64,000 bases of DNA, taken from assembly GCF_013402815.2 (NCBI RefSeq), contig NZ_CP058601.1, forward strand, positions 3,968,001 to 4,032,000, in the 5' to 3' direction. Source of the DNA: Natrinema halophilum. Its GTDB lineage: Archaea; Halobacteriota; Halobacteria; Halobacteriales; Natrialbaceae. The notes under the pieces were generated by a model. That model saw nothing but the letters and a program-made list of their open reading frames with translations, made no database searches and was not told the origin of the DNA. The position numbers and the translations under genes are program-made. Positions within the stretch are counted from its first letter, which is position 1. Each line of letters starts with the position of its first letter. Below are positions 1 through 64,000 of this stretch, one piece after another.

Positions 1-444
1 GACCGGTTTCAGGATCCAGAGTTCTGCCTGCGTATCCTCAAGCAAGGAAAAATCGCGTACGTCGACGACGCGCTTGTTCGATGTGAAGAGACCGGCCATC
101 CACCCGCTGACGTAATCGAGAACGCCAGTAAGGAATACCTGTCGTCGTATGAGGACGAAGTGGAGCGCTTCGAGGACAAAGGGTACGAGATCCGCTCGAC
201 CCATGCTCTAATACTCGCAAAGCGGTACTTCTCGGAAGGACGATTTCTGCGTGGTGCATTGCATCTCCGTAAGGCAACGGTCTCTCCACGAACGTACCCT
301 GGCGTTTGCTGGGTTGCCGGAGTAGGAATTCGACGGCGACCACTTCCGGCTGTGGTGACGCTTGCTGTTCTGGTGATCGCTACTATCTTCGGTCGGCGTA
401 TGCTTTCTTCAGGCTTCTCTGCCCTTCTTGCTGATCGTTTCTGA
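1..444 (+). CDS. Family 2 glycosyltransferase, C-terminal part (cut by window edge)
   Basis: The reading frame is open from base 1 and ends at 444, so the start lies outside the window. The visible 147 residues begin inside a GT-A fold: the opening D-R-F-Q-D-P-E-F with a nearby V-D-D-A matches the acceptor-side end of GT2 enzymes. A basic hydrophobic C-terminal helix (about residues 105-125 of the fragment) may touch the membrane. GT2 enzymes transfer a sugar from a nucleotide or dolichol donor. The context (deacetylase, other glycosyltransferases, sugar dehydrogenase) fits surface glycan synthesis. The family assignment rests on a fragment; the donor sugar cannot be told. Confidence 0.7.
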   Translation, partial: DRFQDPEFCLRILKQGKIAYVDDALVRCEETGHPPADVIENASKEYLSSYEDEVERFEDKGYEIRSTHALILAKRYFSEGRFLRGALHLRKATVSPRTYPGVCWVAGVGIRRRPLPAVVTLAVLVIATIFGRRMLSSGFSALLADRF

Positions 445-529
445 TCTGGAACTATCTGTGGTGCCTGTTTTTTATTCACAGGCACCAATCCATATGTGAA
501 ACAGTACTGTTTCTTCAGATTATCTCATC

Positions 530-540
530 TGTATTTAAAC
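530..540 (+). promoter_or_regulatory. TATA box of the aspartoacylase-like gene
   Basis: TGTATTTAAAC at 530-540 lies 26-36 bases ahead of the ATG at 566. This is the spacing expected for an archaeal TATA element driving a leaderless or nearly leaderless transcript. Confidence 0.5.
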
Positions 541-565
541 GGGTCCCTATCCATCAAATGGACGG

Positions 566-1750
566 ATGAGACCCGAATCACTTCCAGATACACTCCCACG
601 ACGATCAGTATTAGCTATGACAGGCGGATGTGCAGTTGCGAGCGCCAGTGTCGCCGGCGTTGCCAGCGCTACGGCCCAAAGCGATGAGGATTCCGTTTCG
701 CGAGAATCATTCGCCATTCGTGAGGGAACGGCCGAGGAGACGACGGTGTACGTGACGACGTCAGACCCTAGCGGGCCGACGGGCTTCGTTATCGGCGGAA
801 TGCACGGGAACGAAGTCGCCGGCTACAAAGCTGCCGGAAAGATCGCCGACTGGGCGATCGGAACGGGAACACTCGTCACGATTCCCGAGGCAAATGCCGT
901 CGCTATCGAACGTGGGACCAGAAACGACGAACACGGACACAATCTCAACCGTGAGTTCCCAGAGTGGGGGACACCCGGTACAAAACTCGCACGAGCTATC
1001 TGGGACGTCGTCACGAAGTACGAACCCGACGTAGTTATCGACCTCCACGAGTCGACCGGTATCTACGGTGGAAATGCATCGAACGGCGTTGGACAGGCAA
1101 TTTTTACGGGCGAGGGTTCCAATGAAGCCGCTCGGGTTACTGACTACGTCAACCGGAATTACGTAGATGACCCTGATCTCGCGTTTCAAGTCGGCGGTTT
1201 CTCGTCACCAAATGCCAGACCACAAGATCTACTCGTCCACAAGGCATCCCGCGATCTAGGTGCCCAAGCGTTCCTCGCGGAAACCTACTCTGGTGTCTCT
1301 CTCGAAAAACGTGTCCAGTGGCACACGGCGGTCGTGGAGCGACTCCTCACCGAAGAGTTGTCTCCCAACGGGACGGTAAACGAATCAGAACCCAGCGCCC
1401 AGACGCAGTCCCAGTCCCAGCCCCAGTCCCAATCGACGGACACGACGACCGAAAGCACCGGGTCAACAAGTAGCAAACCGGCCGCGAAAATCACGCCTTT
1501 GCCGACGTGGACTTCCGTATCGTCGCTCGATCGAGGGCAAACGATCACGCTCGACGCCTCCCAATCGAAAGTACCCAGCAACAACCTCGATTGCTACGAG
1601 TGGAAGGTCGGTTCCGGCGGGAGTTTCAAGGAAGCCGGCGAGAAAATCGATGTAACGGTCGACCAGAATAACTATCCGGTCGCGTTGCGCGTTGTTGCTG
1701 AGAACGGATCGACTGACACCGACAGAGTGACCCTCTCACTCGGCTGTTGA
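566..1750 (+). CDS. Exported succinylglutamate desuccinylase/aspartoacylase-family zinc enzyme
   Basis: 394 residues. The N-terminus has a Tat signal (RRSVLAMTG near residue 12). The M14-like zinc hydrolase core shows H80-x-x-E83 in GGMHGNE, the NLNRE substrate-binding motif at 127-130, and the third zinc ligand H161 in DLHES. A likely catalytic Glu lies in FLAETYSG. A Gln/Ser-rich linker (QSQSQPQSQS) leads to a C-terminal PKD-like beta domain of about 90 residues. The family removes acyl groups from amines or cleaves carboxypeptidase-type bonds. Here the enzyme would act outside the cell, perhaps on N-acylated surface sugars or peptides (inference). The ATG follows a TATA box at leaderless spacing. 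Confidence 0.8.
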   Translation: MRPESLPDTLPRRSVLAMTGGCAVASASVAGVASATAQSDEDSVSRESFAIREGTAEETTVYVTTSDPSGPTGFVIGGMHGNEVAGYKAAGKIADWAIGTGTLVTIPEANAVAIERGTRNDEHGHNLNREFPEWGTPGTKLARAIWDVVTKYEPDVVIDLHESTGIYGGNASNGVGQAIFTGEGSNEAARVTDYVNRNYVDDPDLAFQVGGFSSPNARPQDLLVHKASRDLGAQAFLAETYSGVSLEKRVQWHTAVVERLLTEELSPNGTVNESEPSAQTQSQSQPQSQSTDTTTESTGSTSSKPAAKITPLPTWTSVSSLDRGQTITLDASQSKVPSNNLDCYEWKVGSGGSFKEAGEKIDVTVDQNNYPVALRVVAENGSTDTDRVTLSLGC

Positions 1751-1961
1751 CATGCTCGCCTTCAGGTCCCTGCTTATCCAGTCGCGGTTAGAGCGTAGAA
1801 TACTACTACCTCCGCAACTACGATCGAGTGTATCGTTGATTTCTGTGCAGGCGTTCGCTTTTACACCAAAATTCGTTTCAGCTCCGTCGATGGGCGTCGA
1901 GAACATGACCCGTAGTGCTCGGTAACAGGTTACGACTAGATCAGGCGATTACTGCGATAAC

Positions 1962-3287
1962 TCAGCTGTTGCTCGTCCGTAGCTTCCATAGGTCGTCAAA
2001 ATCGATTACCTCGATGTCGCTTCCATCGATGTATTCGAGCAACGACTCGTAGTCAGCCTTGGACATGGTATTGTCGGCGTCGAACCTGTGGAAGTTAAGG
2101 ATCGTACACTGGTTGTGCTGTGCGGCAAGATCGACGCACTGTTTGGCTATATCGAGGTTGTTCCCGATCGTCCGTGGCAACACCAGCGGATCGAATCCAT
2201 AGACGCTCGTCATGTTTACGTGACCGGCCTGATTGAAACCGCCACAGTAGTGGTAGTTCGTCGTTTGTTCGAGGCTCGTCTTGTCGAAGCTATTGTGGGG
2301 GTGAACGATGTAGTTCGCCCCTTCGAAATCGTTGTCAAGGAACCACTGCTTGTCCTTCCGAAGCCGCTCTGAAATTGCTTCTTCATCATCCAGTTCGGCC
2401 ATGGGATTGTGCGTACCGTGGACAACGATCTGATCACCCGCATCCTGACGCTCCTGAAGCTGCGAGACCGACAGATACTGTTCGCTGGCTTGCTCGACCC
2501 GTCTTGGAATCACTGCCTGGACCGACGAGAACCCGTACTCGTCGTGGAGCGGGGCGGCCGTGTCGTAATAGTCGGTCATTCCGTCGTCCCAGCTTAGCAT
2601 GACGTACCCGTTGTCGGCCGTCTGGTGTGTACGCAAATCGTCGAACCAGACCTCTGCCTCCGGTTTGGAGTGGAGTACGCGAATCTCGAGTCGATCGAGG
2701 TAATCCAACGAGGGTTCAACAGAGGATTGCTGGAAGACGCCGGGACTCGAACGGAACCAGCCAACGTCTGGTGAGCGATACGTGATATTCCGAAGAGAAT
2801 ACACTTTCTGGTTGCCGAATTGGTCGACGATCCGTAGATTGACCGTAATTCTCATCGGAGTCGTCGTCCGCAACGCAAGCGAGAGGTCCTTCTCAGTCAA
2901 ATCCTCGCCCTGAAGGCTCCGTTCTACGGCAATGTCTTCGGTACCGTTTGACTGAAGTTTGAAGCTCTGTTCGCCGACGAATGCGATTTCTGTATCTGCT
3001 TCGCCCGTCCCCTGACCGACGGTCCAATCATCGAGGTTACTAAAGTCATCTAATGACTCTCCCGGTTGTCCATACTGTTCTCGGCTGTTAAATTTGGTTT
3101 CGAGCGCTGGAACCCCGTCTGTGAGTCCGGGTACGGACTGTTTGTCCGACGAATCATTCGATTCGTTATTGTCATTTCCATTACCACCGGGATTATTTAT
3201 TCGGTCTGCACAGCCCGCCATCCCCGCAATTCCCGTCGCACTAGCGATTGCGAGAAACCGTCTACGCGACGCACGTTTCTGTACCAT
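1962..3287 (-). CDS. Polysaccharide deacetylase-family Tat lipoprotein
   Basis: 441 residues. A twin-arginine signal (RRRFLA) and a lipobox ending at C26 (GMAGC) predict a membrane-anchored extracellular lipoprotein. Residues 30-50 are an Asn/Asp/Gly-rich tether. Residues about 60-225 look like a carbohydrate-binding beta domain. A NodB-type domain begins near 228 with SWDDG (metal and base Asp pair, 233-236), and a His pair follows in VVHGTHNP. NodB enzymes remove N- or O-acetyl groups from polysaccharide. It is convergent with the aspartoacylase-like gene upstream and divergent from the amidotransferase-like gene. Substrate not known; likely the cell-surface glycan. Confidence 0.82.
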   Translation of the reverse strand: MVQKRASRRRFLAIASATGIAGMAGCADRINNPGGNGNDNNESNDSSDKQSVPGLTDGVPALETKFNSREQYGQPGESLDDFSNLDDWTVGQGTGEADTEIAFVGEQSFKLQSNGTEDIAVERSLQGEDLTEKDLSLALRTTTPMRITVNLRIVDQFGNQKVYSLRNITYRSPDVGWFRSSPGVFQQSSVEPSLDYLDRLEIRVLHSKPEAEVWFDDLRTHQTADNGYVMLSWDDGMTDYYDTAAPLHDEYGFSSVQAVIPRRVEQASEQYLSVSQLQERQDAGDQIVVHGTHNPMAELDDEEAISERLRKDKQWFLDNDFEGANYIVHPHNSFDKTSLEQTTNYHYCGGFNQAGHVNMTSVYGFDPLVLPRTIGNNLDIAKQCVDLAAQHNQCTILNFHRFDADNTMSKADYESLLEYIDGSDIEVIDFDDLWKLRTSNS

Positions 3288-3540
3288 TGGCGAGCCGAAA
3301 TTACCGACAGCGATCCTATTATTATAGATTCAATAGTTCGCGTACCCGGTTGCGCAGATCGAATGGAAACGGTCAGTTCGGTGCTTAACAATAGCATAGT
3401 TATTGAAAACTCGATTGACGGTTCTTCCGAAGAGGCGTACGTGAGCGAACTTCGTCTGGTGGTCAGTGTTTCAGCCGACACGTTCGGCAGTCGGTCGTTC
3501 CAACCGCTATCGTGCGCCGTCGATGAGGAACTCTCCGATG

Positions 3541-5232
3541 ATGAACAGGGAACTTTTCGGCGTATTTGGCGGAATAGAGACGTTCGAGCGGTTTAGATCC
3601 AGTGCCGAGTTCGATGAGGTACTCAGGGGATCGACCATCACTGTCGGGGTTAGAGATCGGGATCTCGGCACTCCGGGTTGGAGCGCTACGTATGACTGTG
3701 ACGACGGCTACTGCTTCGTCTGGGGTGAAGCATACGTTCCTGGTGGTGAACGTAACGCCGCCCGCTGGCTCTTCGAGCGATTCGAGACCGTCGGGTTAGA
3801 TGCACTCGAGATGCTCAACGGATCGTATCTCGTCGTCATCGACTCTGACAACGGTGATTCGTTTGTCGCAACGGATCCAGTACGGTCCCGGGAGTGCTTC
3901 TATACTGACGAGCCGGGGGTTCGCGTCTTCGGAACTGACTCTGCAACGGTTGGACGAACTATTTCGGATCCGATGCTTCACCGGGATAGTCTCTTAGAGT
4001 ACCTTCATTTGGGAGTAACTCTCGGTAAGAAGACCGCAATCACCGACTTACATCGATTGCCACTCGACAGCCGGCTCACGCCGAACTCTGTCGATTCATT
4101 CGACCGGTTCGTCTACCGACCTGGCGAGTTCGATTACGTGGCGGAACTCGCTGATCGACTCGATCGGGCCCTCCAACGACGGTCGTCGCTGCCCGGTCAG
4201 AAGGGGCTGTTGCTCTCTGCGGGCTACGACTCACGGATTATTCTCTCCCAGATCCCAGACATCGATCATACGTATACCGTTGGAACACCGAATGCAGCAG
4301 AGGTACGCACCGCAAAACGTCTCGCTTCGCAGTACGATTCGATCCACACTACTTTCCCGCCCGATGAGCGATATATTCGCCCGGACGAAACGAAGACGCG
4401 ATACACACACGGGATCAAGGAATCGCTACACATCCATCACGGCGGTTATACCGACGAAATGGGTGTCGACACGATGTATCACGGCCTACTCTTTGATACA
4501 TTTATACGCGGACATTTTACCGCCGATAATACCGTTGACGTTCTCGGCAAACCCGTTCCGACCGGTCGGCTCGATCCAGATCCCGACCCCGTCGAAGTGT
4601 TGCTCGATAAATTCGGTTATACCCGCGAGGCCAGTCTTCAACTTTCCGAACAAACGATCTTCGACGTCGACCCGGAAGCATTTGTCAGGCAGGCCATCGC
4701 CGACGAACTCGATTCGGTCGAGTGGCGGACGAACACGGTACAGAACAAACTCGCCTGTTGTGGCATCGCGAATCAACCGTCGTTGACGTTTCATTCACAC
4801 CTGTCCGATCACTTCCTGACGCCGTTTCTGGCGACAGATCGCGACCTGCTTGACTGGCATCTCCGAACGCCACCGGAACACCGGACCACGGAAACGTTCC
4901 TCGAGGCGTGTAAGCGAATCGACGGCGATATTCTACGGCATAGACCGCCGGACCGACCATACGAAGCGACGGTGCTCAACGAGGTAGAAGGATTCGTCCG
5001 CCGGAAAACGCCATTTCTTCCGTCATTCGACCCTCCATGGCCAAACCGGGAATCTCTTTTCGAACAATACGATCTTGACCAACACCTATTGGCCGGTTTC
5101 GATCACGTTCATCCCCTCCCAGCTAGACACAAACTGAGAGTCAACGACCTCCGAGAGTGGCTCGAATGGTGGCCGAAATCTCGGACTGAGCCGCTTCCAT
5201 GGTTGCGCCACCCGGAATCGTCGACAGTCTAA
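3541..5232 (+). CDS. Asparagine-synthase-like amidotransferase without the N-terminal Cys
   Basis: 563 residues from the ATG at 3541; in-frame ATGs at 3523 and 3538 are alternatives. The start MNRELFGVFGG aligns with the class II glutaminase N-terminus, but Asn replaces the nucleophile Cys2. The synthetase half has a PP-loop, SAGYDS at 226-231, which binds ATP. Family members adenylate a carboxylate and form an amide. In surface-polysaccharide loci such proteins are thought to amidate uronic acids or other sugar acids. A uronate-forming sugar dehydrogenase lies about 8 kb away. Without the Cys it probably uses free ammonia or lacks glutaminase activity (inference). Confidence 0.72.
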   Translation: MNRELFGVFGGIETFERFRSSAEFDEVLRGSTITVGVRDRDLGTPGWSATYDCDDGYCFVWGEAYVPGGERNAARWLFERFETVGLDALEMLNGSYLVVIDSDNGDSFVATDPVRSRECFYTDEPGVRVFGTDSATVGRTISDPMLHRDSLLEYLHLGVTLGKKTAITDLHRLPLDSRLTPNSVDSFDRFVYRPGEFDYVAELADRLDRALQRRSSLPGQKGLLLSAGYDSRIILSQIPDIDHTYTVGTPNAAEVRTAKRLASQYDSIHTTFPPDERYIRPDETKTRYTHGIKESLHIHHGGYTDEMGVDTMYHGLLFDTFIRGHFTADNTVDVLGKPVPTGRLDPDPDPVEVLLDKFGYTREASLQLSEQTIFDVDPEAFVRQAIADELDSVEWRTNTVQNKLACCGIANQPSLTFHSHLSDHFLTPFLATDRDLLDWHLRTPPEHRTTETFLEACKRIDGDILRHRPPDRPYEATVLNEVEGFVRRKTPFLPSFDPPWPNRESLFEQYDLDQHLLAGFDHVHPLPARHKLRVNDLREWLEWWPKSRTEPLPWLRHPESSTV

Positions 5233-5354
5233 CGTGCAAACGACTACAGAGAATATATTTTCCCATACATACTTTTCCAAACAGCTTCCCGAATACTAAA
5301 TTACGGCCAGAAACCGCTCTAACGACCATTTATTTCGTTCTCGATTACTGAACC

Positions 5355-5939
5355 GTGAAAATACTTATGTACCGCGAACAGTTACCGCGGAATATGCGTC
5401 TGACGCCGTCCTGGTTTCAGTCATCGGCGGACGCTCCTGGCGAGGAGCGTTCGGGGGATTCTACTTCCGCATCAGGAGTCACAATTTATTATCCCCCGCA
5501 GACGGACCACGTAGAAAGCAACGAAGCTGACGCCAGACGAGTCAATGAGTACCTTCCAGAATCCGATACTGTTCTTCTCTCCACTCTCGACGAGATGAAC
5601 ATGCCTGTGACCGTCGATGAGGTGACCGATACGTTGATCGAACCACGACGTGCTTCTATCGAAACGTGGGCTGCGGTTCACAAACGGCTACACGAGGATC
5701 GCCTGCCTGCGCTCGACGCTTCACAAGCGATCGATTTCGATGAAACGCAAGGGATCGTCGATCGTGATTCTGCTCGTTCGAACACCACGCGATTACTCTT
5801 TCCGGCTTTGCTCGCGATAGCCTCGATCAGCGTTTTGCTCACTGTAATGGTATTCGTCTCGGGCCCTGCGTTATTTGCGGTGACGGTGTCACTCCTTACG
5901 ACTGCTTCAGCCATCTGGTTCGTTCCAGGATACGTTTAG
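5355..5939 (+). CDS. Winged-helix (DUF7344-like) protein with C-terminal membrane anchor
   Basis: 194 residues from the GTG at 5355; ATGs at 5367 and 5394 are possible. Residues about 70-130 form a predicted winged helix (LSTLDEMNMPVTVDEV, then WAAVHKRLHEDRLP and a short beta region), resembling the haloarchaeal DUF7344 regulator domain. Two hydrophobic segments at about 147-190 anchor the end in the membrane. A TATA-like ATTTATTT lies about 20-25 bases ahead of the GTG. It is convergent with a second protein of the same type. Probably a membrane-tethered transcription regulator of the glycan locus; the target is unknown. Confidence 0.6.
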   Translation: MKILMYREQLPRNMRLTPSWFQSSADAPGEERSGDSTSASGVTIYYPPQTDHVESNEADARRVNEYLPESDTVLLSTLDEMNMPVTVDEVTDTLIEPRRASIETWAAVHKRLHEDRLPALDASQAIDFDETQGIVDRDSARSNTTRLLFPALLAIASISVLLTVMVFVSGPALFAVTVSLLTTASAIWFVPGYV

Positions 5940-5954
5940 CACCCGCTCCTATCT

Positions 5955-6587
5955 TCAGTTTAGCATTCGACTTGCAGTAAGGATTGTAAAGAGGAATAAG
6001 ATCAACGCGCTCAGACCAATGCCGGAAAGGAACGAAGCAAACGGAAGTTCCATCACTGCGCCCAGCAAGACTGCATAGCACAGGACCGTTGCACCGATGT
6101 AGTAGTCATCCCATTCCCCCTCATCAGAGTTTTTGTCGTGTGTTGATTCGTCAGTCGAATCCAGGTCGAGGTATTTCTCGAACTGGTCAGCGAGGGGTTT
6201 TCGTTCGACAATCCCCCGGTTTTGTTGATAGTCGATGACCCCAACCTCATCGAGTTTGGAAAGGTGAGACTGATAGAGTGGAATGTAGACGCGCTGGCGT
6301 TGCGTTGAGGTGAGCTCTTCGACGGTCGTATCGTGTTCCCACGCTGCGACCTGTTCTGCTACATCACGCATGCGAACAGGTCCCTCTGTCCCCCGAAGAT
6401 ATCGGAGGACCATCCGCCGTCGTTCGTTTTGCAGGAGATGAAAGATTTCGTCTTTCGAAAATGCAGGCTCTTCAGCGGGACTATCAGCCTCGTCGTTTGC
6501 ACCCTGAGCCTCGTCGTCCGCACCCTGAGCCTCGTCGTCCGCACCTTTCCCCTCCTTTTCCTTTGAGCTGATATGTTTCGCTTTCAT
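5955..6587 (-). CDS. DUF7344-like winged-helix protein with acidic repeats and membrane anchor
   Basis: 210 residues. An N-terminal acidic tract contains a seven-residue unit of the type GADDEAQ, repeated three times and coded by 21-base tandem repeats at 6487-6546. A winged-helix DNA-binding domain follows (about 45-130: DEIFHLLQNERRRMVLRYL, later YQSHLSKLDEVGVI). Two C-terminal hydrophobic helices span about 165-207. This layout is common to haloarchaeal DUF7344 proteins found beside exopolysaccharide and cell-envelope genes. It is convergent with the shorter relative at 5355-5939, leaving a 15-base gap. Its operators cannot be told from the sequence. Confidence 0.7.
   Translation of the reverse strand: MKAKHISSKEKEGKGADDEAQGADDEAQGANDEADSPAEEPAFSKDEIFHLLQNERRRMVLRYLRGTEGPVRMRDVAEQVAAWEHDTTVEELTSTQRQRVYIPLYQSHLSKLDEVGVIDYQQNRGIVERKPLADQFEKYLDLDSTDESTHDKNSDEGEWDDYYIGATVLCYAVLLGAVMELPFASFLSGIGLSALILFLFTILTASRMLN
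6487..6546 (-). repeat. 21-base tandem repeat in the DUF7344-like gene
   Basis: Three copies, the last incomplete, of a 21-base unit encode the repeated acidic heptad. The second and third copies match exactly and the first differs at two bases. The unit is a multiple of three, so changes in copy number keep the frame. Confidence 0.75.
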
Positions 6588-6978
6588 TGCACCAGTCTTC
6601 TGTTCTCAGAAGTGGGTAATAAAGTATCGAAACAGTGTATCTGTGTAATACACACTTTAGCCAATTTCATAAAGCTTGATTTCTTTTTTCGTTATTTTAT
6701 ATCTCCGTTATACTGCCCAAATCTCCCATTGTCTGGATTTTCGGAATATGGGTAGGGGTATTAATTTCGAAATTATGGTTTGCAGTAATTTCTCATTTTG
6801 AACCTGAATTTCTATATATTGCACGTGAGTGTACAATCAAGAATGTGGAAACAGTACGTTGGAAGGAATCTGTGTCGAGTTAGTTATACCTCATCGTCAG
6901 ACTGGCGTCAGACCGACCCATCAGAGTTTGGCTTATCTTAGCGATAATAAACCGGCCTTCGCCCATAGAAACGACAAA
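6588..6978. promoter_or_regulatory. AT-rich divergent intergenic region
   Basis: 391 bases between divergent genes, clearly richer in A+T than its surroundings. It holds TCTATATATT at 6811-6820 and GATAATAAAC at 6942-6951. The second lies 28-37 bases ahead of the ATG at 6979 and is the better TATA candidate for the DUF1616 gene. Short open frames here have no recognisable product. Confidence 0.4.
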
Positions 6979-7968
6979 ATGAGCGATAATCAGTGGTGGT
7001 TTTTCGATCAGGCAGTCATTATCGCGGCAACAGGCGCTACCACTTTCGGGCTTATTTCGGACATAGATGGCGTGATACGAGTGCTCCTGGCGATGCCACT
7101 CCTTCTTTTCTTTCCCGGCTATACTCTCGTTTCAGCCCTCTTCCCGGACAAACCAGACGACGAATACCAATCCTTCGATGAGGAGAAAACTGGGCTTGGG
7201 AATCCACTGTTAGTTACTGGCGGACTCGAGTCGGTTGAACGCGTTATTATGTCTGTTGTATTTAGTGTAGCGCTCGTTCCAGCGATTGCCCTTCTCGCAG
7301 CCATAACCCCTAGGGGTTTGAACGCCGAAACGGTACTCTCCGGTCTTTCAGTGCTCACCGTTTTTCTCGCGCTCCTTGCGATTGGAGCTCGCTATCAGTG
7401 TCCTCCCGACCGACGCTTCGCTCCCTCGGTTTCGACACTGCTTCCGTTCTTTACTCAATCACGGCCGAACGGCTTCAACCGAATTGACACTACGCCCTAC
7501 AACGTCGCAATCATCGTCAGTTTGATACTATTAGCAGCAAGCGGTGGATATGCTGTAGCGAACCCGCCCCAGGGTGATGGTTTCACTGAGTTTTCCGTTG
7601 CGACGGAAAACGTCACCAATGGTAACGACGTAATTTACGATTCGTCATTCACTGCGGGAGAACGACGTGATTTGCAGATATCGATCACGAATCAGGAACA
7701 CGAGGAACAAACGTACACAACGGTGGTGTTGCTCCAGCGAGTCCAGTACAATGATGGTGAGGTGGCCGTACAGAATTCTACTGAATTGCAAAGAAAAACG
7801 TCGACGGTCGCCGATGGTGCAACTCACAACCAGACTCTCACCGTGACCCCGAACATGCAGGGAACGAACCTCAGGTTGTTGCTATTGCTCTATGAGGGTA
7901 GTCCGTCGTCACAACCAACCGCTGACGATGCGTATCGAGTTATTCGGCTACCGATCGAAGTGAATTAA
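6979..7968 (+). CDS. DUF1616-type membrane protein
   Basis: 329 residues from the ATG at 6979, preferred because a TATA-like element sits 28-37 bases upstream; a GTG at 6829 in the same frame would lie ahead of any visible promoter. Four hydrophobic helices are apparent (about 10-50, including LLLFFPGYTLVSALFP, then 85-130 and 175-195). The last 130 residues form an extracellular beta domain with several N-glycosylation sequons (NVT, NST, NQT). This topology matches DUF1616 proteins, often found in haloarchaeal glycan and archaeosortase-linked loci. Function unknown; the outer domain may bind or be modified by the surface glycan. Confidence 0.65.
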   Translation: MSDNQWWFFDQAVIIAATGATTFGLISDIDGVIRVLLAMPLLLFFPGYTLVSALFPDKPDDEYQSFDEEKTGLGNPLLVTGGLESVERVIMSVVFSVALVPAIALLAAITPRGLNAETVLSGLSVLTVFLALLAIGARYQCPPDRRFAPSVSTLLPFFTQSRPNGFNRIDTTPYNVAIIVSLILLAASGGYAVANPPQGDGFTEFSVATENVTNGNDVIYDSSFTAGERRDLQISITNQEHEEQTYTTVVLLQRVQYNDGEVAVQNSTELQRKTSTVADGATHNQTLTVTPNMQGTNLRLLLLLYEGSPSSQPTADDAYRVIRLPIEVN

Positions 7969-8628
7969 ATAGAGTTCTAGAACTTGCTTACGTCGTGCAA
8001 AGTTTTCACCTGCTCACGACCGTTGTCGCGTCTCGTTGCTTTTGGTAGCGACACAGACGCCGCCAACCAGGATTCGGTGACTAATCGACCTCTCGCTTGA
8101 CTGCACCGCCTGACGAGGATAACTATATGATCGGCCGCCCTCCCTTCGTGTTTATTCTGCCCGAATTCACGGGGTCGAAACGTCCCGTTTGTCGTGTAGG
8201 TCCATCGCGGACAGGGATTGGAACGCGGTCCTCAGACTGGGTCTGACAGGACACAAAACCGCTACGCGATTTTGCGACGGTGTGGAATATTCTTTCTCGA
8301 GGTAGCAAACACGTAGGAGCGGGACGCACCGAATCAACGTCGTTCTAAAGAACTTTGCTCTCTCATCATCACGAAAGGCGCGGAGCGCATTTCGAACGAC
8401 CTGTGGAGACTGCGCTCCCGACGGGAACCACTTCGGTTCCTGAAAAGTGCGTTCATCAGATTCCGACGGAATTTGATAGGCTGTCTGACGGAGACTGCCA
8501 CCGTCGTACAAGCAGGAAATCCCATCTGCTTACGGGCGCGAACTGCCCGTTCGCATGGTCCGTGAGATCTTCGGTCCCACGCTGCCCTCAAGGAGCAACT
8601 GCAAGCGAGTAAGTAGGGTAGGGGTAGT
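7969..8628. other. 660-base gene-free block, palindrome-rich; possible mobile-element relic
   Basis: No open frame here resembles a known protein. The stretch 8123-8620 contains several short near-palindromes, such as GAACCACTTCGGTTC and CGCGAACTGCCCGTTCGC. It ends exactly at the stop codon of the leftward membrane gene with AGTAGGGTAGGGGTAGTTCACC. This motif and the abrupt join suggest a relic of an IS element or a structured non-coding sequence, but nothing decisive is visible. Confidence 0.35.
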
Positions 8629-10617
8629 TCACCTGGTTGCTGGCGACGGCGTGCACAGCGTGACATCCCCGTTCGTATAGACAGTCGCCTGATCAGGTCG
8701 GCAAATTTCCGATCGGGAGATTTGCGTTATTTCTGGGACCCCGTCAGTTGCGTTGAAGTAGGTGCCGGGATTCGATTGTCGAGATCGATAAACAGTGAAT
8801 TTGTACTCATGAGTGCCCTCCGCTGGTAACGTCGCGGGCTTGGTCTCATATCGATCGTACGCACCGGTTCGTCCGATTAGCGTCTGATAGGGGTGATCGG
8901 TGTACAGTTCCTGGCTCGGATCGAGTTCACTTGCCTTCGGTCGGCCGGTGAGTTCGCCGATCGAGTCGACCGCAGCGAGTTCCGATTCTTCGTACGCGAG
9001 GCGCTCGTGATGGTGTGGAAACACGGGATTGTCGACGTTGCTCTCGGCTGAGAACGCCATTGCACCCGGATATATGAGAACGACCACGAGGAGGACGGCG
9101 ACGACCACCCTCGGCGAGAGGTTTCGCCTGAGCGTTCGAAGTCCGACCGCACCGAGGATCGCCATCGGCGCGAAGAGGAACGCGAACCATCGCGTCGGAA
9201 TAAAGTTATCGATGCCGAACATCGGTAGAGCGAGAACGAACACGAGCATGAACGCCGCGGCCAGCAAGAGCGTGAATACGGATTGTTCGGCGCGTCGTCT
9301 ATGAAGAACGTATAGACAACCGACGAAGGTGATGCCAAGCAGGAGCAGGAAACCGAGATTGTCCACGTAGGGGACGACCTGATCTAGTAGCGTCGATGCA
9401 GTCTCTGCTCCCGCCTCGGCCGAACCCGATGAACCTGGGCTTTCGATCGCCAGAAAGCCGGCACTATCTTTGACCGTCTGTTCAAAATATGACAAAACAG
9501 TCTTCAGAAATGAATCTTTGTCCCCGTACGGCGTTACCGACCAGACGAAAATTGTCAGACCGGCGTCGAAGACGACGAGTCCGATGAGGTTGACCGGTTT
9601 TTTCGTCCGGAAGACGCTCGTGTCGAGTCGTGCAAGTCCTAGCGGACCAATCGCGAAGACGAGTTGTGCGAGAAATGCCGCGAGTAACAGCACGAGCATG
9701 ATGAACGTCGATACCTGATGAGTGAATATGACGGCGACGCTGAGGAGGACGAGGAAGGAAAAGTCCCGAGTCGTATACTCGATCCGCATCACGCGAATAA
9801 GCGCGTACAGTACTGCCAGGAAGAAGACCAACCCTAGACTCGTGGGGATGATGTGCATTCCCCACCGCGCGACGTGGCTCCCCATGGCGTACAACGCCGT
9901 CGCCAGAATCGCCCACCGGGTAGAGACGAGCAGATTCGTCGTCGCGTAGACGAGCAAAACCGAGACGGTCAGTACGATGCCCAACGAGAGGTACAGTGCG
10001 CTTCGGATAGGGACATCATACAGAATCGACGAGGTCGCAACCATCAAGTGATAAAACGGCGAGGCGTAATGCTTATTCTCGGAGATAGCATTCAGTGATC
10101 CCTCAGAAACGAGTGACTGAATGAGTCTAGTGTGCGTCCAGATGTCGATCCCGATATACCCCTGTGTTACGTATAGTGCGGTGAACCGGAAGACGGCCGC
10201 AAAGAGGACGATTTGGAGAAGCAGCAGGCCGGGATTGAGATCCTGGTCGCTTGCGAAGACGATCTGAGCGACTACGAGCGTCCCCACGATACCCGACCCA
10301 ACGAAAAACAGCAGCGTTCGCTCGCCCTGGACGACGGATAGCGTGACGAGCCCCGCGAGGCCAACGAAGACGATGCTCGGCAACGCCATCGTCACCGTGG
10401 ACGGAAACGTCAGGTACGTTCCCTCCTCGTTTTGCTGGTACAGGGACAGGAGGTAAAGCGTGCAGGCAGTACCGAGGATGATCGGGACTGTATTCAGATA
10501 TATCTGCGAAGCAAACATCCGCAACGGTAACAGTACGAGGGCGATCAGCAACCCCCCGATCGCCGCGAGAGTATCGAGTCGCAACGGGCGCAGTTCCGAC
10601 AACGAGCTATATTTCAT
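8629..10617 (-). CDS. Multi-spanning GT-C-like glycosyltransferase or oligosaccharide-processing membrane protein
   Basis: 662 residues from the ATG at 10617, which overlaps the end of the upstream glycosyltransferase gene by 11 bases. About 12-14 hydrophobic helices fill residues 15-540, followed by an outer soluble domain of about 120 residues. The first large loop carries IDIWTHTRLIQSL, an acidic/aromatic loop like those of GT-C enzymes that use polyprenyl-phosphate sugars. It is the last gene of the leftward operon 15085 to 8629. A role in transferring or polymerising lipid-linked sugars fits, but a flippase or unknown function is possible. The gene ends at a suspected insertion boundary and may be shortened. 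Confidence 0.6.
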   Translation of the reverse strand: MKYSSLSELRPLRLDTLAAIGGLLIALVLLPLRMFASQIYLNTVPIILGTACTLYLLSLYQQNEEGTYLTFPSTVTMALPSIVFVGLAGLVTLSVVQGERTLLFFVGSGIVGTLVVAQIVFASDQDLNPGLLLLQIVLFAAVFRFTALYVTQGYIGIDIWTHTRLIQSLVSEGSLNAISENKHYASPFYHLMVATSSILYDVPIRSALYLSLGIVLTVSVLLVYATTNLLVSTRWAILATALYAMGSHVARWGMHIIPTSLGLVFFLAVLYALIRVMRIEYTTRDFSFLVLLSVAVIFTHQVSTFIMLVLLLAAFLAQLVFAIGPLGLARLDTSVFRTKKPVNLIGLVVFDAGLTIFVWSVTPYGDKDSFLKTVLSYFEQTVKDSAGFLAIESPGSSGSAEAGAETASTLLDQVVPYVDNLGFLLLLGITFVGCLYVLHRRRAEQSVFTLLLAAAFMLVFVLALPMFGIDNFIPTRWFAFLFAPMAILGAVGLRTLRRNLSPRVVVAVLLVVVLIYPGAMAFSAESNVDNPVFPHHHERLAYEESELAAVDSIGELTGRPKASELDPSQELYTDHPYQTLIGRTGAYDRYETKPATLPAEGTHEYKFTVYRSRQSNPGTYFNATDGVPEITQISRSEICRPDQATVYTNGDVTLCTPSPATR

Positions 10618-11569
10618 GACTAACCTCCATTTGAGGGGTCGCTCCGTCGGCTCTATCGAGAACGCGACGGTACACGTCGAGGACGCGATCACCCATAGAC
10701 TCGAGACCGAGCCCATCGATTACGTCTCGGCCGTTCGTCCGTCGAGTGCCGTCGAGTACGCACTCGAGGCCGGTGATCAATTCATCGTCGGTCGTACCCA
10801 CGATGCAGTTATCGACGTCGTCGATTGTCCGGCGGACGAAGCCGACGGCGGTCGAGACGATCGGGACGTTACAGGCGGCGGCTTCCTTGACGACCATCGG
10901 GCCGCTCTCACGCCGCGAGGTCACGAGAAGAACGTCGCTTGCGTTCATGTAGTAGGGCATCTCTTCGTAGGGAACCTCATCGATCGTTCGCACTTCGAGA
11001 TCGGCGTTGGCCCGATCGACGACGCGTTCGGCCCGCTGAAAGTCCTTGACGTCCCGACTCGGGTCGTACGGAAACAGTGCGATTCGGTCGTCGGTATCCC
11101 ACCCAACTCGCTCGCGGGCCTGGTCGCGGGGGATCGGCCGGAACTGATTCGTATCGACTCCAAAGGGAATCTCCACGTGATCGACATCGAGTTCTCGAGA
11201 CATCACCGGACTTGGGACGATCGTTGCGTCGGCGAACCGGGCACCATATCGGCTAATCCGCCGGAGCCATCCCATATCACTCATCACGTCGGTTCCCCAC
11301 AGTGTCAAGACGACAGGACGGACCGGCTGTGCGATCAGGAACGGTGCAACTAGCCCGTAATGGCCGTGCACGAGGTCATATTCGTCTGACAAAACGTGGG
11401 AAAGCACCTGGGGGTAAAATCGCAGGTAATCGAGCGGCGTCCGCGGCGACTCAGCGCTGTAATCCCCGGGAACGCCGATGACGGTACACTCGATGCCCCG
11501 GTCCTCGAGGACCGCGATCTGCTGTTCGAAAAACGAACGCGTCGATGTGATGAGATGAAGAATGTGCAT
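10607..11569 (-). CDS. GT4-type glycosyltransferase
   Basis: 320 residues from the ATG at 11569 (MHILHLITSTRSFFEQQI); a longer in-frame start would overlap the upstream gene deeply. Fold signs of a GT-B enzyme: an N-terminal Rossmann half with LVHGHYGLVAPFL and VLTLWGTDVM, and a C-terminal nucleotide-sugar half with RESGPMVVKEAAACNVPIV, where a conserved Glu binds the donor ribose. These are hallmarks of the GT4 family of retaining transferases. It starts two bases after the stop of the DUF354 gene, so the two are translationally linked. The sugar is unknown. Confidence 0.85.
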   Translation of the reverse strand: MHILHLITSTRSFFEQQIAVLEDRGIECTVIGVPGDYSAESPRTPLDYLRFYPQVLSHVLSDEYDLVHGHYGLVAPFLIAQPVRPVVLTLWGTDVMSDMGWLRRISRYGARFADATIVPSPVMSRELDVDHVEIPFGVDTNQFRPIPRDQARERVGWDTDDRIALFPYDPSRDVKDFQRAERVVDRANADLEVRTIDEVPYEEMPYYMNASDVLLVTSRRESGPMVVKEAAACNVPIVSTAVGFVRRTIDDVDNCIVGTTDDELITGLECVLDGTRRTNGRDVIDGLGLESMGDRVLDVYRRVLDRADGATPQMEVSHEI

Positions 11570-11571
11570 TC

Positions 11572-12642
11572 TTATCCTGGGTTCGGTGTGGGTGCCGATC
11601 GATTCGAGCTCGCTTCGGCGCCGGCCATCTCGACCTTGCGGACGATGACGTCGGTCACATCGACTTGATCGGCGAGAAGCCGATCGCGACGGCGCTGCCA
11701 CGTCGACTGGTCATCGTCCTCGATAATCGAGACCGCCCGCTCGAGCGAGCGAGCATGACGATCCGCACCGTTGTAGCTGAACACCAGTCCGTACTCCTGA
11801 TCGAGTTCGGTCATGTATCCCAGCGAAAGTGTATTCACATACACTGCCGGGGTGCCGAGAATCGCTGCCTCGGCTGCCATCGTTGCCCCTTCGCCGACGA
11901 AGCAGTCCGCGTAGGCCAGCAAATCGTGCATCCGATCGGGCGCCAGATTGTACCGGTAAGGCTCGAGTTTGGCCGGCAGATCGACCTCTGAGGTGAGCAA
12001 GACGGTTGCGCCAGCGGCCTCGAGGCGGTCGACGACGTCGATAGGATTGTCGAATCCGCCTTGCCCAATGTCGTGAGAGGAGTCCCAACTGCTCAGACGC
12101 ATCACGACGATTGTGTCGTTCGGCGTCAATCCGATATCGTCGAGGACGGAGGGGTCGGGTTTGAACCGGTTCGGATGTAAGTATGCGAGTTCGTGATATC
12201 CGGGGTACCGATACTGCTTCGCACCAATGTCGCCTTGATAGCAGTCCGGCGTACAAACGATATCGGCGAACGGATACGCGAGATTCTTGATGATCTTCGC
12301 ATGCTCCGTGTCGTAGAAGACGACGCTCGTCGCACCGACCACTGATGCTACGTGAGAGGCGGCAACACCACCTATCGCCGTGATCACGTCCGGCTGTAAT
12401 CGCCGCGCTCGGCGCAAAAGCCGAGCCTCGTATGTCGCCTGCACCGCCGCAAGCGAGAACAGCGAGTTCGATTCTCCGGCCAGCACCTCGTGATCGACCT
12501 CGGCTCGCTCGAGTAGTTCGACTGTCACTTCGTTTTCGCGCGCGAAGACGCATATCTCGTGACCCAGCGATTCGAGTTCCCGAATCGCGTGTTTAAAGAA
12601 GTGAACGTGGCCAGGGTGCTGGATCGTTACAATGACACGCAT
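11572..12642 (-). CDS. DUF354-family protein, UDP-GlcNAc 2-epimerase/GT-B-like
   Basis: 356 residues. The start MRVIVTIQHPGHVHFFKHAI and the glycine-rich ADCFVGEGATMAAEAAILGTP segment identify DUF354, a family with the fold of UDP-N-acetylglucosamine 2-epimerase and GT-B transferases. The conserved Asp/His stretch VVFYDTEHAKI is present. Members sit in archaeal sugar clusters and are thought to be glycosyltransferases or epimerases acting on UDP sugars. The ATG shares a base with the stop of the GT2 gene upstream (12642). Which activity it has cannot be decided from sequence alone. Confidence 0.8.
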   Translation of the reverse strand: MRVIVTIQHPGHVHFFKHAIRELESLGHEICVFARENEVTVELLERAEVDHEVLAGESNSLFSLAAVQATYEARLLRRARRLQPDVITAIGGVAASHVASVVGATSVVFYDTEHAKIIKNLAYPFADIVCTPDCYQGDIGAKQYRYPGYHELAYLHPNRFKPDPSVLDDIGLTPNDTIVVMRLSSWDSSHDIGQGGFDNPIDVVDRLEAAGATVLLTSEVDLPAKLEPYRYNLAPDRMHDLLAYADCFVGEGATMAAEAAILGTPAVYVNTLSLGYMTELDQEYGLVFSYNGADRHARSLERAVSIIEDDDQSTWQRRRDRLLADQVDVTDVIVRKVEMAGAEASSNRSAPTPNPG

Positions 12643-13685
12643 TACCGACGCACCCCCATTTTTGCGTTGTCACGAGCGTCGACTTGCATCGCGACCAGAA
12701 GGAGTCCGGCACTTGCCAGAAACGTAAATACAGCCGCCATCGGCTCGCGGACGGATGGCTCTCCGTTTATCACGTTCATAACGCTGATGGACGTGATCGC
12801 GACGGCGCTAGCCAGTGCGGTGATCCCCGACGTATAACAGATGACGGCGGGGTGGCGCCGGTCGGTCGCAAACTGGGCCCACATCCGTCGACAGAAGCCC
12901 CGGAGCAGTGTTACCGACGTCAACGGAACGAACGTTCGATACTCGATCGTACTCTCCTCGTCATCGTATACGGCCGGCATCGACACATCAGCGACGCGCA
13001 TTCCCGCGATGTTCAACCGAACGAGCAAATCGTTCGGGTAATCATGGTCGTCCGGAAGCGACTCGATGTCGACTGCTGACAGCGCTTCGTGTGAAATCGC
13101 AGTGTATCCGTTCTGGGGATCTTGCAGCCGCCAGTACCCGCTTGCTATCTTCGTGAGCTGGGTCAGTAACCAGTTGCCGAACAACCGGAACGGGGGCATC
13201 TCCCGCCGAGAGAGTTGATCAGCGAGCCGGTTTCCCTTCGCGTAGTCGGCGTCGCCTTCCACGATGGGATCCAGCAGCGTCGGGAGCTGATCAGGATCCA
13301 TCTGGCCGTCCGCGTCCATCGTGACTGCAATGTCGACGCCATCGTCCCGTGCGTGGATGTAACCGGTCCGGAGTGCGCCACCAGCACCTTTGTTCTCTGT
13401 ATGGCGAATAGGGACTATCTTCGATCCGACGACGGCGCCGCCGTCAGGGAGCGAGGTCCGTATGCGTTCGCTCGTTTCGTACGCGTCGGTCTCGTCAGTC
13501 CCTTCATCCGCCTGCCTCGAGGCCGCCGCGTACTCCTGTATGATCCGCCAGGTTCCGTCGACCGAGTGGTCGTCGACGGCGTATATGCGATCAACGAAGT
13601 CGGGTATCGTCGCGAGGACATCGCCGATGTGGCCCTCCTCGTTGTACGCCGGGACGATCACGCCAATCGTGTGTCTACGGTACAT
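12642..13685 (-). CDS. GT2 glycosyltransferase, dolichyl-phosphate sugar synthase type
   Basis: 347 residues. The GT-A catalytic part begins IGVIVPAYNEEGHIGDVLAT. DDHSVDG and the metal-binding TMDADGQMDP are both visible. Two C-terminal hydrophobic helices (about 275-335) anchor it. This arrangement is typical of enzymes that load a sugar from a nucleotide onto dolichyl phosphate (DPM1/AglD-like). It overlaps its neighbours by one base on each side (13685 and 12642), so it belongs to the same leftward transcription unit as the sugar dehydrogenase. Confidence 0.87.
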   Translation of the reverse strand: MYRRHTIGVIVPAYNEEGHIGDVLATIPDFVDRIYAVDDHSVDGTWRIIQEYAAASRQADEGTDETDAYETSERIRTSLPDGGAVVGSKIVPIRHTENKGAGGALRTGYIHARDDGVDIAVTMDADGQMDPDQLPTLLDPIVEGDADYAKGNRLADQLSRREMPPFRLFGNWLLTQLTKIASGYWRLQDPQNGYTAISHEALSAVDIESLPDDHDYPNDLLVRLNIAGMRVADVSMPAVYDDEESTIEYRTFVPLTSVTLLRGFCRRMWAQFATDRRHPAVICYTSGITALASAVAITSISVMNVINGEPSVREPMAAVFTFLASAGLLLVAMQVDARDNAKMGVRR

Positions 13686-15085
13686 TATAGACTGCGGTAG
13701 ACGACCTCGACATCCGCTGCGTCTTCCGGTTCGAACGAACCTGCGACGTCTATCAGGGCGACGTCGTCGTCGTGAGCAGCCGCGATGTCGTCTATTTCGA
13801 TGTGCTCGAACGCCGTGTGTGAGGTGGTAAGAACAACGGCGTCGAACCCATCGAGCGATAACGCTTCCTGAACGTCGATGCCGAACGATTCTCGGACTGC
13901 CGCAGGGTCGGCGTACGGATCGTACCCCGTAACCTCGATATCGAACTCACGAAGGTCGTCGACGACGTCGGCCACTTTCGAACTCCGGATGTCGCTGACG
14001 TTCGACTTGTACGTCAGCCCGAGAACCAAAACGCGACTCTCTCGTAGCGTCTTGTTGCACTGGTTTAATGCTTTGATCGTCAACTCGGCGACGTGGTTCG
14101 ACATCGATTCATTTACCTCCCGGCTCGTAAGCGTCAGATCCGGATTTGCCCCGGCGCGTTTTGCCCGATGAGCGAAGAAGTACGGGTCGACTGGAATACA
14201 GTGGCCGCCAACGAGTCCAGGTCGGTAGTCGTGGAAGTTCCACTTCGTCCCCGCCGCCTCGAGTACCTCGCGCGTATCAAGTCCCAACTGCTCGAAGATC
14301 ATCGAGAATTCGTTCATGAGTGCGATGTTGACGTCACGCTGGATGTTCTCGATGACTTTGCAGGCCTCAGCAACCTCGATCGAGGGAGCGCGGTGAACTC
14401 CGGCGTCGACGATGGATTCGTACAACGCCGCTACGTCGTCGAGAACTTTGTCGGACTGTGCGCTGACGACTTTAACCACGTTCTCGAGTCCGTGTTCGCC
14501 ATCAGCTGGTGTTGCACGCTCCGGTGAGTACCCGACGAAGAAATCCTCGCCTGCCGTCAGATCGGATGCAGTTTCGAGTGCGGGAATGAGAACTTCGTGT
14601 GTCGAGCCCGGATAGACGGTCGATTCGAGGATAACTGTCGTTCCTGGGTCCATCTTGGAGCCGACAGTGGTCGCCGCGCTTTCGATATAACTGAGATCAG
14701 GCCGGTCGTCGTCGTCGATCGGTGTCGGAACGGTGATGATGACGTAATCGGCTTCACTGATTTCGGATGCGTCCGCGGTGTACGCTATGTCGTCGTCTTG
14801 AATTGCTTCGTCCGAGAGGTCACCGGTTGTGTCGGTACCCGATTGCAGTCTCTTTACCGTCGTTTCGTCGATATCGTACCCGATGACGCGGTAGTTTGAC
14901 TGCGCGAACCCGACCGCGAGTGGCAGTCCGACGTAGCCAAGCCCGACGACACAGATCGTCGCTTCACGCGTCGACTGATCCGACGGATGCTCGAGGGTTG
15001 TTCCGTCGTGATTTGTTTCGATCGCATGAAGGTCGTTCTCTCGATCGTCTGCTCGCTTCTCCGTGTCGCTGATTATTGTGGTCAT
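13685..15085 (-). CDS. UDP-sugar 6-dehydrogenase (WecC/Ugd family)
   Basis: 466 residues from the ATG at 15085; upstream in-frame residues look non-coding. After a polar leader of about 40 residues comes an NAD-binding Rossmann motif, GLGYVG, at 48-53. The catalytic cysteine is C296 in GGHCIPVDPYF. A third, UDP-binding domain follows with LGLTYKSNVSDIRSSK. The family oxidises UDP-glucose, UDP-ManNAc or similar sugars twice at C6 to uronates using NAD+. The best match is the UDP-N-acetylmannosaminuronate branch. It is the first gene of the glycan operon. Uronates made here could be amidated by the synthase-like protein at 3541. Confidence 0.9.
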   Translation of the reverse strand: MTTIISDTEKRADDRENDLHAIETNHDGTTLEHPSDQSTREATICVVGLGYVGLPLAVGFAQSNYRVIGYDIDETTVKRLQSGTDTTGDLSDEAIQDDDIAYTADASEISEADYVIITVPTPIDDDDRPDLSYIESAATTVGSKMDPGTTVILESTVYPGSTHEVLIPALETASDLTAGEDFFVGYSPERATPADGEHGLENVVKVVSAQSDKVLDDVAALYESIVDAGVHRAPSIEVAEACKVIENIQRDVNIALMNEFSMIFEQLGLDTREVLEAAGTKWNFHDYRPGLVGGHCIPVDPYFFAHRAKRAGANPDLTLTSREVNESMSNHVAELTIKALNQCNKTLRESRVLVLGLTYKSNVSDIRSSKVADVVDDLREFDIEVTGYDPYADPAAVRESFGIDVQEALSLDGFDAVVLTTSHTAFEHIEIDDIAAAHDDDVALIDVAGSFEPEDAADVEVVYRSL

Positions 15086-15438
15086 GAGTGATGCATTGTC
15101 GCTGCCCCGCCGCACTCGGTCGTGTGACGGTGACCGTTCGGTATCGTTGCACCCGCAATCGCGGGGACGTGCGTCAAAATCGCCAAGTCGGTGGCGGGGG
15201 TTTACTATACCGCGAATAAACAGATGCGCTAGATACAACGTGCAAAACTCCACGTTGGTGGGCTGCTGACAGCGGTCTCGGCTGAACGGCCGCTCGTCGG
15301 CGCTCTCTCTTAGAACGTTGTTAAATACACCTGTACTGGTCTATAATGAAGGCCCCGTGGAGCCGATTCCCAGTGCGGTCGAAGAGTTCACAACGCTCGT
15401 AGCTCGCTCACGCATCGGCCGCAGCAGAACCGCGAATC
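15086..15438. promoter_or_regulatory. Divergent promoter region between sugar dehydrogenase and regulator
   Basis: 353 bases with no convincing gene. TTAAATACACC at 15319-15329 is a TATA-like element. The region must hold the leftward promoter of the glycan operon and the rightward promoter of the DUF7343-type regulator. Confidence 0.4.
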
Positions 15439-16089
15439 ATGGTGTCCACTTCCCAGGTCGGAGTCAGAGCCCCGCTCGCATCGATTCATAGCAATGTCTC
15501 GATTCACACGGGTTCGGCCCCGACGATTTCCCACCAGGACGTTCACGTGTTTGCTTCGAGAGCGATCGGTCAGCCGATCGGAGATCAGTCCGACGCACCC
15601 TTGCTCTTGTTGCAACCGCTTCGCGCGACGTCATTGTGGGAGAACGCCCTTATCGCGGTTCTGTTCCTGTTGATCATCGGTCTCGTTGGTATTCGTGTAG
15701 CCGAAACGTTGTCAAACCGCAATCTTGAGATTTCGTCGCTGCCGTTGATCACAGAGGCGACAAACCGCGCCGACGATGTGACCCACTCGCAAACAGCCGA
15801 TCACCTCGCGTACGAATACTATTTGTCGCCGGAAACACCACCCGAACTCTTGAGCGACGAGGGAAAGGTGGTTCGTTTGCTGGTCGCAAATCACGGCCGC
15901 ATTCGGCAGCATCGGATTACTGAAGAAACTGGTTGGTCGAAGTCGAAGGTGAGCCGGATCTGTTCGCGAATGCACGCTGATGGCACAATTGAGAAGGCAT
16001 CAGTTGGTCGAGAGAACGTCATTACCCTGTCCGAACGAACGTCAGACGGCCAGGCACACTCAGACGACGTCGAAAACCCGCTTCCGTAA
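15439..16089 (+). CDS. Membrane-anchored winged-helix regulator (DUF7343/MarR-like)
   Basis: 216 residues. One hydrophobic helix lies at about 69-88 (ALIAVLFLLIIGLVGIRV). A C-terminal winged helix spans about 135-195: LLSDEGKVVRLLVANHGRI followed by a recognition helix in WSKSKVSRICSRM and the wing IEKASVGRENVITL. This pattern matches the haloarchaeal DUF7343 group. The first 65 residues would be outside the cell, and a later ATG could be the true start. Placed head-to-head with the glycan operon, it is a candidate regulator of it (inference). Confidence 0.7.
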   Translation: MVSTSQVGVRAPLASIHSNVSIHTGSAPTISHQDVHVFASRAIGQPIGDQSDAPLLLLQPLRATSLWENALIAVLFLLIIGLVGIRVAETLSNRNLEISSLPLITEATNRADDVTHSQTADHLAYEYYLSPETPPELLSDEGKVVRLLVANHGRIRQHRITEETGWSKSKVSRICSRMHADGTIEKASVGRENVITLSERTSDGQAHSDDVENPLP

Positions 16090-16566
16090 GCACGCACGGT
16101 TGTAGCATCCATTGGCGCTAGGTGGAAGTCGTATCGAATCCAACCGACCACCGGAAACGGTGGCCTCCGTTTCGGCCCGTTTTCAAAGCCCACTACGGCC
16201 CTTTGATCAATAGATCGACAGTGAATATCAATACTATCCCACGTCACGAATCGTGTTTATCGCACTGGTAAGAAATGAACACGACTGCTTGAAGTTACGA
16301 CCGGAGAGGTTTTTCTGTGGCGGTACTCGCAGTTTCAGCCCGATTCGGTCTGGCGTTCTGAGTCAGAATTTCAGACGCTGTCCGTCACCGAACGGAAAAA
16401 CCGAACGCCATGTAGATTGCAGCCCATGAAAAGGTATAGTGTATTATACAGCCGATAGTTACCGACTTATTCGTGGTATAGTAATGGCCGCAGTCACTCG
16501 TGGTGGGAGTAGAGACCCGTTCCGTTCCGCAGCGGACGGCGGGTACGGGTAGGAAACGAGATACCA
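16090..16566. other. Intergenic stretch, 477 bases
   Basis: No gene seen. A TATA-like, imperfectly palindromic GTATAGTGTATTATAC lies at 16434-16449, and GGTATAGTAATG at 16474-16485. They may drive the small ORF plus glmS. Confidence 0.35.
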
Positions 16567-16713
16567 ATGACACGAAACAACCCTACGCACCAGCCAGCCG
16601 TCTCGAACCGCCTCGATACGCGCGACGGACTCGTCGATTGGTCCATCGCTGACCGCTCGACCGGCGGGATACCGTGGTCAACAACCGTCGATCGAACGGA
16701 GGTGATCGGTTAA
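16567..16713 (+). CDS. Small 48-residue ORF coupled to glmS
   Basis: ATG at 16567 to TAA at 16711-16713, 48 residues, beginning MTRNNPTHQPAVSNR. The stop shares its last base with the glmS start (TAATG), and the glmS Shine-Dalgarno sequence lies inside this frame, so translation of the two would be coupled. Codon use looks coding-like, but I recognise no family. It could be a leader peptide or simply upstream sequence open by chance. Confidence 0.3.
   Translation: MTRNNPTHQPAVSNRLDTRDGLVDWSIADRSTGGIPWSTTVDRTEVIG
16698..16707 (+). promoter_or_regulatory. Strong ribosome binding site of glmS
   Basis: GGAGGTGATC is a full match to the 3' end of archaeal 16S rRNA and ends five bases before the ATG at 16713. 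It fixes that ATG, which gives the required MCGI N-terminus. Confidence 0.8.
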
Positions 16714-18523
16714 TGTGCGGTATTATCGCGCGAATCGGCCACGGCAATGCGACGGAAACGCTGCTTTCAGGCCTCGAGAATCTTGAATACAGGGGCTACG
16801 ACTCAGCGGGTATCGCCGTCCAGAACGGTTCCGGCGTCAAGGTCCACAAGTGTTCGGGTGAGGTATCTGACCTCAAGTCGACCCTGAACACTCATCCGCA
16901 CGGAAACATGGGGGATTGGTCACACTCGCTGGAGTACCCACGGGCCGCCGACCGACGAGAACGCCCATCCGCATACGGACACAGCAGGAGACGTTGCTGT
17001 CGTCCACAATGGTGTCATCGATAATTACGACGAGCTCCGGGTCGAACTCCAGGCGATGGGTCATGTTTTCGAAAGCGGACACTGATACGGAAGTCATTCC
17101 GCACCTCATCGACGAATACCGAGAATCGACCGGCGATACCGAACTGGCAGTTCGACAGGCGGTCGACACCCTCGAAGGAAGCTACGCGATCGCCGCGATC
17201 GTCGACGGCGAGGAAGCCGTGTACGCTGCGCGAAAGGGATCGCCGCTCGTCCTCGGCCTCGACGATACGGAGTGGTTCCTCGCCAGCGACGTTCCGGCGT
17301 TCTTGGATTACACTGACGAAGTAATCTATCTCGAAGATGGTGATATGGTCGTCCTCGAACCAGATTCCTACCGTATTACCGATCTCGATGGAAACCCACT
17401 CGAGCGGCCGACTGACACCGTCGACTGGGATCCGGAAGATGCGGGGAAAGGCGGGTACGACCACTATATGCTGAAGGAGATCGATACGCAGCCGACTTCT
17501 CTCGCGAATACGATCGAAGGCCGGATCGACGACGGGGCCGTTTCGTTCGAGGACCTCCCGTCAGGCACGTTCGAGGGCATTGGCTCCGTCCAGTTTATCG
17601 CCTGCGGAACGTCGTATCACGCAGCCATGTACGGCGGGCAGCTGTTGCGGTCCGCCGGCGTTCGGACGGAAGTCCTTCGCGCGAGCGAGTACGAATCGAT
17701 GACCGGCCCGGTCGACGAATCGACGCTCGTCGTCGCAGTCACCCAGAGCGGCGAAACCGCTGACACGCTGGATGCGGTTCGAAGCGCGTCCGATCGGGGC
17801 GCACGAACGCTCGCCGTGACGAACGTCGTCGGCTCGACCGCCGCACGCGAGTCCGACGACGCAGTCTACATCCGCGCCGGCCCGGAAGTCGGGGTGGCGG
17901 CGACAAAAACGTTCTCTTCGCAGGCAGTCACGCTCGCATTGCTCTCCCAGCAGATCGCTGCTGACGCACCGGATGCAACCCCTGTCGCTGACCGAGCATC
18001 GATGCTCGAGTCCCTCAAGGACCTCCCGGAGCACGTCGAAACCGTCCTCGACTCGAACCGAGCGGAGACGCTCGCCCGCAAATATTTCGACAGCGAGTCG
18101 TATTTCTTCATTGGCAGCGGTCTCGGGCACTCGGTGGCGCTCGAGGGTGCGTTGAAGTTCAAGGAAATCACGTACGAGCACGCGGAAGGATTTGCCTCAG
18201 GCGAGCTCAAACACGGTCCACTCGCCCTCGTGACCGAAGAGACGCCGGTGTTTGCAGTATACACCGGCGGCGAAGACGAGAAGACGAAAACGAATGCCAT
18301 CGAGGCACAGTCTCGCGGGGCGCCAATCGTCGCAGTTGGTCCGGACGAGCATTCTCTCGTAGACGTTGCCGATGCACACCTGTCGGTACCGAATACGCAT
18401 CCGGTCTGGGCGGGACTGCTCGCGAACGTCCAATTGCAACTGCTTTCCTACTACGCTGCGAAGTTGCTCGAGCGACCGATCGATAAGCCGCGTAATCTCG
18501 CAAAGAGCGTCACGGTCGAATGA
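16713..18523 (+). pseudogene. glmS: glmS, glucosamine-6-phosphate synthase, broken by two +1 frameshifts
   Basis: GlmS makes glucosamine 6-phosphate from fructose 6-phosphate and glutamine, the entry to amino-sugar synthesis. The N-terminus MCGII with catalytic Cys2 is intact. After HGNMG an extra G in the run 16910-16914 shifts the frame; the continuation ([20 protein letters not shown], then [10 protein letters not shown]) is one frame over. A second extra G at 17077-17078 (AGCGGACACT) shifts again, and from [10 protein letters not shown] the frame is open to 18523. Two SIS sugar-isomerase domains follow (CGTSYHAAMYGGQLL; SGLGHSVALEGALKFKE) and the usual C-terminal KSVTVE. Apart from the two bases the gene looks fully conserved, so sequencing error is as likely as true decay. 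Confidence 0.88.
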
Positions 18524-18759
18524 GTGACTCGGCCTTCATTGACTGATTTTAGTCTCGGCCGGCCACCACGACTCCGTACCGTGGATCTCGCTGATTCCGT
18601 ATCGTCGGTTCGTTACTGCATAGCGCCACCGTGGCGCTGACACGTTCCTTTGGATTTCTGTGTTCGACGAGCAGCGAAGAAACCGCGCCGGTTACGGGGT
18701 AATCGTGTCACTTGATTCAACTACCGTCGCTAGCCGAACGGTTCTCTCCATGATACAAT
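18524..18759. other. Non-coding stretch after glmS
   Basis: No gene seen. The sequence leads into the decayed TnpB gene and may include its lost 5' end. Confidence 0.4.
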
Positions 18760-19520
18760 CGAAGAGGACCTGTGGGCAGGCGACTACGTCGTCCGCGATG
18801 CGTAGTAAGACGCCTACGAACTTGCCTCGAAAACGACGTTTCACGAACTGCCGCACGCAAACCTGCGCGACGAACCGAGGCTGTATCCGACTTCGTTTAC
18901 GTCTACACGCGAAAAAACCACTACGTCATCAGGGCGTCATCGGTCAGCAAAGAAGTGCAAGAACGCATCGAACCCGTACTTCGTGATCCCCTCGTTCCGT
19001 TACGACGGGCGATCTGCCACGTTCCACGACTACCTTTCGCTTTCGTCCGTCGACCGAGTGATCGAAGCCGAGTGCATCTTACTCCGGAAGGCCAGAACCC
19101 GCAGGCGTCGTATTCACAACCGCGATCACGTCGTCGCAGGTGCGCCGTTCCCGTCTCTCAACTCGAGGATCTATTTCTCTTCATATTGGCTCGAAGGCCG
19201 GGCCCGAGATGCCGATCGAAGACGACTCGAGCATAGCACAATTCTCGGTATCGAACAGATTGCCATCACCAACCGGATAAATGGGGTGGTGGCTTGCACG
19301 GACGATCCGGAATCCACCCACTGAACGTCGAACAGATGACCGCGAAAGCGGTCAGACGCGGATGCTTTCGTCTCTCGAAAGCGGTGATGTAGGCACTCGT
19401 CATGAACGGATACGACACGATCTCGCTCAAGATTTCGGCGGCTATCTGCGAGTGGAGCTTCGGTGCGAATACATCTCGTGCAGGTGTTCCGACGCCTCTA
19501 GTGTACATTCGTCGCTTGTC
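18760..19520 (+). pseudogene. Decayed TnpB gene of an IS1341/IS605-type element
   Basis: No frame stays open, but pieces in alternating frames read as one haloarchaeal TnpB. From about 18809: AYELASKTTFHELPHANLRDE. From 18983: PSFRYDGRSATFHDYLSLSS followed by VDRVIEAE. Then in the next frame PEGQNPQASYSQ, back to RDHVVAGAPFPS, then QLEDLFLFI, then EHSTILGIEQIAIT, which corresponds to the RuvC-I region where the catalytic Asp of LGIDLG has been lost. At least four frameshifts and in-frame stops (18832-18837) are seen. TnpB is the RNA-guided nuclease of IS605-family elements. No tnpA partner or clear element ends are found. The family call comes from motif memory; the limits are approximate. 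Confidence 0.68.
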
Positions 19521-19587
19521 AGGTAGTGTCGGCCAGAACCGGTTGCCACTGACGAGTTCTATCCGTGAAGTTGGAGACGGATATCTG

Positions 19588-20562
19588 TCAGTTGCTGATC
19601 TGGTACGGTGAGAAGATTCCACCACCGTCGTCGTCATCGCCCTCTTTTTCGAGCGGAAGCTCGATATTATCCTTATCCGAGTCCTCGATCGTGACAGGCT
19701 CCGAGTTCTCTTGATAGCCGTCTGCGTTCGCGGTTACCGTGTACTCGCCCTTCTCGAGGTTTTCTTTTTCGAAGGACCCGTCATCGTCGACGGTCACTTC
19801 TTCATCGACCCCATTTCCGGTAATTGTAACCGTCGCACTGTCGATCGGTTCGTCACTTTCGTTCGTCACGGTTCCGCCGATCGAGTACGTCTCTGCTTCT
19901 TCTTCCTCGAGTGTAACCTCGGTGGACTCGTCACCGTCGTCAATTTTGGCGTTCCCCGTGCCTGGCGTGTACCCCTCAGCGGTCGCTGAAATCGTGTAGT
20001 CGCCGTTTGGACCTATGAATTCGGCTTCACCGTCCATACCGGTCTCACCTGTTTCGCTGTCGCCGGATCCTGAAGTGACGGTCACGTCTGCACCGGGGAC
20101 CGGGTCACCGTCCTGATCGACCACTTCGACCGTCAGTGTATGCGTTTCGTCGTCGTTGTTGTCGTCGTCGTTGTTGTCGTCGTCGTTGTTGTCGTCGTCG
20201 TTGTTATCGTCGTCGTTGTTGTCGTCGTCGTTGTTGTCGTCGGATTCGTTTGACGGCGGATCGGTGTCACCATCGGATTCATTCGTTGCCGGATCGTCGT
20301 TGTTGTCGTCGCTCTCGTTCGATGTTGGGTCACCGTCATCACTGTCACCGGAGCCGGCGCCGCCAGTGCCACCGGTATCGTCGGGCGAGTCTGAGTCGCT
20401 CAGTGCGTCGGTCAACGAGCCAATCGTGCCGCTTACGGAGACACCGCCAACCGCGAGTGTTACTCCGGCGACCAGGAATACGACGCCAAAGATGATGAGC
20501 AATACTTGGACGCTGCTCGACAACGATCGGGTGTTTGCACGCTGTTGGGTGTTGCTACGCAT
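19588..20562 (-). CDS. Anchored protein with Asp/Asn repeat stalk and carboxypeptidase-regulatory-like domains
   Basis: 324 residues. An N-terminal membrane helix (about 18-45, VQVLLIIFGVVFLVAGVTLA) is followed by a low-complexity Asp/Asn/Ser/Gly stalk, including a run of DNNDD units (about 108-140). Two or more beta domains of the carboxypeptidase-regulatory/PEGA type follow: LTVEVVDQDGDPVPGADVTV and later YSIGGTVTNESDEPIDSATV, each ending in a GxYTVxAxAxGY pattern. Such domains are cell-surface adhesive or structural modules. Several NES sequons in the stalk suggest N-glycosylation. No enzyme domain is present. Confidence 0.72.
   Translation of the reverse strand: MRSNTQQRANTRSLSSSVQVLLIIFGVVFLVAGVTLAVGGVSVSGTIGSLTDALSDSDSPDDTGGTGGAGSGDSDDGDPTSNESDDNNDDPATNESDGDTDPPSNESDDNNDDDNNDDDNNDDDNNDDDNNDDDNNDDETHTLTVEVVDQDGDPVPGADVTVTSGSGDSETGETGMDGEAEFIGPNGDYTISATAEGYTPGTGNAKIDDGDESTEVTLEEEEAETYSIGGTVTNESDEPIDSATVTITGNGVDEEVTVDDDGSFEKENLEKGEYTVTANADGYQENSEPVTIEDSDKDNIELPLEKEGDDDDGGGIFSPYQISN
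20149..20238 (-). repeat. 15-base tandem repeat coding DNNDD units
   Basis: About six copies of a unit close to GTCGTCGTCGTTGTT lie in the surface-protein gene. One copy is shortened by three bases and one carries a synonymous change. All copies keep the frame. Confidence 0.85.
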
Positions 20563-21370
20563 TGTAGTCTAGTTCCGGAAATTGTTGATTACGCACTCGC
20601 CGCCCCATCCGTATTCGAGACGCTCGATTTCGGGGAACCGACGACCGTTTTGTTTGTGAAGGGCAATCGACTCGCGGAACCCGTCGTATCGGCTTCGAAT
20701 AGCACAGTACTACTCGAACCGCTCGGTGGGCCCCGATGTGGTAACCAGTGTGTTGCATTCTGCCAGCCGTGATGCCAGCAGGATACAGTTCCAAGTGAGT
20801 CCATTTGAGGGCAATTTCCTCTGTTGGGGGATCACTATACAGGAAATAAATCCGTTTCAGCTGCCGCAACGTAGGGGGATAGCAGCGGAGACTGATTCAT
20901 CTATCGTGGCTGGATCGTCCGACTGAACATCGACAACCGGCGGGCCAACGTGCATCGATCGCGTCGTCAGACTCTAGGTCGTTTCGTCCGGGTGCCTCCC
21001 TCGCTCGTCTGTGCGTCGGCGTCAATAGACCCAGGACTTTGTATCGTGACTGACGGCAGGTCGTGGGAAACAGCCGAGAACGACCGCGCCTTCACACCGC
21101 AAAACTACATCGAACGGGCCGAGCCAGCCCCGGTACGCGACTTGCTGCGGATGAATTTTGACAGGAGTCGACGTGCAGTAATAGCGTATTAACCGGTCTG
21201 AGGGGCGAGTGCCAGTCGATGATTGAGGAACCGTAACAGCGATTTGGGCTGCGCTCACCGTTCGTTGACAAATCACCGGATACGGGCTGTTTGAACGGAT
21301 TTCTGGGGATCTGGTGGAACAGTCGTGCGCTTTTTCAGTGTCATCACGGGTATCCCCACAGGAGGGAATC
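20563..21370. other. 808-base intergenic region, no gene recognised
   Basis: Short open frames occur on both strands, but none has a known motif, a good ribosome site or steady haloarchaeal codon use. The right end holds the ribosome binding site of the SPW gene (GGAGGG, 21361-21366). Confidence 0.45.
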
Positions 21371-21832
21371 ATGAGTGAGTCCACGACGAACGAACCAGCA
21401 GCCGGTGAATCGAACACCCGCAGACAGGGCGAACCGGAGGGGCAGAAGTGGCTAAGCGGTTTCGTCTCACTGATTGGCCTCTGGATGGCCGTTTCGCCGA
21501 TTTTCTACGACCAGGCAGCGTCCATGCTGTGGAACAACCTCCTGATCGGGGGTGCCATCTTCCTGCTTGCAGGATACAATTATTATCGGATCACCACCGG
21601 CCATTCGACCAGCACGGGTGTGATGTCGCTCGTCGCACTGCTCGCGCTGTGGGTGGTCGTGTCGCAGTGGGCCATCGGCGGGCAGATCGGAATGAGCGGC
21701 CTCGAGGTCGCCGCGATGGGGTTAGTCTGGAGTAACGTCATTTCGGGTCTCGTCGCCGCTGCACTCTCGGCGTACATCGCCTACGCAGGCGGTCGCGGCG
21801 TCCGCACGGGGGCGGCAGCTGGAACCCGATAA
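21371..21832 (+). CDS. SPW-repeat membrane protein
   Basis: 153 residues from the ATG at 21371, five bases after a GGAGG ribosome site; an upstream in-frame ATG at 21314 lacks one. A polar N-terminus of about 25 residues precedes four hydrophobic helices. The SPW signature appears as WMAVSPIFYD in the first helix pair, and a weaker copy (VVVSQWAIGG) in the second. SPW proteins are small haloarchaeal and bacterial membrane proteins of unknown function, often expressed in stress or in storage of membrane lipids; no activity is established here. Confidence 0.8.
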   Translation: MSESTTNEPAAGESNTRRQGEPEGQKWLSGFVSLIGLWMAVSPIFYDQAASMLWNNLLIGGAIFLLAGYNYYRITTGHSTSTGVMSLVALLALWVVVSQWAIGGQIGMSGLEVAAMGLVWSNVISGLVAAALSAYIAYAGGRGVRTGAAAGTR

Positions 21833-21857
21833 CCGACGTCCCGAAGTCACTTTTTGG

Positions 21858-22430
21858 CTAGTCATCGAATGGACCAGCATCATCCGGCGGTCCGCGGTCC
21901 TCCGCCGGGTCAGCGTCGTCAGGTTCTTCGCGTTCGTCTCCAAACGGCCAATCGATTCCGAACGGCCCTTCGTCTTCGAATGGCCCCTCGTCTTCGGATG
22001 GCTCGGCGTCGCGATCGGCTGATTCGTCCTCGCCCTCATCCTCATCGCGTTCGGATGGCTCGGTCGACCGCGCTCGGTCGTCGGGCTCCGATTCGGACTC
22101 GGATCGCTCCGGCTCATCGTCGGCCGCTGGTTCGGAATCACCTACTGACTCGTCGTCGGATTCGACAGTCGAAGTATCGGCGTCGCCGCCGTCAGCTTCA
22201 CCGCCGGTATCTGCTTCGGTCTCTGTTGATTCTGCCCCTTCACGGTCGTCAGCGGTGCTGTTCGTTCGGGTATCTGATGCATTGTCGACCGACGCCTCGT
22301 TGCGTGACGGGTCGCTCGCAGTCAGGTCGGGTGCGAACGCCGAAATGATCACGCCGAATGCGAGGAGGACGGCGACGATAGTGATGAGCAACGCGACCGC
22401 CGACGGAAGGTCGTCACGGAAGCGGGACAT
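21858..22430 (-). CDS. Highly acidic single-span anchored protein
   Basis: 190 residues. One membrane helix near the N-terminus (about 10-33, AVALLITIVAVLLAFGVIIS) is followed by a 155-residue tail made mostly of Asp, Glu, Ser, Gly and Pro, with DEGPFEDEGPFG near the end. No folded domain is visible. Such tails stay disordered in high salt. It is convergent with the SPW gene. Codon periodicity and the conserved-looking N-terminal helix support a real gene. The function is unknown. Confidence 0.6.
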   Translation of the reverse strand: MSRFRDDLPSAVALLITIVAVLLAFGVIISAFAPDLTASDPSRNEASVDNASDTRTNSTADDREGAESTETEADTGGEADGGDADTSTVESDDESVGDSEPAADDEPERSESESEPDDRARSTEPSERDEDEGEDESADRDAEPSEDEGPFEDEGPFGIDWPFGDEREEPDDADPAEDRGPPDDAGPFDD

Positions 22431-22636
22431 TCGACAACACGATCATAGCCTGCCACCCTGCTTTGTTAATTTCCGCCCACAGCGCGACAGGGTCTCCGTT
22501 CTCCATCCCGTAATAGCCGGGGTGATCTGCTCGCGTAGTAGTATCGTCCCTCCGCGACGGGGCTACGTGCCCGTTGTTCGCGGCCGAACAATGATATAGC
22601 CGGGCCTCCGAGTGGGAACAACGGATCTCGCCGACA

Positions 22637-25387
<2,751 letters not shown>

Positions 25388-25519
25388 CGGTTTTTAGTTT
25401 CCGAGTGCGGCCGTCTCCCGAAGGTTACATTCGGCACCATTCGGCCATGTTTTCGGTGTCCCTCTCGAAGCTCGCAGAAGGACAGTTTTATTCCACCGAA
25501 TTCCTTATGGTAAGAGAGG

Positions 25520-25813
25520 ATGATGGAGGGTGGCGATAATGTCGAAATATCGTCCGGAAGGACGCCGAGTCGCGCAGTAATTGAAGCAATAGCCGAAGCG
25601 GAGGACGTCCAGACAACGGATGTCAATCCGCCGGCGTACGAATCGCTGTACGCCGTCGTCGACCCCGATGCGCTCGACGCGCTGTTCGGCGGTCGATCGT
25701 CCGGCGCAAACGGGTCGCGCGGATCCGTCTCGTTCGAATTTTGTGGGTACGACGTCACCGTCGATGGGGAGGGAACAGTGGTGCTCGAGGAACTGACCGA
25801 ATCCACGGACTGA
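25520..25813 (+). CDS. HalOD1 output-domain protein
   Basis: 97 residues; ATGs at 25520 and 25523 are equivalent. It is a stand-alone HalOD1 domain: SRAVIEAIAEAEDVQTTDV, then PPAYESLYAVVDPDALDALF and the closing beta strands VSFEFCGYDVTVDGEGTVVL. HalOD1 is a haloarchaeal domain often attached to response regulators and thought to be an output module in signal transduction. The partner here is unknown. It lies alone between leuS and the J-domain gene. Confidence 0.85.
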   Translation: MMEGGDNVEISSGRTPSRAVIEAIAEAEDVQTTDVNPPAYESLYAVVDPDALDALFGGRSSGANGSRGSVSFEFCGYDVTVDGEGTVVLEELTESTD

Positions 25814-25911
25814 CGGCCGTCCGATCAGGATCGATCGCCGACTCGTCGTAACTACGTCCGGGACTGACACACGGAAAGACTCTTTTCGACGAAGCGTCGA
25901 TTGCAGCCACG

Positions 25912-26667
25912 ATGGAGAGCCACTACGAGGCCCTTGGGCTCACCCCGGATGCCGACGAGCGGACGGTTCGGCAAGCCTATAGAGCTCTATTGAAGGACCA
26001 TCATCCGGACCACGGTGGCTCTCGCGAGCAGTTTCTCCGGATCAAGGAGGCGTACGAACAAATTCTCGATGAACGGGTTCCGGACAACTGCGAGACCGAC
26101 GGCGGTGCGATCGCAGACGACGGTTCCAACTCACACGGCCCACGACGGCCGACGTACGATCCGGCTGACCGCAGCAACCGTAACGGGGACCACGAACTGA
26201 CGGTCGACGGCGAGTACCTCTCTGTTACGCTTTCCGGATTGGTTCACGACGTCGACCTCGACGCGCTGGTCGACGGCCCGGTCACCGCCGCGACGAGGCG
26301 GACGGTTGCGTTCTTCCGCGTCCGAAATACGAGCGAGCAGATCCTTTCCTGGCAGGGAAAGACGAACACGAACTTCATCGGCGACGACGGATTCCTCTAT
26401 GAGGGCTCGAGTATCGTTGCACCGCACGCTACCGACCTCCCCGAACGGTGGATTGGTTCTGACGCCGAACTCGAGCCCGAGCGGGCGCTGGACGGCGTCG
26501 TCATCGCTCAGGAGATTCCGGATGACGTCACAGTCGAGCAAGTTATATATACCCAACACGCTCCCGATGTCGACGCACCGAATCCTGCAGCCACAGAGCG
26601 GTATCTCTTCGAACTGAAACCGTTGATTCGCGAACGGCTCGACCGATTCCCCTTCGAACGGAGCTGA
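25912..26667 (+). CDS. J-domain protein with C-terminal unknown domain
   Basis: 251 residues. Residues 1-55 form a J domain with the HPD tripeptide at 31-33, which stimulates Hsp70 (DnaK) ATPase. There is no Gly/Phe or zinc domain, so it is not DnaJ itself. A disordered stretch (about 60-95) leads to a 150-residue beta-rich domain (FFRVRNTSEQILSWQGK; ERWIGSDAELEPERALDGVV) that I do not recognise and that may bring a specific client or site. TATA and ribosome signals are weak. Confidence 0.8.
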   Translation: MESHYEALGLTPDADERTVRQAYRALLKDHHPDHGGSREQFLRIKEAYEQILDERVPDNCETDGGAIADDGSNSHGPRRPTYDPADRSNRNGDHELTVDGEYLSVTLSGLVHDVDLDALVDGPVTAATRRTVAFFRVRNTSEQILSWQGKTNTNFIGDDGFLYEGSSIVAPHATDLPERWIGSDAELEPERALDGVVIAQEIPDDVTVEQVIYTQHAPDVDAPNPAATERYLFELKPLIRERLDRFPFERS

Positions 26668-26826
26668 GCGTACCCGGTCTACGTTTGCCGGTAAATCCGC
26701 CGATCGTGATGCTGTGGGCCGTCCTCGACGTTGCCAGCCGCTTGCGAACCGCGAGATGACGGCGGTTCGTGTTCGATTCGTCGCGGAACAGCAAGCATGA
26801 TACGGCGGTGCTTCTAACGGTCGATA

Positions 26827-27429
26827 ATGGCAACCGCTGACGCGAGACGGCGGCTTCGGGAGCGGCCGGTGGGTGTAACGATCGTTTTGACGATCGTCGG
26901 ATATGCGCTGGTCCTCGGGACGTTCCTGCTCGATGTAGCGATCTATCCCGATCTCACGCGGGAACAGATCAATTTGCTCACTCACGCGATCGCCGCGATA
27001 AACACGACGGCAACGGTACTACTCGTCAGCGGCTGGTACTGGATACGCGCGGGAGAGATCAGGAAACACCAGCTCTCGATGATGGGTGCGTTCGCGCTCA
27101 TCCTGCTGTTTCTTGTCGTGTATCTGCTCAAGGTCGGCGGCGGCGGCGAGAAGCACTTCGTCGGTCCGGATCCAGTCTACTATGCGTACCTGATCATGCT
27201 TGCGATCCATATCGTTCTCTCGGTCGTCTCCGTGCCGGTGGTTCTCTATGCACTCATACTCGGCTTAACCCACTCCCCTTCGGAGCTCCGATCGACGTCC
27301 CACGCCAGAATCGGCCGGATCGCCGCCGGCGCATGGATTTTGAGTCTCACTCTCGGGGTCGTCACGTACGTGTTGCTCAACCACGTCTACGAGTTCGAGT
27401 TCGCGTCGATGCTCGTCCCACCTCTGTGA
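26827..27429 (+). CDS. DUF420-family membrane protein
   Basis: 200 residues with five hydrophobic helices (about 16-40, 50-72, 83-103, 120-145, 163-185). Conserved family features include INTTATVLLVSGWYWIRAGEIRKHQ, split over helix two and its loop, and the His in LAIHIVLSVVSVPVVLYAL. DUF420 proteins occur beside haem-copper oxidase and haem synthesis genes and may help oxidase assembly (known association; role unproven). The CtaA-CtaB fusion is about 34 kb away in this window. Confidence 0.85.
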   Translation: MATADARRRLRERPVGVTIVLTIVGYALVLGTFLLDVAIYPDLTREQINLLTHAIAAINTTATVLLVSGWYWIRAGEIRKHQLSMMGAFALILLFLVVYLLKVGGGGEKHFVGPDPVYYAYLIMLAIHIVLSVVSVPVVLYALILGLTHSPSELRSTSHARIGRIAAGAWILSLTLGVVTYVLLNHVYEFEFASMLVPPL

Positions 27430-27492
27430 CAGGCGACGAGGTGATGCGGACCGACAAGTTATCCGGCACCCACGCATACTCCCATCTAACGA

Positions 27493-28392
27493 ATGCATTT
27501 CGTCGAAGAAATCGTCGTGGGCGAATTCCTCCCAACCATCCGATCCCTGCTCGCAAGCAACCTGCGCGACCGGGGGCTCACGCAGAGCGAGGTAGCCGAC
27601 GTTCTCGGAATTAGCCAGAGCGCCGTCTCGAAGTACGCTCACGGCGACGTTACCGTCAACGACAGAATCGCAAATGACGACCGCGTCCGTACCGTCGTCG
27701 ACGAACTCGGAACGGGACTGGCTGCCGGGGATATTTCGCCAGTTCAGGCCCTGATAGAACTCGAGGTGCTCATTCGCGACCTCGAGTCCGGCGGCGATCT
27801 CCTCGCACAACTCCACGAAGAGGCAGTTCCAGAACTGGGAGAACACCCGTCTGGGTTCCGGGTTCACGATCCCGAGAGCGAACTCCGGGCCAGCGAGCGC
27901 GTTCTCTCATCGGTTCGACAGGGACTGAGCATCCTCGAGACGGCGAGTGGCTTTGCGGGACTGATCCCGGCAGTCGGTTCGAATCTGGTCGCCTGCACAC
28001 CCGACGCCGAAGACGTCGACGACGTCGCAGGCGTGCCAGGCCGCATCTTCGACATAAAGGGACAGGCTACCGTCCCCACGGCCCCCGAATTCGGCGTCTC
28101 CGAACACGTCGCGCGAGTGTTACTCGCCGCGCGCCGACACGGGGCAGACGTCTCGGCGGCGATTAACATCAGGTACGAGCCGGAACTGGTCGACGAACTG
28201 ATCGAAGAGGGTCACGTCGCCGCTGAATTCGACGAATCGGACGACGTCTCCTCGAGTGTCGGTGCGGCGATCGAAAACGAGTCCGAAGCAACAGTGTTGT
28301 ACCAGACGGGCGGCATGGGTATCGAGCCATTGATTTACGTGCTCGGATCGGACGCGCAGTCGGTCGCGGACACGATTCGGTCGCTAACCTGA
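27493..28392 (+). CDS. thiR: ThiR-type thiamine regulator: HTH plus ThiN-like domain
   Basis: 299 residues. The N-terminal helix-turn-helix (about 18-50) contains GLTQSEVADVLGISQSAVSKY. The C-terminal half (about 135-297) is the ThiN thiamine-phosphate synthase-like domain (VGSNLVACTPDAEDVDDVAG; IRYEPELVDEL; YQTGGMGIEPLIYVLG). In ThiR proteins this domain binds thiamine phosphate as effector and the HTH represses thiamine biosynthesis genes. A plausible target, thi4, lies 3.2 kb downstream. The methyltransferase gene starts 23 bases after the stop and may be co-transcribed. Confidence 0.85.
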   Translation: MHFVEEIVVGEFLPTIRSLLASNLRDRGLTQSEVADVLGISQSAVSKYAHGDVTVNDRIANDDRVRTVVDELGTGLAAGDISPVQALIELEVLIRDLESGGDLLAQLHEEAVPELGEHPSGFRVHDPESELRASERVLSSVRQGLSILETASGFAGLIPAVGSNLVACTPDAEDVDDVAGVPGRIFDIKGQATVPTAPEFGVSEHVARVLLAARRHGADVSAAINIRYEPELVDELIEEGHVAAEFDESDDVSSSVGAAIENESEATVLYQTGGMGIEPLIYVLGSDAQSVADTIRSLT

Positions 28393-28414
28393 TAACGAGT
28401 GGGTGAGAAACCGA

Positions 28415-29110
28415 ATGGCGACCGAATCCGCACAGGAGTTCTACGGGCGCTGGGCCCGCCTTTACGATTTGATCGCGCGCCGGACGCCCGGTATCGCACA
28501 CCTCCGAAAGCGAGCAGCCGCCGCGTGCCGACTCGAGCCCGGTGATACCGTCGTCGAGATGGGTTGTGGGACCGGTGCGAACCTGCCCTATCTCCTCGAA
28601 CAGGTCGGTCCGACCGGGTCAGTGATCGGAATCGACTTTACCCGCCCCGTTCTCGAGCGAGCGCGCGCAGCCACTGCAGAGTACGACAACGTCTTTATCC
28701 TGCAGGGTGATGCGACGCAGCCGCCGATTAGCGAACCAGTCAGGGCTGGTTTGACGGACAGTAACGGCATCGATGCTGTCCTCGCCACGTTCGTCGTCGG
28801 AATGCTCGAGGACCCGGCTGGTGCAGTCGCCGACTGGTGTGATCTCGTCAGTTCGGACGGAACGATCGTTCTCGCCAACGCCGCGCGAAGCGAGGAGTGG
28901 TACGCCCCACCGGTCAACGCCATCTTTCGGTCGATCGTCGTCCTTTCGACGCCGCCGACGACACGTCTCCGCTACGAAAACGATCCCCACATTCGCCTCG
29001 ACGAAAAAATCGACGCTGCACACGCTCGCCTCCGGGAGCGCGCCGTCGCTATCGCCGACGAAACGCACGTCTTCGGCGTCATCCGCCTGACCGGCGGTCA
29101 ACTCGAGTGA
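28415..29110 (+). CDS. Class I SAM-dependent methyltransferase
   Basis: 231 residues from the ATG at 28415; a GTG four codons earlier is less likely. The SAM-binding motif I is VVEMGCGTGANLPYLL, followed by GSVIGIDFTRPVLERA with its acidic ribose-binding residue. Early residues FYGRWARLYDLIARRTPG resemble UbiE/phosphatidylethanolamine-type methyltransferases. The substrate is not known; quinone or lipid methylation is possible. Confidence 0.82.
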   Translation: MATESAQEFYGRWARLYDLIARRTPGIAHLRKRAAAACRLEPGDTVVEMGCGTGANLPYLLEQVGPTGSVIGIDFTRPVLERARAATAEYDNVFILQGDATQPPISEPVRAGLTDSNGIDAVLATFVVGMLEDPAGAVADWCDLVSSDGTIVLANAARSEEWYAPPVNAIFRSIVVLSTPPTTRLRYENDPHIRLDEKIDAAHARLRERAVAIADETHVFGVIRLTGGQLE

Positions 29111-29161
29111 TCGAGAGCGACCACCGCGTGGTTCGAACGGCAGCCTCCGTCACCGAACCGA

Positions 29162-29572
29162 TTACCCCGGTGTCTCGATCGCTTCGTACTCCCGAATACG
29201 CTGGGCGACCCCGTCGGGGATCGGGCTCGGTCGTCCCGATTCCGGGTCGACGTGAACGATCGTCGTTTCGGCCGTCGCGGCGATGTCGCCGTCGACGCGG
29301 ATTTCGTAATCCATAGTGCAACTCGATTCGCCAAGACCAGTAACAGCGAGAGCGATCGTGGGATCGTCATCGATGGTAATCGGACGCTCGTATGAAATCT
29401 CGAGGTTGACGATGACGAACGAGATAGTACCGGAGTCGATCCCGCCGATTTCTCGCAGATAAGTAGTTCGGCCCGTCTCGAGGTAACTCGCGTACACAGC
29501 ATGGTTGACGTGGTTCATCGGATCAAGATCGCGATAGCGGGCGGAAACGTCGACGGTAAACTCAGAACCCAT
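29162..29572 (-). CDS. Acyl-CoA thioesterase, hot-dog (4HBT) fold
   Basis: 136 residues, the usual length. The active-site Asp is D17 in RYRDLDPMNHVNHAVY, a signature of 4-hydroxybenzoyl-CoA thioesterase/FadM-like enzymes. The helix SYLETGRTTYLREI follows. It hydrolyses acyl-CoA to acid and CoA; chain preference cannot be told. Single gene, tail-to-tail with the methyltransferase. Confidence 0.9.
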   Translation of the reverse strand: MGSEFTVDVSARYRDLDPMNHVNHAVYASYLETGRTTYLREIGGIDSGTISFVIVNLEISYERPITIDDDPTIALAVTGLGESSCTMDYEIRVDGDIAATAETTIVHVDPESGRPSPIPDGVAQRIREYEAIETPG

Positions 29573-29643
29573 GGTACGTTGTGTACGTCGCCTCGAGCAA
29601 AAGTATGCACCGGTTCACGCCGAGACTGGTTCTCGACGCACTC

Positions 29644-30408
29644 TTATCGGCCGTAACGACGCGCGTGCTCGTCGCAGAAATCAGGATCGCGAAGTTGCGC
29701 ATCGATGAGAGCCTCGTGGTAGTGTGCATTGAACAGCCGACAGCCCTCTCGAGAGCAAAACGGCTCCCCAGTCTCGAGATAGTGAACGGCCTGTAGCACG
29801 TACCCGCATAATGCGTCGGTCGTTCGGGGGTCATCTTCGACGAGGAACTCGCCGTCGACCTGATTCTCGAGGACCTCCCGCGGCGGTGCGTCACCCGACA
29901 GCAGGGCGTGGCGCTGCTTTTCGTTGTAATATTCCTCGGGCTTTGCCGGGGCCTCGTATAGTCCCGGGACCGAGACGAGTGCCGGCCGTCCGAGGACGTT
30001 TACGCGTTTGTGCCAGCGCCCGTCGTGGTCGCCCCACGTCCCGAGAGCCCGATCGAGGATCGCGACGTGCAGCGATTCGCGCCCGCGTTCGTCCTCGGGC
30101 AGTGCGGCGTTGAGTGCTCGCTGAATCTGTACGCCGTCGTAGAGGACACCGCCTTCGCGTTCGGGATTCTCGAGGGCCCGCTCCTCGTAGCGAATCGTCC
30201 CGAGCATCGTGTTTCCCGTGTCGCGGTCGTACGGTGACGAAACTCGTGCCTCGGCGAACTGCTCTGCGAGGTCCGCTGTCCGATGGACCTCGAGAAACCG
30301 ATCCCGAACGACCACGCCGGCGTCGATTCGTTCCTCGAGCCACTCGGCGACGGCACCGACGTCGCAGACCGTAGTGGGTGCTCGATACAGATAGACATTA
30401 TCGATCAT
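29644..30408 (-). CDS. Conserved haloarchaeal protein, possibly a DUF6775-type metallopeptidase
   Basis: 254 residues. The protein is evenly conserved-looking with no membrane segment: MIDNVYLYRAPTTVCDVG at the start, NTMLGTIRYEE, VNVLGRPALVSVPGLYEAP and a C-terminal cysteine/histidine cluster (CSREGCRLFNAHYH, later FCDEHARRY) that could bind zinc. My best family match from memory is the haloarchaeal DUF6775 group, described as putative metallopeptidases. I see no classic HExxH motif, so the activity is uncertain. Confidence 0.6.
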   Translation of the reverse strand: MIDNVYLYRAPTTVCDVGAVAEWLEERIDAGVVVRDRFLEVHRTADLAEQFAEARVSSPYDRDTGNTMLGTIRYEERALENPEREGGVLYDGVQIQRALNAALPEDERGRESLHVAILDRALGTWGDHDGRWHKRVNVLGRPALVSVPGLYEAPAKPEEYYNEKQRHALLSGDAPPREVLENQVDGEFLVEDDPRTTDALCGYVLQAVHYLETGEPFCSREGCRLFNAHYHEALIDAQLRDPDFCDEHARRYGR

Positions 30409-30695
30409 CGGTAGCTGACGGTGACGGGCTGAACGTTCGATTGCTCATACGAATCGCTGGGGACGTCGGCCGATCGGTGCCAAACGCGGTCATATATGTT
30501 GGTTGTACTACCGAGTGGTTTGAAACGGTTGCGGTTGAACGAGGGACGCTGCGAGTCTCATCGAAGTGTCGGCTCGACCGTAACGGATTCCGAGAACGGT
30601 TGGCGAACCGAACGCATTCGTCGGGATTCCAGGGTGCGAGAAACAGGTGACTATCGGTCGGCGGGGCAACCGGCGACGAAATCAGTCGACCGGTT

Positions 30696-31625
30696 TCAGT
30701 CGTCAGCCGGCGCGGCTCGAGAAGTCAATTCGACGGGTTCGGCGTCGACCTCGAGTTCGTCGAGTGCGACCTGAGCGGCGCGTTTGCCGGAGACGAGCAT
30801 CGCACCGAACGTCGGGCCCATTCGGGGGAGGCCGTAGGTCGTCGCGGTCGCCATTCCGGTCGCGATCAAGCCGTCATGGACGAGGCCGGTGTGTTCGACG
30901 ACGGCATCCTCGCTCTTGCCGACCCACATGGAGTCGTGGCCGGGTGAGTCGTGACCTGGCGCGCCGTAGCTATCGTCGCCGGTCTGATCCATACCCGTGG
31001 CGTTGGCCTCGGCGTCTGCGATCCCCGGTGCGTCGAGGACGCCGCGTTCGTCGAGTTTCTTGACTGCCATCGCGTCGTGGCCGGTCGCGTCGATGACCAG
31101 GTCGGCTTCGACGGCGATCGGGTCGACGCAGGTAATCTCTCGAGGCAGCGCGTGGACCGGGGTCCAGTTCATCACGATGCCAGAGACCTTGTGGTCTTCT
31201 CGGATGACGATGTCCGTAAATTCGGTCATGTTTTGCATTTTCGCGCCCGCATCGCAGGCAGCCTTGATGAGGCCCGAACAGGCCTCAGGCCCATTCGCGA
31301 TGTAGAGCCCCTCGCTATCCTGGGACTGTTTGTAGGAGACGTCGAGGTCCTCGAGGACCTGCTGTGCGGGATCGCGTACCGTGACCTTGTTCATCAGGAA
31401 GCCGCCGAGCCAGAAACCGCCGCCGAGATAATTATTCTTCTCGACGACCATCGTCTTCACGCCGCGCTCGGAGAGTTCCTTGGCCGCGGTCAGCCCTGAG
31501 GGGCCGCCGCCGACGATGATGACGTCCGAGTCCGAAAAGTCCATAAACTCCTCGGTCCACTCCTGTCCGATCGCGCGGGTAACGTCTGCTTCACCAACCT
31601 GACTAAACTGTTCGAAGTCGCTCAT
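30696..31625 (-). CDS. thi4: Thiazole synthase Thi4 family
   Basis: 309 residues from the ATG at 31625. It makes the ADP-thiazole precursor of thiamine from NAD+ and glycine. The FAD/NAD-type dinucleotide motif [18 protein letters not shown] is near residue 34, followed by [17 protein letters not shown] cysteine, C166 in EITCVDP, stands where Cys-dependent Thi4 enzymes give their own sulphur; sulphide-using methanogen enzymes have His there. The [20 protein letters not shown] segment and C-terminal [15 protein letters not shown] are typical. A palindrome lies just upstream of the start, and the thiamine regulator gene is 3 kb away. Confidence 0.9.
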
Positions 31626-31637
31626 ACAACTAGGTAG

Positions 31638-31655
31638 TAACACCGGGTAGTGTTA
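31638..31655. promoter_or_regulatory. Palindrome in the thi4 promoter, candidate ThiR operator
   Basis: TAACAC-CGGGTA-GTGTTA is a perfect 6+6 inverted repeat with a 6-base spacer, placed 13-30 bases upstream of the thi4 ATG. Its place over the expected start of transcription suits a repressor site. ThiR as the binder is inference. Confidence 0.45.
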
Positions 31656-31851
31656 AGTCAGTTGTGGTCCGTTTTCGACGGTACTCGTCGTTCGTATCGG
31701 GTCTGTCCACGCAACCATCACCTGGAAACGGTGTCGGGAGCCACGACTATCCGTCAGAGAAACGAGGTGGCAGCCCACTCGGTTTTCGACTGTCGGTGGC
31801 GAAGTTCACAGCCGAGGTCCCGAATAGGATGGCGAACGGACGAGCAGGTGA

Positions 31852-33351
31852 TCAATCGTCGACGAATTCCGACTCGTGTTCTCCACTGGTGGCCTGGTTG
31901 TCCCCCGGGAATTCGTCATCGCGTCCGATGTCGGTCTGGTCGTCAACGACACCCTCAGTCCAGGTGCCGAGTCGAAACCAGACGACTGCCACGACGAACG
32001 ACGCGACCATTCCGAAGGCGAGCGCCCACCAGATCCCTTCGACACCCCAGCCGAGCCCGGTGACCCGCATTCCGACCACAGGAATCGTTACGGTCCAGGT
32101 AAATGCGAGTGTGAGCACGAGCGGAAACCGGAAGATCCACCGCGAAAGGATCGACAGAACCATCGCCTCGCGCGTATTGCCGGCACCGCGGAACGCACCC
32201 TGGATCACCATGACGCCGGCGAACGGTGCCCAGAAGAGAGTGGTGATCCGCAAGAAGATGATGCCTTCTGCGATCACGGTGGGATCGGCGACGAAGATTC
32301 GAATCGCGGTTGCCGGAAACGCAAACAGGACGATCGCAACGGCGAAGATACTCGCCATCGTCGCCACGGTGGCGGTCCGCGCGACAGCGGCAGCACGATC
32401 GGGCGTCTTCGCACCGAGGTTCTGGCCCACACCGGTTGCGGTCGCCTGGCCGACGGCACCGGCGATGGCCCAGGTCACCGACATCAGTCGAACCCCGATC
32501 CCGAATGCTGCTGTGGGTGCGGCGCCGAAACGTGCGACGAAGCCGGCCATGGCCACCGCCGCAAAACTGCGAGCCCAGCCGTCGAGGGTTCCGGGCGTAC
32601 CGATCTCGAGTAACCGTTTCTGGATATCGGCGTCGGGCACCAGGTCGCTCGCTCGGAGTCGCACGCCGAACCGTCCGTCCAGGAGGATACCGATGCCTAC
32701 GGCGGTAGCAAGCCCGCGTGAAAGGAACGTGGCGATGGCTGCTCCCCGCGTTCCCATCGGGGGGACTGGCCCCCAACCGAGGACGAAGAACGGATCGAGG
32801 ACGACGTTGAGTCCCGCTGAGACGACGATGAGCCACATTGCCGTCTTCGTATCGCCCGCGCCCTGTAACGAGGCCCGGAAGGCGAAAAACAGGAAGGTAA
32901 AGGGCAACGCCAGAAAGATCACCTCGATGTACGCGAGCGCCTCGACGAACACTTGATTCCGGGCCCCGATGAGCGCGAGCAGCGGTTGCCGGAACACAAA
33001 ACCGAGGGCCGCAAGGATGCTCGAGACGGCGAGCGTGAGCAGGATCGTCTGGGCGACGACGCGGTCGGCCATTCGGTCGTCGCCCGCGCCGACGTACTGG
33101 GAGACGAGAGCGATGGTGGCGGCGGTGATTCCCATCGCGGTCGAGACGAACATCCACGAGAGCGGAAACATGAGCGAGACGGCGGCGACGGCGTCGCTGC
33201 TCACGCGGCCCACCCAGAACATGTCCGCCAAATTGTAAACTGTCTGAAGGAGGTTTCCGAGGACCAGCGGCCACGCGAGCTGGAGAAGCTTGGGGGAGAT
33301 CGCCCCTGTCGTCATGTCGACGCGCTTGCGCCCCGGATCCGATGCTGCCAC
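31852..33351 (-). CDS. MATE-family multidrug/Na+ antiporter
   Basis: 499 residues with about 12 hydrophobic helices in two related halves, the mark of MATE transporters. The N-terminus has LAWPLVLGNLLQTVYNLADM and WVGRVSSDAVAAVSL, the conserved first-helix region. The second half repeats it as LLEIGTPGTLDGWARSF. Such proteins export drugs or metabolites in exchange for Na+ or H+. The C-terminus has a charged cytoplasmic tail of about 40 residues. The start at 33351 is the only ATG ahead of the first conserved helix apart from a Met 12 codons in. Confidence 0.9.
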   Translation of the reverse strand: MAASDPGRKRVDMTTGAISPKLLQLAWPLVLGNLLQTVYNLADMFWVGRVSSDAVAAVSLMFPLSWMFVSTAMGITAATIALVSQYVGAGDDRMADRVVAQTILLTLAVSSILAALGFVFRQPLLALIGARNQVFVEALAYIEVIFLALPFTFLFFAFRASLQGAGDTKTAMWLIVVSAGLNVVLDPFFVLGWGPVPPMGTRGAAIATFLSRGLATAVGIGILLDGRFGVRLRASDLVPDADIQKRLLEIGTPGTLDGWARSFAAVAMAGFVARFGAAPTAAFGIGVRLMSVTWAIAGAVGQATATGVGQNLGAKTPDRAAAVARTATVATMASIFAVAIVLFAFPATAIRIFVADPTVIAEGIIFLRITTLFWAPFAGVMVIQGAFRGAGNTREAMVLSILSRWIFRFPLVLTLAFTWTVTIPVVGMRVTGLGWGVEGIWWALAFGMVASFVVAVVWFRLGTWTEGVVDDQTDIGRDDEFPGDNQATSGEHESEFVDD

Positions 33352-33463
33352 GAGATGCTCGAATGGGAGTCTCTCTCAGGGACAATAAAAGGGATCGCTC
33401 TCGGGAGCAGTTACTGGTTTTCGACACCGCCCCTGGGGTTCAAATAGTCCGAAACGGCCCCGA

Positions 33464-33730
33464 TTAGCTCGGCCGTTCCGTCGATTCCTCGTTCGAGTGA
33501 GTGGTCTCGGTCCGGTCGCTCCGGTAGGTATCGAGATCCAACAGTCGGTTGATGATACACCGCTGGAGGACGCCGGTGGCGAAGAACACTGCGCCGACGA
33601 CGACCATCACCGCTGCGACGACCGGACCGACGGCGACGGCGCCGACGAGCGCAGCTGCACCGATTACTACCAGCAATGTTCCACCGACGAGGCGCCAGAC
33701 CCGATCGAAACCGCCTACATTTTTCTCCAT
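33464..33730 (-). CDS. DUF2892-type small membrane protein
   Basis: 88 residues from the ATG at 33730; the longer in-frame extension lacks support. The N-terminal MEKNVGGFDRVWRLVGG and the two helices that follow (VVIGAAALVGAVAVGPVVAA; VVGAVFFATGVLQRCIINRL) are typical of DUF2892 (YgaP-like) inner membrane proteins. The Cys in LQRCIINRLL is the usual conserved one. The C-terminal 25 residues are polar. Role unknown. Confidence 0.85.
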   Translation of the reverse strand: MEKNVGGFDRVWRLVGGTLLVVIGAAALVGAVAVGPVVAAVMVVVGAVFFATGVLQRCIINRLLDLDTYRSDRTETTHSNEESTERPS

Positions 33731-33825
33731 AGTATCTCTCTTCGCGTGTCTACACGCAATGGGATAGAGGATTCGAGCGGAGTTAAGCAAGACGCCACGA
33801 CGTATCGCGCGGATCATCGTCAGTG

Positions 33826-33909
33826 AGTTGTGATCGCGTCACCCTCATTCCGCCTATCTCCTGACGTAGTTGTGATCGCGTCACCCTCATTCCGCCTATC
33901 TCCTGACGT
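33826..33909. repeat. Perfect 42-base tandem duplication upstream of topA
   Basis: Two identical 42-base copies, 33826-33867 and 33868-33909, beginning AGTTGTGATCGCG and ending CTGACGT. They lie between the DUF2892 gene and topA (33731-34063), a 333-base region with no other gene. Exact identity suggests a recent duplication. Confidence 0.95.
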
Positions 33910-34063
33910 TCGTCTCACACACGCCCGCGCGACGCACAACGCACGCACACCCGCGCTGTCGGTTGGTTTTGGCGAAAGCGTTATCAAACGTTCAATCGTA
34001 ACGAGCGACAATGCAGTACATTCGTCCGTCACCGAGACCGCTCGCTCGAGGGGGTGATCCACG

Positions 34064-36544
34064 GTGGAGCTGATAATCACGGAGAAGGACAACGCAGCCC
34101 GCCGGATCGCCGACATCCTGAGCGGCGGGACCTTCGACTCGAGTCGGGAGAACGGCGTCAACGTGTACGAGTGGGGGGGCAAACGCTGCGTAGGACTGTC
34201 GGGCCACGTCGTCGGCGTCGACTTCCCGTCGGAATACTCGGACTGGCGGGACGTCGAGCCGGTCGAATTGATCGACGCGAGCGTCGAGAAAACCCCGACT
34301 AAGGAGAACATCGTCGCGACGCTCCGACTCCTCGCTCGTCGTGCGGAACGCGTGACGATCGCGACCGACTACGACCGCGAGGGCGAGTTGATCGGTAAAG
34401 AGGCCTACGACATCGTTCGCAACGTCGACGAAGACGTTCCGATCCGTCGCGTCAGGTTTTCATCGATCACGGAAAACGAGGTCCACAACGCGTTCGACGA
34501 GCCCGACGAACTGGATTTCGATCTGGCTGCGGCGGGAGAGGCACGACAGATCATCGATCTCGTCTGGGGAGCGGCGCTCACCCGATTTCTCTCGCTGTCC
34601 GCGGGTCAGCTCGGAAACGACTTCATCTCCGTCGGTCGCGTCCAGTCGCCGACGCTGAAGCTGATCGTCGACCGCGAGCGCGAGATCGAGGCCTTCGATC
34701 CGGAAGACTACTGGGAGCTGTTTGCCGACCTGACGAAGGACGACACCTCGTTCGAGGCTCAGTACTTCTACCGCGACGACGACGACAACGAGGCCGAGCG
34801 CATCTGGGAGGAAGCGGTCGCCGAGGACGTATACGACACGCTCGCCGAACGCGACGCCGCGACGGTCGTCGACGTTAACCGCCGGACGCGAACGGACACG
34901 CCCCCGACGCCGTTCAACACGACCCAGTTCATCCGTGCGGCCAGCGCCATCGGCTACTCGGCCAAGCGAGGGATGTCGATCGCCGAGGACCTCTACACCG
35001 CCGGGTACGTCACGTATCCGCGGACCGACAACACCGTCTATCCCGACGACCTTGATCCCGAGGAGCTACTCGACGACTTCGTCGGCCACACCACGCTCGG
35101 CGAATCCGCCGAGTCGCTGCTCGAGGCCGACGAAATCGTGCCGACGGAAGGAGACGAGGAGACGACCGACCACCCGCCGATCCACCCGACGGGAGAGATC
35201 CCGAGCCGCGGCGACGTAAGCGACGACGAGTGGGAGATCTTCGAACTCGTCGTGCGCCGGTTCTTTGCGACTGTCGCCGACGCTGCGGTCTGGGAACACC
35301 TCAAGGTTGTCGCGGAAGTAGACGATTACCGGCTCAAGGCCAACGGCAAGCGCCTCGTCGAGGCCGGCTACCACGACGTCTATCCGTACTTCAACACCAG
35401 CGAGAACTACGTTCCCGACGTCGACGAAGGGGAAGAACTGGTCCTCTCAGACGTCGAACTCGAGGCGAAACAGACCCAGCCGCCGCGCAGGTACGGCCAG
35501 TCACGGCTCATCGAGACCATGGAGGATCTGGGGATCGGCACGAAATCGACCCGTCACGACATCATAGAGAAGCTGTACGACCGGGGCTACGTCGAGAGCG
35601 ATCCGCCGCGTCCGACGCGGCTCGCGATGGCCGTCGTCGAAGCCGCAGAGGACTATGCGGACCGCGTCGTCAGCGAGGAGATGACGGCGCAGCTCGAAGC
35701 CGACATGGACGCGATCGCGAACGGCGAGGCGACGCTCGACGACGTCACAGACGAATCCCGCGAGATGTTGGACGAGATTTTCGCCAACCTCGGGGACTCC
35801 CGCGACGAGATCGGCGACCAGCTCCGCAAGTCCCTGAAAGACGACAAGCGGCTGGGGCCGTGTCCGGAGTGTGGCGAGGACCTGCTCGTCCGTCGGAGCC
35901 GCCACGGCTCTCACTTCATCGGCTGCGACGGCTACCCCGACTGCGAGTACACGCTACCGCTTCCCTCGACGGGCAAGCCGTTGATCATGGAGTCCGAGTG
36001 CGAGGAACACGGGCTGAACGAGATCAAGATGCTCGCGGGCCGCCAGACGTTCGTCCACGGCTGCCCGCTATGTAAGGCCGAAGACGCCGGAGAGGGTCCC
36101 GTCATCGGCGACTGTCCGGAATGCGGAGACGAACACGGTGGCGAACTGGCGATCAAAACCCTCCAGAGCGGTTCTCGGCTGGTCGGCTGTACCCGCTACC
36201 CCGACTGCGAGTACTCGCTTCCACTCCCTCGACGTGGGGAAATCGAGGTCACAGACGAGTACTGCGACGAACACGAACTGCCGGAACTGGTCGTCCACAG
36301 CGGCGACGAACCGTGGGAACTCGGCTGCCCCATCTGTAACTATCAGGAGTTTCAGGCCCGCGAGAGCGAGTCGGGCTCGGATCTCGAGGCGCTCGAGGGG
36401 ATCGGGGCTAAGACCGTCGAGAAGCTCGCCGACGCGGGGATCGAGGATCTCGACGATCTGACCGACGCGGATCCCGACGCCGTCGCGGCGGACGTCGACG
36501 GCGTCAGCGCCGACCGCGTCCGAAACTGGCAGGCCAAAGCCTAG
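34064..36544 (+). CDS. topA: DNA topoisomerase I (type IA)
   Basis: 826 residues from a GTG at 34064, which gives the standard MELIITEKDNAARRIA start of the Toprim domain. The Toprim acidic motif TDYDREGEL lies near 102-110. The catalytic Tyr is Y318 in GYVTYPRTDN, which forms the transient link to a 5' end. The C-terminal part has zinc-ribbon modules (CPECGEDLLV; CPECGDEHGG; CEEHGLNE; CDEHELPE) and ends in a helix-hairpin-helix domain (LEALEGIGAKTVEKLADAGI). The enzyme relaxes negatively supercoiled DNA. Length and layout are normal for haloarchaea. Confidence 0.95.
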   Translation: MELIITEKDNAARRIADILSGGTFDSSRENGVNVYEWGGKRCVGLSGHVVGVDFPSEYSDWRDVEPVELIDASVEKTPTKENIVATLRLLARRAERVTIATDYDREGELIGKEAYDIVRNVDEDVPIRRVRFSSITENEVHNAFDEPDELDFDLAAAGEARQIIDLVWGAALTRFLSLSAGQLGNDFISVGRVQSPTLKLIVDREREIEAFDPEDYWELFADLTKDDTSFEAQYFYRDDDDNEAERIWEEAVAEDVYDTLAERDAATVVDVNRRTRTDTPPTPFNTTQFIRAASAIGYSAKRGMSIAEDLYTAGYVTYPRTDNTVYPDDLDPEELLDDFVGHTTLGESAESLLEADEIVPTEGDEETTDHPPIHPTGEIPSRGDVSDDEWEIFELVVRRFFATVADAAVWEHLKVVAEVDDYRLKANGKRLVEAGYHDVYPYFNTSENYVPDVDEGEELVLSDVELEAKQTQPPRRYGQSRLIETMEDLGIGTKSTRHDIIEKLYDRGYVESDPPRPTRLAMAVVEAAEDYADRVVSEEMTAQLEADMDAIANGEATLDDVTDESREMLDEIFANLGDSRDEIGDQLRKSLKDDKRLGPCPECGEDLLVRRSRHGSHFIGCDGYPDCEYTLPLPSTGKPLIMESECEEHGLNEIKMLAGRQTFVHGCPLCKAEDAGEGPVIGDCPECGDEHGGELAIKTLQSGSRLVGCTRYPDCEYSLPLPRRGEIEVTDEYCDEHELPELVVHSGDEPWELGCPICNYQEFQARESESGSDLEALEGIGAKTVEKLADAGIEDLDDLTDADPDAVAADVDGVSADRVRNWQAKA

Positions 36545-36546
36545 AA

Positions 36547-37872
36547 TCACACTCGTTTTTCTACCTCCTGAACGCCCTCCGAGAGCGTTCGCCGCTTGAA
36601 ATACATCGTTTCGACCGTGAACACCGCTGCAGAGATGACGACCACAAGCCAGAAGACGGCCGGAAGCTGTGAGTAGAGATACCACGTCAACATGACGAAA
36701 AAGGCGGCCGAGCCGACTACGCCGAGGAGTGGTGGGATGGGGTTGACATCGACCCCCTCCGCGTCGCGCACCGTCAGCGCAAGCGCGCTCATCGCGCCGA
36801 AAACGACGATGAAGGCGAGGGAGGCGAACTCGACAACGGCCTCGAGGCTCCCGAGGGCGGTAAAGGCGGCGGTCAAGACACCGATGACGATCACGGTTCG
36901 TCTGGGGGCGGCGTCGGCGCCCTCCTGGCCCATCTCGTCGGGGAGAATGTCGTCGCTGATGAGGTTCTTCGCGAAGATGGCCTCGCTGAACAGGGTCGAG
37001 TTGATCGCACTGGCCGTCGAGATGAGGCCGGCGATCCCGACCGCGAGCGCGAGCCACTTCGAGACGGCTAACGAGGCGTAGAGCAGCGACGGTTCGGGCT
37101 GGGCGGCGACTACCTCTTCGGGCAACAGCGTCGTGATCACGAATCCGACGAGGATGTAGATGGCCGCCGCGACCGGAATCGAGATGAACACGCCCTTCGC
37201 GAGCGTTTCCTCCGGATCGTCGAACTGCTCCTGATCGTAAAACAGCAGCTGCCAGCCCTCGAACGAGACGAATCCGACCGAAGCGGCGATGATCGGGTTG
37301 AATCCGAGTTCGGAGAAGCCGAGCTGTAGCTGGTAGTTCGCCGCGCCGAACCACAGCCCGATCAGGCCGAAGAGGGCGATGATCCCCGCCTGGACGAACA
37401 CGAGGTACCGTTCGACCGCCGCCGACGACCCCGCACCGAGGAGGTTCAATCCGACGAAGGCGGCGACGACGCTGACCGAGATGAACTGCCGAACGGGCAA
37501 CCCCCAGACATACTCGAGGCCGATCAGCATCTGCGCGTACATGCCGAACGCGTAGGCGTACATCGCCATTGTCCCGATGTAACCGACGACGAGCGTCCAG
37601 CCGACCACGCCCGCTGTCGTCGATCTGCCGGTCAACTCCTCGATGTACGAGACCGACCCGCCGCTGCTGTCGGTCGCGTCGTTCAGCTTGATGTACGAGT
37701 AGGCACAGCACAGGACGACGAGGGTCGCGATACTGTAGGCGAACCACGTCAAGATACCCGCCGCAGCCACGACGATGCCGATGGCTGCATAGATGCCGCC
37801 GCCGACGATGCCACCCACGCCCAGCGCGACGGCGGTGCCGACGCCGAATCCGCTTTCGTCGTCATCGCTCAC
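36547..37872 (-). CDS. APC-superfamily amino acid permease
   Basis: 441 residues with about 12 hydrophobic helices. The first helix carries the APC substrate motif GVGGIVGGGIYAAIG. Helix 3 has TTAGVVGWTLVVGYIGTMAMYAYAFG, split across the motif region. The C-terminal cytoplasmic tail is short. It would carry amino acids or polyamines by cation exchange or symport. Its ATG overlaps the TGA of the substrate-binding lipoprotein gene by four bases (37869-37872), so the two are one operon. Tail-to-tail with topA, two bases apart. Confidence 0.88.
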   Translation of the reverse strand: MSDDDESGFGVGTAVALGVGGIVGGGIYAAIGIVVAAAGILTWFAYSIATLVVLCCAYSYIKLNDATDSSGGSVSYIEELTGRSTTAGVVGWTLVVGYIGTMAMYAYAFGMYAQMLIGLEYVWGLPVRQFISVSVVAAFVGLNLLGAGSSAAVERYLVFVQAGIIALFGLIGLWFGAANYQLQLGFSELGFNPIIAASVGFVSFEGWQLLFYDQEQFDDPEETLAKGVFISIPVAAAIYILVGFVITTLLPEEVVAAQPEPSLLYASLAVSKWLALAVGIAGLISTASAINSTLFSEAIFAKNLISDDILPDEMGQEGADAAPRRTVIVIGVLTAAFTALGSLEAVVEFASLAFIVVFGAMSALALTVRDAEGVDVNPIPPLLGVVGSAAFFVMLTWYLYSQLPAVFWLVVVISAAVFTVETMYFKRRTLSEGVQEVEKRV

Positions 37873-39458
37873 GGCTCGACCCTCACGACTTCGTCTCCCG
37901 CTGCGAGTTGCGGATTGACCCGCGCGATCGGGTGAACGCGGACGTTCTTCACGCTCTCGTCCACGGCGAAACTATTCTCGAACGAACAGATCGGCAGACA
38001 GACTCGGTCCTCGAGCAGTCGCGTGATCGCTTCCTCGTACAGTTGACGTCGCCGCTCTCGGTTGTCCATCTCGCGGGCCGACGTGAGCCGCTCCATGACC
38101 GCATCCTCCCGGTAGAACGTCCCGTTCGTCACGCCGGCCATGTTTTCGTGGAACGTCGGATAGAGGTGCGAATCCGGATCTGGCGATCCCGTGATCTCGC
38201 CGATGAACACCGAGTAGTCGCGTTCGGAGCCGGTGACGAACTTCTCGAGGAACTTCGTTTCGGGTTTCGAGATGACCAGTGCGCCGTGACTGGCGTCCCT
38301 TATGCCGCCGGCGAGGGCCTCTCCGAACTCCTTGTGCTTCGGATCCATCGAGGTGAGGATGCGAAGCTGACCGCTCGCCTCGTCGGCCCGGCGGAACAGC
38401 TGTCGGGCCTTCTCGGGGTTCTGTTCGTTCGAGAGCGCTGCCCACTCGTCGGTCGGCATGCTCCAGTCGCGGGCGACCTGTGGCGGGAGCGGGCTGTACT
38501 GGCGCTCCCCCATCGGCTCGACGAAGTCCGCGACCGCCGTCTCGAGGTCGAGGCAGTAACTGATCGCCTCCCGCACCAGCGGATCGGTGGTCGGCCCCTG
38601 GTTCAGATTGAAGCCGAAGTAAAACGAGGTATAGCCCTGCCGTCGCTTCACCGATGCGTTCGACACGTCGGTGACGTGATCGACGATCAGCGGTGAAACC
38701 GGCTCGATCGCATCGTTGCGGTTCGTTCGGAGACTCGTCAGCTGGGTCATCGGAAACTCGATATATGCCAGCGTGAGTCGGTCGATTGCGGGTGTCGGCT
38801 CGCCCCAGTACTCGTCCCAGCGGCGCAGCGTCGCCTTCGTTTCCTCGCTGAACGAGACTACTTCGAAGGGGCCGGCTCCGATCGGCTCCGTGGCGAACGC
38901 CTCCCTGTCGTCTTCTCGCTCCTGTCGGGGCACGATCGGGTGCGTCAGCGCGTGATCGAGGGCCGGGTACGGCGCCGCGAGCGAAAATCGGACGGTCCGT
39001 TCGTCGACCGCTTCGATGGATTCGAACGGGCTCACTCGCCATGCCGTGGGCGCGTCCTCCTCGAGCGGGGCGGTGAACGAGTAGACCACGTCGTCGGCGG
39101 TCACCGGGCGGTCGTTCTGAAATCGCGCATCGGTGTCGAGTTCGACAATCACTGTCCGGCCGTCGGCCTCGAATGTCGGCTCGCCGCTGGCGATTTTCGG
39201 AACGATATCAGTCCCCTCGCCATAGCCGTAGAGTCCGTCGAAGAGTCGTTCTATGGCCTGTTCGGAGCCGATGGAGTGTGCGGAGATCGGATCGAGCGTA
39301 ATCGGCGGGCGAAGCGTGCCGAGACGGAGCGACGATTTCGATCCCGTCTCGAACGCCGTTGAACAGCCCGCGATCGCTCCAAAACTTGCGGTAGCGGTGG
39401 TGAGGAGTAGATCGCGCCGTGTCAGTTCGTCCAATCGATCGTTCGGCCATTCGTCCAT
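37869..39458 (-). CDS. Peptide/nickel-type ABC substrate-binding lipoprotein (family 5)
   Basis: 529 residues from the ATG at 39458; an ATG at 39491 is also possible. A Tat signal (TRRDLLL) and lipobox (GAIAGC) predict a membrane-anchored outer lipoprotein. The SBP family 5 body is clear: LDPISAHSIGSEQAIERLFD at the start, then FQNDRPVTADDVVYSF and YTSFYFGFNLNQGP. Such proteins bind oligopeptides or metal chelates for an ABC importer. No ABC permease or ATPase gene is adjacent; instead the next gene is an APC permease with overlapping start. Confidence 0.88.
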   Translation of the reverse strand: MDEWPNDRLDELTRRDLLLTTATASFGAIAGCSTAFETGSKSSLRLGTLRPPITLDPISAHSIGSEQAIERLFDGLYGYGEGTDIVPKIASGEPTFEADGRTVIVELDTDARFQNDRPVTADDVVYSFTAPLEEDAPTAWRVSPFESIEAVDERTVRFSLAAPYPALDHALTHPIVPRQEREDDREAFATEPIGAGPFEVVSFSEETKATLRRWDEYWGEPTPAIDRLTLAYIEFPMTQLTSLRTNRNDAIEPVSPLIVDHVTDVSNASVKRRQGYTSFYFGFNLNQGPTTDPLVREAISYCLDLETAVADFVEPMGERQYSPLPPQVARDWSMPTDEWAALSNEQNPEKARQLFRRADEASGQLRILTSMDPKHKEFGEALAGGIRDASHGALVISKPETKFLEKFVTGSERDYSVFIGEITGSPDPDSHLYPTFHENMAGVTNGTFYREDAVMERLTSAREMDNRERRRQLYEEAITRLLEDRVCLPICSFENSFAVDESVKNVRVHPIARVNPQLAAGDEVVRVEP

Positions 39459-39815
39459 ACGTTTTGGTTCGTCGTAAGCAACTGTCGGCATCTCACAGTC
39501 GACGTCCGGTTCGCGTTTTGAATCCGATCGTGGATACGTCCGTCGCGAACGATGTTGTTCGTCTGGCCTGCGTCTGATGGGTAGAGAGGGGCCCGCTGTA
39601 GACCGGGAACCGCTCCGCTCGGACGTCTCCCCACCGCCGCGGTTCGACGATCGATCTCGGCAATTCGCGAGTGCCGGCGCGACTGCCGAGAAGAGACGGA
39701 ACCAGGCCTGTCCGGCGCGATCTGACCTTGCCGGGCGTAGCATTAACTGAGTGTCTCTGTACGTGTACCTATCAACGCGATCGCGTGTACTGCGTTCACG
39801 CATCGTGCGACCACC
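39459..39815. promoter_or_regulatory. Divergent promoter region, 357 bases
   Basis: Lies between the binding-protein gene and the HEAT-propeller gene. Long open frames run through it on the minus strand but have arginine-rich, non-acidic composition unlike a haloarchaeal protein. A TTAACTGAG at 39743-39751 may mark a promoter; nothing else is seen. Confidence 0.35.
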
Positions 39816-42800
39816 ATGTCAGGATCGAATGAGATCACGAACGGACCGGAAGACAGACGCGAACGCGGACTCGAGGTCACCGTCGGTATCGACCGACTCG
39901 AGTCGTTTTTGACGGCCGACGATCCGGCGGTCAGGAAGTACGCGGCCGAGACGCTTGCGACTGAAGCCGCGAACAGACCGGCTGACGTTCGGTCGGCGGT
40001 GGATGCGCTGACCGATCGCCTCGAGGACGACCCGCCAATCAGATCGCACGCTGTGGCGGCGCTGTCCGCGGTCGCAGCGGTCTATCCGGAGACAACCCGG
40101 GAGGGCGTGCCGACGTTGACCGACCGACTCCACGGACCGACGGCGGTTCGGACGGATGCAGCGGACACGCTCGCATCGATCGCTGCCGAGGAACCGACTG
40201 CAGTCGCCGAGTCCGCACCGGAACTCGCGGCCTACGTCACCGACGAGGAGGCTCGCGTCCGCGTCCGAACGACGGATGCGCTCGCGGCCATCGCGGCGGC
40301 CGATCCCGAGAGAATCGCCTCGGTGGCCGATGACGTTGCGGCGGCGCTCGACGACGACGTCGCGTCGGTCCGCGAGAACGCCGCGGTGACCCTCGCAACC
40401 GTGGCGGCGCACGATCCCGATGCTATCCGGGAGGCGACCGATCGCCTCGTCGGCAGCCTCGAAGACGAGCCCGCCATCAGAGACCACGCTGCGCGAGCGC
40501 TTCGGCTACTCGCGGTCGAACGGCCGGCAGCGATCGCAACCTCGGTCGAACCCATCGCCGCAGGGCTTGCAGACGAGCGAGAGCAGGTCCGCGTCGATGT
40601 CGCAACGGCGCTCGCGGACGTCGCAACCGAGTATCCCGACGCCGTCAGCGCAGTCGTCGGCCGCCTCGCCGCGGCCCTCGAGGACGAAACCGACGTTCGC
40701 CGGGAAACCGTCAGGGCACTTCGCGCGGTGGCCGATGATGCGCCCGGTTCGGTTGTTCCAGCCGTTGACGAACTTATCAAACGTCTCGAGGATGCAAGCG
40801 ATCCAGTTCGAACCGATGCGGCCGCGACGCTGGCAACGCTGGCAGCGGATCGGCCCGACGCGATCGAACCAGCAGTCGAACCGCTCGCCCGTCGGCTGAC
40901 TCGAGACCAGTCGACGATCCGGAGTCACGGCGTTGCGGCTATCGCGGCCGTCGCTGACGCGACTCCCGAAGCCGTCGAACCCGTCGTGGCCGATCTCGCC
41001 AGCGTCCTCGAAGACGATGACGACGACGTACGGCTTCGGTCAGCCCGTGCGATCGCGGCCGTTGCGGAGATCGAACCCGAAACGGTCAGCTCCGTCGTCT
41101 CGGAACTCGCCGACCGCCTCGACGACCCGCACGAACCGATCCGCTATCGAGCGGCGGACGCACTGAGCGCGATCGCACTCGCCGAACCGGTCGACGGGGT
41201 CGACGTTCAGGCGCTCGTCGATCGCCTCGATGCGGACGACGAGTGGATCGCCGGACACGCCGCCCGCCGTCTGGCCGGCATCGCCGAGTCGAGAACGGCG
41301 GATGCCCATCCATCAGTTCGGTCGCTGTGTCGTCGGCTCGAGGCCGATAGCGCGGCGGTTCGGAGGGGTGCGGCCCGCGATCTCGTACCGATCGCGGCCG
41401 AAACGCCGCGGACGGCCCGCGAAGCCGTCGCCCCGCTCGGCGATCGTCTCACGGACGACGACGCGAGCGTCAGAAACAACGCCGCGCTGGCGCTCGCTCG
41501 AATCGCCGATACGTATCCCGACGACGTCGAACCGGCGTTGGCGGGGCTGTTCGGCGCAATTACCGATCCGGATCGGAGCGTGCGTTCTACCGCGCGCGAA
41601 GCGCTCGCCACCGTCGCACCCGACTCGCGGGAGGGCCACCGACCGCTGGTCGCGCTGGCCGTCCGAAAAACCGCTGCGGACGAGGCTGCCGTACGCGCTG
41701 GCGCCTGCGAGGCGCTCGGTGTCTTCGGACTCGAGACCGACGCCGAGACCGAGGCCGTCGTCGACGCGCTGGGCGAACTGCTCGTCGAACCGACGCCGTC
41801 TGTCCGTACCGCGGCCCTCGAAACGCTGGAGGCGCTGCTCGCGTCCGATGCCGGAACCGAGCCGACGCCGATTGAGGCGCTCGAGCGACTCCTGTCGGCC
41901 GACGACGAGCGCTCGGCGGCGGTTGCGATGGCTCTCGCCGACGTCGCACGAACGGATCCGGAACTGATCGCAAGCGCGGAGACGGTGCTGGCAGAGCGAC
42001 TGCGAGCGGCGGACGGACGTCAACGACGGGCACTCGAGCGCGCACTGGCGTCGGCCGCCTCGGAGACGACGCTGCAGTCCGTCACTGAACGCCTGTGTGA
42101 GGACCTCGAGTCCGTTCCGTCGGACCCAGACGGTCGGCGGGCGGTCGCGGTCGAAATCGCTCGGCTGGCGCCTGCATTCCCCGACGACGCGGCCGCTGCC
42201 CGAGACCGATTGGTCGACTTGCTCGCTGACGACGACGAGTCGGTCAGGGGGTATGCAGCGATAGCGATCGGAACGCTCGCGATTTCGGGGCGGAGTAGCG
42301 GCTCCGCGCTGCGGGATGCGCTCGACGGAGTCGACGAACGACTGTCCGACGCCGCGTCGATCGTCGGCGGCGGTGTGAGCTCGAGCCACGTCGACGAGAT
42401 CAACACCCGTCTCTCCGCGTTCGGTCGACGGATCGAAGGCGATCCACTGACCGCCGGACTCGCCGTCCTCGCGCTCTCCGTGCTCGCCGACGAATCCGAG
42501 CGACTCCGTCCGACCGGCGTCTCGAACATCGCGTCCGCGCTCTCCGCCGACAGCCCGATCGTACGGGTTACCGCTGGTCGAACGCTCGTGACGATGGCGA
42601 CGAATAATCCCCACGGACTCGCAGCGGCGACCGACGAGTTGCGTTCGGCGTTATCGGATCCGGTGGCTGACGTCCGGGCCACCGCAGGAGAAGCGCTGGC
42701 CGAAATCGCCGAAGTTACCGGAGAACTCGAGGTGAATACCGGCTCGATCGCGGCCGATCTTCGCCCGCGATTGGTCGATCCCGATGCGCGCGTTCGTGCA

Positions 42801-44033
42801 GTCGCGGCTCGCACGCTTTCGGCCGTCGATGCCGCCGACTCGCTGTCCGCGGTTCGTCCATTGGCCGACGACCCCGTTCCCGCAGTGTCGGGCGCCGCGA
42901 CGACCGCAACTGAGCGACTCGAACTCATCCGCGAGCGCGAGGAAGACGAGAAAGTCGGCTGGCCGATGGTCGGCGGGGGGCCTGCGAGAACCGGTTCAGC
43001 CGGCACCGGCGAGACGCTCGGCGCGAACCCAGCGACGCAGTGGCGCGTCGAGATGGACAGGACGATCGCTGCCCAACCGGCGCTGATCGGCGACACCGTT
43101 TTGATAACGACTGACGACGGCTGCGTCAGCGCGCTCGCCCTCGAGGACGGCCGCGAGCGCTGGCGGTTCGAATCCGATGCGCCGACCGGCACGACGCCAG
43201 CCGTCGTCGACGATACCGTCTACGTCTGTGGAGACGCTGCGGTGTACGGGCTCGAGGCTGAATCCGGCGAGCAATTCTGGCAGTACGACATGGACACCGC
43301 CGCTCGGTCGTCGCCCGTCGTCGCAGGCGAACGGGTCCACATCGGTGGGCGAATCCTCCACACGATCGGCGCTGAAACCGGCCGACCGATCTGGACGGGA
43401 ACGCTTGCGGGATCGCTCGTCGGTACTGCCGTCGACGATGGCGTCGTCTACGCGGCCTGTGAGGACCGTGTAACCGCACTTACCGCTGCCGATGGTCGCC
43501 GCTGCTGGGAGCAAGCGTTCGACACCGAAGGGGGTGCGCCCACATCGCCGTCGGTGGCCGATGGGTGCGTGTACGTCGGCCGTGGCGGCTCGCTGCACGC
43601 GTTGTCGACCGTCGATGGCTCGCATCGGTTCCGATTCGAAACCGGCGGCGAAATCGCGACGGCACCGGCCGTCGCGGACGGGCAGGTTTACGTCGGTAGC
43701 TCTGACGGGAGTCTATACGCGATCGATATGAGCGTGGGGTCCGAGCGCTGGCGCGTCGATGTCGGTAACGCGGTTACCCAGCCAGTCGTCGTCGACGGGA
43801 CCGTCGCTCTGGGAACCGCTGACGGATACGTCCACGCGCTATCGACCGCCGACGGAACCCGGCAGTGGAACCTCGAGCCGACCGACAGCAGGGAGCCGCA
43901 GTCGATCGCTGGTGGGAACGGCCGGCTCTGTCTCGTCGATTCGAACGGAGTCGCCGCCCTCGGAGACGGGCACTCGTCCTGGACGGAGTCAATATCCGGC
44001 TTCTTCACCCGGTTTGGCCCGGAACCACCGTAG
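39816..44033 (+). CDS. Giant HEAT-repeat protein with C-terminal PQQ-type beta propeller
   Basis: 1405 residues. From about residue 25 to 1020 there are some 26 HEAT repeats of about 37 residues, each close to D-x-x-VR-x-x-A-x-x-AL-x-x-IA followed by a second helix ending L-x-DD. From about 1047 a BamB/PQQ-like propeller runs to near 1395, with seven or so blades ending in patterns like VYVGSSDGSLYAIDMSVG and W-R-F-E. It opens with WPMVGGGPARTG, usual for haloarchaeal PQQ-repeat proteins. There is no signal peptide or membrane helix, so it is probably cytoplasmic. HEAT solenoids and propellers are binding scaffolds. The function is unknown; a role in assembling or sensing a large complex is inference. 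Confidence 0.85.
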   Translation: MSGSNEITNGPEDRRERGLEVTVGIDRLESFLTADDPAVRKYAAETLATEAANRPADVRSAVDALTDRLEDDPPIRSHAVAALSAVAAVYPETTREGVPTLTDRLHGPTAVRTDAADTLASIAAEEPTAVAESAPELAAYVTDEEARVRVRTTDALAAIAAADPERIASVADDVAAALDDDVASVRENAAVTLATVAAHDPDAIREATDRLVGSLEDEPAIRDHAARALRLLAVERPAAIATSVEPIAAGLADEREQVRVDVATALADVATEYPDAVSAVVGRLAAALEDETDVRRETVRALRAVADDAPGSVVPAVDELIKRLEDASDPVRTDAAATLATLAADRPDAIEPAVEPLARRLTRDQSTIRSHGVAAIAAVADATPEAVEPVVADLASVLEDDDDDVRLRSARAIAAVAEIEPETVSSVVSELADRLDDPHEPIRYRAADALSAIALAEPVDGVDVQALVDRLDADDEWIAGHAARRLAGIAESRTADAHPSVRSLCRRLEADSAAVRRGAARDLVPIAAETPRTAREAVAPLGDRLTDDDASVRNNAALALARIADTYPDDVEPALAGLFGAITDPDRSVRSTAREALATVAPDSREGHRPLVALAVRKTAADEAAVRAGACEALGVFGLETDAETEAVVDALGELLVEPTPSVRTAALETLEALLASDAGTEPTPIEALERLLSADDERSAAVAMALADVARTDPELIASAETVLAERLRAADGRQRRALERALASAASETTLQSVTERLCEDLESVPSDPDGRRAVAVEIARLAPAFPDDAAAARDRLVDLLADDDESVRGYAAIAIGTLAISGRSSGSALRDALDGVDERLSDAASIVGGGVSSSHVDEINTRLSAFGRRIEGDPLTAGLAVLALSVLADESERLRPTGVSNIASALSADSPIVRVTAGRTLVTMATNNPHGLAAATDELRSALSDPVADVRATAGEALAEIAEVTGELEVNTGSIAADLRPRLVDPDARVRAVAARTLSAVDAADSLSAVRPLADDPVPAVSGAATTATERLELIREREEDEKVGWPMVGGGPARTGSAGTGETLGANPATQWRVEMDRTIAAQPALIGDTVLITTDDGCVSALALEDGRERWRFESDAPTGTTPAVVDDTVYVCGDAAVYGLEAESGEQFWQYDMDTAARSSPVVAGERVHIGGRILHTIGAETGRPIWTGTLAGSLVGTAVDDGVVYAACEDRVTALTAADGRRCWEQAFDTEGGAPTSPSVADGCVYVGRGGSLHALSTVDGSHRFRFETGGEIATAPAVADGQVYVGSSDGSLYAIDMSVGSERWRVDVGNAVTQPVVVDGTVALGTADGYVHALSTADGTRQWNLEPTDSREPQSIAGGNGRLCLVDSNGVAALGDGHSSWTESISGFFTRFGPEPP

Positions 44034-44137
44034 CAACGTCGACACACGCTGTTCGGCCGAATCTTCGCGCTCGCAACGCCGGAAGTAGGCGTGTGGCCAG
44101 TGGGGAGAATCCGCTACTGGTACCGTCACTCTCAGGT

Positions 44138-44200
44138 GAGGACCAGATGGAGATCGAACGAGGACCAGATGGAGATCGAACGAGGACCAGATGGAGATCG
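44138..44200 (+). repeat. 22-base tandem repeat, about 2.9 copies
   Basis: The unit GAGGACCAGATGGAGATCGAAC occurs at 44138-44159 and 44160-44181, with a third, incomplete copy from 44182. It lies in the 244-base space between the convergent HEAT-propeller and thioredoxin-like genes, where no gene is seen. Confidence 0.9.
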
Positions 44201-44277
44201 GCCGAAGACTAACTGGGGGTCGATCGAGGGCCGAATCGAGGAGAGGCGGTGACATCGGGCCACGGTGCGACGATCAC

Positions 44278-44937
44278 TCACGCGGTCGTCGTCGGCTTCT
44301 CGGTTTCGGTAGTGGAGTTAAACGCGGTTTCGTTCGTCTCCGACGAGGAATCGGATGCGCCTTCGTTTCTCGACTCGACGACCGATTCGACTGCCTCGAC
44401 GATATCCGCTGAATACCCGACGCCGAGCTCTTCCCACCGTTTTTCGCCTTCTCCATCGATGACGAGCGTAACCGGATAGCCCACGACACGGTAGTTCGCC
44501 GCGAGATCCGAATCGGGATCGTAACCAACGTTCCAGTTGCCGCCGTGATCGGTCCACCAGGATCGGAGTTCGTCAGCCGGCATCGTATCGGGAGATTGGT
44601 AGGTGACCGACAGGAACGTCAGTTCGTCTTCGTGGGCTTCGACGAGTTGAGATCGCGCTTCGGCGAAGCGCGGCATGTGCGTCTGGCACTGGCCACAGCC
44701 GGTGACGAAGAACATGACGACCGTAACGTCACCGTTCGGGACGGTAATCGTCCCGGCTTCGCTCCCTCGAGCATCGATCGTCTCGATTTCGACCGGCCAC
44801 TCCGAGCCGTCGCTGCTCGTGGACGTGGACCGTTCGTTTCTAAACGAGGGTATGCCGCCGAGAACGATACCGGATGCGCCGGCGAGGACGCCGAGGCTGC
44901 CCACGCCGGCTAGCAGTTCACGCCGCCTCATCGGCAT
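44278..44937 (-). CDS. TlpA/ResA-like exported thioredoxin-fold protein
   Basis: 219 residues; ATG at 44937, or 44931. A Tat-like signal (MRRRELLAGVGSLG) leads to a thioredoxin fold with active site C81-G-Q-C84 in FFVTGCGQCQTHMPRF. The cis-Pro lies in VVGYPVTLVIDGEG. This is the TlpA/ResA group, which reduces disulphides outside the membrane, for example in cytochrome c or oxidase assembly. The C-terminal 35 residues are Ser/Thr/Glu-rich and disordered. No partner gene adjoins it. Confidence 0.85.
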   Translation of the reverse strand: MPMRRRELLAGVGSLGVLAGASGIVLGGIPSFRNERSTSTSSDGSEWPVEIETIDARGSEAGTITVPNGDVTVVMFFVTGCGQCQTHMPRFAEARSQLVEAHEDELTFLSVTYQSPDTMPADELRSWWTDHGGNWNVGYDPDSDLAANYRVVGYPVTLVIDGEGEKRWEELGVGYSADIVEAVESVVESRNEGASDSSSETNETAFNSTTETEKPTTTA

Positions 44938-45386
44938 CCCACCTTCCAGGCGAGTCTGGTCCGACCGAACTCACGCGTTCGATGTCCCGTCTGACGGCCC
45001 ATCATACACGAGACTAGTGGTGTGCTAGATAAAAAGGATTCACTGGTACGGGAGTCGAATCCACACACCGGATACAGTATCCGTGGCACAGAATGTGAGA
45101 GCGTGCTGGCGACCATATGGCGAGAGTAGCGTGAGCGAGTAGTCCGTTATCCTGTCCGTCTCTATGGGTTCATATATCCCCTCATTAGATATAAGTAACG
45201 GCGTATCGAAGGGGAAAACAATATCTGTCGGAGGTGATCGCTGATGGCCGACCCCGACCCGAAACTGGTCGTTTGGTCTTCCGAGCGCGATCCATCACCA
45301 CGACGACACAATCGAACGATGAATTCGAACGACGATACGATCTCCCCCGTTCCCGGTATCCATACCGATGGCAGGAGGCTACACCG
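44938..45386. other. 449-base region without a recognised gene
   Basis: Open frames on both strands have no known motif and shadow each other. AT-rich sequence at 45170-45215 (ATATATCCCC, then AGATATAAG) may hold the promoter of the small zinc-ribbon gene. Confidence 0.4.
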
Positions 45387-45542
45387 ATGGTAGAGTCACC
45401 CGATGCCACGGAGGAACCGTCGCTTCCCACCTGTCCCCGCTGTGACGCTCCAGTATCCCAAGTGACGATGCGTGGACCCACGGAGCAAATTGCTACCCCC
45501 TGTGGCTGTTCGATCGCACCGGGAACGCTCGAGCACGAGTAA
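45387..45542 (+). CDS. Small zinc-ribbon protein
   Basis: 51 residues from the ATG at 45387, preceded by GGAGG at 45373-45377. Cysteines in CPRCDAPV and the closing CGC suit one zinc ribbon. Tiny zinc-finger proteins of this type are frequent and often conserved in haloarchaea. It ends eight bases before the end of the convergent type IIG-like gene. Role unknown. Confidence 0.55.
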   Translation: MVESPDATEEPSLPTCPRCDAPVSQVTMRGPTEQIATPCGCSIAPGTLEHE

Positions 45543-45549
45543 CAGTTCA

Positions 45550-48500
45550 TCAACCGTCCTGCATGCGATCGAGGGTCGACTCCACGGCCTCGATTTCGGC
45601 TTCGATCAACCCGTAGCGGTCGTAGACGAGTTCGTCGATTCGGCGGTCCGTTTTTTCGATTTCGGCCTCGAGTTCTTCGGCCCGCTCTTTCGCTTCGAAG
45701 TAGCGGTCCAGACCATTACGAACGTCGTCGACAGCGGGCAACGTGAGTTTCCGAAGGCGATCGATGAGCGAATTCGTTTTGGTAGCCGTCTTTCGAACGT
45801 TCGCGAAGCCACCCGCTTCGTCGACCGCGACGGGGACGAATGCTTCGATCAGGTCCGCCTCGCGCGGCCCGAGACGGGTGATGCGGACCGCGGGTAGCAA
45901 ATCGGTCTCGGTGTAGCCCCACTGGTCGGTCTCGGTCGCAGGTTCGTCCGCAACCGCATCTCCGGTTCCAACTGGAGGCTTGTATCGAGCGGTCGCTTCT
46001 AGTAGGACCGTCCCAGCAGAGCGACGACTCACGGACGCGCGACCGAGGCGGAGTTGCGGCAGTTCACGTGTGGTCTTCTGGAGGGGCGAGTCTGGTGACG
46101 CCACCGGTTGTCTCGACCCAACGCTTGAGAGGGGCTTGCCCGGCCGATACTCGCCCAGTTGCGATCGCAGGTCGAGCGGGAGCGACTCCAGCCTTCGGGT
46201 CGCCTCGATCCGCCGGTTGACGAGGTCCTCGAATTCGGGATCCGTCGGAACGGCAACCGGATAGGATTCGAACGTGGACTGATTGATCTGGGGAAAAACC
46301 GATCGATAGGCGGCATATTTCATTTCGTGGTAGTACTCGAACAGGGACGAATTGAGGACACCGAGAACGCGAACGATATCAGTCTCGGATTCGCTCGCCG
46401 TAACGTTGTACACCGACTTGATAGTTGCACGAGACTCGGTGTCGAGGGCGCCCGTCGGCGTCGCCGCAGTCTGGCGAAAAACGAGCTTTGGACTCGTATA
46501 CTGATCGCGGTCCTTTTCTATCTCGTCGGGCGGAATGTACCGCGTTTCCGCGTCGTCGAACCCGTATGGCTTGATCGCTGAGCCCGGAATAATCGCCTTC
46601 GACTCGGCCTGCGATTTCGTTTCGGACAGAACTGCTGCACGCTTCCCGATCTCTTCGCCCCTCGAGATGGAAACCCGATCCCCGAGCCGTCGGTGGGCGT
46701 CCATCGTCTCCAGAATCGATCGAGTGGTTCGATCCAGGTGAAGCAAGAACCGGTGCTCGTCTTGTTCCCGAAAGACCGACTGCGGAATCTCGTCGTATTC
46801 GGCCGACGACACTGCCGTTGCTCCGTCGGCGAATGCACAGTTGATCGAATCGTCGCTCGATCCGGTTACGAGAACCGCGGCTCCGTTCTCGACGGTGTCG
46901 AACGCCGTTCCGAGGTGGAGAATGTACGCGATGGCCGTGTTGTCTAGCAGATATCGACGAATGTGAACGTTTTGCTCCCGTGTGAGTATTGCGTCGGGAA
47001 CGACGATACCGGTTCGGCCGTCCGCAGCGAGGCGGACGAACTGTTCGTAGAACGCGACGTACAGATCGAACTGCTGGCGCGTGGTCGCGTACTCGTCTTC
47101 GAGATACGCTCGAAGCGATCGGTCCATCGTCGCGCTGATAGCGCCTCGGCCCGCAGTCGCGACCCACGGCGGGTTCCCGATTACTGCATCGAATCCCGCT
47201 CTCTCTTGTGCCCGACCGTTCTCGGTCAGGAATACGTCGGGAAACTCGAGTTCCCAGTGGAAAAACGTCTTCTCGTCGCTCACGGTTTGCGCCCGCCGGA
47301 ACCACTCCGCGGTCCGGAGCTCCGCCCACGTCCCGTCGTCGATCGCTTGCTCGAGTCGTGTGTGGACACCGTCGGGTATTTCGTGGTCGAACTGTGCCGC
47401 GGTGTGAACGTCCGCCAGTTCGAACAGACGCCGGAAAGGGGACTCCGAACGGCATATCTCGTCGCACGCAGCCGTCGACGCGATGGATGCGAGCGTCTCG
47501 GCCGAGAGCACCTCCGTCACGTCCGACCCGACCAGCGAGTTACCCGTCCTGAGATTGTGATCCCGAAATGGGGTCGGCTGGTCGGCCGCGGTCGCCTCGA
47601 GCCACACCGATAGTTTCGCCAGTTCGACGGCCATCTCGTTTCGGTCCACCCCGTAGATGCATTCGGAGACGATTGCTCTCCGAATCCGCCGTTCGTCGAC
47701 GGCAGTCGTTCCCTCGAGTGTGCGGTGCTCGGACACGACCCGGGATGCGAGGTACGCCGTCGCACGCGTGAGGAAGTGGCCGGTCCCCATCGCCGGATCG
47801 AGAATCGTCAGGTCGGTCACCCGGTGATAGAACGCGTCGAGGTACTCCTCGGTTGTCGGTCGAAGTCCCTGTGACGTAAGCTCGTCTTCGATCTCGTTGA
47901 CCAGCGGTCCGACGGTCTTTTCGACGACGTAGTTTACCACCTCGTCCGGCGTGTAGTAGGTCCCCGATGTCTTTCGCTCGCCGTCATCGGTGACGACGTA
48001 CAGCTCACCTTTGTCGACGGTCTCGATCGCATCCGACTCCGGTACATCGATTGCCGGCTTCCAGACCGGCCCGTCGTCCCCTGGAACTGCTGCGTATTTG
48101 GTTGGCGCGATCCGAAACTGCCGTTCGAGCAACGCTTCGTAACCGTTTCCGAGGTGGCGTGTGTCGAGGTCGGCGTAATCGATCGGAACGTGACGCCCTT
48201 TTCCAGTCTCAGTCGTCGAGAGTCGATAGATCGCTTCCGCGAGGTACCGATCGCAGATCGCGCTGGTGGGTAAACATTCGTGCTCCGATCGGTCGAATAA
48301 CCCACTGTCGGTCGACGGCACGGACAGCGCTTCCCCACCCTCGTAGATCGCCTGGAAGAGTCCGTCGAGTCGCTGCCACAACGTCGTCGACCGCTCGTCG
48401 TAGTGCTCGGCAAACCCGTCACCACCCGCGCCGATCTCGTCGTAAATTTCGAATCGAAGTACATCGAGACTGACGGGCGGTTCGTTTGTCTCGTCTCCGT

Positions 48501-49461
48501 CGGAATATGCGGCACCGACGAGTCCTCGGGACTCGGCATACATGACGACCAACAATCGGTAGAGCAAGACGAGCGACTGCGATTTGAGCTCTTCGAGCCG
48601 CTCGTCGTCGTCGGGATCGATTCCGGGGTCGCACCTCTCGTTGATGCCGCGACCGAGAAGCTCCAGTGCCGTGAAACAGCTCTCTTCGAGGTCCGTTCCG
48701 AGTTCCCTGGCGACCGCCCAGCTCTCCGCACGAATCGACTCGAGAACCGTCGTTCCCGACGACTCTCGGAACGCAGCTGCCCGGAAGAAGACGTAGAAGT
48801 ACTTGAACGCCTCGCCGTCGTCGCGCTCGAGCAGGTCCGGTAGATCGACCTCGTAGCGGGCCTGGGTCTCGTACTTGTTTATACCGCCGGTCTGCATTAT
48901 GACTTCGGTCGACCCGTAGAGTCGCCAGGTTCGCCCGTTCGTAAGAATACCCCATCGGACCGACTCCGGCGTGCGTTCGAGGGTGGACGCAATTCCGTTG
49001 GCGGCGACTCGATCGACCGGCCGGCCGTCGTTCTGTGCCGTGTCGATCGCGTCTCGCTGGCACGTTTGCACGATGGCGATAGCATTCTCGAGCGGTGGCG
49101 GTCCCTCGGAGTCGATTCGCTTTCCCGTGTCCGATGATGAGTCGCTATCCCATAGGCCGGTATCGGTATCGTCGTCTAGAAGGAAATCGACGGCGTCGTC
49201 CCCATTTGAAACCGTTGTCTCGACTGTCGTCTCGAACCCGAGCACGTCTAGAATCTCAGGGACCACGTTTTCGACCGCACACTCATCGTCGGGGGCCGAT
49301 TTTGATTCGCTGTCGAACAGCACTTGCAGCCGTTCCATAGCCTCGGTCGCTGCCTCATCGCAGTCCCACGCCGATCGGCCCTGGATCCGTTCGTCGAGAT
49401 AGTAGCGGGCAAAGAGCGACGAGTGTGTGTACGGCCGGTCAGGCTGCGCTCCCTCCCTCAT
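45550..49461 (-). CDS. Type IIG restriction-modification-like protein (Eco57I-type methyltransferase)
   Basis: 1303 residues from the ATG at 49461, which gives the usual RPYTHSSLFARYYLDERI opening; an ATG at 49551 would add 30 residues. The adenine methyltransferase core has motif I DPAMGTGHFL (D555) and motif IV NPPW (763-766), and further helper features (YGVDRNEMAVELAKL; NLRTGNSLVG). A specificity region lies in the C-terminal third (PQINQSTFESYPVAVP), with a coiled coil at the end. In type IIG enzymes the N-terminal nuclease has PD and ExK residues near residue 100-135. Here the second reads VQTC (131-134), so cleavage is probably lost. No other defence gene is next to it. Confidence 0.82.
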   Translation of the reverse strand: MREGAQPDRPYTHSSLFARYYLDERIQGRSAWDCDEAATEAMERLQVLFDSESKSAPDDECAVENVVPEILDVLGFETTVETTVSNGDDAVDFLLDDDTDTGLWDSDSSSDTGKRIDSEGPPPLENAIAIVQTCQRDAIDTAQNDGRPVDRVAANGIASTLERTPESVRWGILTNGRTWRLYGSTEVIMQTGGINKYETQARYEVDLPDLLERDDGEAFKYFYVFFRAAAFRESSGTTVLESIRAESWAVARELGTDLEESCFTALELLGRGINERCDPGIDPDDDERLEELKSQSLVLLYRLLVVMYAESRGLVGAAYSDGDETNEPPVSLDVLRFEIYDEIGAGGDGFAEHYDERSTTLWQRLDGLFQAIYEGGEALSVPSTDSGLFDRSEHECLPTSAICDRYLAEAIYRLSTTETGKGRHVPIDYADLDTRHLGNGYEALLERQFRIAPTKYAAVPGDDGPVWKPAIDVPESDAIETVDKGELYVVTDDGERKTSGTYYTPDEVVNYVVEKTVGPLVNEIEDELTSQGLRPTTEEYLDAFYHRVTDLTILDPAMGTGHFLTRATAYLASRVVSEHRTLEGTTAVDERRIRRAIVSECIYGVDRNEMAVELAKLSVWLEATAADQPTPFRDHNLRTGNSLVGSDVTEVLSAETLASIASTAACDEICRSESPFRRLFELADVHTAAQFDHEIPDGVHTRLEQAIDDGTWAELRTAEWFRRAQTVSDEKTFFHWELEFPDVFLTENGRAQERAGFDAVIGNPPWVATAGRGAISATMDRSLRAYLEDEYATTRQQFDLYVAFYEQFVRLAADGRTGIVVPDAILTREQNVHIRRYLLDNTAIAYILHLGTAFDTVENGAAVLVTGSSDDSINCAFADGATAVSSAEYDEIPQSVFREQDEHRFLLHLDRTTRSILETMDAHRRLGDRVSISRGEEIGKRAAVLSETKSQAESKAIIPGSAIKPYGFDDAETRYIPPDEIEKDRDQYTSPKLVFRQTAATPTGALDTESRATIKSVYNVTASESETDIVRVLGVLNSSLFEYYHEMKYAAYRSVFPQINQSTFESYPVAVPTDPEFEDLVNRRIEATRRLESLPLDLRSQLGEYRPGKPLSSVGSRQPVASPDSPLQKTTRELPQLRLGRASVSRRSAGTVLLEATARYKPPVGTGDAVADEPATETDQWGYTETDLLPAVRITRLGPREADLIEAFVPVAVDEAGGFANVRKTATKTNSLIDRLRKLTLPAVDDVRNGLDRYFEAKERAEELEAEIEKTDRRIDELVYDRYGLIEAEIEAVESTLDRMQDG

Positions 49462-49581
49462 GGTACCCGTTGTCTCGAATCGTCGCCGTAAGAAACCACT
49501 GGTCGACTGGATCACGTCCAGTGATTCCGTCCCAGTCAGCACCCTTTTCATGATCGGTCTCTCAGTCGATAGCGAGAGAAC

Positions 49582-50262
49582 GTGTCGTCACCCATCGGTA
49601 CCGCACTGGCTGGCGTTATCTTCGGTCTCGCCCTCGCAGCACCGCCGGGACCGATGAACGCGATTATCGCCGAAGAAAGTGTCGTTCGTGGCTGGCGTGC
49701 GGGGTTTCGCTCCGGGTTGGGTGCCATGCTCGCGGACGCGATATTTTTCGTGCTGACGCTGGTCGGCATCGTCGCAGTCATCGATCGCGCACCGATCGTT
49801 CGGCCTGCACTCTACCTCACTGGCGGCTGTTTGATGCTGTTCTTCGCGGTCGGCGCGATCGATGAAGCCAGGTCTGCAACGTCGTTTACCGACGGCGGAC
49901 GAGTCGCGACCTCGGGGTTCCGAAAAACCTTCGCACTCTCGTTGACCAATCCGTATCAGATCGGGTTCTGGCTCACCGTCGGCGTCGGCCTGCTCGAGCC
50001 GGGGACCCTCGACGTTCTCGCAGCCGTTCCAGTCGCGGGACAGGCGCTCGCGGGGACGCTCGTCGTTCAAACTGGCTCGCCGGCGCTGTTGATCGGGTTC
50101 TTCGGCGGTATCGCCTGCTGGATCGTCGTTTTTCCGGCTGCATTGGCTGCCGCGGGACGTCGCGTCGACACGTTCGCACCGGCAGTAGCCGCGCTGAGCG
50201 CCGTCGTTCTCGTCGGTTTCGGGCTCCTCTTTCTGATGCTTGGAATGCTCCGGCTCAGTTAA
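49582..50262 (+). CDS. LysE-family amino acid exporter
   Basis: 226 residues with six hydrophobic helices. The first has the family signature GLALAAPPGPMNAIIAEESV. It would export amino acids or related small molecules across the membrane. It is divergent from the type IIG-like gene, sharing a 120-base promoter region. Confidence 0.85.
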   Translation: MSSPIGTALAGVIFGLALAAPPGPMNAIIAEESVVRGWRAGFRSGLGAMLADAIFFVLTLVGIVAVIDRAPIVRPALYLTGGCLMLFFAVGAIDEARSATSFTDGGRVATSGFRKTFALSLTNPYQIGFWLTVGVGLLEPGTLDVLAAVPVAGQALAGTLVVQTGSPALLIGFFGGIACWIVVFPAALAAAGRRVDTFAPAVAALSAVVLVGFGLLFLMLGMLRLS

Positions 50263-50391
50263 CCAGGGCAGACCGTCCCAATATCCGTTTCAGAGCCGCT
50301 GTTACGTCATTCGCTACGTCTCGATCGGTCGCCCGGTGGACGAACGCGGCGCCCGAGTCGAACGGCGGTTATGGATCTGCTCCTCTATCGA

Positions 50392-50940
50392 TTAACACCG
50401 GAGCAACTCGAAGCGGCTGTCCTCGGCGTGTGCCTGGCGATTAGTACCGGCATCGGCACTAGATTCGTTACCGCCCGATTCCCCTCCGGTAGATCGAGAT
50501 GACTGCTCGTCGTCGGGCCCGAAGTCCATCGCAGCCTCGAGCATCGGTAGCTGAAAGTCGAACCCGTGGATCAACTCGAACGAGTCGGCCGGGCTCAGCA
50601 AGTCCAGGATTCTGTCACCGACGTACTGCAATCCGACGACGATCTCGACGATCGATGTTCCGTCCATCGAACCGATGAGCTCGGCACCGATCGCCCCGTC
50701 TGAGTCGGTCAGCATCGCCGCGTGTAACCGAATCCAGATGTGCGTGCCGCTCTCCGAGCCGACGATATACGTGGCCCCGGCACCGTCGAAGCACGCTGTT
50801 GCCGGTTGTTCGGGCGAGTCGGCTGCGTTCCGTTCCTGTGTCGTCGCTCGAACGGTCGTTGCCGAAATCGGTATGGTAAAGAGAAGTACGATACAACAGA
50901 GCACGACGACGGTACCACCCGGTAAACGGGGCCCTCCCAT
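50392..50940 (-). CDS. Secreted haloarchaeal protein of unknown function
   Basis: 182 residues from the ATG at 50940; the longer upstream frame is arginine-rich shadow. A Sec-type signal peptide (about 8-32, GGTVVVLCCIVLLFTIPISATTVRA) precedes a soluble domain (about 50-140) with CFDGAGATYIVGSESGTHIWIR, and SMDGTSIVEIVVGLQYV near its middle. A Ser/Gly/Glu-rich tail ends in a Cys. It resembles a haloarchaeal DUF family (DUF7332 is my best guess). Function unknown. Confidence 0.6.
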   Translation of the reverse strand: MGGPRLPGGTVVVLCCIVLLFTIPISATTVRATTQERNAADSPEQPATACFDGAGATYIVGSESGTHIWIRLHAAMLTDSDGAIGAELIGSMDGTSIVEIVVGLQYVGDRILDLLSPADSFELIHGFDFQLPMLEAAMDFGPDDEQSSRSTGGESGGNESSADAGTNRQAHAEDSRFELLRC

Positions 50941-50966
50941 TACTATCGTCTCGATGCTACACCGGT

Positions 50967-51326
50967 ATGAACGCACTGGCCGATCCACCCACGGAAGGGT
51001 GGTTCGCCGAGGAATTGGCTGAAACGTTCGACTCGTGGTACGCTCACCGCGAGAACGGCAACGAGGACGCGAACCCTCCCGGCTACCGCAAGCGCGGCGA
51101 CGACAGCCAGCGCGTTGAGCGTGGGTTGTACGTGTGTGACGAGTGTGGACTGGTCGCCAACGCCGACGTGAACGGTGCCCAGAACATCCGACAAAAGGTA
51201 CTCCCGAGTCTCGCCTGTGACGGGGGAGATAGGGATAACGGCTGGATGGCACAGCCAGCGGTGCATCTGTTCGAGAAATCCACGGGACACGTAGTCCCAC
51301 AAGAACAGGGAACCCGCAAACCATAA
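50967..51326 (+). pseudogene. Internally deleted TnpB relic
   Basis: 119 residues remain of a protein normally 400-430 long. Residues 1-46 resemble the early part of haloarchaeal TnpB (WFAEELAETFDSWYAHR), though even the true start is missing. Then the sequence jumps to the C-terminal zinc ribbon: YVCDECGLVANADVNGAQNI, followed by the usual tail with GHVVPQEQGTRKP. The RuvC catalytic residues are gone, so it cannot cut DNA. The frame is open, which suggests a clean deletion. A right-end hairpin of the element follows at 51346. Confidence 0.85.
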
Positions 51327-51345
51327 TATCCCACCGCTTGGGAAA

Positions 51346-51365
51346 CCGCGGCGTTCACGCCGCGG
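51346..51365 (+). mobile_element. Right-end hairpin of the TnpB element
   Basis: CCGCGGCG-TTCA-CGCCGCGG forms a perfect 8-base stem with a 4-base loop, 20 bases after the relic's stop. IS605-family elements end in such subterminal hairpins, and the 3' end of tnpB plus right end makes the guide (omega) RNA. The element border is close to 51371, next to the stop codon of the HD-domain gene. Confidence 0.75.
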
Positions 51366-51371
51366 AGGATG

Positions 51372-52046
51372 TCATTCGCCAAGTGCGGCAATCTCGTCTT
51401 CGAGCCATTCGCTGAACCACTTGACTCGCTTCAGCCGCTGGTGGGCGATGCTCTCGGCGGTATCGCTCTGTACGCGTGAAGCGGCATCGTAGCCCCGTTC
51501 GAGGACTCGACTGACCATATCGTCGGCGTCCATGTGGGTGCGGGCTTCGTACCCCATCCGAAGCAACATCAGGGCGGTTCCGTTGGCTCCGATTTTGTCG
51601 AGCAAGTCCGCTTCGATGAGACACTGTGTCTCGAGAGCGAGGTCGGTCAGGTCGCTCTGGTAGGAATGGTGTTCGACGGCGCGACTCACCTGCTTGATGA
51701 ACGATTCGGGGTACTCTCCGTGGGATTCGAGGTATTCGCGAGCCACGCGAGCGCCGGCCTCGGCGTGAAGTTCCTGATCGGTCTCGAGTTTGGCAACGTC
51801 GTGAAAGAGTGCGGCGACGCGTGTCACGTCGGTATCTGCACCTTCTTTCTCGGCGATCTCCGTCGCGAGACTGACCACGTTGAGAATGTGGTTGTGCCGG
51901 TACTCGGCGGAGTGCCAGGGGTACCAGCGCATGCGCCCTCCCTCGTCTTCTTTCTCGACGCTGGCCGCGAGGTACTCGAAGACGAAGCCTTTCATCGCCT
52001 CGAATTCGGCATCGGTCAAACCGGTTTCTTTTATTTCAACGCCCAC
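51372..52046 (-). CDS. HD-domain metal-dependent phosphohydrolase
   Basis: 224 residues from a GTG at 52046, chosen because GGAGGG (52054-52059 on the other strand) sits at good distance and the upstream frame looks non-coding. Metal ligands are H53 in RHNHILNV, and the H82-D83 pair in ALFHDVAKLE; a later His-rich VEHHSYQ completes the set. HD proteins hydrolyse nucleotides or cyclic nucleotides. Its stop codon touches the end of the TnpB element, so the last residues may have been altered by insertion. Confidence 0.85.
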   Translation of the reverse strand: MGVEIKETGLTDAEFEAMKGFVFEYLAASVEKEDEGGRMRWYPWHSAEYRHNHILNVVSLATEIAEKEGADTDVTRVAALFHDVAKLETDQELHAEAGARVAREYLESHGEYPESFIKQVSRAVEHHSYQSDLTDLALETQCLIEADLLDKIGANGTALMLLRMGYEARTHMDADDMVSRVLERGYDAASRVQSDTAESIAHQRLKRVKWFSEWLEDEIAALGE

Positions 52047-52200
52047 GATAGATCCCTCCGCAGCAGACGAACGATAGTCATTACTGGAATGTTCGGTCGT
52101 TTCATTCTTTAGCCTTTGGTTCGATACGACTTTGCTGAGAGGGATCCCACAGAGACAGCCATATTCTGCTGTGTGCCAGCCCGGACGTACACTTTCGGCG

Positions 52201-52542
52201 TTACCGAAGTCCACGGACGAGCGAACCGAGCAGTGCCCCACCCGGTGGAATCACGACACTGACGACGACCACCTGACCCATCTCGAGATACGTACCGAGG
52301 ACGCCGGCCGACGCGAGCCACACCGCAAAGGTGACGACGGATAGCAAGCCGAACGCGAGACCGGCGAGGAGGCCGCGTCGAATCGACGGTTGGACGAGGG
52401 ACACGATGGCTCCACCGGCGACGAATCCCACCCAGTGGACCCACGCGAACGCGAGACCAGCGACGATCCCACCGGCTATCGACAGCCGACGGCGGCGGTC
52501 GTCAGCCCGAGTCTCGTCGAGCCACGTGCCGATCGAACTCAT
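52201..52542 (-). CDS. Small membrane protein coupled to the acylase gene
   Basis: 113 residues with three hydrophobic helices (about 20-50, 55-80, 85-105). The ATG at 52542 overlaps the stop of the acylase-family gene by four bases (52539-52542), so the two are co-translated. I recognise no family with certainty; haloarchaeal DUF5518-type proteins are similar in size and style. Perhaps an accessory or anchor of the acylase. Confidence 0.65.
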   Translation of the reverse strand: MSSIGTWLDETRADDRRRRLSIAGGIVAGLAFAWVHWVGFVAGGAIVSLVQPSIRRGLLAGLAFGLLSVVTFAVWLASAGVLGTYLEMGQVVVVSVVIPPGGALLGSLVRGLR

Positions 52543-54980
52543 CCGTCACCCTCCGAGAACTCGACAGTAGTGGTATCCGGTGACGTAAGCGGGATCGGCT
52601 TGTACTCACCGTCGGCCCATTGCTGCAGTTGGTCCGCATAGTGTGCAGAAAACGGCGACCCGTCGTTCCCCCCCGGGAACGCTCCCTGCGACGGACCGCT
52701 CGAGTCGTCCATCGGGCAAATCTGTCGCCAGCTACTTCCGACGTCGTTCTCGGCGCGGAAATTGTTGAGCGATGCCGCCGACCCGTCCGTCGGATATCGG
52801 GGGTAGTTCAGCCACTCCCGATCGAAGGGGTGGTCGATGGCCGTCGTGTTGTAGTCACCGAACGTTTCCCACCCGTTCTCCTCGAGTTCCGTCGCGGTTC
52901 GGTCGAGCGCGTCGGCGATTGCAACGTCCCGGCCGTCCGGGAACCACGCCGAGTCAGGTGAAAGCGTGATGAGGACCCAGTCGTTTCCGTAGTACTCTTC
53001 GGGGTCACGGCGACTATCCAGGGCATCCGCCAGTCGCGGCCGGAAGACCACGTCGCGATAGTGAGAGAGAAATCGGGCGAAAACGAGGGCGGCCCGCGAA
53101 TCTCGATCCATTCGGTACTCCCATCCTTCGAGGTCCGCGAGCAGCTCTTCGGACGGCCCGTCGACGGCATCGCCAGCCTCGTCGATCATCGTCGGAACGA
53201 ACATCGCCGCCCGTTCGTCGTGGGTGTCGCGCTGGAGATCGCGCATAAACGCGGGAGTGATCGGGCGATCGCTCTCGACGCGACCGTCCAGTCTCTTCCA
53301 GAGCTGAATTCCACGGAACGGTGCGGAATAGCTCTCCGCGAAGTAATGCGGGTAGTCGGCGTCGTCGACGATGCGTTGATTCGCCGTCCCGATGTACCCG
53401 GGATCGATGACGTGGGGCATCTCCTCGTAGGGGATGAACTCGTCCCAATCGGACTCGCCGTACGGAACGAACCCCGGCCACTCACCGTCCTGTCCGGAGC
53501 CGTCGAACACCCTATTTCCGGGGACGGGCTCGTCGTCCGTGTATCGGATCGGGACCTTCCCGGTGACACGATACAGCGTGTTCCCGTCGCGGTCGGCATA
53601 GACGAAATTCTGAGTTGGCAGGTCGAACCGTCGGAGTGCATCCTGCACGTCGGCGATTCCGTCGCTACGTCCCAGTTCGAGGATCGCGTCGCTCGTTCGG
53701 GTGGCCGTCAAACCGACCCATGAGATGGCGACCTGGTTCCGGAGTTCGTCGCCGTCGCTTTCGGTTTCGAGTACGGGCCCGTGAACGGTCTTTCTGACGG
53801 TCACTTCGCGGTCGCGCCCGTCGGCGACTTCGATAGTCCGACGCTCGTCGTCGAACTCCCGGAACTCCTCCCCGTACCGGTACTGGCCGTTTCGGGTCTC
53901 GTACTCGTAAAAGTCGATCGTATCGGCACCGGCGTTCGTTAGGCCCCACGCGCCGGACTCGTTTTCGCCGATGACGACGAATGGGATCCCAGGGAACGTG
54001 ACCCCTCTCGTGTGTGTTTCGGGCCCCTCGAGGTGCATCTCGTACCAGACCGGCGGTGCCATAAGTGCCAGGTGCGGGTCGTTTGCAAGGATTGGCGATC
54101 CAGAATCCGTGTGATCGCCCGAAACGACCCACGAATTCGATCCGACGCCGGGCGAGGACTCGAACGCCGAAATCCAGGCCGTCAGCTCTGGATCGATCCG
54201 TCGCTGACCGACTGTCGAAGTCGTCTGATCGTTTTCTGTAGCGTCATCGCCGTGGCCGAGAATAGTCGCATCGTGGTCGAGTCGATCGGGAAACAGCGTT
54301 TCGGCGGCTTCCTGCCCCATCTCGGCTGCGACCGTTTCTTTGCGAAGCGTTCGGAAACTGCCGGTCAGTCCCCACGAGATCTGAATCGAGGCGAGCAACA
54401 TATCGACCGGGTTCCAGGGATCGGGCTCGTAGTCCAGGAGGTCGAACTCTTGGGGAAGGGGCCGATCGAGGTGCCGGTTGACGCCCGCGGCGAACGCTTC
54501 TGCGAGCCGTCCGGATTCAGTGTCACGGACGAGATCCCAGCTAGCGGCCGCCGCCCCGACGAAATCCATCTTCACGTGGAATCGATCGGAGGGGAGCGCC
54601 CGATCACCGACGACGGCCGAGAGTTGGCCGCGCATTTGTCGGCGCTGGAGGTCCATCTGGAACAGGCGGTCGGCGCCCTGTGCGTAACCGGCGGCGAAAT
54701 AGAGTGCCTCCTCCGAGTCGGCATCGACGTGTGGGACGCCGGTATCGTCGTAGCTGAGGCTCGCCGATCCGTATGGGGTAGACACTTGCTCCGGCAGGTC
54801 CCGAGCGACGGTATCCCAGACCGAACCGCTAAACGGCGCAAACCGATCGAGATATCCCCTTATGGGCGTGGCGGTCGCACCCACCACACCGCCCCCGAGA
54901 AGGGCAGCGAGAACGCCGCGTCTCGTCCGTTCTCGAGGGGTAAACTGTTCCCTGATTGTTTGTTTAGCATCCCGATCCAT
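52539..54980 (-). CDS. Penicillin acylase-family N-terminal nucleophile hydrolase
   Basis: 813 residues. A Tat signal (TRRGVLAALLGGGVVGA) predicts export. The precursor would cut itself before S281 in GVGSNSWVVSGDHT, freeing the Ser nucleophile of the beta chain; the next helpers are the ANDPHL motif and Asn in GLTNAG. The alpha chain (about 60-270) carries the FAAGYAQGADRLFQMDLQRR stretch common to the family. These enzymes cleave amide bonds of acylated amines, such as acyl-homoserine lactones or N-acyl amino acids; the substrate here is unknown. It heads a two-gene unit with the small membrane protein. Confidence 0.88.
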   Translation of the reverse strand: MDRDAKQTIREQFTPRERTRRGVLAALLGGGVVGATATPIRGYLDRFAPFSGSVWDTVARDLPEQVSTPYGSASLSYDDTGVPHVDADSEEALYFAAGYAQGADRLFQMDLQRRQMRGQLSAVVGDRALPSDRFHVKMDFVGAAAASWDLVRDTESGRLAEAFAAGVNRHLDRPLPQEFDLLDYEPDPWNPVDMLLASIQISWGLTGSFRTLRKETVAAEMGQEAAETLFPDRLDHDATILGHGDDATENDQTTSTVGQRRIDPELTAWISAFESSPGVGSNSWVVSGDHTDSGSPILANDPHLALMAPPVWYEMHLEGPETHTRGVTFPGIPFVVIGENESGAWGLTNAGADTIDFYEYETRNGQYRYGEEFREFDDERRTIEVADGRDREVTVRKTVHGPVLETESDGDELRNQVAISWVGLTATRTSDAILELGRSDGIADVQDALRRFDLPTQNFVYADRDGNTLYRVTGKVPIRYTDDEPVPGNRVFDGSGQDGEWPGFVPYGESDWDEFIPYEEMPHVIDPGYIGTANQRIVDDADYPHYFAESYSAPFRGIQLWKRLDGRVESDRPITPAFMRDLQRDTHDERAAMFVPTMIDEAGDAVDGPSEELLADLEGWEYRMDRDSRAALVFARFLSHYRDVVFRPRLADALDSRRDPEEYYGNDWVLITLSPDSAWFPDGRDVAIADALDRTATELEENGWETFGDYNTTAIDHPFDREWLNYPRYPTDGSAASLNNFRAENDVGSSWRQICPMDDSSGPSQGAFPGGNDGSPFSAHYADQLQQWADGEYKPIPLTSPDTTTVEFSEGDG

Positions 54981-55213
54981 GACACGTGGTTACGGTGATC
55001 GTTCAAAACAGTTGTGGTCAGCTAGCAGTCCACAGTTGCTTCGTGACGACAGGTCGCTACTCACCGAGTTATCACCCGTTCAGACCTGACTCGTGGTCCG
55101 CTGTCACCCCCACTGCTCGGCACTCGCCCGCCCGCATCGAATCGATGGGTTACGTTTTGTGTCACCAATCATCTTCCGTTAAAGTCAAACAGTCGGCTCG
55201 GGAAGTGTCCAGT

Positions 55214-55630
55214 ATGAGCAGTGAACAGGATGCGGAGTCGATCCGGTGTCTCGTCGCCAAAGTCGGCCTCGACGGCCACGACCGTGGAGCGCACGTGATT
55301 GCACGCGCGTTCCGCGATGCCGGCTTCGAGGTCATTTACTCTGGATTGCACAAATCACCAGACGAAATCGTTCAGGCTGCAGTGCAGGAAGACGTCGACG
55401 TCCTCGGCATCTCTATCCTCTCTGGTGCTCACGACACGTTGGTCCCGAAGATCATGAACGGTCTCGAGGAGTACGGCGCCAAAGATGATACCCTCGTCCT
55501 CGCCGGTGGTGTTATTCCCGACGAGGACCGCGAGGGACTCTTAGACGACGGCGTCGCGGCGATCTTCGGGCCCGGTACCTCGATCGAGGAGACTATCGAT
55601 TTCGTCCGCGAGAACGCACCGCAGCGATGA
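55214..55630 (+). CDS. Methylmalonyl-CoA mutase, B12-binding small subunit
   Basis: 138 residues from the ATG at 55214. The cobalamin-binding motif is D20-x-H22-x-x-G25 in VGLDGHDRGAH, followed by SILSGAH and AGGVIP that hold the lower cofactor tail. The enzyme turns methylmalonyl-CoA into succinyl-CoA in propionate and odd-chain use. Archaea often code the large catalytic subunit separately; it is not in this window. The stop overlaps the meaB start by four bases. Confidence 0.92.
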   Translation: MSSEQDAESIRCLVAKVGLDGHDRGAHVIARAFRDAGFEVIYSGLHKSPDEIVQAAVQEDVDVLGISILSGAHDTLVPKIMNGLEEYGAKDDTLVLAGGVIPDEDREGLLDDGVAAIFGPGTSIEETIDFVRENAPQR

Positions 55631-56715
55631 ATATGGATTCGGACGACGAATCGCTGCTCGAGTCGTTACTGTCGGGTGAACACCGCGCGCTCGCCAGGGT
55701 CATCTCGAAGATAGAGAACCGATCGCCGGGCTATCGGGATCTCGTTTCACAGTTGTACGCACACACTGGAAACGCAGACGTAATCGGCATCACGGGAAGC
55801 CCCGGCGCGGGCAAGTCGACGCTGGTCGACAAACTCGCCGAAGCGTACCGAGACCGGGGCGAAACGGTCGGGATCATTGCGATAGACCCGTCATCGCCGT
55901 TCACCGGGGGAGCCGTCCTCGGGGATCGAATCCGGATGGCTTCCACGGTCGGTGACATGGACGTGTTCGTCCGCTCGATGAGCGCCCGGGGAACTCTCGG
56001 AGGTCTCTCGACGGCCACGGCAGATGCGGTCAAAGCGATGGACGCGTTCGGGAAGGACAAAATCATCGTCGAGACCGTCGGCGCCGGACAGAACGAGATC
56101 GACATCGTCCGGACCGCCGACAGCGTCGCCGTCCTCGTCCCACCGGGATCGGGAGACGACATTCAGACCCTCAAAGCGGGTATTCTGGAGATCGCAGATA
56201 TTTTCGTCGTCAACAAGGCCGACCGGGACGGCGCGGACCGAACCGTCCAGGAACTGCGGGAAATGGTCCACATCGGCGAGGAAAGTGGAATCGGCGGCGG
56301 TCACCACGGCGTCGATACTGGCCTCGACGGTAGCGACGCGGTTGAGGACGACGCTGCGGGGTCGGACGAAGGCTGGACCCCGCCGATCGTCGAGACAGTC
56401 GCCACGAAAGGGACTGGCGTCGAAGCCTTCATCGATGAACTCACGACCCATCGCGCGTACCTCGTCGACTCCGGCGCCCGGGCCGAGAAGGTACGAACGC
56501 GCTACGCCGAGGAGATTCGTACGCTGCTTCGCGAGGACGTTCACACCATGCTCGAGGACGAACTCGCCGAGAGCGGCGGGATCGACGACCTCGCCGAAGC
56601 CGTCCGTCAGGGCGAGACCGACCCCTACTCCATCGCGACCGACGTCCTCGCACCCGTCGAAGCCTGTCTCGAGAACGTAGAGACCGACGCGAGTGAGGAC
56701 ACGGACACGGAGTAG
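55627..56715 (+). CDS. meaB: MeaB-type GTPase, methylmalonyl-CoA mutase chaperone
   Basis: 362 residues. The P-loop is GSPGAGKST at 57-65, with IAIDPSSPFTGGAVLGDRIR and a switch ETVGAGQNEIDI after it, all typical of MeaB/ArgK G3E GTPases. The GTP-specific motif NKADRDGADR is clear. The protein guards and reloads the B12 cofactor of methylmalonyl-CoA mutase, whose small subunit gene overlaps its start. An insertion of about 30 residues, Gly/Asp-rich, interrupts the region before the WTPPIVETVATKGTGV motif, longer than in bacterial forms. Confidence 0.93.
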   Translation: MNMDSDDESLLESLLSGEHRALARVISKIENRSPGYRDLVSQLYAHTGNADVIGITGSPGAGKSTLVDKLAEAYRDRGETVGIIAIDPSSPFTGGAVLGDRIRMASTVGDMDVFVRSMSARGTLGGLSTATADAVKAMDAFGKDKIIVETVGAGQNEIDIVRTADSVAVLVPPGSGDDIQTLKAGILEIADIFVVNKADRDGADRTVQELREMVHIGEESGIGGGHHGVDTGLDGSDAVEDDAAGSDEGWTPPIVETVATKGTGVEAFIDELTTHRAYLVDSGARAEKVRTRYAEEIRTLLREDVHTMLEDELAESGGIDDLAEAVRQGETDPYSIATDVLAPVEACLENVETDASEDTDTE

Positions 56716-57026
56716 CGTCGCTCCGCGACCGGTCGTCGAACGAGGGCGCTCCGAGACGGAGCGCACCATCGAAACCGAATCCGAGAGCGGGTGTTGATCC
56801 GCCGTTCGTACCCAACGTGTTGATGGTAAAATGATGCGTATAGGGATTCGACGAGTTCCTCCATTTCTCTACGGAAACGGACTGATTCCGAAACCTATCA
56901 GAACGCAAACGTACTGAAGACGCCGTACACGGCGCGATTCTCGGCGCTGTGTGGTAGATGTGCCGTTACAGGAGATATCCGAGTCCGAACCCGAGGTCTA
57001 AGGACGGTGCCGTCCTATACTCGCGC
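56716..57026. other. Intergenic region, 311 bases
   Basis: No gene seen. The right part contains a short palindromic GCCGTACACGGC at 56922-56933 (from ACGCCGTACACGGCGC), which might be a transcription terminator hairpin or operator. Confidence 0.35.
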
Positions 57027-57965
57027 ATGAAAGCCCGAACAGTCCTCGGTGTGGCGCTTGGAACCGTCGGCGGCGCGATTATCGGCGACAGACTCCTGAA
57101 ACAGCGCGCGGGCGACCTCGAGAACCCACTACCCGGCGTCGAGCGAACGTATCGATGGCGCGGAATCGAGACGACCTACACCGTCGCGGGCGATCCGAAT
57201 GATCCGGATATGCTTCTCCTCCACGGGATCTACGCCGGATCCAGCAGCAACGAATTCGCGCCGATTGTCGAGCAACTGGCCGAGGATTACCGCGTGTACG
57301 TGGTCGACCTTCCCGGCTTTGGCCGTTCGGAACGACCTCCGCTCGTCTACTCAGCGTCTCTCTACGCCGAATTCATCCGCGACTTCGCTGACGAGGTCAC
57401 CGACGAACCGATTGTCGTCACCTCCTCGCTTGCGAGTGCGTTCGCCGTCGACGCTGCAGACGAGACCGACTTCGAGCGGCTGGTGTTGATCTGTCCCACC
57501 GACGAGACGGGCGACGAGCGGCCGTGGGTACGAACCCTATTGCGAACTCCAATCATCGGAACGACGCTGTACAACCTGCTCGCGAGCAAGCCGTCGATCC
57601 GGTACTTTTTCCACCGCGATGGGTACTACGACTCCGATCGAATCGATTCGGATGAAGTTCAGTACGCCTGGGACAGCGCTCACCAACCCGGCGCACGTTA
57701 CGCCACCGCTTCCTTCGCAGCAGCTACTCTCGATCCCGAGTTCGATCTGGCGACCGAACTTGCGGGCCTCGAGACGCCGACCACGCTGGTCTGGGGTCGG
57801 GATGCAGAACTCATCCCGCTCAGAGAGGGTCGGGATCTCGCCGAGGCGGCCGACCTCGAACTGGTCGTCATCGACTACGCGACGCAACTACCCCACGCCG
57901 AACATCCGGACAAATTCGTCGAATACCTGAGCGCGGAGCTCCCGCGGGTCGACATCGACGAGTAG
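57027..57965 (+). CDS. Alpha/beta hydrolase with atypical nucleophile elbow
   Basis: 312 residues from the ATG at 57027. A hydrophobic N-terminus (about 5-22) could anchor it. The fold is clear: MLLLHGIYAGSSSNEF (oxyanion loop), VYVVDLPGFGRSERPP, LVWGRDAELIP (acid Asp) and LPHAEHPDKFVEYL (His). The usual GxSxG elbow is TSSLA at 132-136, keeping a Ser at 134 but losing both glycines. It may be a poor hydrolase or act as another kind of enzyme. Single gene. Confidence 0.82.
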   Translation: MKARTVLGVALGTVGGAIIGDRLLKQRAGDLENPLPGVERTYRWRGIETTYTVAGDPNDPDMLLLHGIYAGSSSNEFAPIVEQLAEDYRVYVVDLPGFGRSERPPLVYSASLYAEFIRDFADEVTDEPIVVTSSLASAFAVDAADETDFERLVLICPTDETGDERPWVRTLLRTPIIGTTLYNLLASKPSIRYFFHRDGYYDSDRIDSDEVQYAWDSAHQPGARYATASFAAATLDPEFDLATELAGLETPTTLVWGRDAELIPLREGRDLAEAADLELVVIDYATQLPHAEHPDKFVEYLSAELPRVDIDE

Positions 57966-57993
57966 CCGAGCGGGGAGCGTGCCGCGTTCGTCA

Positions 57994-58653
57994 TCATCGC
58001 TTCGGAACGTTCTGGACTACTTTCGGCGTCGTAGACGACGGCTCCCGTTCGTCGCCCATTCCAGTCGTAACCACGAGGCGCATCCCGCGTCGGACGCTCA
58101 TGTCGATTTCGTGGACCTGCTCTTCGGGTAGCAGTACCAGCCTGCCGGCGGTTGGATTCGGACTGTTGGGCAAAAAGACGTTGTAGACGTCCTGCCCGGC
58201 CACTTCCTCGACTGGGGTCGGGCTCTCGCCCGTAACGAGGCCGATCATGTAGACGCCTTCCCGGGGATACTCGACCAGAACGACGCTTTCGTAGCCCGTT
58301 TTTCGTTCGACGAGCGAGTCCGCGACCTGCCGGACGCTCGAGTAGATCGTACTGACCAGGGGCACGACGTTGACGAGGCGACCGATGTTGCCGAACAGTT
58401 GCCGGCCGACGCTCTGCTTGGCGAGAAAACCGAGGAAGATGATCGACGTGACGATCAAGATGACGGCGAGTATCTGGGCGACGGCTTCGACGTTGCCCGT
58501 GTACTGTGCCAGTCCCGCGGCGCGAACGATCGGGGTGACGAACTGTCGCAACCAACTGACGAGGAGTCGGAGTACGTACAGCGTAACGGCAAGCGGTGCG
58601 ACCAGGATCAATCCCGCGACGAAGCTACTCTTGATAGATTCCGTGAGTTTCAT
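57994..58653 (-). CDS. DUF502-family membrane protein
   Basis: 219 residues. Two membrane helices (about 10-38 and 58-80) are followed by a soluble beta domain. Family marks are GLILVAPLAVTLYVLRLLV, PLVSTIYSSVRQVADSL and VEYPREGVYMIGLVTGE. DUF502 occurs in bacteria, haloarchaea and plants (COV-like proteins); its role at the membrane is not established. Confidence 0.9.
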   Translation of the reverse strand: MKLTESIKSSFVAGLILVAPLAVTLYVLRLLVSWLRQFVTPIVRAAGLAQYTGNVEAVAQILAVILIVTSIIFLGFLAKQSVGRQLFGNIGRLVNVVPLVSTIYSSVRQVADSLVERKTGYESVVLVEYPREGVYMIGLVTGESPTPVEEVAGQDVYNVFLPNSPNPTAGRLVLLPEEQVHEIDMSVRRGMRLVVTTGMGDEREPSSTTPKVVQNVPKR

Positions 58654-58746
58654 AGCGGCGTTGGAGTCCCGCGGCTGAAATACCCATCGGCGACGCCACT
58701 CACGGTCGTGATTTAGGGGCTGAGAGGCAAGCGCAGAGCCGGGTAC

Positions 58747-59139
58747 TTATACTGGACGGAACCCGAGGATGCGCTTGCCAGTCGTCTCCGAAACCGTGAT
58801 CTCGAGTTCGACGGCGAGCCCCGTTTCGACGGCCGCGGGGTCGACGCCTACGACCTGTCCGGTTACGCGAACGGGACCGAAGTCCGCGATGGCCGTCGCG
58901 TACGGTGCGTCTTCCTCGAACGACGGCGTTGGAACGTGCGTGACGTTGAACGTCTGAATCTCCCCCGTTTCGGGCATGTCGACCCGCTCCAATTCGAGCG
59001 AACCGCAGTCGGGACAGACCCGACGTGGCGTCAGGGAGCCGTGTCCGTTAGCACACTCGAGGTAGTACGTATCGCCTTCTTCGGCCGCTTCGAGCCATTC
59101 GTCGTAGCCGGCGTCTTGAACGCCGTCAGCGTCGCTCAT
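58747..59139 (-). CDS. DUF35 OB-fold protein with zinc ribbon, thiolase partner
   Basis: 130 residues. A rubredoxin-like zinc ribbon (C29, C42, C45 in VCPDCG) is followed by an acyl-CoA-binding OB fold (GEIQTFNVTHVPTPSF; GPVRVTGQVVGVDP). DUF35 proteins pass acetoacetyl-CoA between thiolase and HMG-CoA synthase, or serve other acyl-CoA pairs, in archaea. The ATG overlaps the stop of the thiolase gene by four bases, so they are made together. Confidence 0.9.
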   Translation of the reverse strand: MSDADGVQDAGYDEWLEAAEEGDTYYLECANGHGSLTPRRVCPDCGSLELERVDMPETGEIQTFNVTHVPTPSFEEDAPYATAIADFGPVRVTGQVVGVDPAAVETGLAVELEITVSETTGKRILGFRPV

Positions 59140-60311
59140 TGGTCGGTCACCTCCAGTACGTGAACCGTTGCACTCGCGACCGTGCCACCCGCGTTGTGTG
59201 CGACGCCGGTCGTCGCGTCCGAAACGTATTCGCTATTGGGATGGGTGCCGGCCAGTAGCTTTGTGACTTCCGCGATCTGGGAGGCGCCGGTCGCACCGAC
59301 CGGGTGTCCCTTGGCTTTCAGGCCACCAGAGAGGTTGATCGGCGTGTCACCGTTCGCGGTCGTCCGGCCGGTTCGTGCCGCGGAGATGCCCTCACCGATC
59401 GGTTCTATGTCCAGCGCCTCGAGTGCGAGGACTTCGGCGATCGTAAAGCAGTCGTGGACCTCCGCGAAGTCGACATCGCTGGCATCGACGCTGGCGTCGT
59501 CGTAGGCTTCCACGCCCGCTTCGCGCGCGGCGGGCGATCGTGCGAGGTGGTCGCGGTCGTGCAGCGCCATCCGATCGCCACCCTGACCGGTGCCGGTAAT
59601 CGCGACCGGCGCGTCGAGGTCGTGGTCGTCAGCGTAGTCTTCGCTCGTGAGAACGAGCGCGGATGCGCCGTCAGAGATCGGACAGGCGTCGTAGAGGCCG
59701 AGCGGTTCCGAGACGGGCGGCGCCTCGAGAACGTCCGAAACGTCGATCGCGCGCTGATATTGCGCTTTGTCGTTCGTGAGGGCGTTCTCGTGGTTCTTGA
59801 CGGCGATGTGGGCCAGATCTTCGCGCTCGCCGCCAAACTCGTCGAAGTAGGCCTGGGCCATCAAGGCATACGCGCCGGGGAACGTCACTCCGGCCCGAAC
59901 CTCCCAAAGGTCGTCCGCGGCGATAGCGAGCGCCTCGGTCGCGCCCGCGGTTCCGAGGTTGGTCATCCGTTCTGCGCCGCCGACGAGGAGGACGTCGTTC
60001 TCGCCGTTGCGAATGCGTTTGACGGCCTCGCGGACTGCGGTCCCGCTCGAAGCGCACGCGGATTCGTAGCGGGTCGCAGGGGCCTGGACCCCTGCCGCTT
60101 CGGCCATCAGCGGGCCCTGGTGACCCTGGTGTTCGGAGAGTTCGCCCATGAAATTCCCGTAGAGAACGGCCTCGACGTCGTCCCGGGGAACGGTGCTGTC
60201 CTCGAAGGCCGCAATGCTGGCTTCAGCGAACAGGTCTCGACCAGTCCGTTCGGGGCTGTTTCCGAACGGTGTTAATCCTGTCCCTGCGACACGTACGTCA
60301 CTCATGTACAT
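59136..60311 (-). CDS. Thiolase-family acetyl-CoA acyltransferase
   Basis: 391 residues; ATG at 60311 or, two codons in, at 60305. The nucleophile is C86 in ESACASSG. The second site is the His in GGLKAKGHPVGATG, and a further conserved stretch is EVHDCFTIAEVLALE. This is the archaeal/SCP2-like thiolase group that works with a DUF35 partner. It joins or cleaves acyl-CoA units, for mevalonate synthesis or fatty-acid breakdown; the pairing favours acetoacetyl-CoA formation but haloarchaea hold several paralogues. Confidence 0.9.
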   Translation of the reverse strand: MYMSDVRVAGTGLTPFGNSPERTGRDLFAEASIAAFEDSTVPRDDVEAVLYGNFMGELSEHQGHQGPLMAEAAGVQAPATRYESACASSGTAVREAVKRIRNGENDVLLVGGAERMTNLGTAGATEALAIAADDLWEVRAGVTFPGAYALMAQAYFDEFGGEREDLAHIAVKNHENALTNDKAQYQRAIDVSDVLEAPPVSEPLGLYDACPISDGASALVLTSEDYADDHDLDAPVAITGTGQGGDRMALHDRDHLARSPAAREAGVEAYDDASVDASDVDFAEVHDCFTIAEVLALEALDIEPIGEGISAARTGRTTANGDTPINLSGGLKAKGHPVGATGASQIAEVTKLLAGTHPNSEYVSDATTGVAHNAGGTVASATVHVLEVTDQ

Positions 60312-60470
60312 GCCCGTAGTGGACGGATCCGTTAATACTCCGCGGTTGTGACCCTGTATTCACTTTCAATGACAAATAACTCCCACAGACATTTCGGCGC
60401 GATCGACGCTGACGAACGGACCCGATATCGTATCGGTATCCAAACTACTACGGTCGGTATTTCCCCGGGC

Positions 60471-60500
60471 TTATATGGTACCATGACCCAAATAATGGTA
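60471..60500 (+). promoter_or_regulatory. Promoter and candidate operator of the M42 peptidase gene
   Basis: TTATATGG at 60471-60478 is a TATA box about 25 bases ahead of the ATG at 60500, suggesting a leaderless transcript. TACCAT (60479-60484) and ATGGTA (60495-60500) form an inverted repeat with a 10-base spacer over the expected start site. Confidence 0.45.
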
Positions 60501-61567
60501 TGACTGCCGTTTCGTTCGATCTGGATCTACTGGCGGAACTAACGGAGGTGAGTGGCGTCCCCGGATACGAAGATCGAGTTCGCGATATCGTCGTCAGAGA
60601 ACTCGAGAAAACTGTCGACAGCATTCGGACAGACGCGATGGGAAACGTAGTTGGAACGCTCGACGGGGAAAGCGACTATTCGGTCGCCGTTGCGGCCCAC
60701 ATGGACGAGATCGGCTTTATGGTCAGACATGTCCGCGGCGACGAGGACGGCTTCGGATTCGTCGAACTCGATGCGTTGGGCGGCTGGGACGCACGGATCC
60801 TCAAGGCCCAACGGGTGACGATCCACGCCGAAGACGAAGACATTCCGGCCGTCATCGGCTCACCGCCACCGCACACGCTCGACGAAACGGACCGCGAGAA
60901 GACCCCGGAAATCGAGGACGTCGTCGTCGATCCCGGCCTCCCTTTCGAGGAGGTTGAGAAGCGCGTCTCCCCGGGGGACCTCGTTACGATGGTTCAGACT
61001 ACCGAACGTGTTGGCGAGACGATAACCGGAAAAGCCCTGGACGATCGCGTCTGTCTGTTCGCCATGCTCGAGGCAGCCCGCCGCGTGACCGATCCTGCCG
61101 TAACGATCCACTTCTGTGCGACCGTCCAGGAGGAAGTCGGACTCCGCGGGGCTCGCGCCCTCGGCGTCGACATCGATCCCGACCTCGGTCTGGCACTGGA
61201 CGTCACCGTCGCAAACGACATCCCTGGCTTCGAGGATGGTGAGCACGTTACTGAACTCGGCGAGGGGACAGCAATCAAGCTCAAGGACTCGAGTGTCATC
61301 ACGAATCCAAAGCTCCACGGTCGCCTCCAGTCGATCGCCGAAGACGAGGGAATCGCCTACCAGCTCGAGATCCTCCCCTCGGGCGGTACCGATACCGCGG
61401 GCTTGCAGCGGTCGTCCGGGGCAAAGCCCGTCGGCGCGATTTCGGTCCCGACGCGGTATCTCCACACCGTGACCGAGACTGCACACGTCAACGACGTCGC
61501 CGGGACGATCGACCTGCTCGCGGCGTTTCTCACGACCGAAGACGGGACGTACGACTACACCCTGTAA
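60500..61567 (+). CDS. M42-family aminopeptidase/endoglucanase-like metallopeptidase
   Basis: 355 residues, the usual size. Zinc ligands are the His in AAHMDEIGF, Asp in KALDDRVCLFA, the Glu pair in VQEEVGLRGA, the Asp in ALDVTVAND and a His near LHTVTETAHVND. M42 enzymes (TET peptidases) form 12-unit hollow tetrahedra and trim small peptides from the N-end, downstream of the proteasome. The gene stands alone with its own promoter. Confidence 0.92.
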   Translation: MTAVSFDLDLLAELTEVSGVPGYEDRVRDIVVRELEKTVDSIRTDAMGNVVGTLDGESDYSVAVAAHMDEIGFMVRHVRGDEDGFGFVELDALGGWDARILKAQRVTIHAEDEDIPAVIGSPPPHTLDETDREKTPEIEDVVVDPGLPFEEVEKRVSPGDLVTMVQTTERVGETITGKALDDRVCLFAMLEAARRVTDPAVTIHFCATVQEEVGLRGARALGVDIDPDLGLALDVTVANDIPGFEDGEHVTELGEGTAIKLKDSSVITNPKLHGRLQSIAEDEGIAYQLEILPSGGTDTAGLQRSSGAKPVGAISVPTRYLHTVTETAHVNDVAGTIDLLAAFLTTEDGTYDYTL

Positions 61568-61726
61568 GCGGCAATCCGAACGGCTCTCGAGACGACTGAC
61601 GGATTTTCGCCTCGCGTATCGTCGGAAGCATTTAGAGACCGACGAACTCGTCGACTCGGCCCGGCGGTTCAGTAGTCCAGCCTACAGCTACAAGACCGAC
61701 CGATGCTTCGGACAGCCGATGCCGTT

Positions 61727-63145
61727 TCAGAACGCGAGTGCGTCGACAAGTATCGCGACGAGCACGGCGCCGAGGAAGGCGTTCGAGGCGTGGAACGACC
61801 GGAACGCGGCCGTTTCGGTCTGTTCGAAGTGAAGTCGCACCGCGGCCCAGAGGAAAATTCCGCCGAAGATCACGACTGTTCCGGCGTACAGCGTTCCGAG
61901 TTCGGTGATCCAGGCGAGCGCGATAGTGCTCACGAGCGTGGCGGCGATGTAGTAGATAATGTGCTTTCGGGTGACGGTTTCGCCGCGAACGACCGGCATC
62001 ATCGGAAAGCCGCCGCGGGCGTAATCCTCGCCGTAGGCCAGTGCGAGGTTGTAGAAGTGCGCCGGCGTCCAGAGGAAGATGACGCCCGCGAGTGCGAGTC
62101 CCGGCCAACCGATTTCGTTCGTCACGGCGGCCCAGCCGATGAGCGCGGGGAGGGCGCCTGCCGCACCACCGATGACCGTGTTCTGGACCGTATTCGGCTT
62201 GAGGAGGAGGGTATAGACGACGCTGTAGAAGAGGATCGCGGCCAATCCAAGCGCCGCGGCGAGCCTGTTGATCGTCAAGAAGGCAGCCAACGACGCTGCG
62301 GTCAATGCGAATCCGAACGCCAGTGCGTTCCGGACCGGAATCAGGTCGACCGCCAGCGGTCGGTCGGCGGTACGGGACATCTTTTGGTCGACGTCGCGCT
62401 CGAGAACGTGGTTGAACGTCCCGCTCGCGCCGATGGCAAGGACGCCGCCGCCGAGGGTCGCGATGATCGTGGCGATATCGAGTCCGGGTCCCGCAGCGAG
62501 TGCCATCCCCGCGGCGGCGACGAGACAGAGCAACCACATCAACCGCGGTTTCATCATCTGGAAGTAGGCGAAGACGGTCAGCCTGGCGCGTGCCAGGCGA
62601 CTCGTCGGGAGCTGCCGTTCGGTCGCGGATGGAACGTCCGCCTCGAACGGCTCCGGCGAATCGATGGCGTCGTCTTCACGACCGGTTGCGAGTTCGAGGT
62701 CCCAGGCGAGGGCGAAGACGATCGCCGTAAAGATCACGAGACCGAGTGCAAGGTGCAGTCCCGGGAGGATCGCGGCGGGACCGACCGTGGCGGTAATGGC
62801 CCCGACGCCGATCTGGACGACGTAGAGGATGGCTGCGACGACGAGGGTCGCTCGGACCCGACTCGAGACCTCGCCGAGGATCGCGGCGAGTGCCGTCACG
62901 GCGACGAGCAGGCCGACTGCGACGGCCGCAAGCCGGTGGCCCCAGGCGATCGCGAGTTCGGTCTGGTTCAGCGGATCCACCGGCGCGTGACAGGTCGGCC
63001 ACGTCGAACACGACGCGGCTGCGTTCGTCAGCGAGGTCGTCGCGCCGACGATCAGGAGTAGATAGACGCCGAGCGCTGTCGTTGCAAGCAGTGCGGAGAA
63101 CCGACGGCGTGTGCCGATCGGGCGGGGAAAGGACTCAGTTGCCAC
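61727..63145 (-). CDS. ctaB: Fusion of CtaA-like haem A synthase half and CtaB haem O synthase
   Basis: 472 residues. Residues about 15-150 form four helices of the CtaA (COX15) type, with the haem-ligand His in AIAWGHRLAAVAVG and another in LPGLHLALG. Residues about 190-470 are the UbiA-type farnesyltransferase CtaB, with FNHVLERDVDQKMSRTADRP holding the acidic magnesium-diphosphate site and the second site YGEDYARGGFPMMP. CtaB adds the farnesyl tail to haem B to give haem O; CtaA-type proteins oxidise haem O to A. The fused order is known in haloarchaea. It supplies haem-copper oxidases. Confidence 0.92.
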   Translation of the reverse strand: MATESFPRPIGTRRRFSALLATTALGVYLLLIVGATTSLTNAAASCSTWPTCHAPVDPLNQTELAIAWGHRLAAVAVGLLVAVTALAAILGEVSSRVRATLVVAAILYVVQIGVGAITATVGPAAILPGLHLALGLVIFTAIVFALAWDLELATGREDDAIDSPEPFEADVPSATERQLPTSRLARARLTVFAYFQMMKPRLMWLLCLVAAAGMALAAGPGLDIATIIATLGGGVLAIGASGTFNHVLERDVDQKMSRTADRPLAVDLIPVRNALAFGFALTAASLAAFLTINRLAAALGLAAILFYSVVYTLLLKPNTVQNTVIGGAAGALPALIGWAAVTNEIGWPGLALAGVIFLWTPAHFYNLALAYGEDYARGGFPMMPVVRGETVTRKHIIYYIAATLVSTIALAWITELGTLYAGTVVIFGGIFLWAAVRLHFEQTETAAFRSFHASNAFLGAVLVAILVDALAF

Positions 63146-63341
63146 GGCTATTCTCGTCTACACCCTTCGACTCCGCGTATTTATGGCTCCCGCTTCTTCC
63201 CGCTTTCGGGGATTCGTATCCGACCGTAACGACGGAGTATGGGCTGCCGTAACCGCCGGTACGGCGGCTCGTCGTTCGCTCTCACCGCACCGCTCGAGAG
63301 GCGACCGAAAAGCAATTACGCTGGTTAGCGTAGCTGTCATC

Positions 63342-63665
63342 GTGCCCGGCGAATTCCGCGGTCGATCGCCGTCGGTCGATGACTCAGCCACCTCGAGTGG
63401 GGTCTCTGAAGCTGCGTTCGACGGTTGCAGCGAGGAGCCGCCCGCTCGCTGTCCGTATTGCGACCGACCGTTTCGGCAAGACCGGTACGAATCGCTTCAT
63501 CGGGGCCTCGCACACTCCGAGCGCCTCACCGACCGCGAACGCGCCACGTTCGAGCGCGTCCGCAGCGAGGAATACCCGGCGATTCGTCGCGTTCGACTGT
63601 ACGCGCTTTTCGTCCTCGTCCTGTTGTACTTCGGTCTACTGATCCTCGCCGCCTTCGTCGTCTGA
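63342..63665 (+). CDS. Small haloarchaeal zinc-finger membrane protein
   Basis: 107 residues from the GTG at 63342; no ATG lies near it, and the ATG at 63111 would overlap the divergent gene. A disordered start is followed by a zinc-finger-like CPYCDRPFRQDRYESLHRGLAH (Cys2-His2 arrangement, here shown in two parts: CPYCDRPF and HRGLAH) and a C-terminal membrane helix (about 85-105). Conserved haloarchaeal proteins of this type (DUF7410 is my best guess) occur near oxidase and haem genes. Divergent from the CtaA-CtaB fusion. Function unknown. Confidence 0.65.
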   Translation: MPGEFRGRSPSVDDSATSSGVSEAAFDGCSEEPPARCPYCDRPFRQDRYESLHRGLAHSERLTDRERATFERVRSEEYPAIRRVRLYALFVLVLLYFGLLILAAFVV

Positions 63666-63668
63666 TCG

Positions 63669-63968
63669 TCACATTCCCATGTCCTCGGCCGCCGCCGGAA
63701 TCGGGAGGTCGTGGGGCGAGACGCCGAGCAGCTCTCCGGCGTGGTCGAGCGCCATGTCGAATCCGTAATATCGCTCGAGTTCGTCCCCGTCCGCCGTTTG
63801 CCGCACTTTCAACATCGCGTATCCCTCGATATTCTGGACGATCGCGGCCGTTCCGCTCGACCCCTGCGGGCCTGACCCGTCTCGACTGAACGTGAGGATA
63901 CGCTCCGTTTCGGTTTCGTCGTACGTCGCCCTGATGCCGCCCGCTTCCGCCGTCCGATCGTCGGTCAT
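63669..63968 (-). CDS. Conserved haloarchaeal protein of unknown function (DUF7111-like)
   Basis: 99 residues from the ATG at 63968; an in-frame ATG eight codons earlier is less likely. The protein is soluble and acidic, with a beta-rich core (GIRATYDETETERILTFSRD; AAIVQNIEGYAMLKVRQT) and ends PAAAEDMGM. I believe it belongs to a haloarchaeal DUF (DUF7111), but no activity is known. It ends three bases after the convergent zinc-finger gene. Confidence 0.6.
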   Translation of the reverse strand: MTDDRTAEAGGIRATYDETETERILTFSRDGSGPQGSSGTAAIVQNIEGYAMLKVRQTADGDELERYYGFDMALDHAGELLGVSPHDLPIPAAAEDMGM

Positions 63969-64000
63969 ACTCGGTATTCGCGGATCGATCACCGCGAAGC

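What the first reader, a model, noticed from the sequence alone, without database searches (positions are those of the whole stretch)
39816..44033. 1405-residue HEAT-solenoid plus PQQ-propeller protein
About 26 very regular HEAT repeats joined to a complete propeller in a protein with no signal peptide is an uncommon design. HEAT repeats here are strikingly even (about 111 bases each), suggesting growth by internal duplication. It is divergent from a transport operon. A large cytoplasmic scaffold or sensor is possible; no described system fits.
Basis: partly seen in the sequence, partly recalled or inferred. Interest (0 to 1): 0.6.

Follow-up and report, generated by a model that had tools for sequence, protein, structure and literature searches.

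The report
Archaeal HEAT-solenoid plus propeller scaffold protein
This is a real, undescribed 1,405-residue protein, found only in one family of salt-loving archaea, that joins a long protein-gripping helical coil to an eight-bladed propeller and most likely works as a dispensable scaffold inside the cell; what it binds is unknown.

Summary
Window 39816-44033 (+) encodes one intact 1,405-aa protein: about 27 helix pairs (23 with a clear 36-37-residue HEAT motif) followed by an eight-bladed PQQ-type propeller, with no signal peptide. It is not an oddity of one genome. Single-copy orthologs occur in 36 of 125 genomes of the family (16 of 29 in the genus, Natrinema; 6 of 29 genera). None was found elsewhere among 341 sampled genomes of the class. 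They lie in one chromosomal slot beside topA, except in three genomes of one distant genus. The gene is under purifying selection but evolves much faster than topA, has been lost cleanly several times, and is decaying in two genomes. The HEAT array is old and fixed in size (repeats 28% alike within the protein, 45-71% alike between orthologs at the same position), so recent internal duplication is not supported. The neighbouring transport pair comes and goes independently. The propeller resembles BamB/YxaL in fold, but its nearest homolog in the genome is a PQQ protein with no evident export signal. Best reading: a non-enzymatic cytoplasmic protein-binding scaffold, partner unknown. No published description found. 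Moderately interesting.

The parts
39816..44033 (+). Gene for the 1,405-aa HEAT-solenoid plus PQQ-propeller protein
   Evidence: ORF and translation; orthologs; dN/dS 0.09-0.39
39731..39754 (+). Conserved upstream block ccgggcgtagcattaactgagtgt, candidate promoter element of this gene; also conserved in relatives that lack the divergent transport genes
   Evidence: Alignment of upstream DNA of nine Natrinema/Haloterrigena orthologs; function inferred
39888..42947 (+). HEAT alpha-solenoid, residues about 25-1044, about 27 helix pairs; most conserved at repeats 1-2 (residues about 31-90), repeats 13-15 (about 470-565) and residues 870-890
   Evidence: Pfam, repeat profile, model, conservation
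42948..43031 (+). Poorly ordered linker with the conserved WPM...GP start of the PQQ region
   Evidence: pLDDT under 50 at model residues 205-228 = 1044-1067; alignment
43032..43964 (+). Eight-bladed PQQ/BamB-type beta-propeller, residues 1073-1383
   Evidence: Model and strands, PDB comparison, Pfam PQQ_2
43968..44030 (+). Conserved C-terminal tail, consensus SSW-x-x-SISGLFTRFG; disordered in the model
   Evidence: Tails of 29 orthologs, entropy 0.97 against 1.27 (HEAT) and 1.35 (propeller); pLDDT about 26; motif unique in the genome

Best explanation
It is a non-enzymatic protein-binding scaffold of the cytoplasm. The long HEAT superhelix wraps one partner, probably through its conserved N-terminal repeats 1-2 and a second conserved zone around repeats 13-15. 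The eight-bladed propeller at the far end, with the conserved C-terminal tail, docks a second partner or a surface, so the protein holds or positions two things relative to each other. It is accessory: inherited vertically in Natrialbaceae and lost repeatedly. Shown here: domain make-up, absence of an evident signal peptide, orthology, fixed array size, purifying selection, clean losses. Inferred: cytoplasmic site, scaffold action, which faces bind. Unknown: the partners and the process served.
For: Solenoid plus propeller only, with no catalytic domain by Pfam or NCBIfam; the NCBIfam PQQ-dehydrogenase model scores 61 bits against a cut-off of 480. Best solved-structure matches of the solenoid are scaffolds that embrace partners: CAND1, karyopherins, SF3b, condensin HEAT subunits, with low whole-length TM (about 0.27), so this is class likeness only. 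Best propeller matches are BamB, YxaL and also WD40 adaptors such as Fbw7 and ODA16. N-terminus without export signal in orthologs with a readable start. The nearest PQQ paralog in the same genome (about 430 aa, 30% identity over 1075-1350) has no visible export signal, whereas several other PQQ proteins of the genome begin with Tat-like twin arginines. Both domains keep purifying selection and the full architecture is kept down to 42% identity.
Against: No partner, localisation or phenotype is known. No neighbour is both functionally suggestive and consistently linked: topA adjacency may be mere synteny, and three genomes (L096, L097, L099) have the gene away from topA. Most surface positions of the repeats vary freely. 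Export without a classical signal cannot be excluded from sequence.
Confidence: 0.6

Rival explanations
1. Chromosome-associated HEAT protein that works with DNA topoisomerase I next door, in the manner of condensin HEAT subunits.
For: Cnd1 is the top Pfam hit (E=3e-50); topA is the next conserved upstream gene, on the same strand, in nearly all orthologs; condensin appears among the solenoid fold matches.
Against: Other HEAT families score nearly as well. topA is present in all genomes of the genus while this gene is often absent. An oppositely oriented gene pair sits between the two in nine orthologous loci, and three orthologs lie away from topA. The gene has its own conserved upstream block.
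Confidence: 0.1
2. Membrane-surface or trafficking scaffold, comparable in parts to membrane-coat proteins, docking by its conserved amphipathic-looking C-terminal tail.
For: Solenoid plus propeller in one chain; conserved hydrophobic/basic tail SISGLFTRFG. Haloarchaeal ESCRT loci with propeller-bearing adaptin-like proteins are described (PMC10936438).
Against: Domain order is reversed relative to the membrane-coat definition, propeller first then solenoid (PMC2799638). No Snf7 match above cut-off in any of 125 family genomes, and the weak matches do not track the gene. The helical moment of the tail is modest and the tail has an insertion in the distant genus.
Confidence: 0.1
3. Part of a conflict or defence function (recognition protein), which would explain patchy presence and fast change.
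For: Presence varies among close relatives; about 60% identity where topA is about 91%; the slot also carries a type IIG restriction-methylation gene in the window and in N. gelatinilyticum.
Against: No effector domain; the only PADLOC match is a short HEAT stretch of OloA, 41 bits. The gene tree broadly follows the topA tree and the gene stays in its slot, unlike mobile defence genes. The restriction gene is absent beside most orthologs.
Confidence: 0.07
4. Exported or cell-surface propeller protein with an unrecognised secretion route.
For: PQQ_2/BamB-type propellers are often envelope proteins; several PQQ proteins of this genome have Tat-like N-termini.
Against: No signal peptide in any readable ortholog start; stop codons lie just upstream of the start in distant orthologs; the nearest paralog also lacks an evident signal.
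Confidence: 0.07

Closest known systems
PQQ_2 / BamB-type propellers (BamB, YxaL; PF13360)
   Same: Eight-bladed propeller, clear sequence and fold match
   Different: Those are exported or envelope proteins without a 1,000-residue HEAT solenoid; BamB equivalog score 135 against cut-off 285
CAND1 and importin-beta/karyopherin HEAT superhelices
   Same: Length and HEAT solenoid type; best Foldseek matches of the solenoid
   Different: Low TM (0.19-0.28), no propeller, no sign of common function or descent
Eukaryotic HEAT-then-propeller scaffolds (Raptor, Vps15)
   Same: Order HEAT solenoid then propeller in one large regulatory subunit (own knowledge; not tested here)
   Different: Those carry an N-terminal caspase-like or (pseudo)kinase domain and WD40 propellers (own knowledge); no such N-terminal domain here
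Membrane-coat-like proteins of eukaryotes and Planctomycetes-Verrucomicrobia-Chlamydiae bacteria (PMC2799638)
   Same: Combination of alpha-solenoid and beta-propeller
   Different: Their defining order is propeller first, solenoid second; here it is reversed

Membership tests
HEAT-repeat proteins (PF13646/PF02985) | Tandem antiparallel helix pairs with the HEAT consensus | tested here: met
   HEAT_2 145 bits against cut-off 27.7; 23 motif units; helical solenoid model
PQQ_2 / BamB-like propeller domain (PF13360) | Profile match above gathering score and a propeller fold | tested here: met
   154.9 bits against 27.6; eight blades
BamB equivalog (TIGR03300) | Score over the curated cut-off; lipoprotein of the outer-membrane assembly machine | tested here: not met
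   135 bits against 285.2; no signal peptide
PQQ-dependent dehydrogenases (TIGR03075, TIGR03074) | Score over the curated cut-off | tested here: not met
   61.1 bits against 480 and 36.9 against 832
Membrane-coat architecture | N-terminal propeller followed by C-terminal alpha-solenoid | tested here: not met
   Order is solenoid then propeller; definition in PMC2799638
Membrane-coat architecture | Location at membranes | not testable with these tools
   Needs localisation experiments
Condensin HEAT subunit (Cnd1) | Binding to an SMC-kleisin complex | not testable with these tools
   The Pfam Cnd1 match may reflect generic HEAT repeats; no complex can be tested here
Haloarchaeal ESCRT-adaptin system | ESCRT-III gene in the same genomes or locus | tested here: inconclusive
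   No Snf7 match over cut-off in 125 genomes, but divergent ESCRT-III may escape the model; none recognised at the locus

The most novel reading that the evidence does not exclude
A lineage-specific archaeal scaffold that independently reached the solenoid-plus-propeller design of eukaryotic regulatory or membrane scaffolds and organises a multi-protein assembly, possibly on a membrane through its conserved C-terminal tail.
Probability: 0.08. Interest if true: 0.7.

Novelty: new variant of a known kind. Interest (0 to 1): 0.36.

Why it matters
Very long HEAT scaffolds joined to propellers are best known from eukaryotes. A vertically inherited, signal-less archaeal version, present in some close relatives and cleanly absent in others, gives natural presence/absence pairs in which its role can be tested. 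Without a partner it remains an uncharacterised scaffold family rather than a surprise.

Tried and rejected
Recent internal duplication: rejected, since repeats are less alike within the protein than between orthologs; TRF finds no tandem array in the gene's DNA. Link to the solute-binding protein/permease pair: rejected by independent presence (HEAT gene with the pair in W, L037, L038, L041, L045, L052, L086, L094 and L100, where L094 keeps the binding protein but not a recognised permease; HEAT gene without the pair in many others; the pair without the HEAT gene in L104 and L105, and partly in L103). PQQ enzyme: rejected by NCBIfam cut-offs. ESCRT partner: Snf7 does not track the gene. Tail motif shared with other proteins of the genome: only this gene matches. 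Remnants of the gene in empty slots: none by tblastn. A first genome-contig scan with the single protein found nothing; the alignment scan found eight loci. Two large relative searches failed on the server. The order-wide search with the last HEATs plus propeller found only members of the same taxonomic family.

Full report
OBSERVATION. The window comes from a haloarchaeon of the genus Natrinema. Genome G011 of the same genus has a contig of 348,206 bases, the length of the Natrinema hispanicum record found, and in the topA tree the window groups with N. gelatinilyticum. The ORF at 39816-44033 (+) is intact and encodes 1,405 residues. Pfam sees HEAT families over residues about 25-1040 and PQQ_2 over the C-terminal part. 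A profile made from the repeats gives 23 clear units, mostly at 36-37 residues, scoring 21-60; the best score in 20 shuffled sequences was 14.3. AlphaFold2 models of residues 1-1060 and 840-1405, made from eight sequences, show a continuous solenoid of about 27 helix pairs (mean pLDDT 84) and an eight-bladed propeller closed by strand 1073-1079 (mean pLDDT 80). The two halves were modelled apart, so their relative placement is not known.

NO SIGNAL PEPTIDE. The start region is conserved, the N-terminal 20 residues are polar, and in the distant orthologs a stop codon lies a few codons upstream. A block 62-85 bases upstream of the start, ccgggcgtagcattaactgagtgt, is conserved among nine close orthologs whether or not other genes are inserted further upstream. 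It looks like the gene's own promoter (inference).

THE ARRAY IS OLD. Pairs of repeats within the protein average 28% identity. The same repeat in orthologs averages 71% in the closest and 45% in the most distant, and for the close relatives every repeat finds its own counterpart as best match. Array length is 972-1053 residues in all 28 orthologs compared. The even spacing therefore reflects a fixed fold, not recent growth.

FAMILY AND DISTRIBUTION. Full-length orthologs at 58-68% identity occur in the genus, and at 42-51% in Natronosalvus and Natronolimnohabitans. In the taxonomic family, 36 of 125 genomes carry one copy each: 16 of 29 in the genus, 6 of 29 genera. In an even sample of 341 genomes of the class, all strong matches fall in this one family; the few others are weak HEAT matches. 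An order-wide search agrees. Both domains are under purifying selection, dN/dS 0.09-0.39, though the protein changes much faster than its neighbour TopA (about 60% against about 91% identity).

LOCUS. The gene is next to topA or separated from it only by the transport pair, on the same strand as topA, in all examined orthologs except three of one distant genus. Twelve Natrinema genomes lacking the gene have the same neighbourhood with the gene cleanly missing and no remnant. Mapped on a topA tree, presence needs at least four changes, and the HEAT-propeller gene tree is broadly congruent. The simplest history is one origin in Natrialbaceae and repeated loss. Two genomes show decay: G044 carries a broken copy and G046 a copy truncated before the propeller. 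The divergent solute-binding protein (PF00496) and amino-acid permease (PF13520) are gained and lost independently, so 'divergent from a transport operon' carries no functional weight.

FOLD NEIGHBOURS. Propeller: BamB, YxaL, designed propellers, and WD40 adaptors such as Fbw7. It is far below the cut-offs for BamB equivalogs and PQQ dehydrogenases. The nearest PQQ protein in the genome is a roughly 430-residue protein without a visible export signal, while several others begin with Tat-like twin arginines. Solenoid: CAND1, karyopherins, SF3b, condensin, and designed alphaRep proteins. Whole-length TM scores are low, so the likeness is of class, not of descent.

CONSERVED SITES. The lowest-entropy segments are repeats 1-2, repeats 13-15 and residues 870-890. 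The C-terminal tail, consensus SSWxxSISGLFTRFG, is more conserved than either domain (mean entropy 0.97 against 1.27 and 1.35), is disordered in the model, and its core is unique in the genome. These are the likely contact sites (inference).

INTERPRETATION. With no catalytic domain, a solenoid of the kind that embraces partners, and a propeller of the kind that docks peptides or domains, the most likely role is a two-ended cytoplasmic scaffold (confidence 0.6). Chromosome, membrane, defence and exported roles are listed as rivals; none has specific support. The order HEAT-then-propeller recalls Raptor and Vps15 (own knowledge, untested), without their N-terminal domains.

LITERATURE. Searches for HEAT with PQQ or propeller in haloarchaea found no description. 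The nearest item is a report of haloarchaeal ESCRT loci with propeller-bearing adaptin-like proteins (PMC10936438), a different system. Only open-licence papers were searchable.

VERDICT. Real, conserved, lineage-specific, uncharacterised; an unusual combination of two common domains. Interest 0.36.

Noticed in passing
window 45550-49551 (-): Large Eco57I/type IIG-like restriction-methylation protein (1,333 aa); among the loci compared it lies beside the HEAT-propeller gene only in the window and N. gelatinilyticum (66% identical), so the slot seems open to insertions.
   Followed up: partly
window 44138-44229: 22-base direct repeat GAGGACCAGATGGAGATCGAAC, about three perfect copies, between the HEAT-propeller gene and the convergent thioredoxin-like gene.
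   Followed up: no
L043 4986-14871: In a haloarchaeon of another family: Ser/Thr-kinase-like and phosphatase-like genes beside a 414-aa HEAT protein ending in a zinc ribbon and a 1,384-aa HEAT protein with a hydrophobic N-terminus; a possible signalling cluster, unrelated to this family.
   Followed up: partly
L113 1223-5359 and L114 8291-12430: In two Natrinema genomes topA is about 1,380 aa instead of 826, with its match ending or splitting around residue 500, as if an intein or other in-frame insertion lay inside.
   Followed up: no
L100 9943-13107 and L094 6917-11263: Natural broken versions of the HEAT-propeller gene: one truncated before the propeller, one broken into several frames.
   Followed up: partly
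L002, L021, L023, L032, L033: A stand-alone PQQ-propeller family of about 400 aa without an evident signal (start like VTEWNQYKGDPHNSGLRRDLEGP), found in many Natrinema genomes; closest paralog of the propeller domain.
   Followed up: partly

What the first reader, a model, noticed from the sequence alone, without database searches (positions are those of the whole stretch)
50967..51371. TnpB relic reduced to its zinc ribbon, with an intact right-end hairpin
The nuclease core is cleanly removed while the 3' end of the gene and the perfect hairpin are kept. In IS605-type elements this same 3' region makes the guide (omega) RNA, whose guide reads into the flanking DNA. The relic could thus still produce a non-coding RNA, usable by an intact TnpB elsewhere, with a guide drawn from the HD-domain gene's 3' end, or serve as a MITE-like unit.
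Basis: partly seen in the sequence, partly recalled or inferred. Interest (0 to 1): 0.55.

Follow-up and report, generated by a model that had tools for sequence, protein, structure and literature searches.

The report
Dead TnpB remnant keeping guide RNA
A jumping gene that once carried an RNA-guided DNA cutter has lost the cutter but kept the sequence of its guide RNA, and its end now serves as the stop signal of the neighbouring gene; such remnants are a known kind, but the habit of landing exactly on stop codons looks general in salt-loving archaea and is worth a test.

Summary
Window 51008-51375 (a Natrinema genome) is a twice-deleted IS1341/IS605-type TnpB element. It lost its left end and the first ~79 tnpB codons, and 699 bp (233 codons, in frame) of the nuclease core. 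Only half of the zinc ribbon remains, and the ORF's ATG lies in host flank. The omega-RNA sequence (Rfam sot0042, 109.6 bits; cut-off 88) and the right-end hairpin are intact. The element is absent at this site in all 28 other genomes of the genus searched.

The right end lies antisense on the HD gene's stop codon and supplies a TGA there. An exact 53-bp copy does the same at the end of valS. In 110 right-end flanks of the genus, genes reading into the right end are in the stop-supplying frame in 17 of 20 cases; in 57 flanks from other genera, in 12 of 13.

No close TnpB exists in this genome (nearest intact ones ~56-60% identical), the only TnpA found holds a stop codon, and the left end is gone: the MITE idea fails and action in trans is unproven. 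Most likely an inert remnant with one passive job, the HD stop codon. Such remnants have been published since 2011; I found no report of the stop-codon exchange.

The parts
   Evidence: 83-86% identical in five relatives that lack the element, printed side by side; DUF7332; right limit approximate
51008..51104 (+). tnpB fragment, codons 80 to about 112-114 of the intact relative
   Evidence: BLAST to L080 83.5% DNA identity; protein alignment, residues 80-114
51098..51104 (+). join of the in-frame 699-bp deletion, 6-7 bp overlap
   Evidence: overlap of the two BLAST pieces; L080 1440-1536 and 2229-2506
51098..51326 (+). last 75 codons of tnpB with stop codon; second half of the zinc ribbon only
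   Evidence: 87% of 75 residues identical to L080; PF07282 27.1 bits
51196..51366 (+). omega RNA scaffold, Rfam RF02656 sot0042
   Evidence: 109.6 bits, gathering 88, model 1-174 of 174, E 4.9e-29; fold z -6.06
51346..51365 (+). terminal right-end hairpin, 8 bp stem, loop TTCA
   Evidence: sequence; identical copy at G000:C1:2134603-2134637
51365..51375 (+). right-end terminus GAGGATGTCAT
   Evidence: eight of the nine best plasmid hits stop at 51375, one at 51378; GTCAT in the intact relatives
51372..51374 (-). TGA stop codon of the HD gene, supplied by the right end
   Evidence: in 25 of 28 relatives the HD stop codon lies exactly here
51376..51395 (+). putative guide region (20 nt), antisense to the last HD codons
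   Evidence: position after the right end; first 18 nt match the genome perfectly only here; guide length recalled, not tested
51372..52241 (-). HD-domain gene (ORF as listed, start uncertain)
   Evidence: PF01966 58.5 bits; match to this part of the query in all 28 other genomes of the genus

Best explanation
This is a dead, twice-deleted derivative of a haloarchaeal IS1341/IS605-type TnpB element of the sot0042 omega-RNA group. Shown by sequence: an element sits antisense at the stop codon of an HD-domain gene, in this genome only among 29 of the genus; one deletion fused host flank to tnpB codon ~80 and removed the left end; another, in-frame deletion of 699 bp at a 6-7 bp repeat removed the nuclease core; the omega-RNA region and right end stayed complete, and the right end's TCA is now the HD gene's TGA stop. 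Inferred: the order of the two deletions; that the ancestral stop was TAG or TAA; that the omega RNA may still be transcribed. Most likely it is now a neutral remnant. Its one visible role is passive: it ends the HD reading frame without changing the last residue. An omega RNA made from it would carry an HD 3'-end guide but has no close TnpB partner in this genome.
For: sot0042 match; fold; 47 of 49 pairs kept; the two tnpB pieces and the in-frame 699-bp gap against an intact relative; host left flank with the ATG; empty sites in 28 of 28 other genomes of the genus; HD stop exactly at the right end's TCA in 25 of 28; right-end limit from independent copies; single TnpA match with an in-frame TAG; 8 of 11 sot0042-like loci of this genome likewise lack an intact TnpB.
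Against: The ORF is still open and the RNA structure well kept, which a long-neutral remnant would lose; the remnant may simply be young. In the last 75 codons against N. pallidum, 13 changed codons are synonymous and 10 nonsynonymous, which does not separate protein or RNA constraint from drift. Only one genome of the species is held, so polymorphism and age are unknown.
Confidence: 0.85

Rival explanations
1. Solo omega RNA used in trans: a related intact TnpB of the same genome loads this RNA and cuts HD-gene alleles that lack the insert, keeping the remnant in the population.
For: Intact scaffold above the Rfam cut-off, pairs kept, three own-genome loci of this omega-RNA type with an uninterrupted TnpB, guide with a perfect match only at this site.
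Against: Those TnpBs are only about 56-60% identical to the intact relative and their scaffolds 70-75% identical to the relic's; the guide differs from all 28 sister-species sites at 2-7 of 20 positions, at least once in the first 12; no sign of conservation across species.
Confidence: 0.07
2. MITE/PATE-like mobile unit moved by a TnpA in trans.
For: Right end intact and an exact 53-bp sister copy at valS; terminal-only forms moved in Haloquadratum are suggested in PMC3119063 (section 30).
Against: Left end absent; the only TnpA found has an in-frame TAG; the valS piece is a lone right end without left end.
Confidence: 0.02
3. Antisense regulator: an RNA from the relic overlaps the 3' end of the HD mRNA and affects its stability or termination.
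For: The omega-RNA strand is antisense to the HD mRNA and the guide overlaps its last codons. Sense-overlapping RNAs of this family are expressed in Halobacterium (PMC12558985, passages read).
Against: No expression data; the overlap is a by-product of where these elements land.
Confidence: 0.05

Closest known systems
RF02656 sot0042 (omega RNA of haloarchaeal IS200/IS605 TnpB)
   Same: Full-length match above the gathering score, same position at the tnpB 3' end and right end
   Different: tnpB around it is dead; transcription not shown
Core-deleted IS605-type elements and PATEs of Haloquadratum, e.g. the 52-bp form of ISHwa23 and the non-coding C-terminal remnant HqIRS71 (PMC3119063, sections 28 and 30 read)
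   Same: Repeat-mediated internal deletion; C-terminal coding part and right end kept; TnpB-less
   Different: Here the left end is lost, so no pair of palindromic ends; described there without reference to omega RNAs in the sections read
PATE-like remnant of Halanaerobium hydrogeniformans (PMC7290912, passages)
   Same: Keeps the last 58 nt of tnpB and the whole right end
   Different: That one keeps 28 nt of the left end with its hairpin; bacterial host
Intact sister elements, e.g. L080/L298 N. pallidum and L291 Salinibaculum litoreum
   Same: Same subfamily: right end GTCAT, sot0042 omega RNA (L282), 84-90% DNA identity
   Different: Full-length TnpB and, in ten copies printed, a CTATCT left end

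Membership tests
Intact IS1341/IS605-type TnpB element | TnpB with RuvC core and full zinc ribbon | tested here: not met
   233 codons of the core and the first CxxC missing, ~79 N-terminal codons missing
Intact IS1341/IS605-type TnpB element | left end with target motif (CTATCT in the sister copies) | tested here: not met
   host flank runs to about 50987 and is followed by tnpB codon ~80
Intact IS1341/IS605-type TnpB element | right end with terminal hairpin | tested here: met
   51346-51375
RF02656 sot0042 omega RNA | covariance-model score at or above the gathering score over the full model | tested here: met
   109.6 against 88 bits, 1-174 of 174
RF02656 sot0042 omega RNA | expressed, processed RNA bound by TnpB | not testable with these tools
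   no RNA data held
PATE / MITE | both element ends with near-terminal palindromes | tested here: not met
   left end absent
PATE / MITE | an active transposase to act in trans | tested here: inconclusive
   one Y1 TnpA match in the genome, with one in-frame TAG; a diverged TnpA could be missed
C-terminal deletion remnant of an IS605-type element (as in PMC3119063) | internal deletion at short direct repeats with the tnpB 3' part and right end kept | tested here: met
   6-7 bp overlap at the join, 699 bp gap; the parent copy itself is not held

The most novel reading that the evidence does not exclude
Haloarchaeal IS605/IS1341-type elements have ends built for landing on stop codons. The target motif ([CT]TA[CT], read antisense) contains the complement of TAA/TAG, and the right end terminates in TCA, the complement of TGA. 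An antisense insertion therefore exchanges one stop for another and spares the gene. It also gives the omega RNA a guide from the 3' end of a gene, often a conserved one. Remnants such as this one can then persist as cost-free solo guide-RNA genes, each holding a guide against the empty allele of a gene.
Probability: 0.35. Interest if true: 0.6.

Novelty: new member of a known kind. Interest (0 to 1): 0.36.

Why it matters
The relic itself adds one well-described example of how TnpB elements decay: nuclease lost, guide-RNA end kept. The wider pattern seen from it matters more. Such elements repeatedly sit antisense on the stop codons of genes such as valS, 3-dehydroquinate synthase II, elp3 and methenyl-H4MPT cyclohydrolase without visible damage. 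If confirmed, this explains how they persist in dense genomes and why their guides would point at conserved gene ends. It can be tested directly in laboratory haloarchaea.

Tried and rejected
Zinc-ribbon-only protein as a functional product: rejected. The start codon is in host flank and half the ribbon is gone. In the last 75 codons, 10 of 23 changed codons against N. pallidum are nonsynonymous, which is uninformative because the omega RNA overlaps.

MITE/PATE unit: rejected (no left end).

Second genomic target for the guide: none beyond chance.

Viral carriers: the scan of viral contigs with the last 75 codons gave 7 pattern matches but no relative.

Count of solo omega RNAs of this type in the genus: of 42 right-end loci with no or only partial TnpB, 1 reached the Rfam cut-off for sot0042 (L215). 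Lone sot0042-type RNAs at full score are therefore not common there. In this genome 8 of 11 sot0042-like loci lack an intact TnpB, but only 2 of the 11 pass the Rfam cut-off.

Sense-strand genes at the right flank showed a weaker frame bias (3, 3 and 8 by frame), not followed up.

In one search the reverse-strand rows were wrongly placed; one search repeats that test correctly.

Full report
What was claimed.

What is there. The window is G000:C1:3968001-4032000 of a 4.84-Mb genome. Relatives in the same genus carry Natrinema names (N. pallidum, N. thermotolerans; the contigs and positions agree). The ORF 50967-51326 (119 aa) matches PF07282 weakly but above its cut-off (27.1 against 26.3 bits, residues 50-74). 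The gene facing it (51372-52241, minus) is an HD-domain protein (58.5 bits).

The RNA part is intact. Rfam sot0042 (RF02656), the haloarchaeal sense-overlapping transcript now read as a TnpB omega RNA (PMC12558985, passages seen), matches 51196-51366 over its whole length with 109.6 bits against a cut-off of 88, E 4.9e-29. The stretch 51180-51371 folds at -81.3 kcal/mol against a shuffled mean of -58.2, z -6.06, 0 of 200 shuffles as good. In an alignment of six relatives, with the consensus structure predicted from that same alignment, the relic keeps 47 of 49 pairs. The N. pallidum copy with intact TnpB keeps 48, two other Natrinema copies 49 and 49, and two more distant copies 36 and 42. Against its three near relatives the relic shows 2-3 pairs changed on both sides and still paired. 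Because the valS copy has the same hairpin, those in the hairpin may be older than the deletion.

The protein part is dead, and not as described. The intact copy used for the join is L080 (N. pallidum, 417 aa from a GTG). The relic's 51008-51104 matches its codons 80-114, and 51098-51326 its last 75 codons (65 of 75 residues). Between them 699 bp, 233 codons, are missing in frame, with a 6-7 bp overlap at the join (GACGAC), as expected of a deletion between short repeats. The deletion takes the RuvC core and the first CxxC of the ribbon. Upstream, 50937 to about 50987 is host DNA: 83-86% identical in five relatives without the element, printed side by side, including the ATG that opens the 'ORF'. 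The left end and ~79 codons are therefore lost too, and the ORF is an accidental fusion.

Ends and insertion site. The nine best haloarchaeal plasmid records hold the same two pieces at 84.8-89.6% identity; eight stop at exactly window 51375, one at 51378. Ten copies, eight or more of them from other genera, begin with CTATCT directly after unrelated flanks. The element is thus [CTAT]...GTCAT; whether CTAT belongs to the target or the element was not separated by an empty site of this subfamily. At the HD gene, none of 28 other genomes of the genus has the element. In 25 of 28 the HD stop codon (TTA 12, CTA 8, TCA 5 on this strand, each followed by C) lies exactly where the right end's TCA lies; in three (TTAG) it does not, and they seem to stop about one codon earlier. 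The insertion exchanged the stop codon and left the last residue (Glu) as in most relatives.

A sister copy. The last 50 bases of the relic plus three of flank (51326-51378) recur without mismatch at G000:C1:2134599-2134651, at the end of valyl-tRNA synthetase (name from the translation, recalled). The piece there is a lone right end. In 27 of 28 relatives this gene ends with TAA or TAG exactly where this genome has the right end's TGA (the 28th row was out of register).

Is that a pattern? A pattern for the right end found 144 sites in 26 of 29 genomes of the genus (0 with the pattern reversed). I fetched 113 of the 144, leaving out mainly draft genomes and a few hits without a clear hairpin; three were lost to a one-base slip, so 110 were analysed. 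Among these, a coding-like ORF (at least 80 aa, third-position GC at least 0.25 above second, acidic) running antisense into the right end was found 20 times. In 17 it ends on the right end's own TGA, in 1 and 2 in the other frames (binomial against one third, 2.8e-6; other thresholds 17-22 against 1 and 2). HD and valS are not among the 110. In other genera, 57 distinct flanks (of 80 loci; 4 Natrinema loci and 19 without a usable end or duplicate left out) gave 12, 0 and 1 (1.7e-5). Ten of the 17 frame-0 proteins of the genus were scanned. Three reach the last position of a full-length model within one residue of their own end: 3-dehydroquinate synthase II 391/391, Elp3 522/522, methenyl-H4MPT cyclohydrolase 313/313. 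The others match to near the end or have no model covering the C-terminus. The three look like natural ends, not truncations. The simplest reading is that insertions inside genes are lost and those on the stop codon are harmless because the right end supplies TGA. Whether the ends were selected for this is open.

Could the RNA act in trans? This genome has 11 sot0042-like loci, two above the Rfam cut-off. Three have an uninterrupted TnpB over nearly the full length at about 56-60% identity to L080; eight are broken, partial or reduced to the 3' end. The scaffolds compared are 70-75% identical to the relic's (six of the other ten loci). The guide's first 18 bases match the genome perfectly only at this site; the other eight hits all have 3 mismatches, against 7 control hits. 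In the 28 sister genomes the site differs at 2-7 of 20 positions, at least once in the first 12. The only allele such a guide would fit is an empty HD allele of this species. Nothing excludes this; nothing shows it.

Could it move? The left end is missing and the one TnpA found in the genome contains an in-frame TAG. The MITE idea is not supported.

What is known. Repeat-mediated core deletions of IS605-type elements, C-terminal remnants and 52-bp terminal-only forms were described in Haloquadratum in 2011 (PMC3119063; sections 27, 28 and 30 read; passages). A remnant with 58 nt of tnpB and the full right end was described in Halanaerobium (PMC7290912, passages). So this is a new member of a known kind. 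For the stop-codon exchange, my searches (IS605 or TnpB with stop or termination codon, insertion site, target motif) listed no paper whose title or abstract start describes it. I read passages of three of the listed papers (PMC3119063, PMC7290912, PMC11043419), and the library lacks most subscription papers.

Limits. One genome per species; no RNA data; coding calls rest on composition; the TnpB status of the 110 loci (56 intact, 12 full-length but broken, 15 partial, 27 none) used 17 query proteins and may miss diverged ones.

Noticed in passing
G000:C1:2134599-2134651 (L003 1501-1553): An exact 53-bp copy of the relic's right end lies antisense on the stop codon of valS and supplies its TGA; 27 of 28 relatives have TAA/TAG there.
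   Followed up: yes
right ends in Natrinema (L170-L279) and in other genera (L291-L370): Genes reading antisense into these right ends are nearly always in the frame in which the right end's TCA gives the stop: 17 of 20 and 12 of 13.
   Followed up: partly
G000:C1:3443176-3443484 (L290): The only Y1 (TnpA) transposase match of the genome has an in-frame TAG and lies just before an intact tnpB.
   Followed up: partly
L215/L083 (N. pellirubrum, G014:C3 near 271000): A second member of the same subfamily with only the C-terminal part of tnpB and a full sot0042 match, 109.1 bits.
   Followed up: partly
right-end loci by subfamily: The base after GTCA follows the element's subfamily (C, A or T), as if it were part of the end and matched to the target motif.
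   Followed up: no
right flanks, sense strand: Sense-strand coding ORFs starting at the right end were also uneven by frame (3, 3 and 8).
   Followed up: no
window 45550-49551 (-): A 1333-aa ORF with a NPPW motif (recalled as typical of DNA adenine methylases), possibly a fused restriction-modification enzyme.
   Followed up: no
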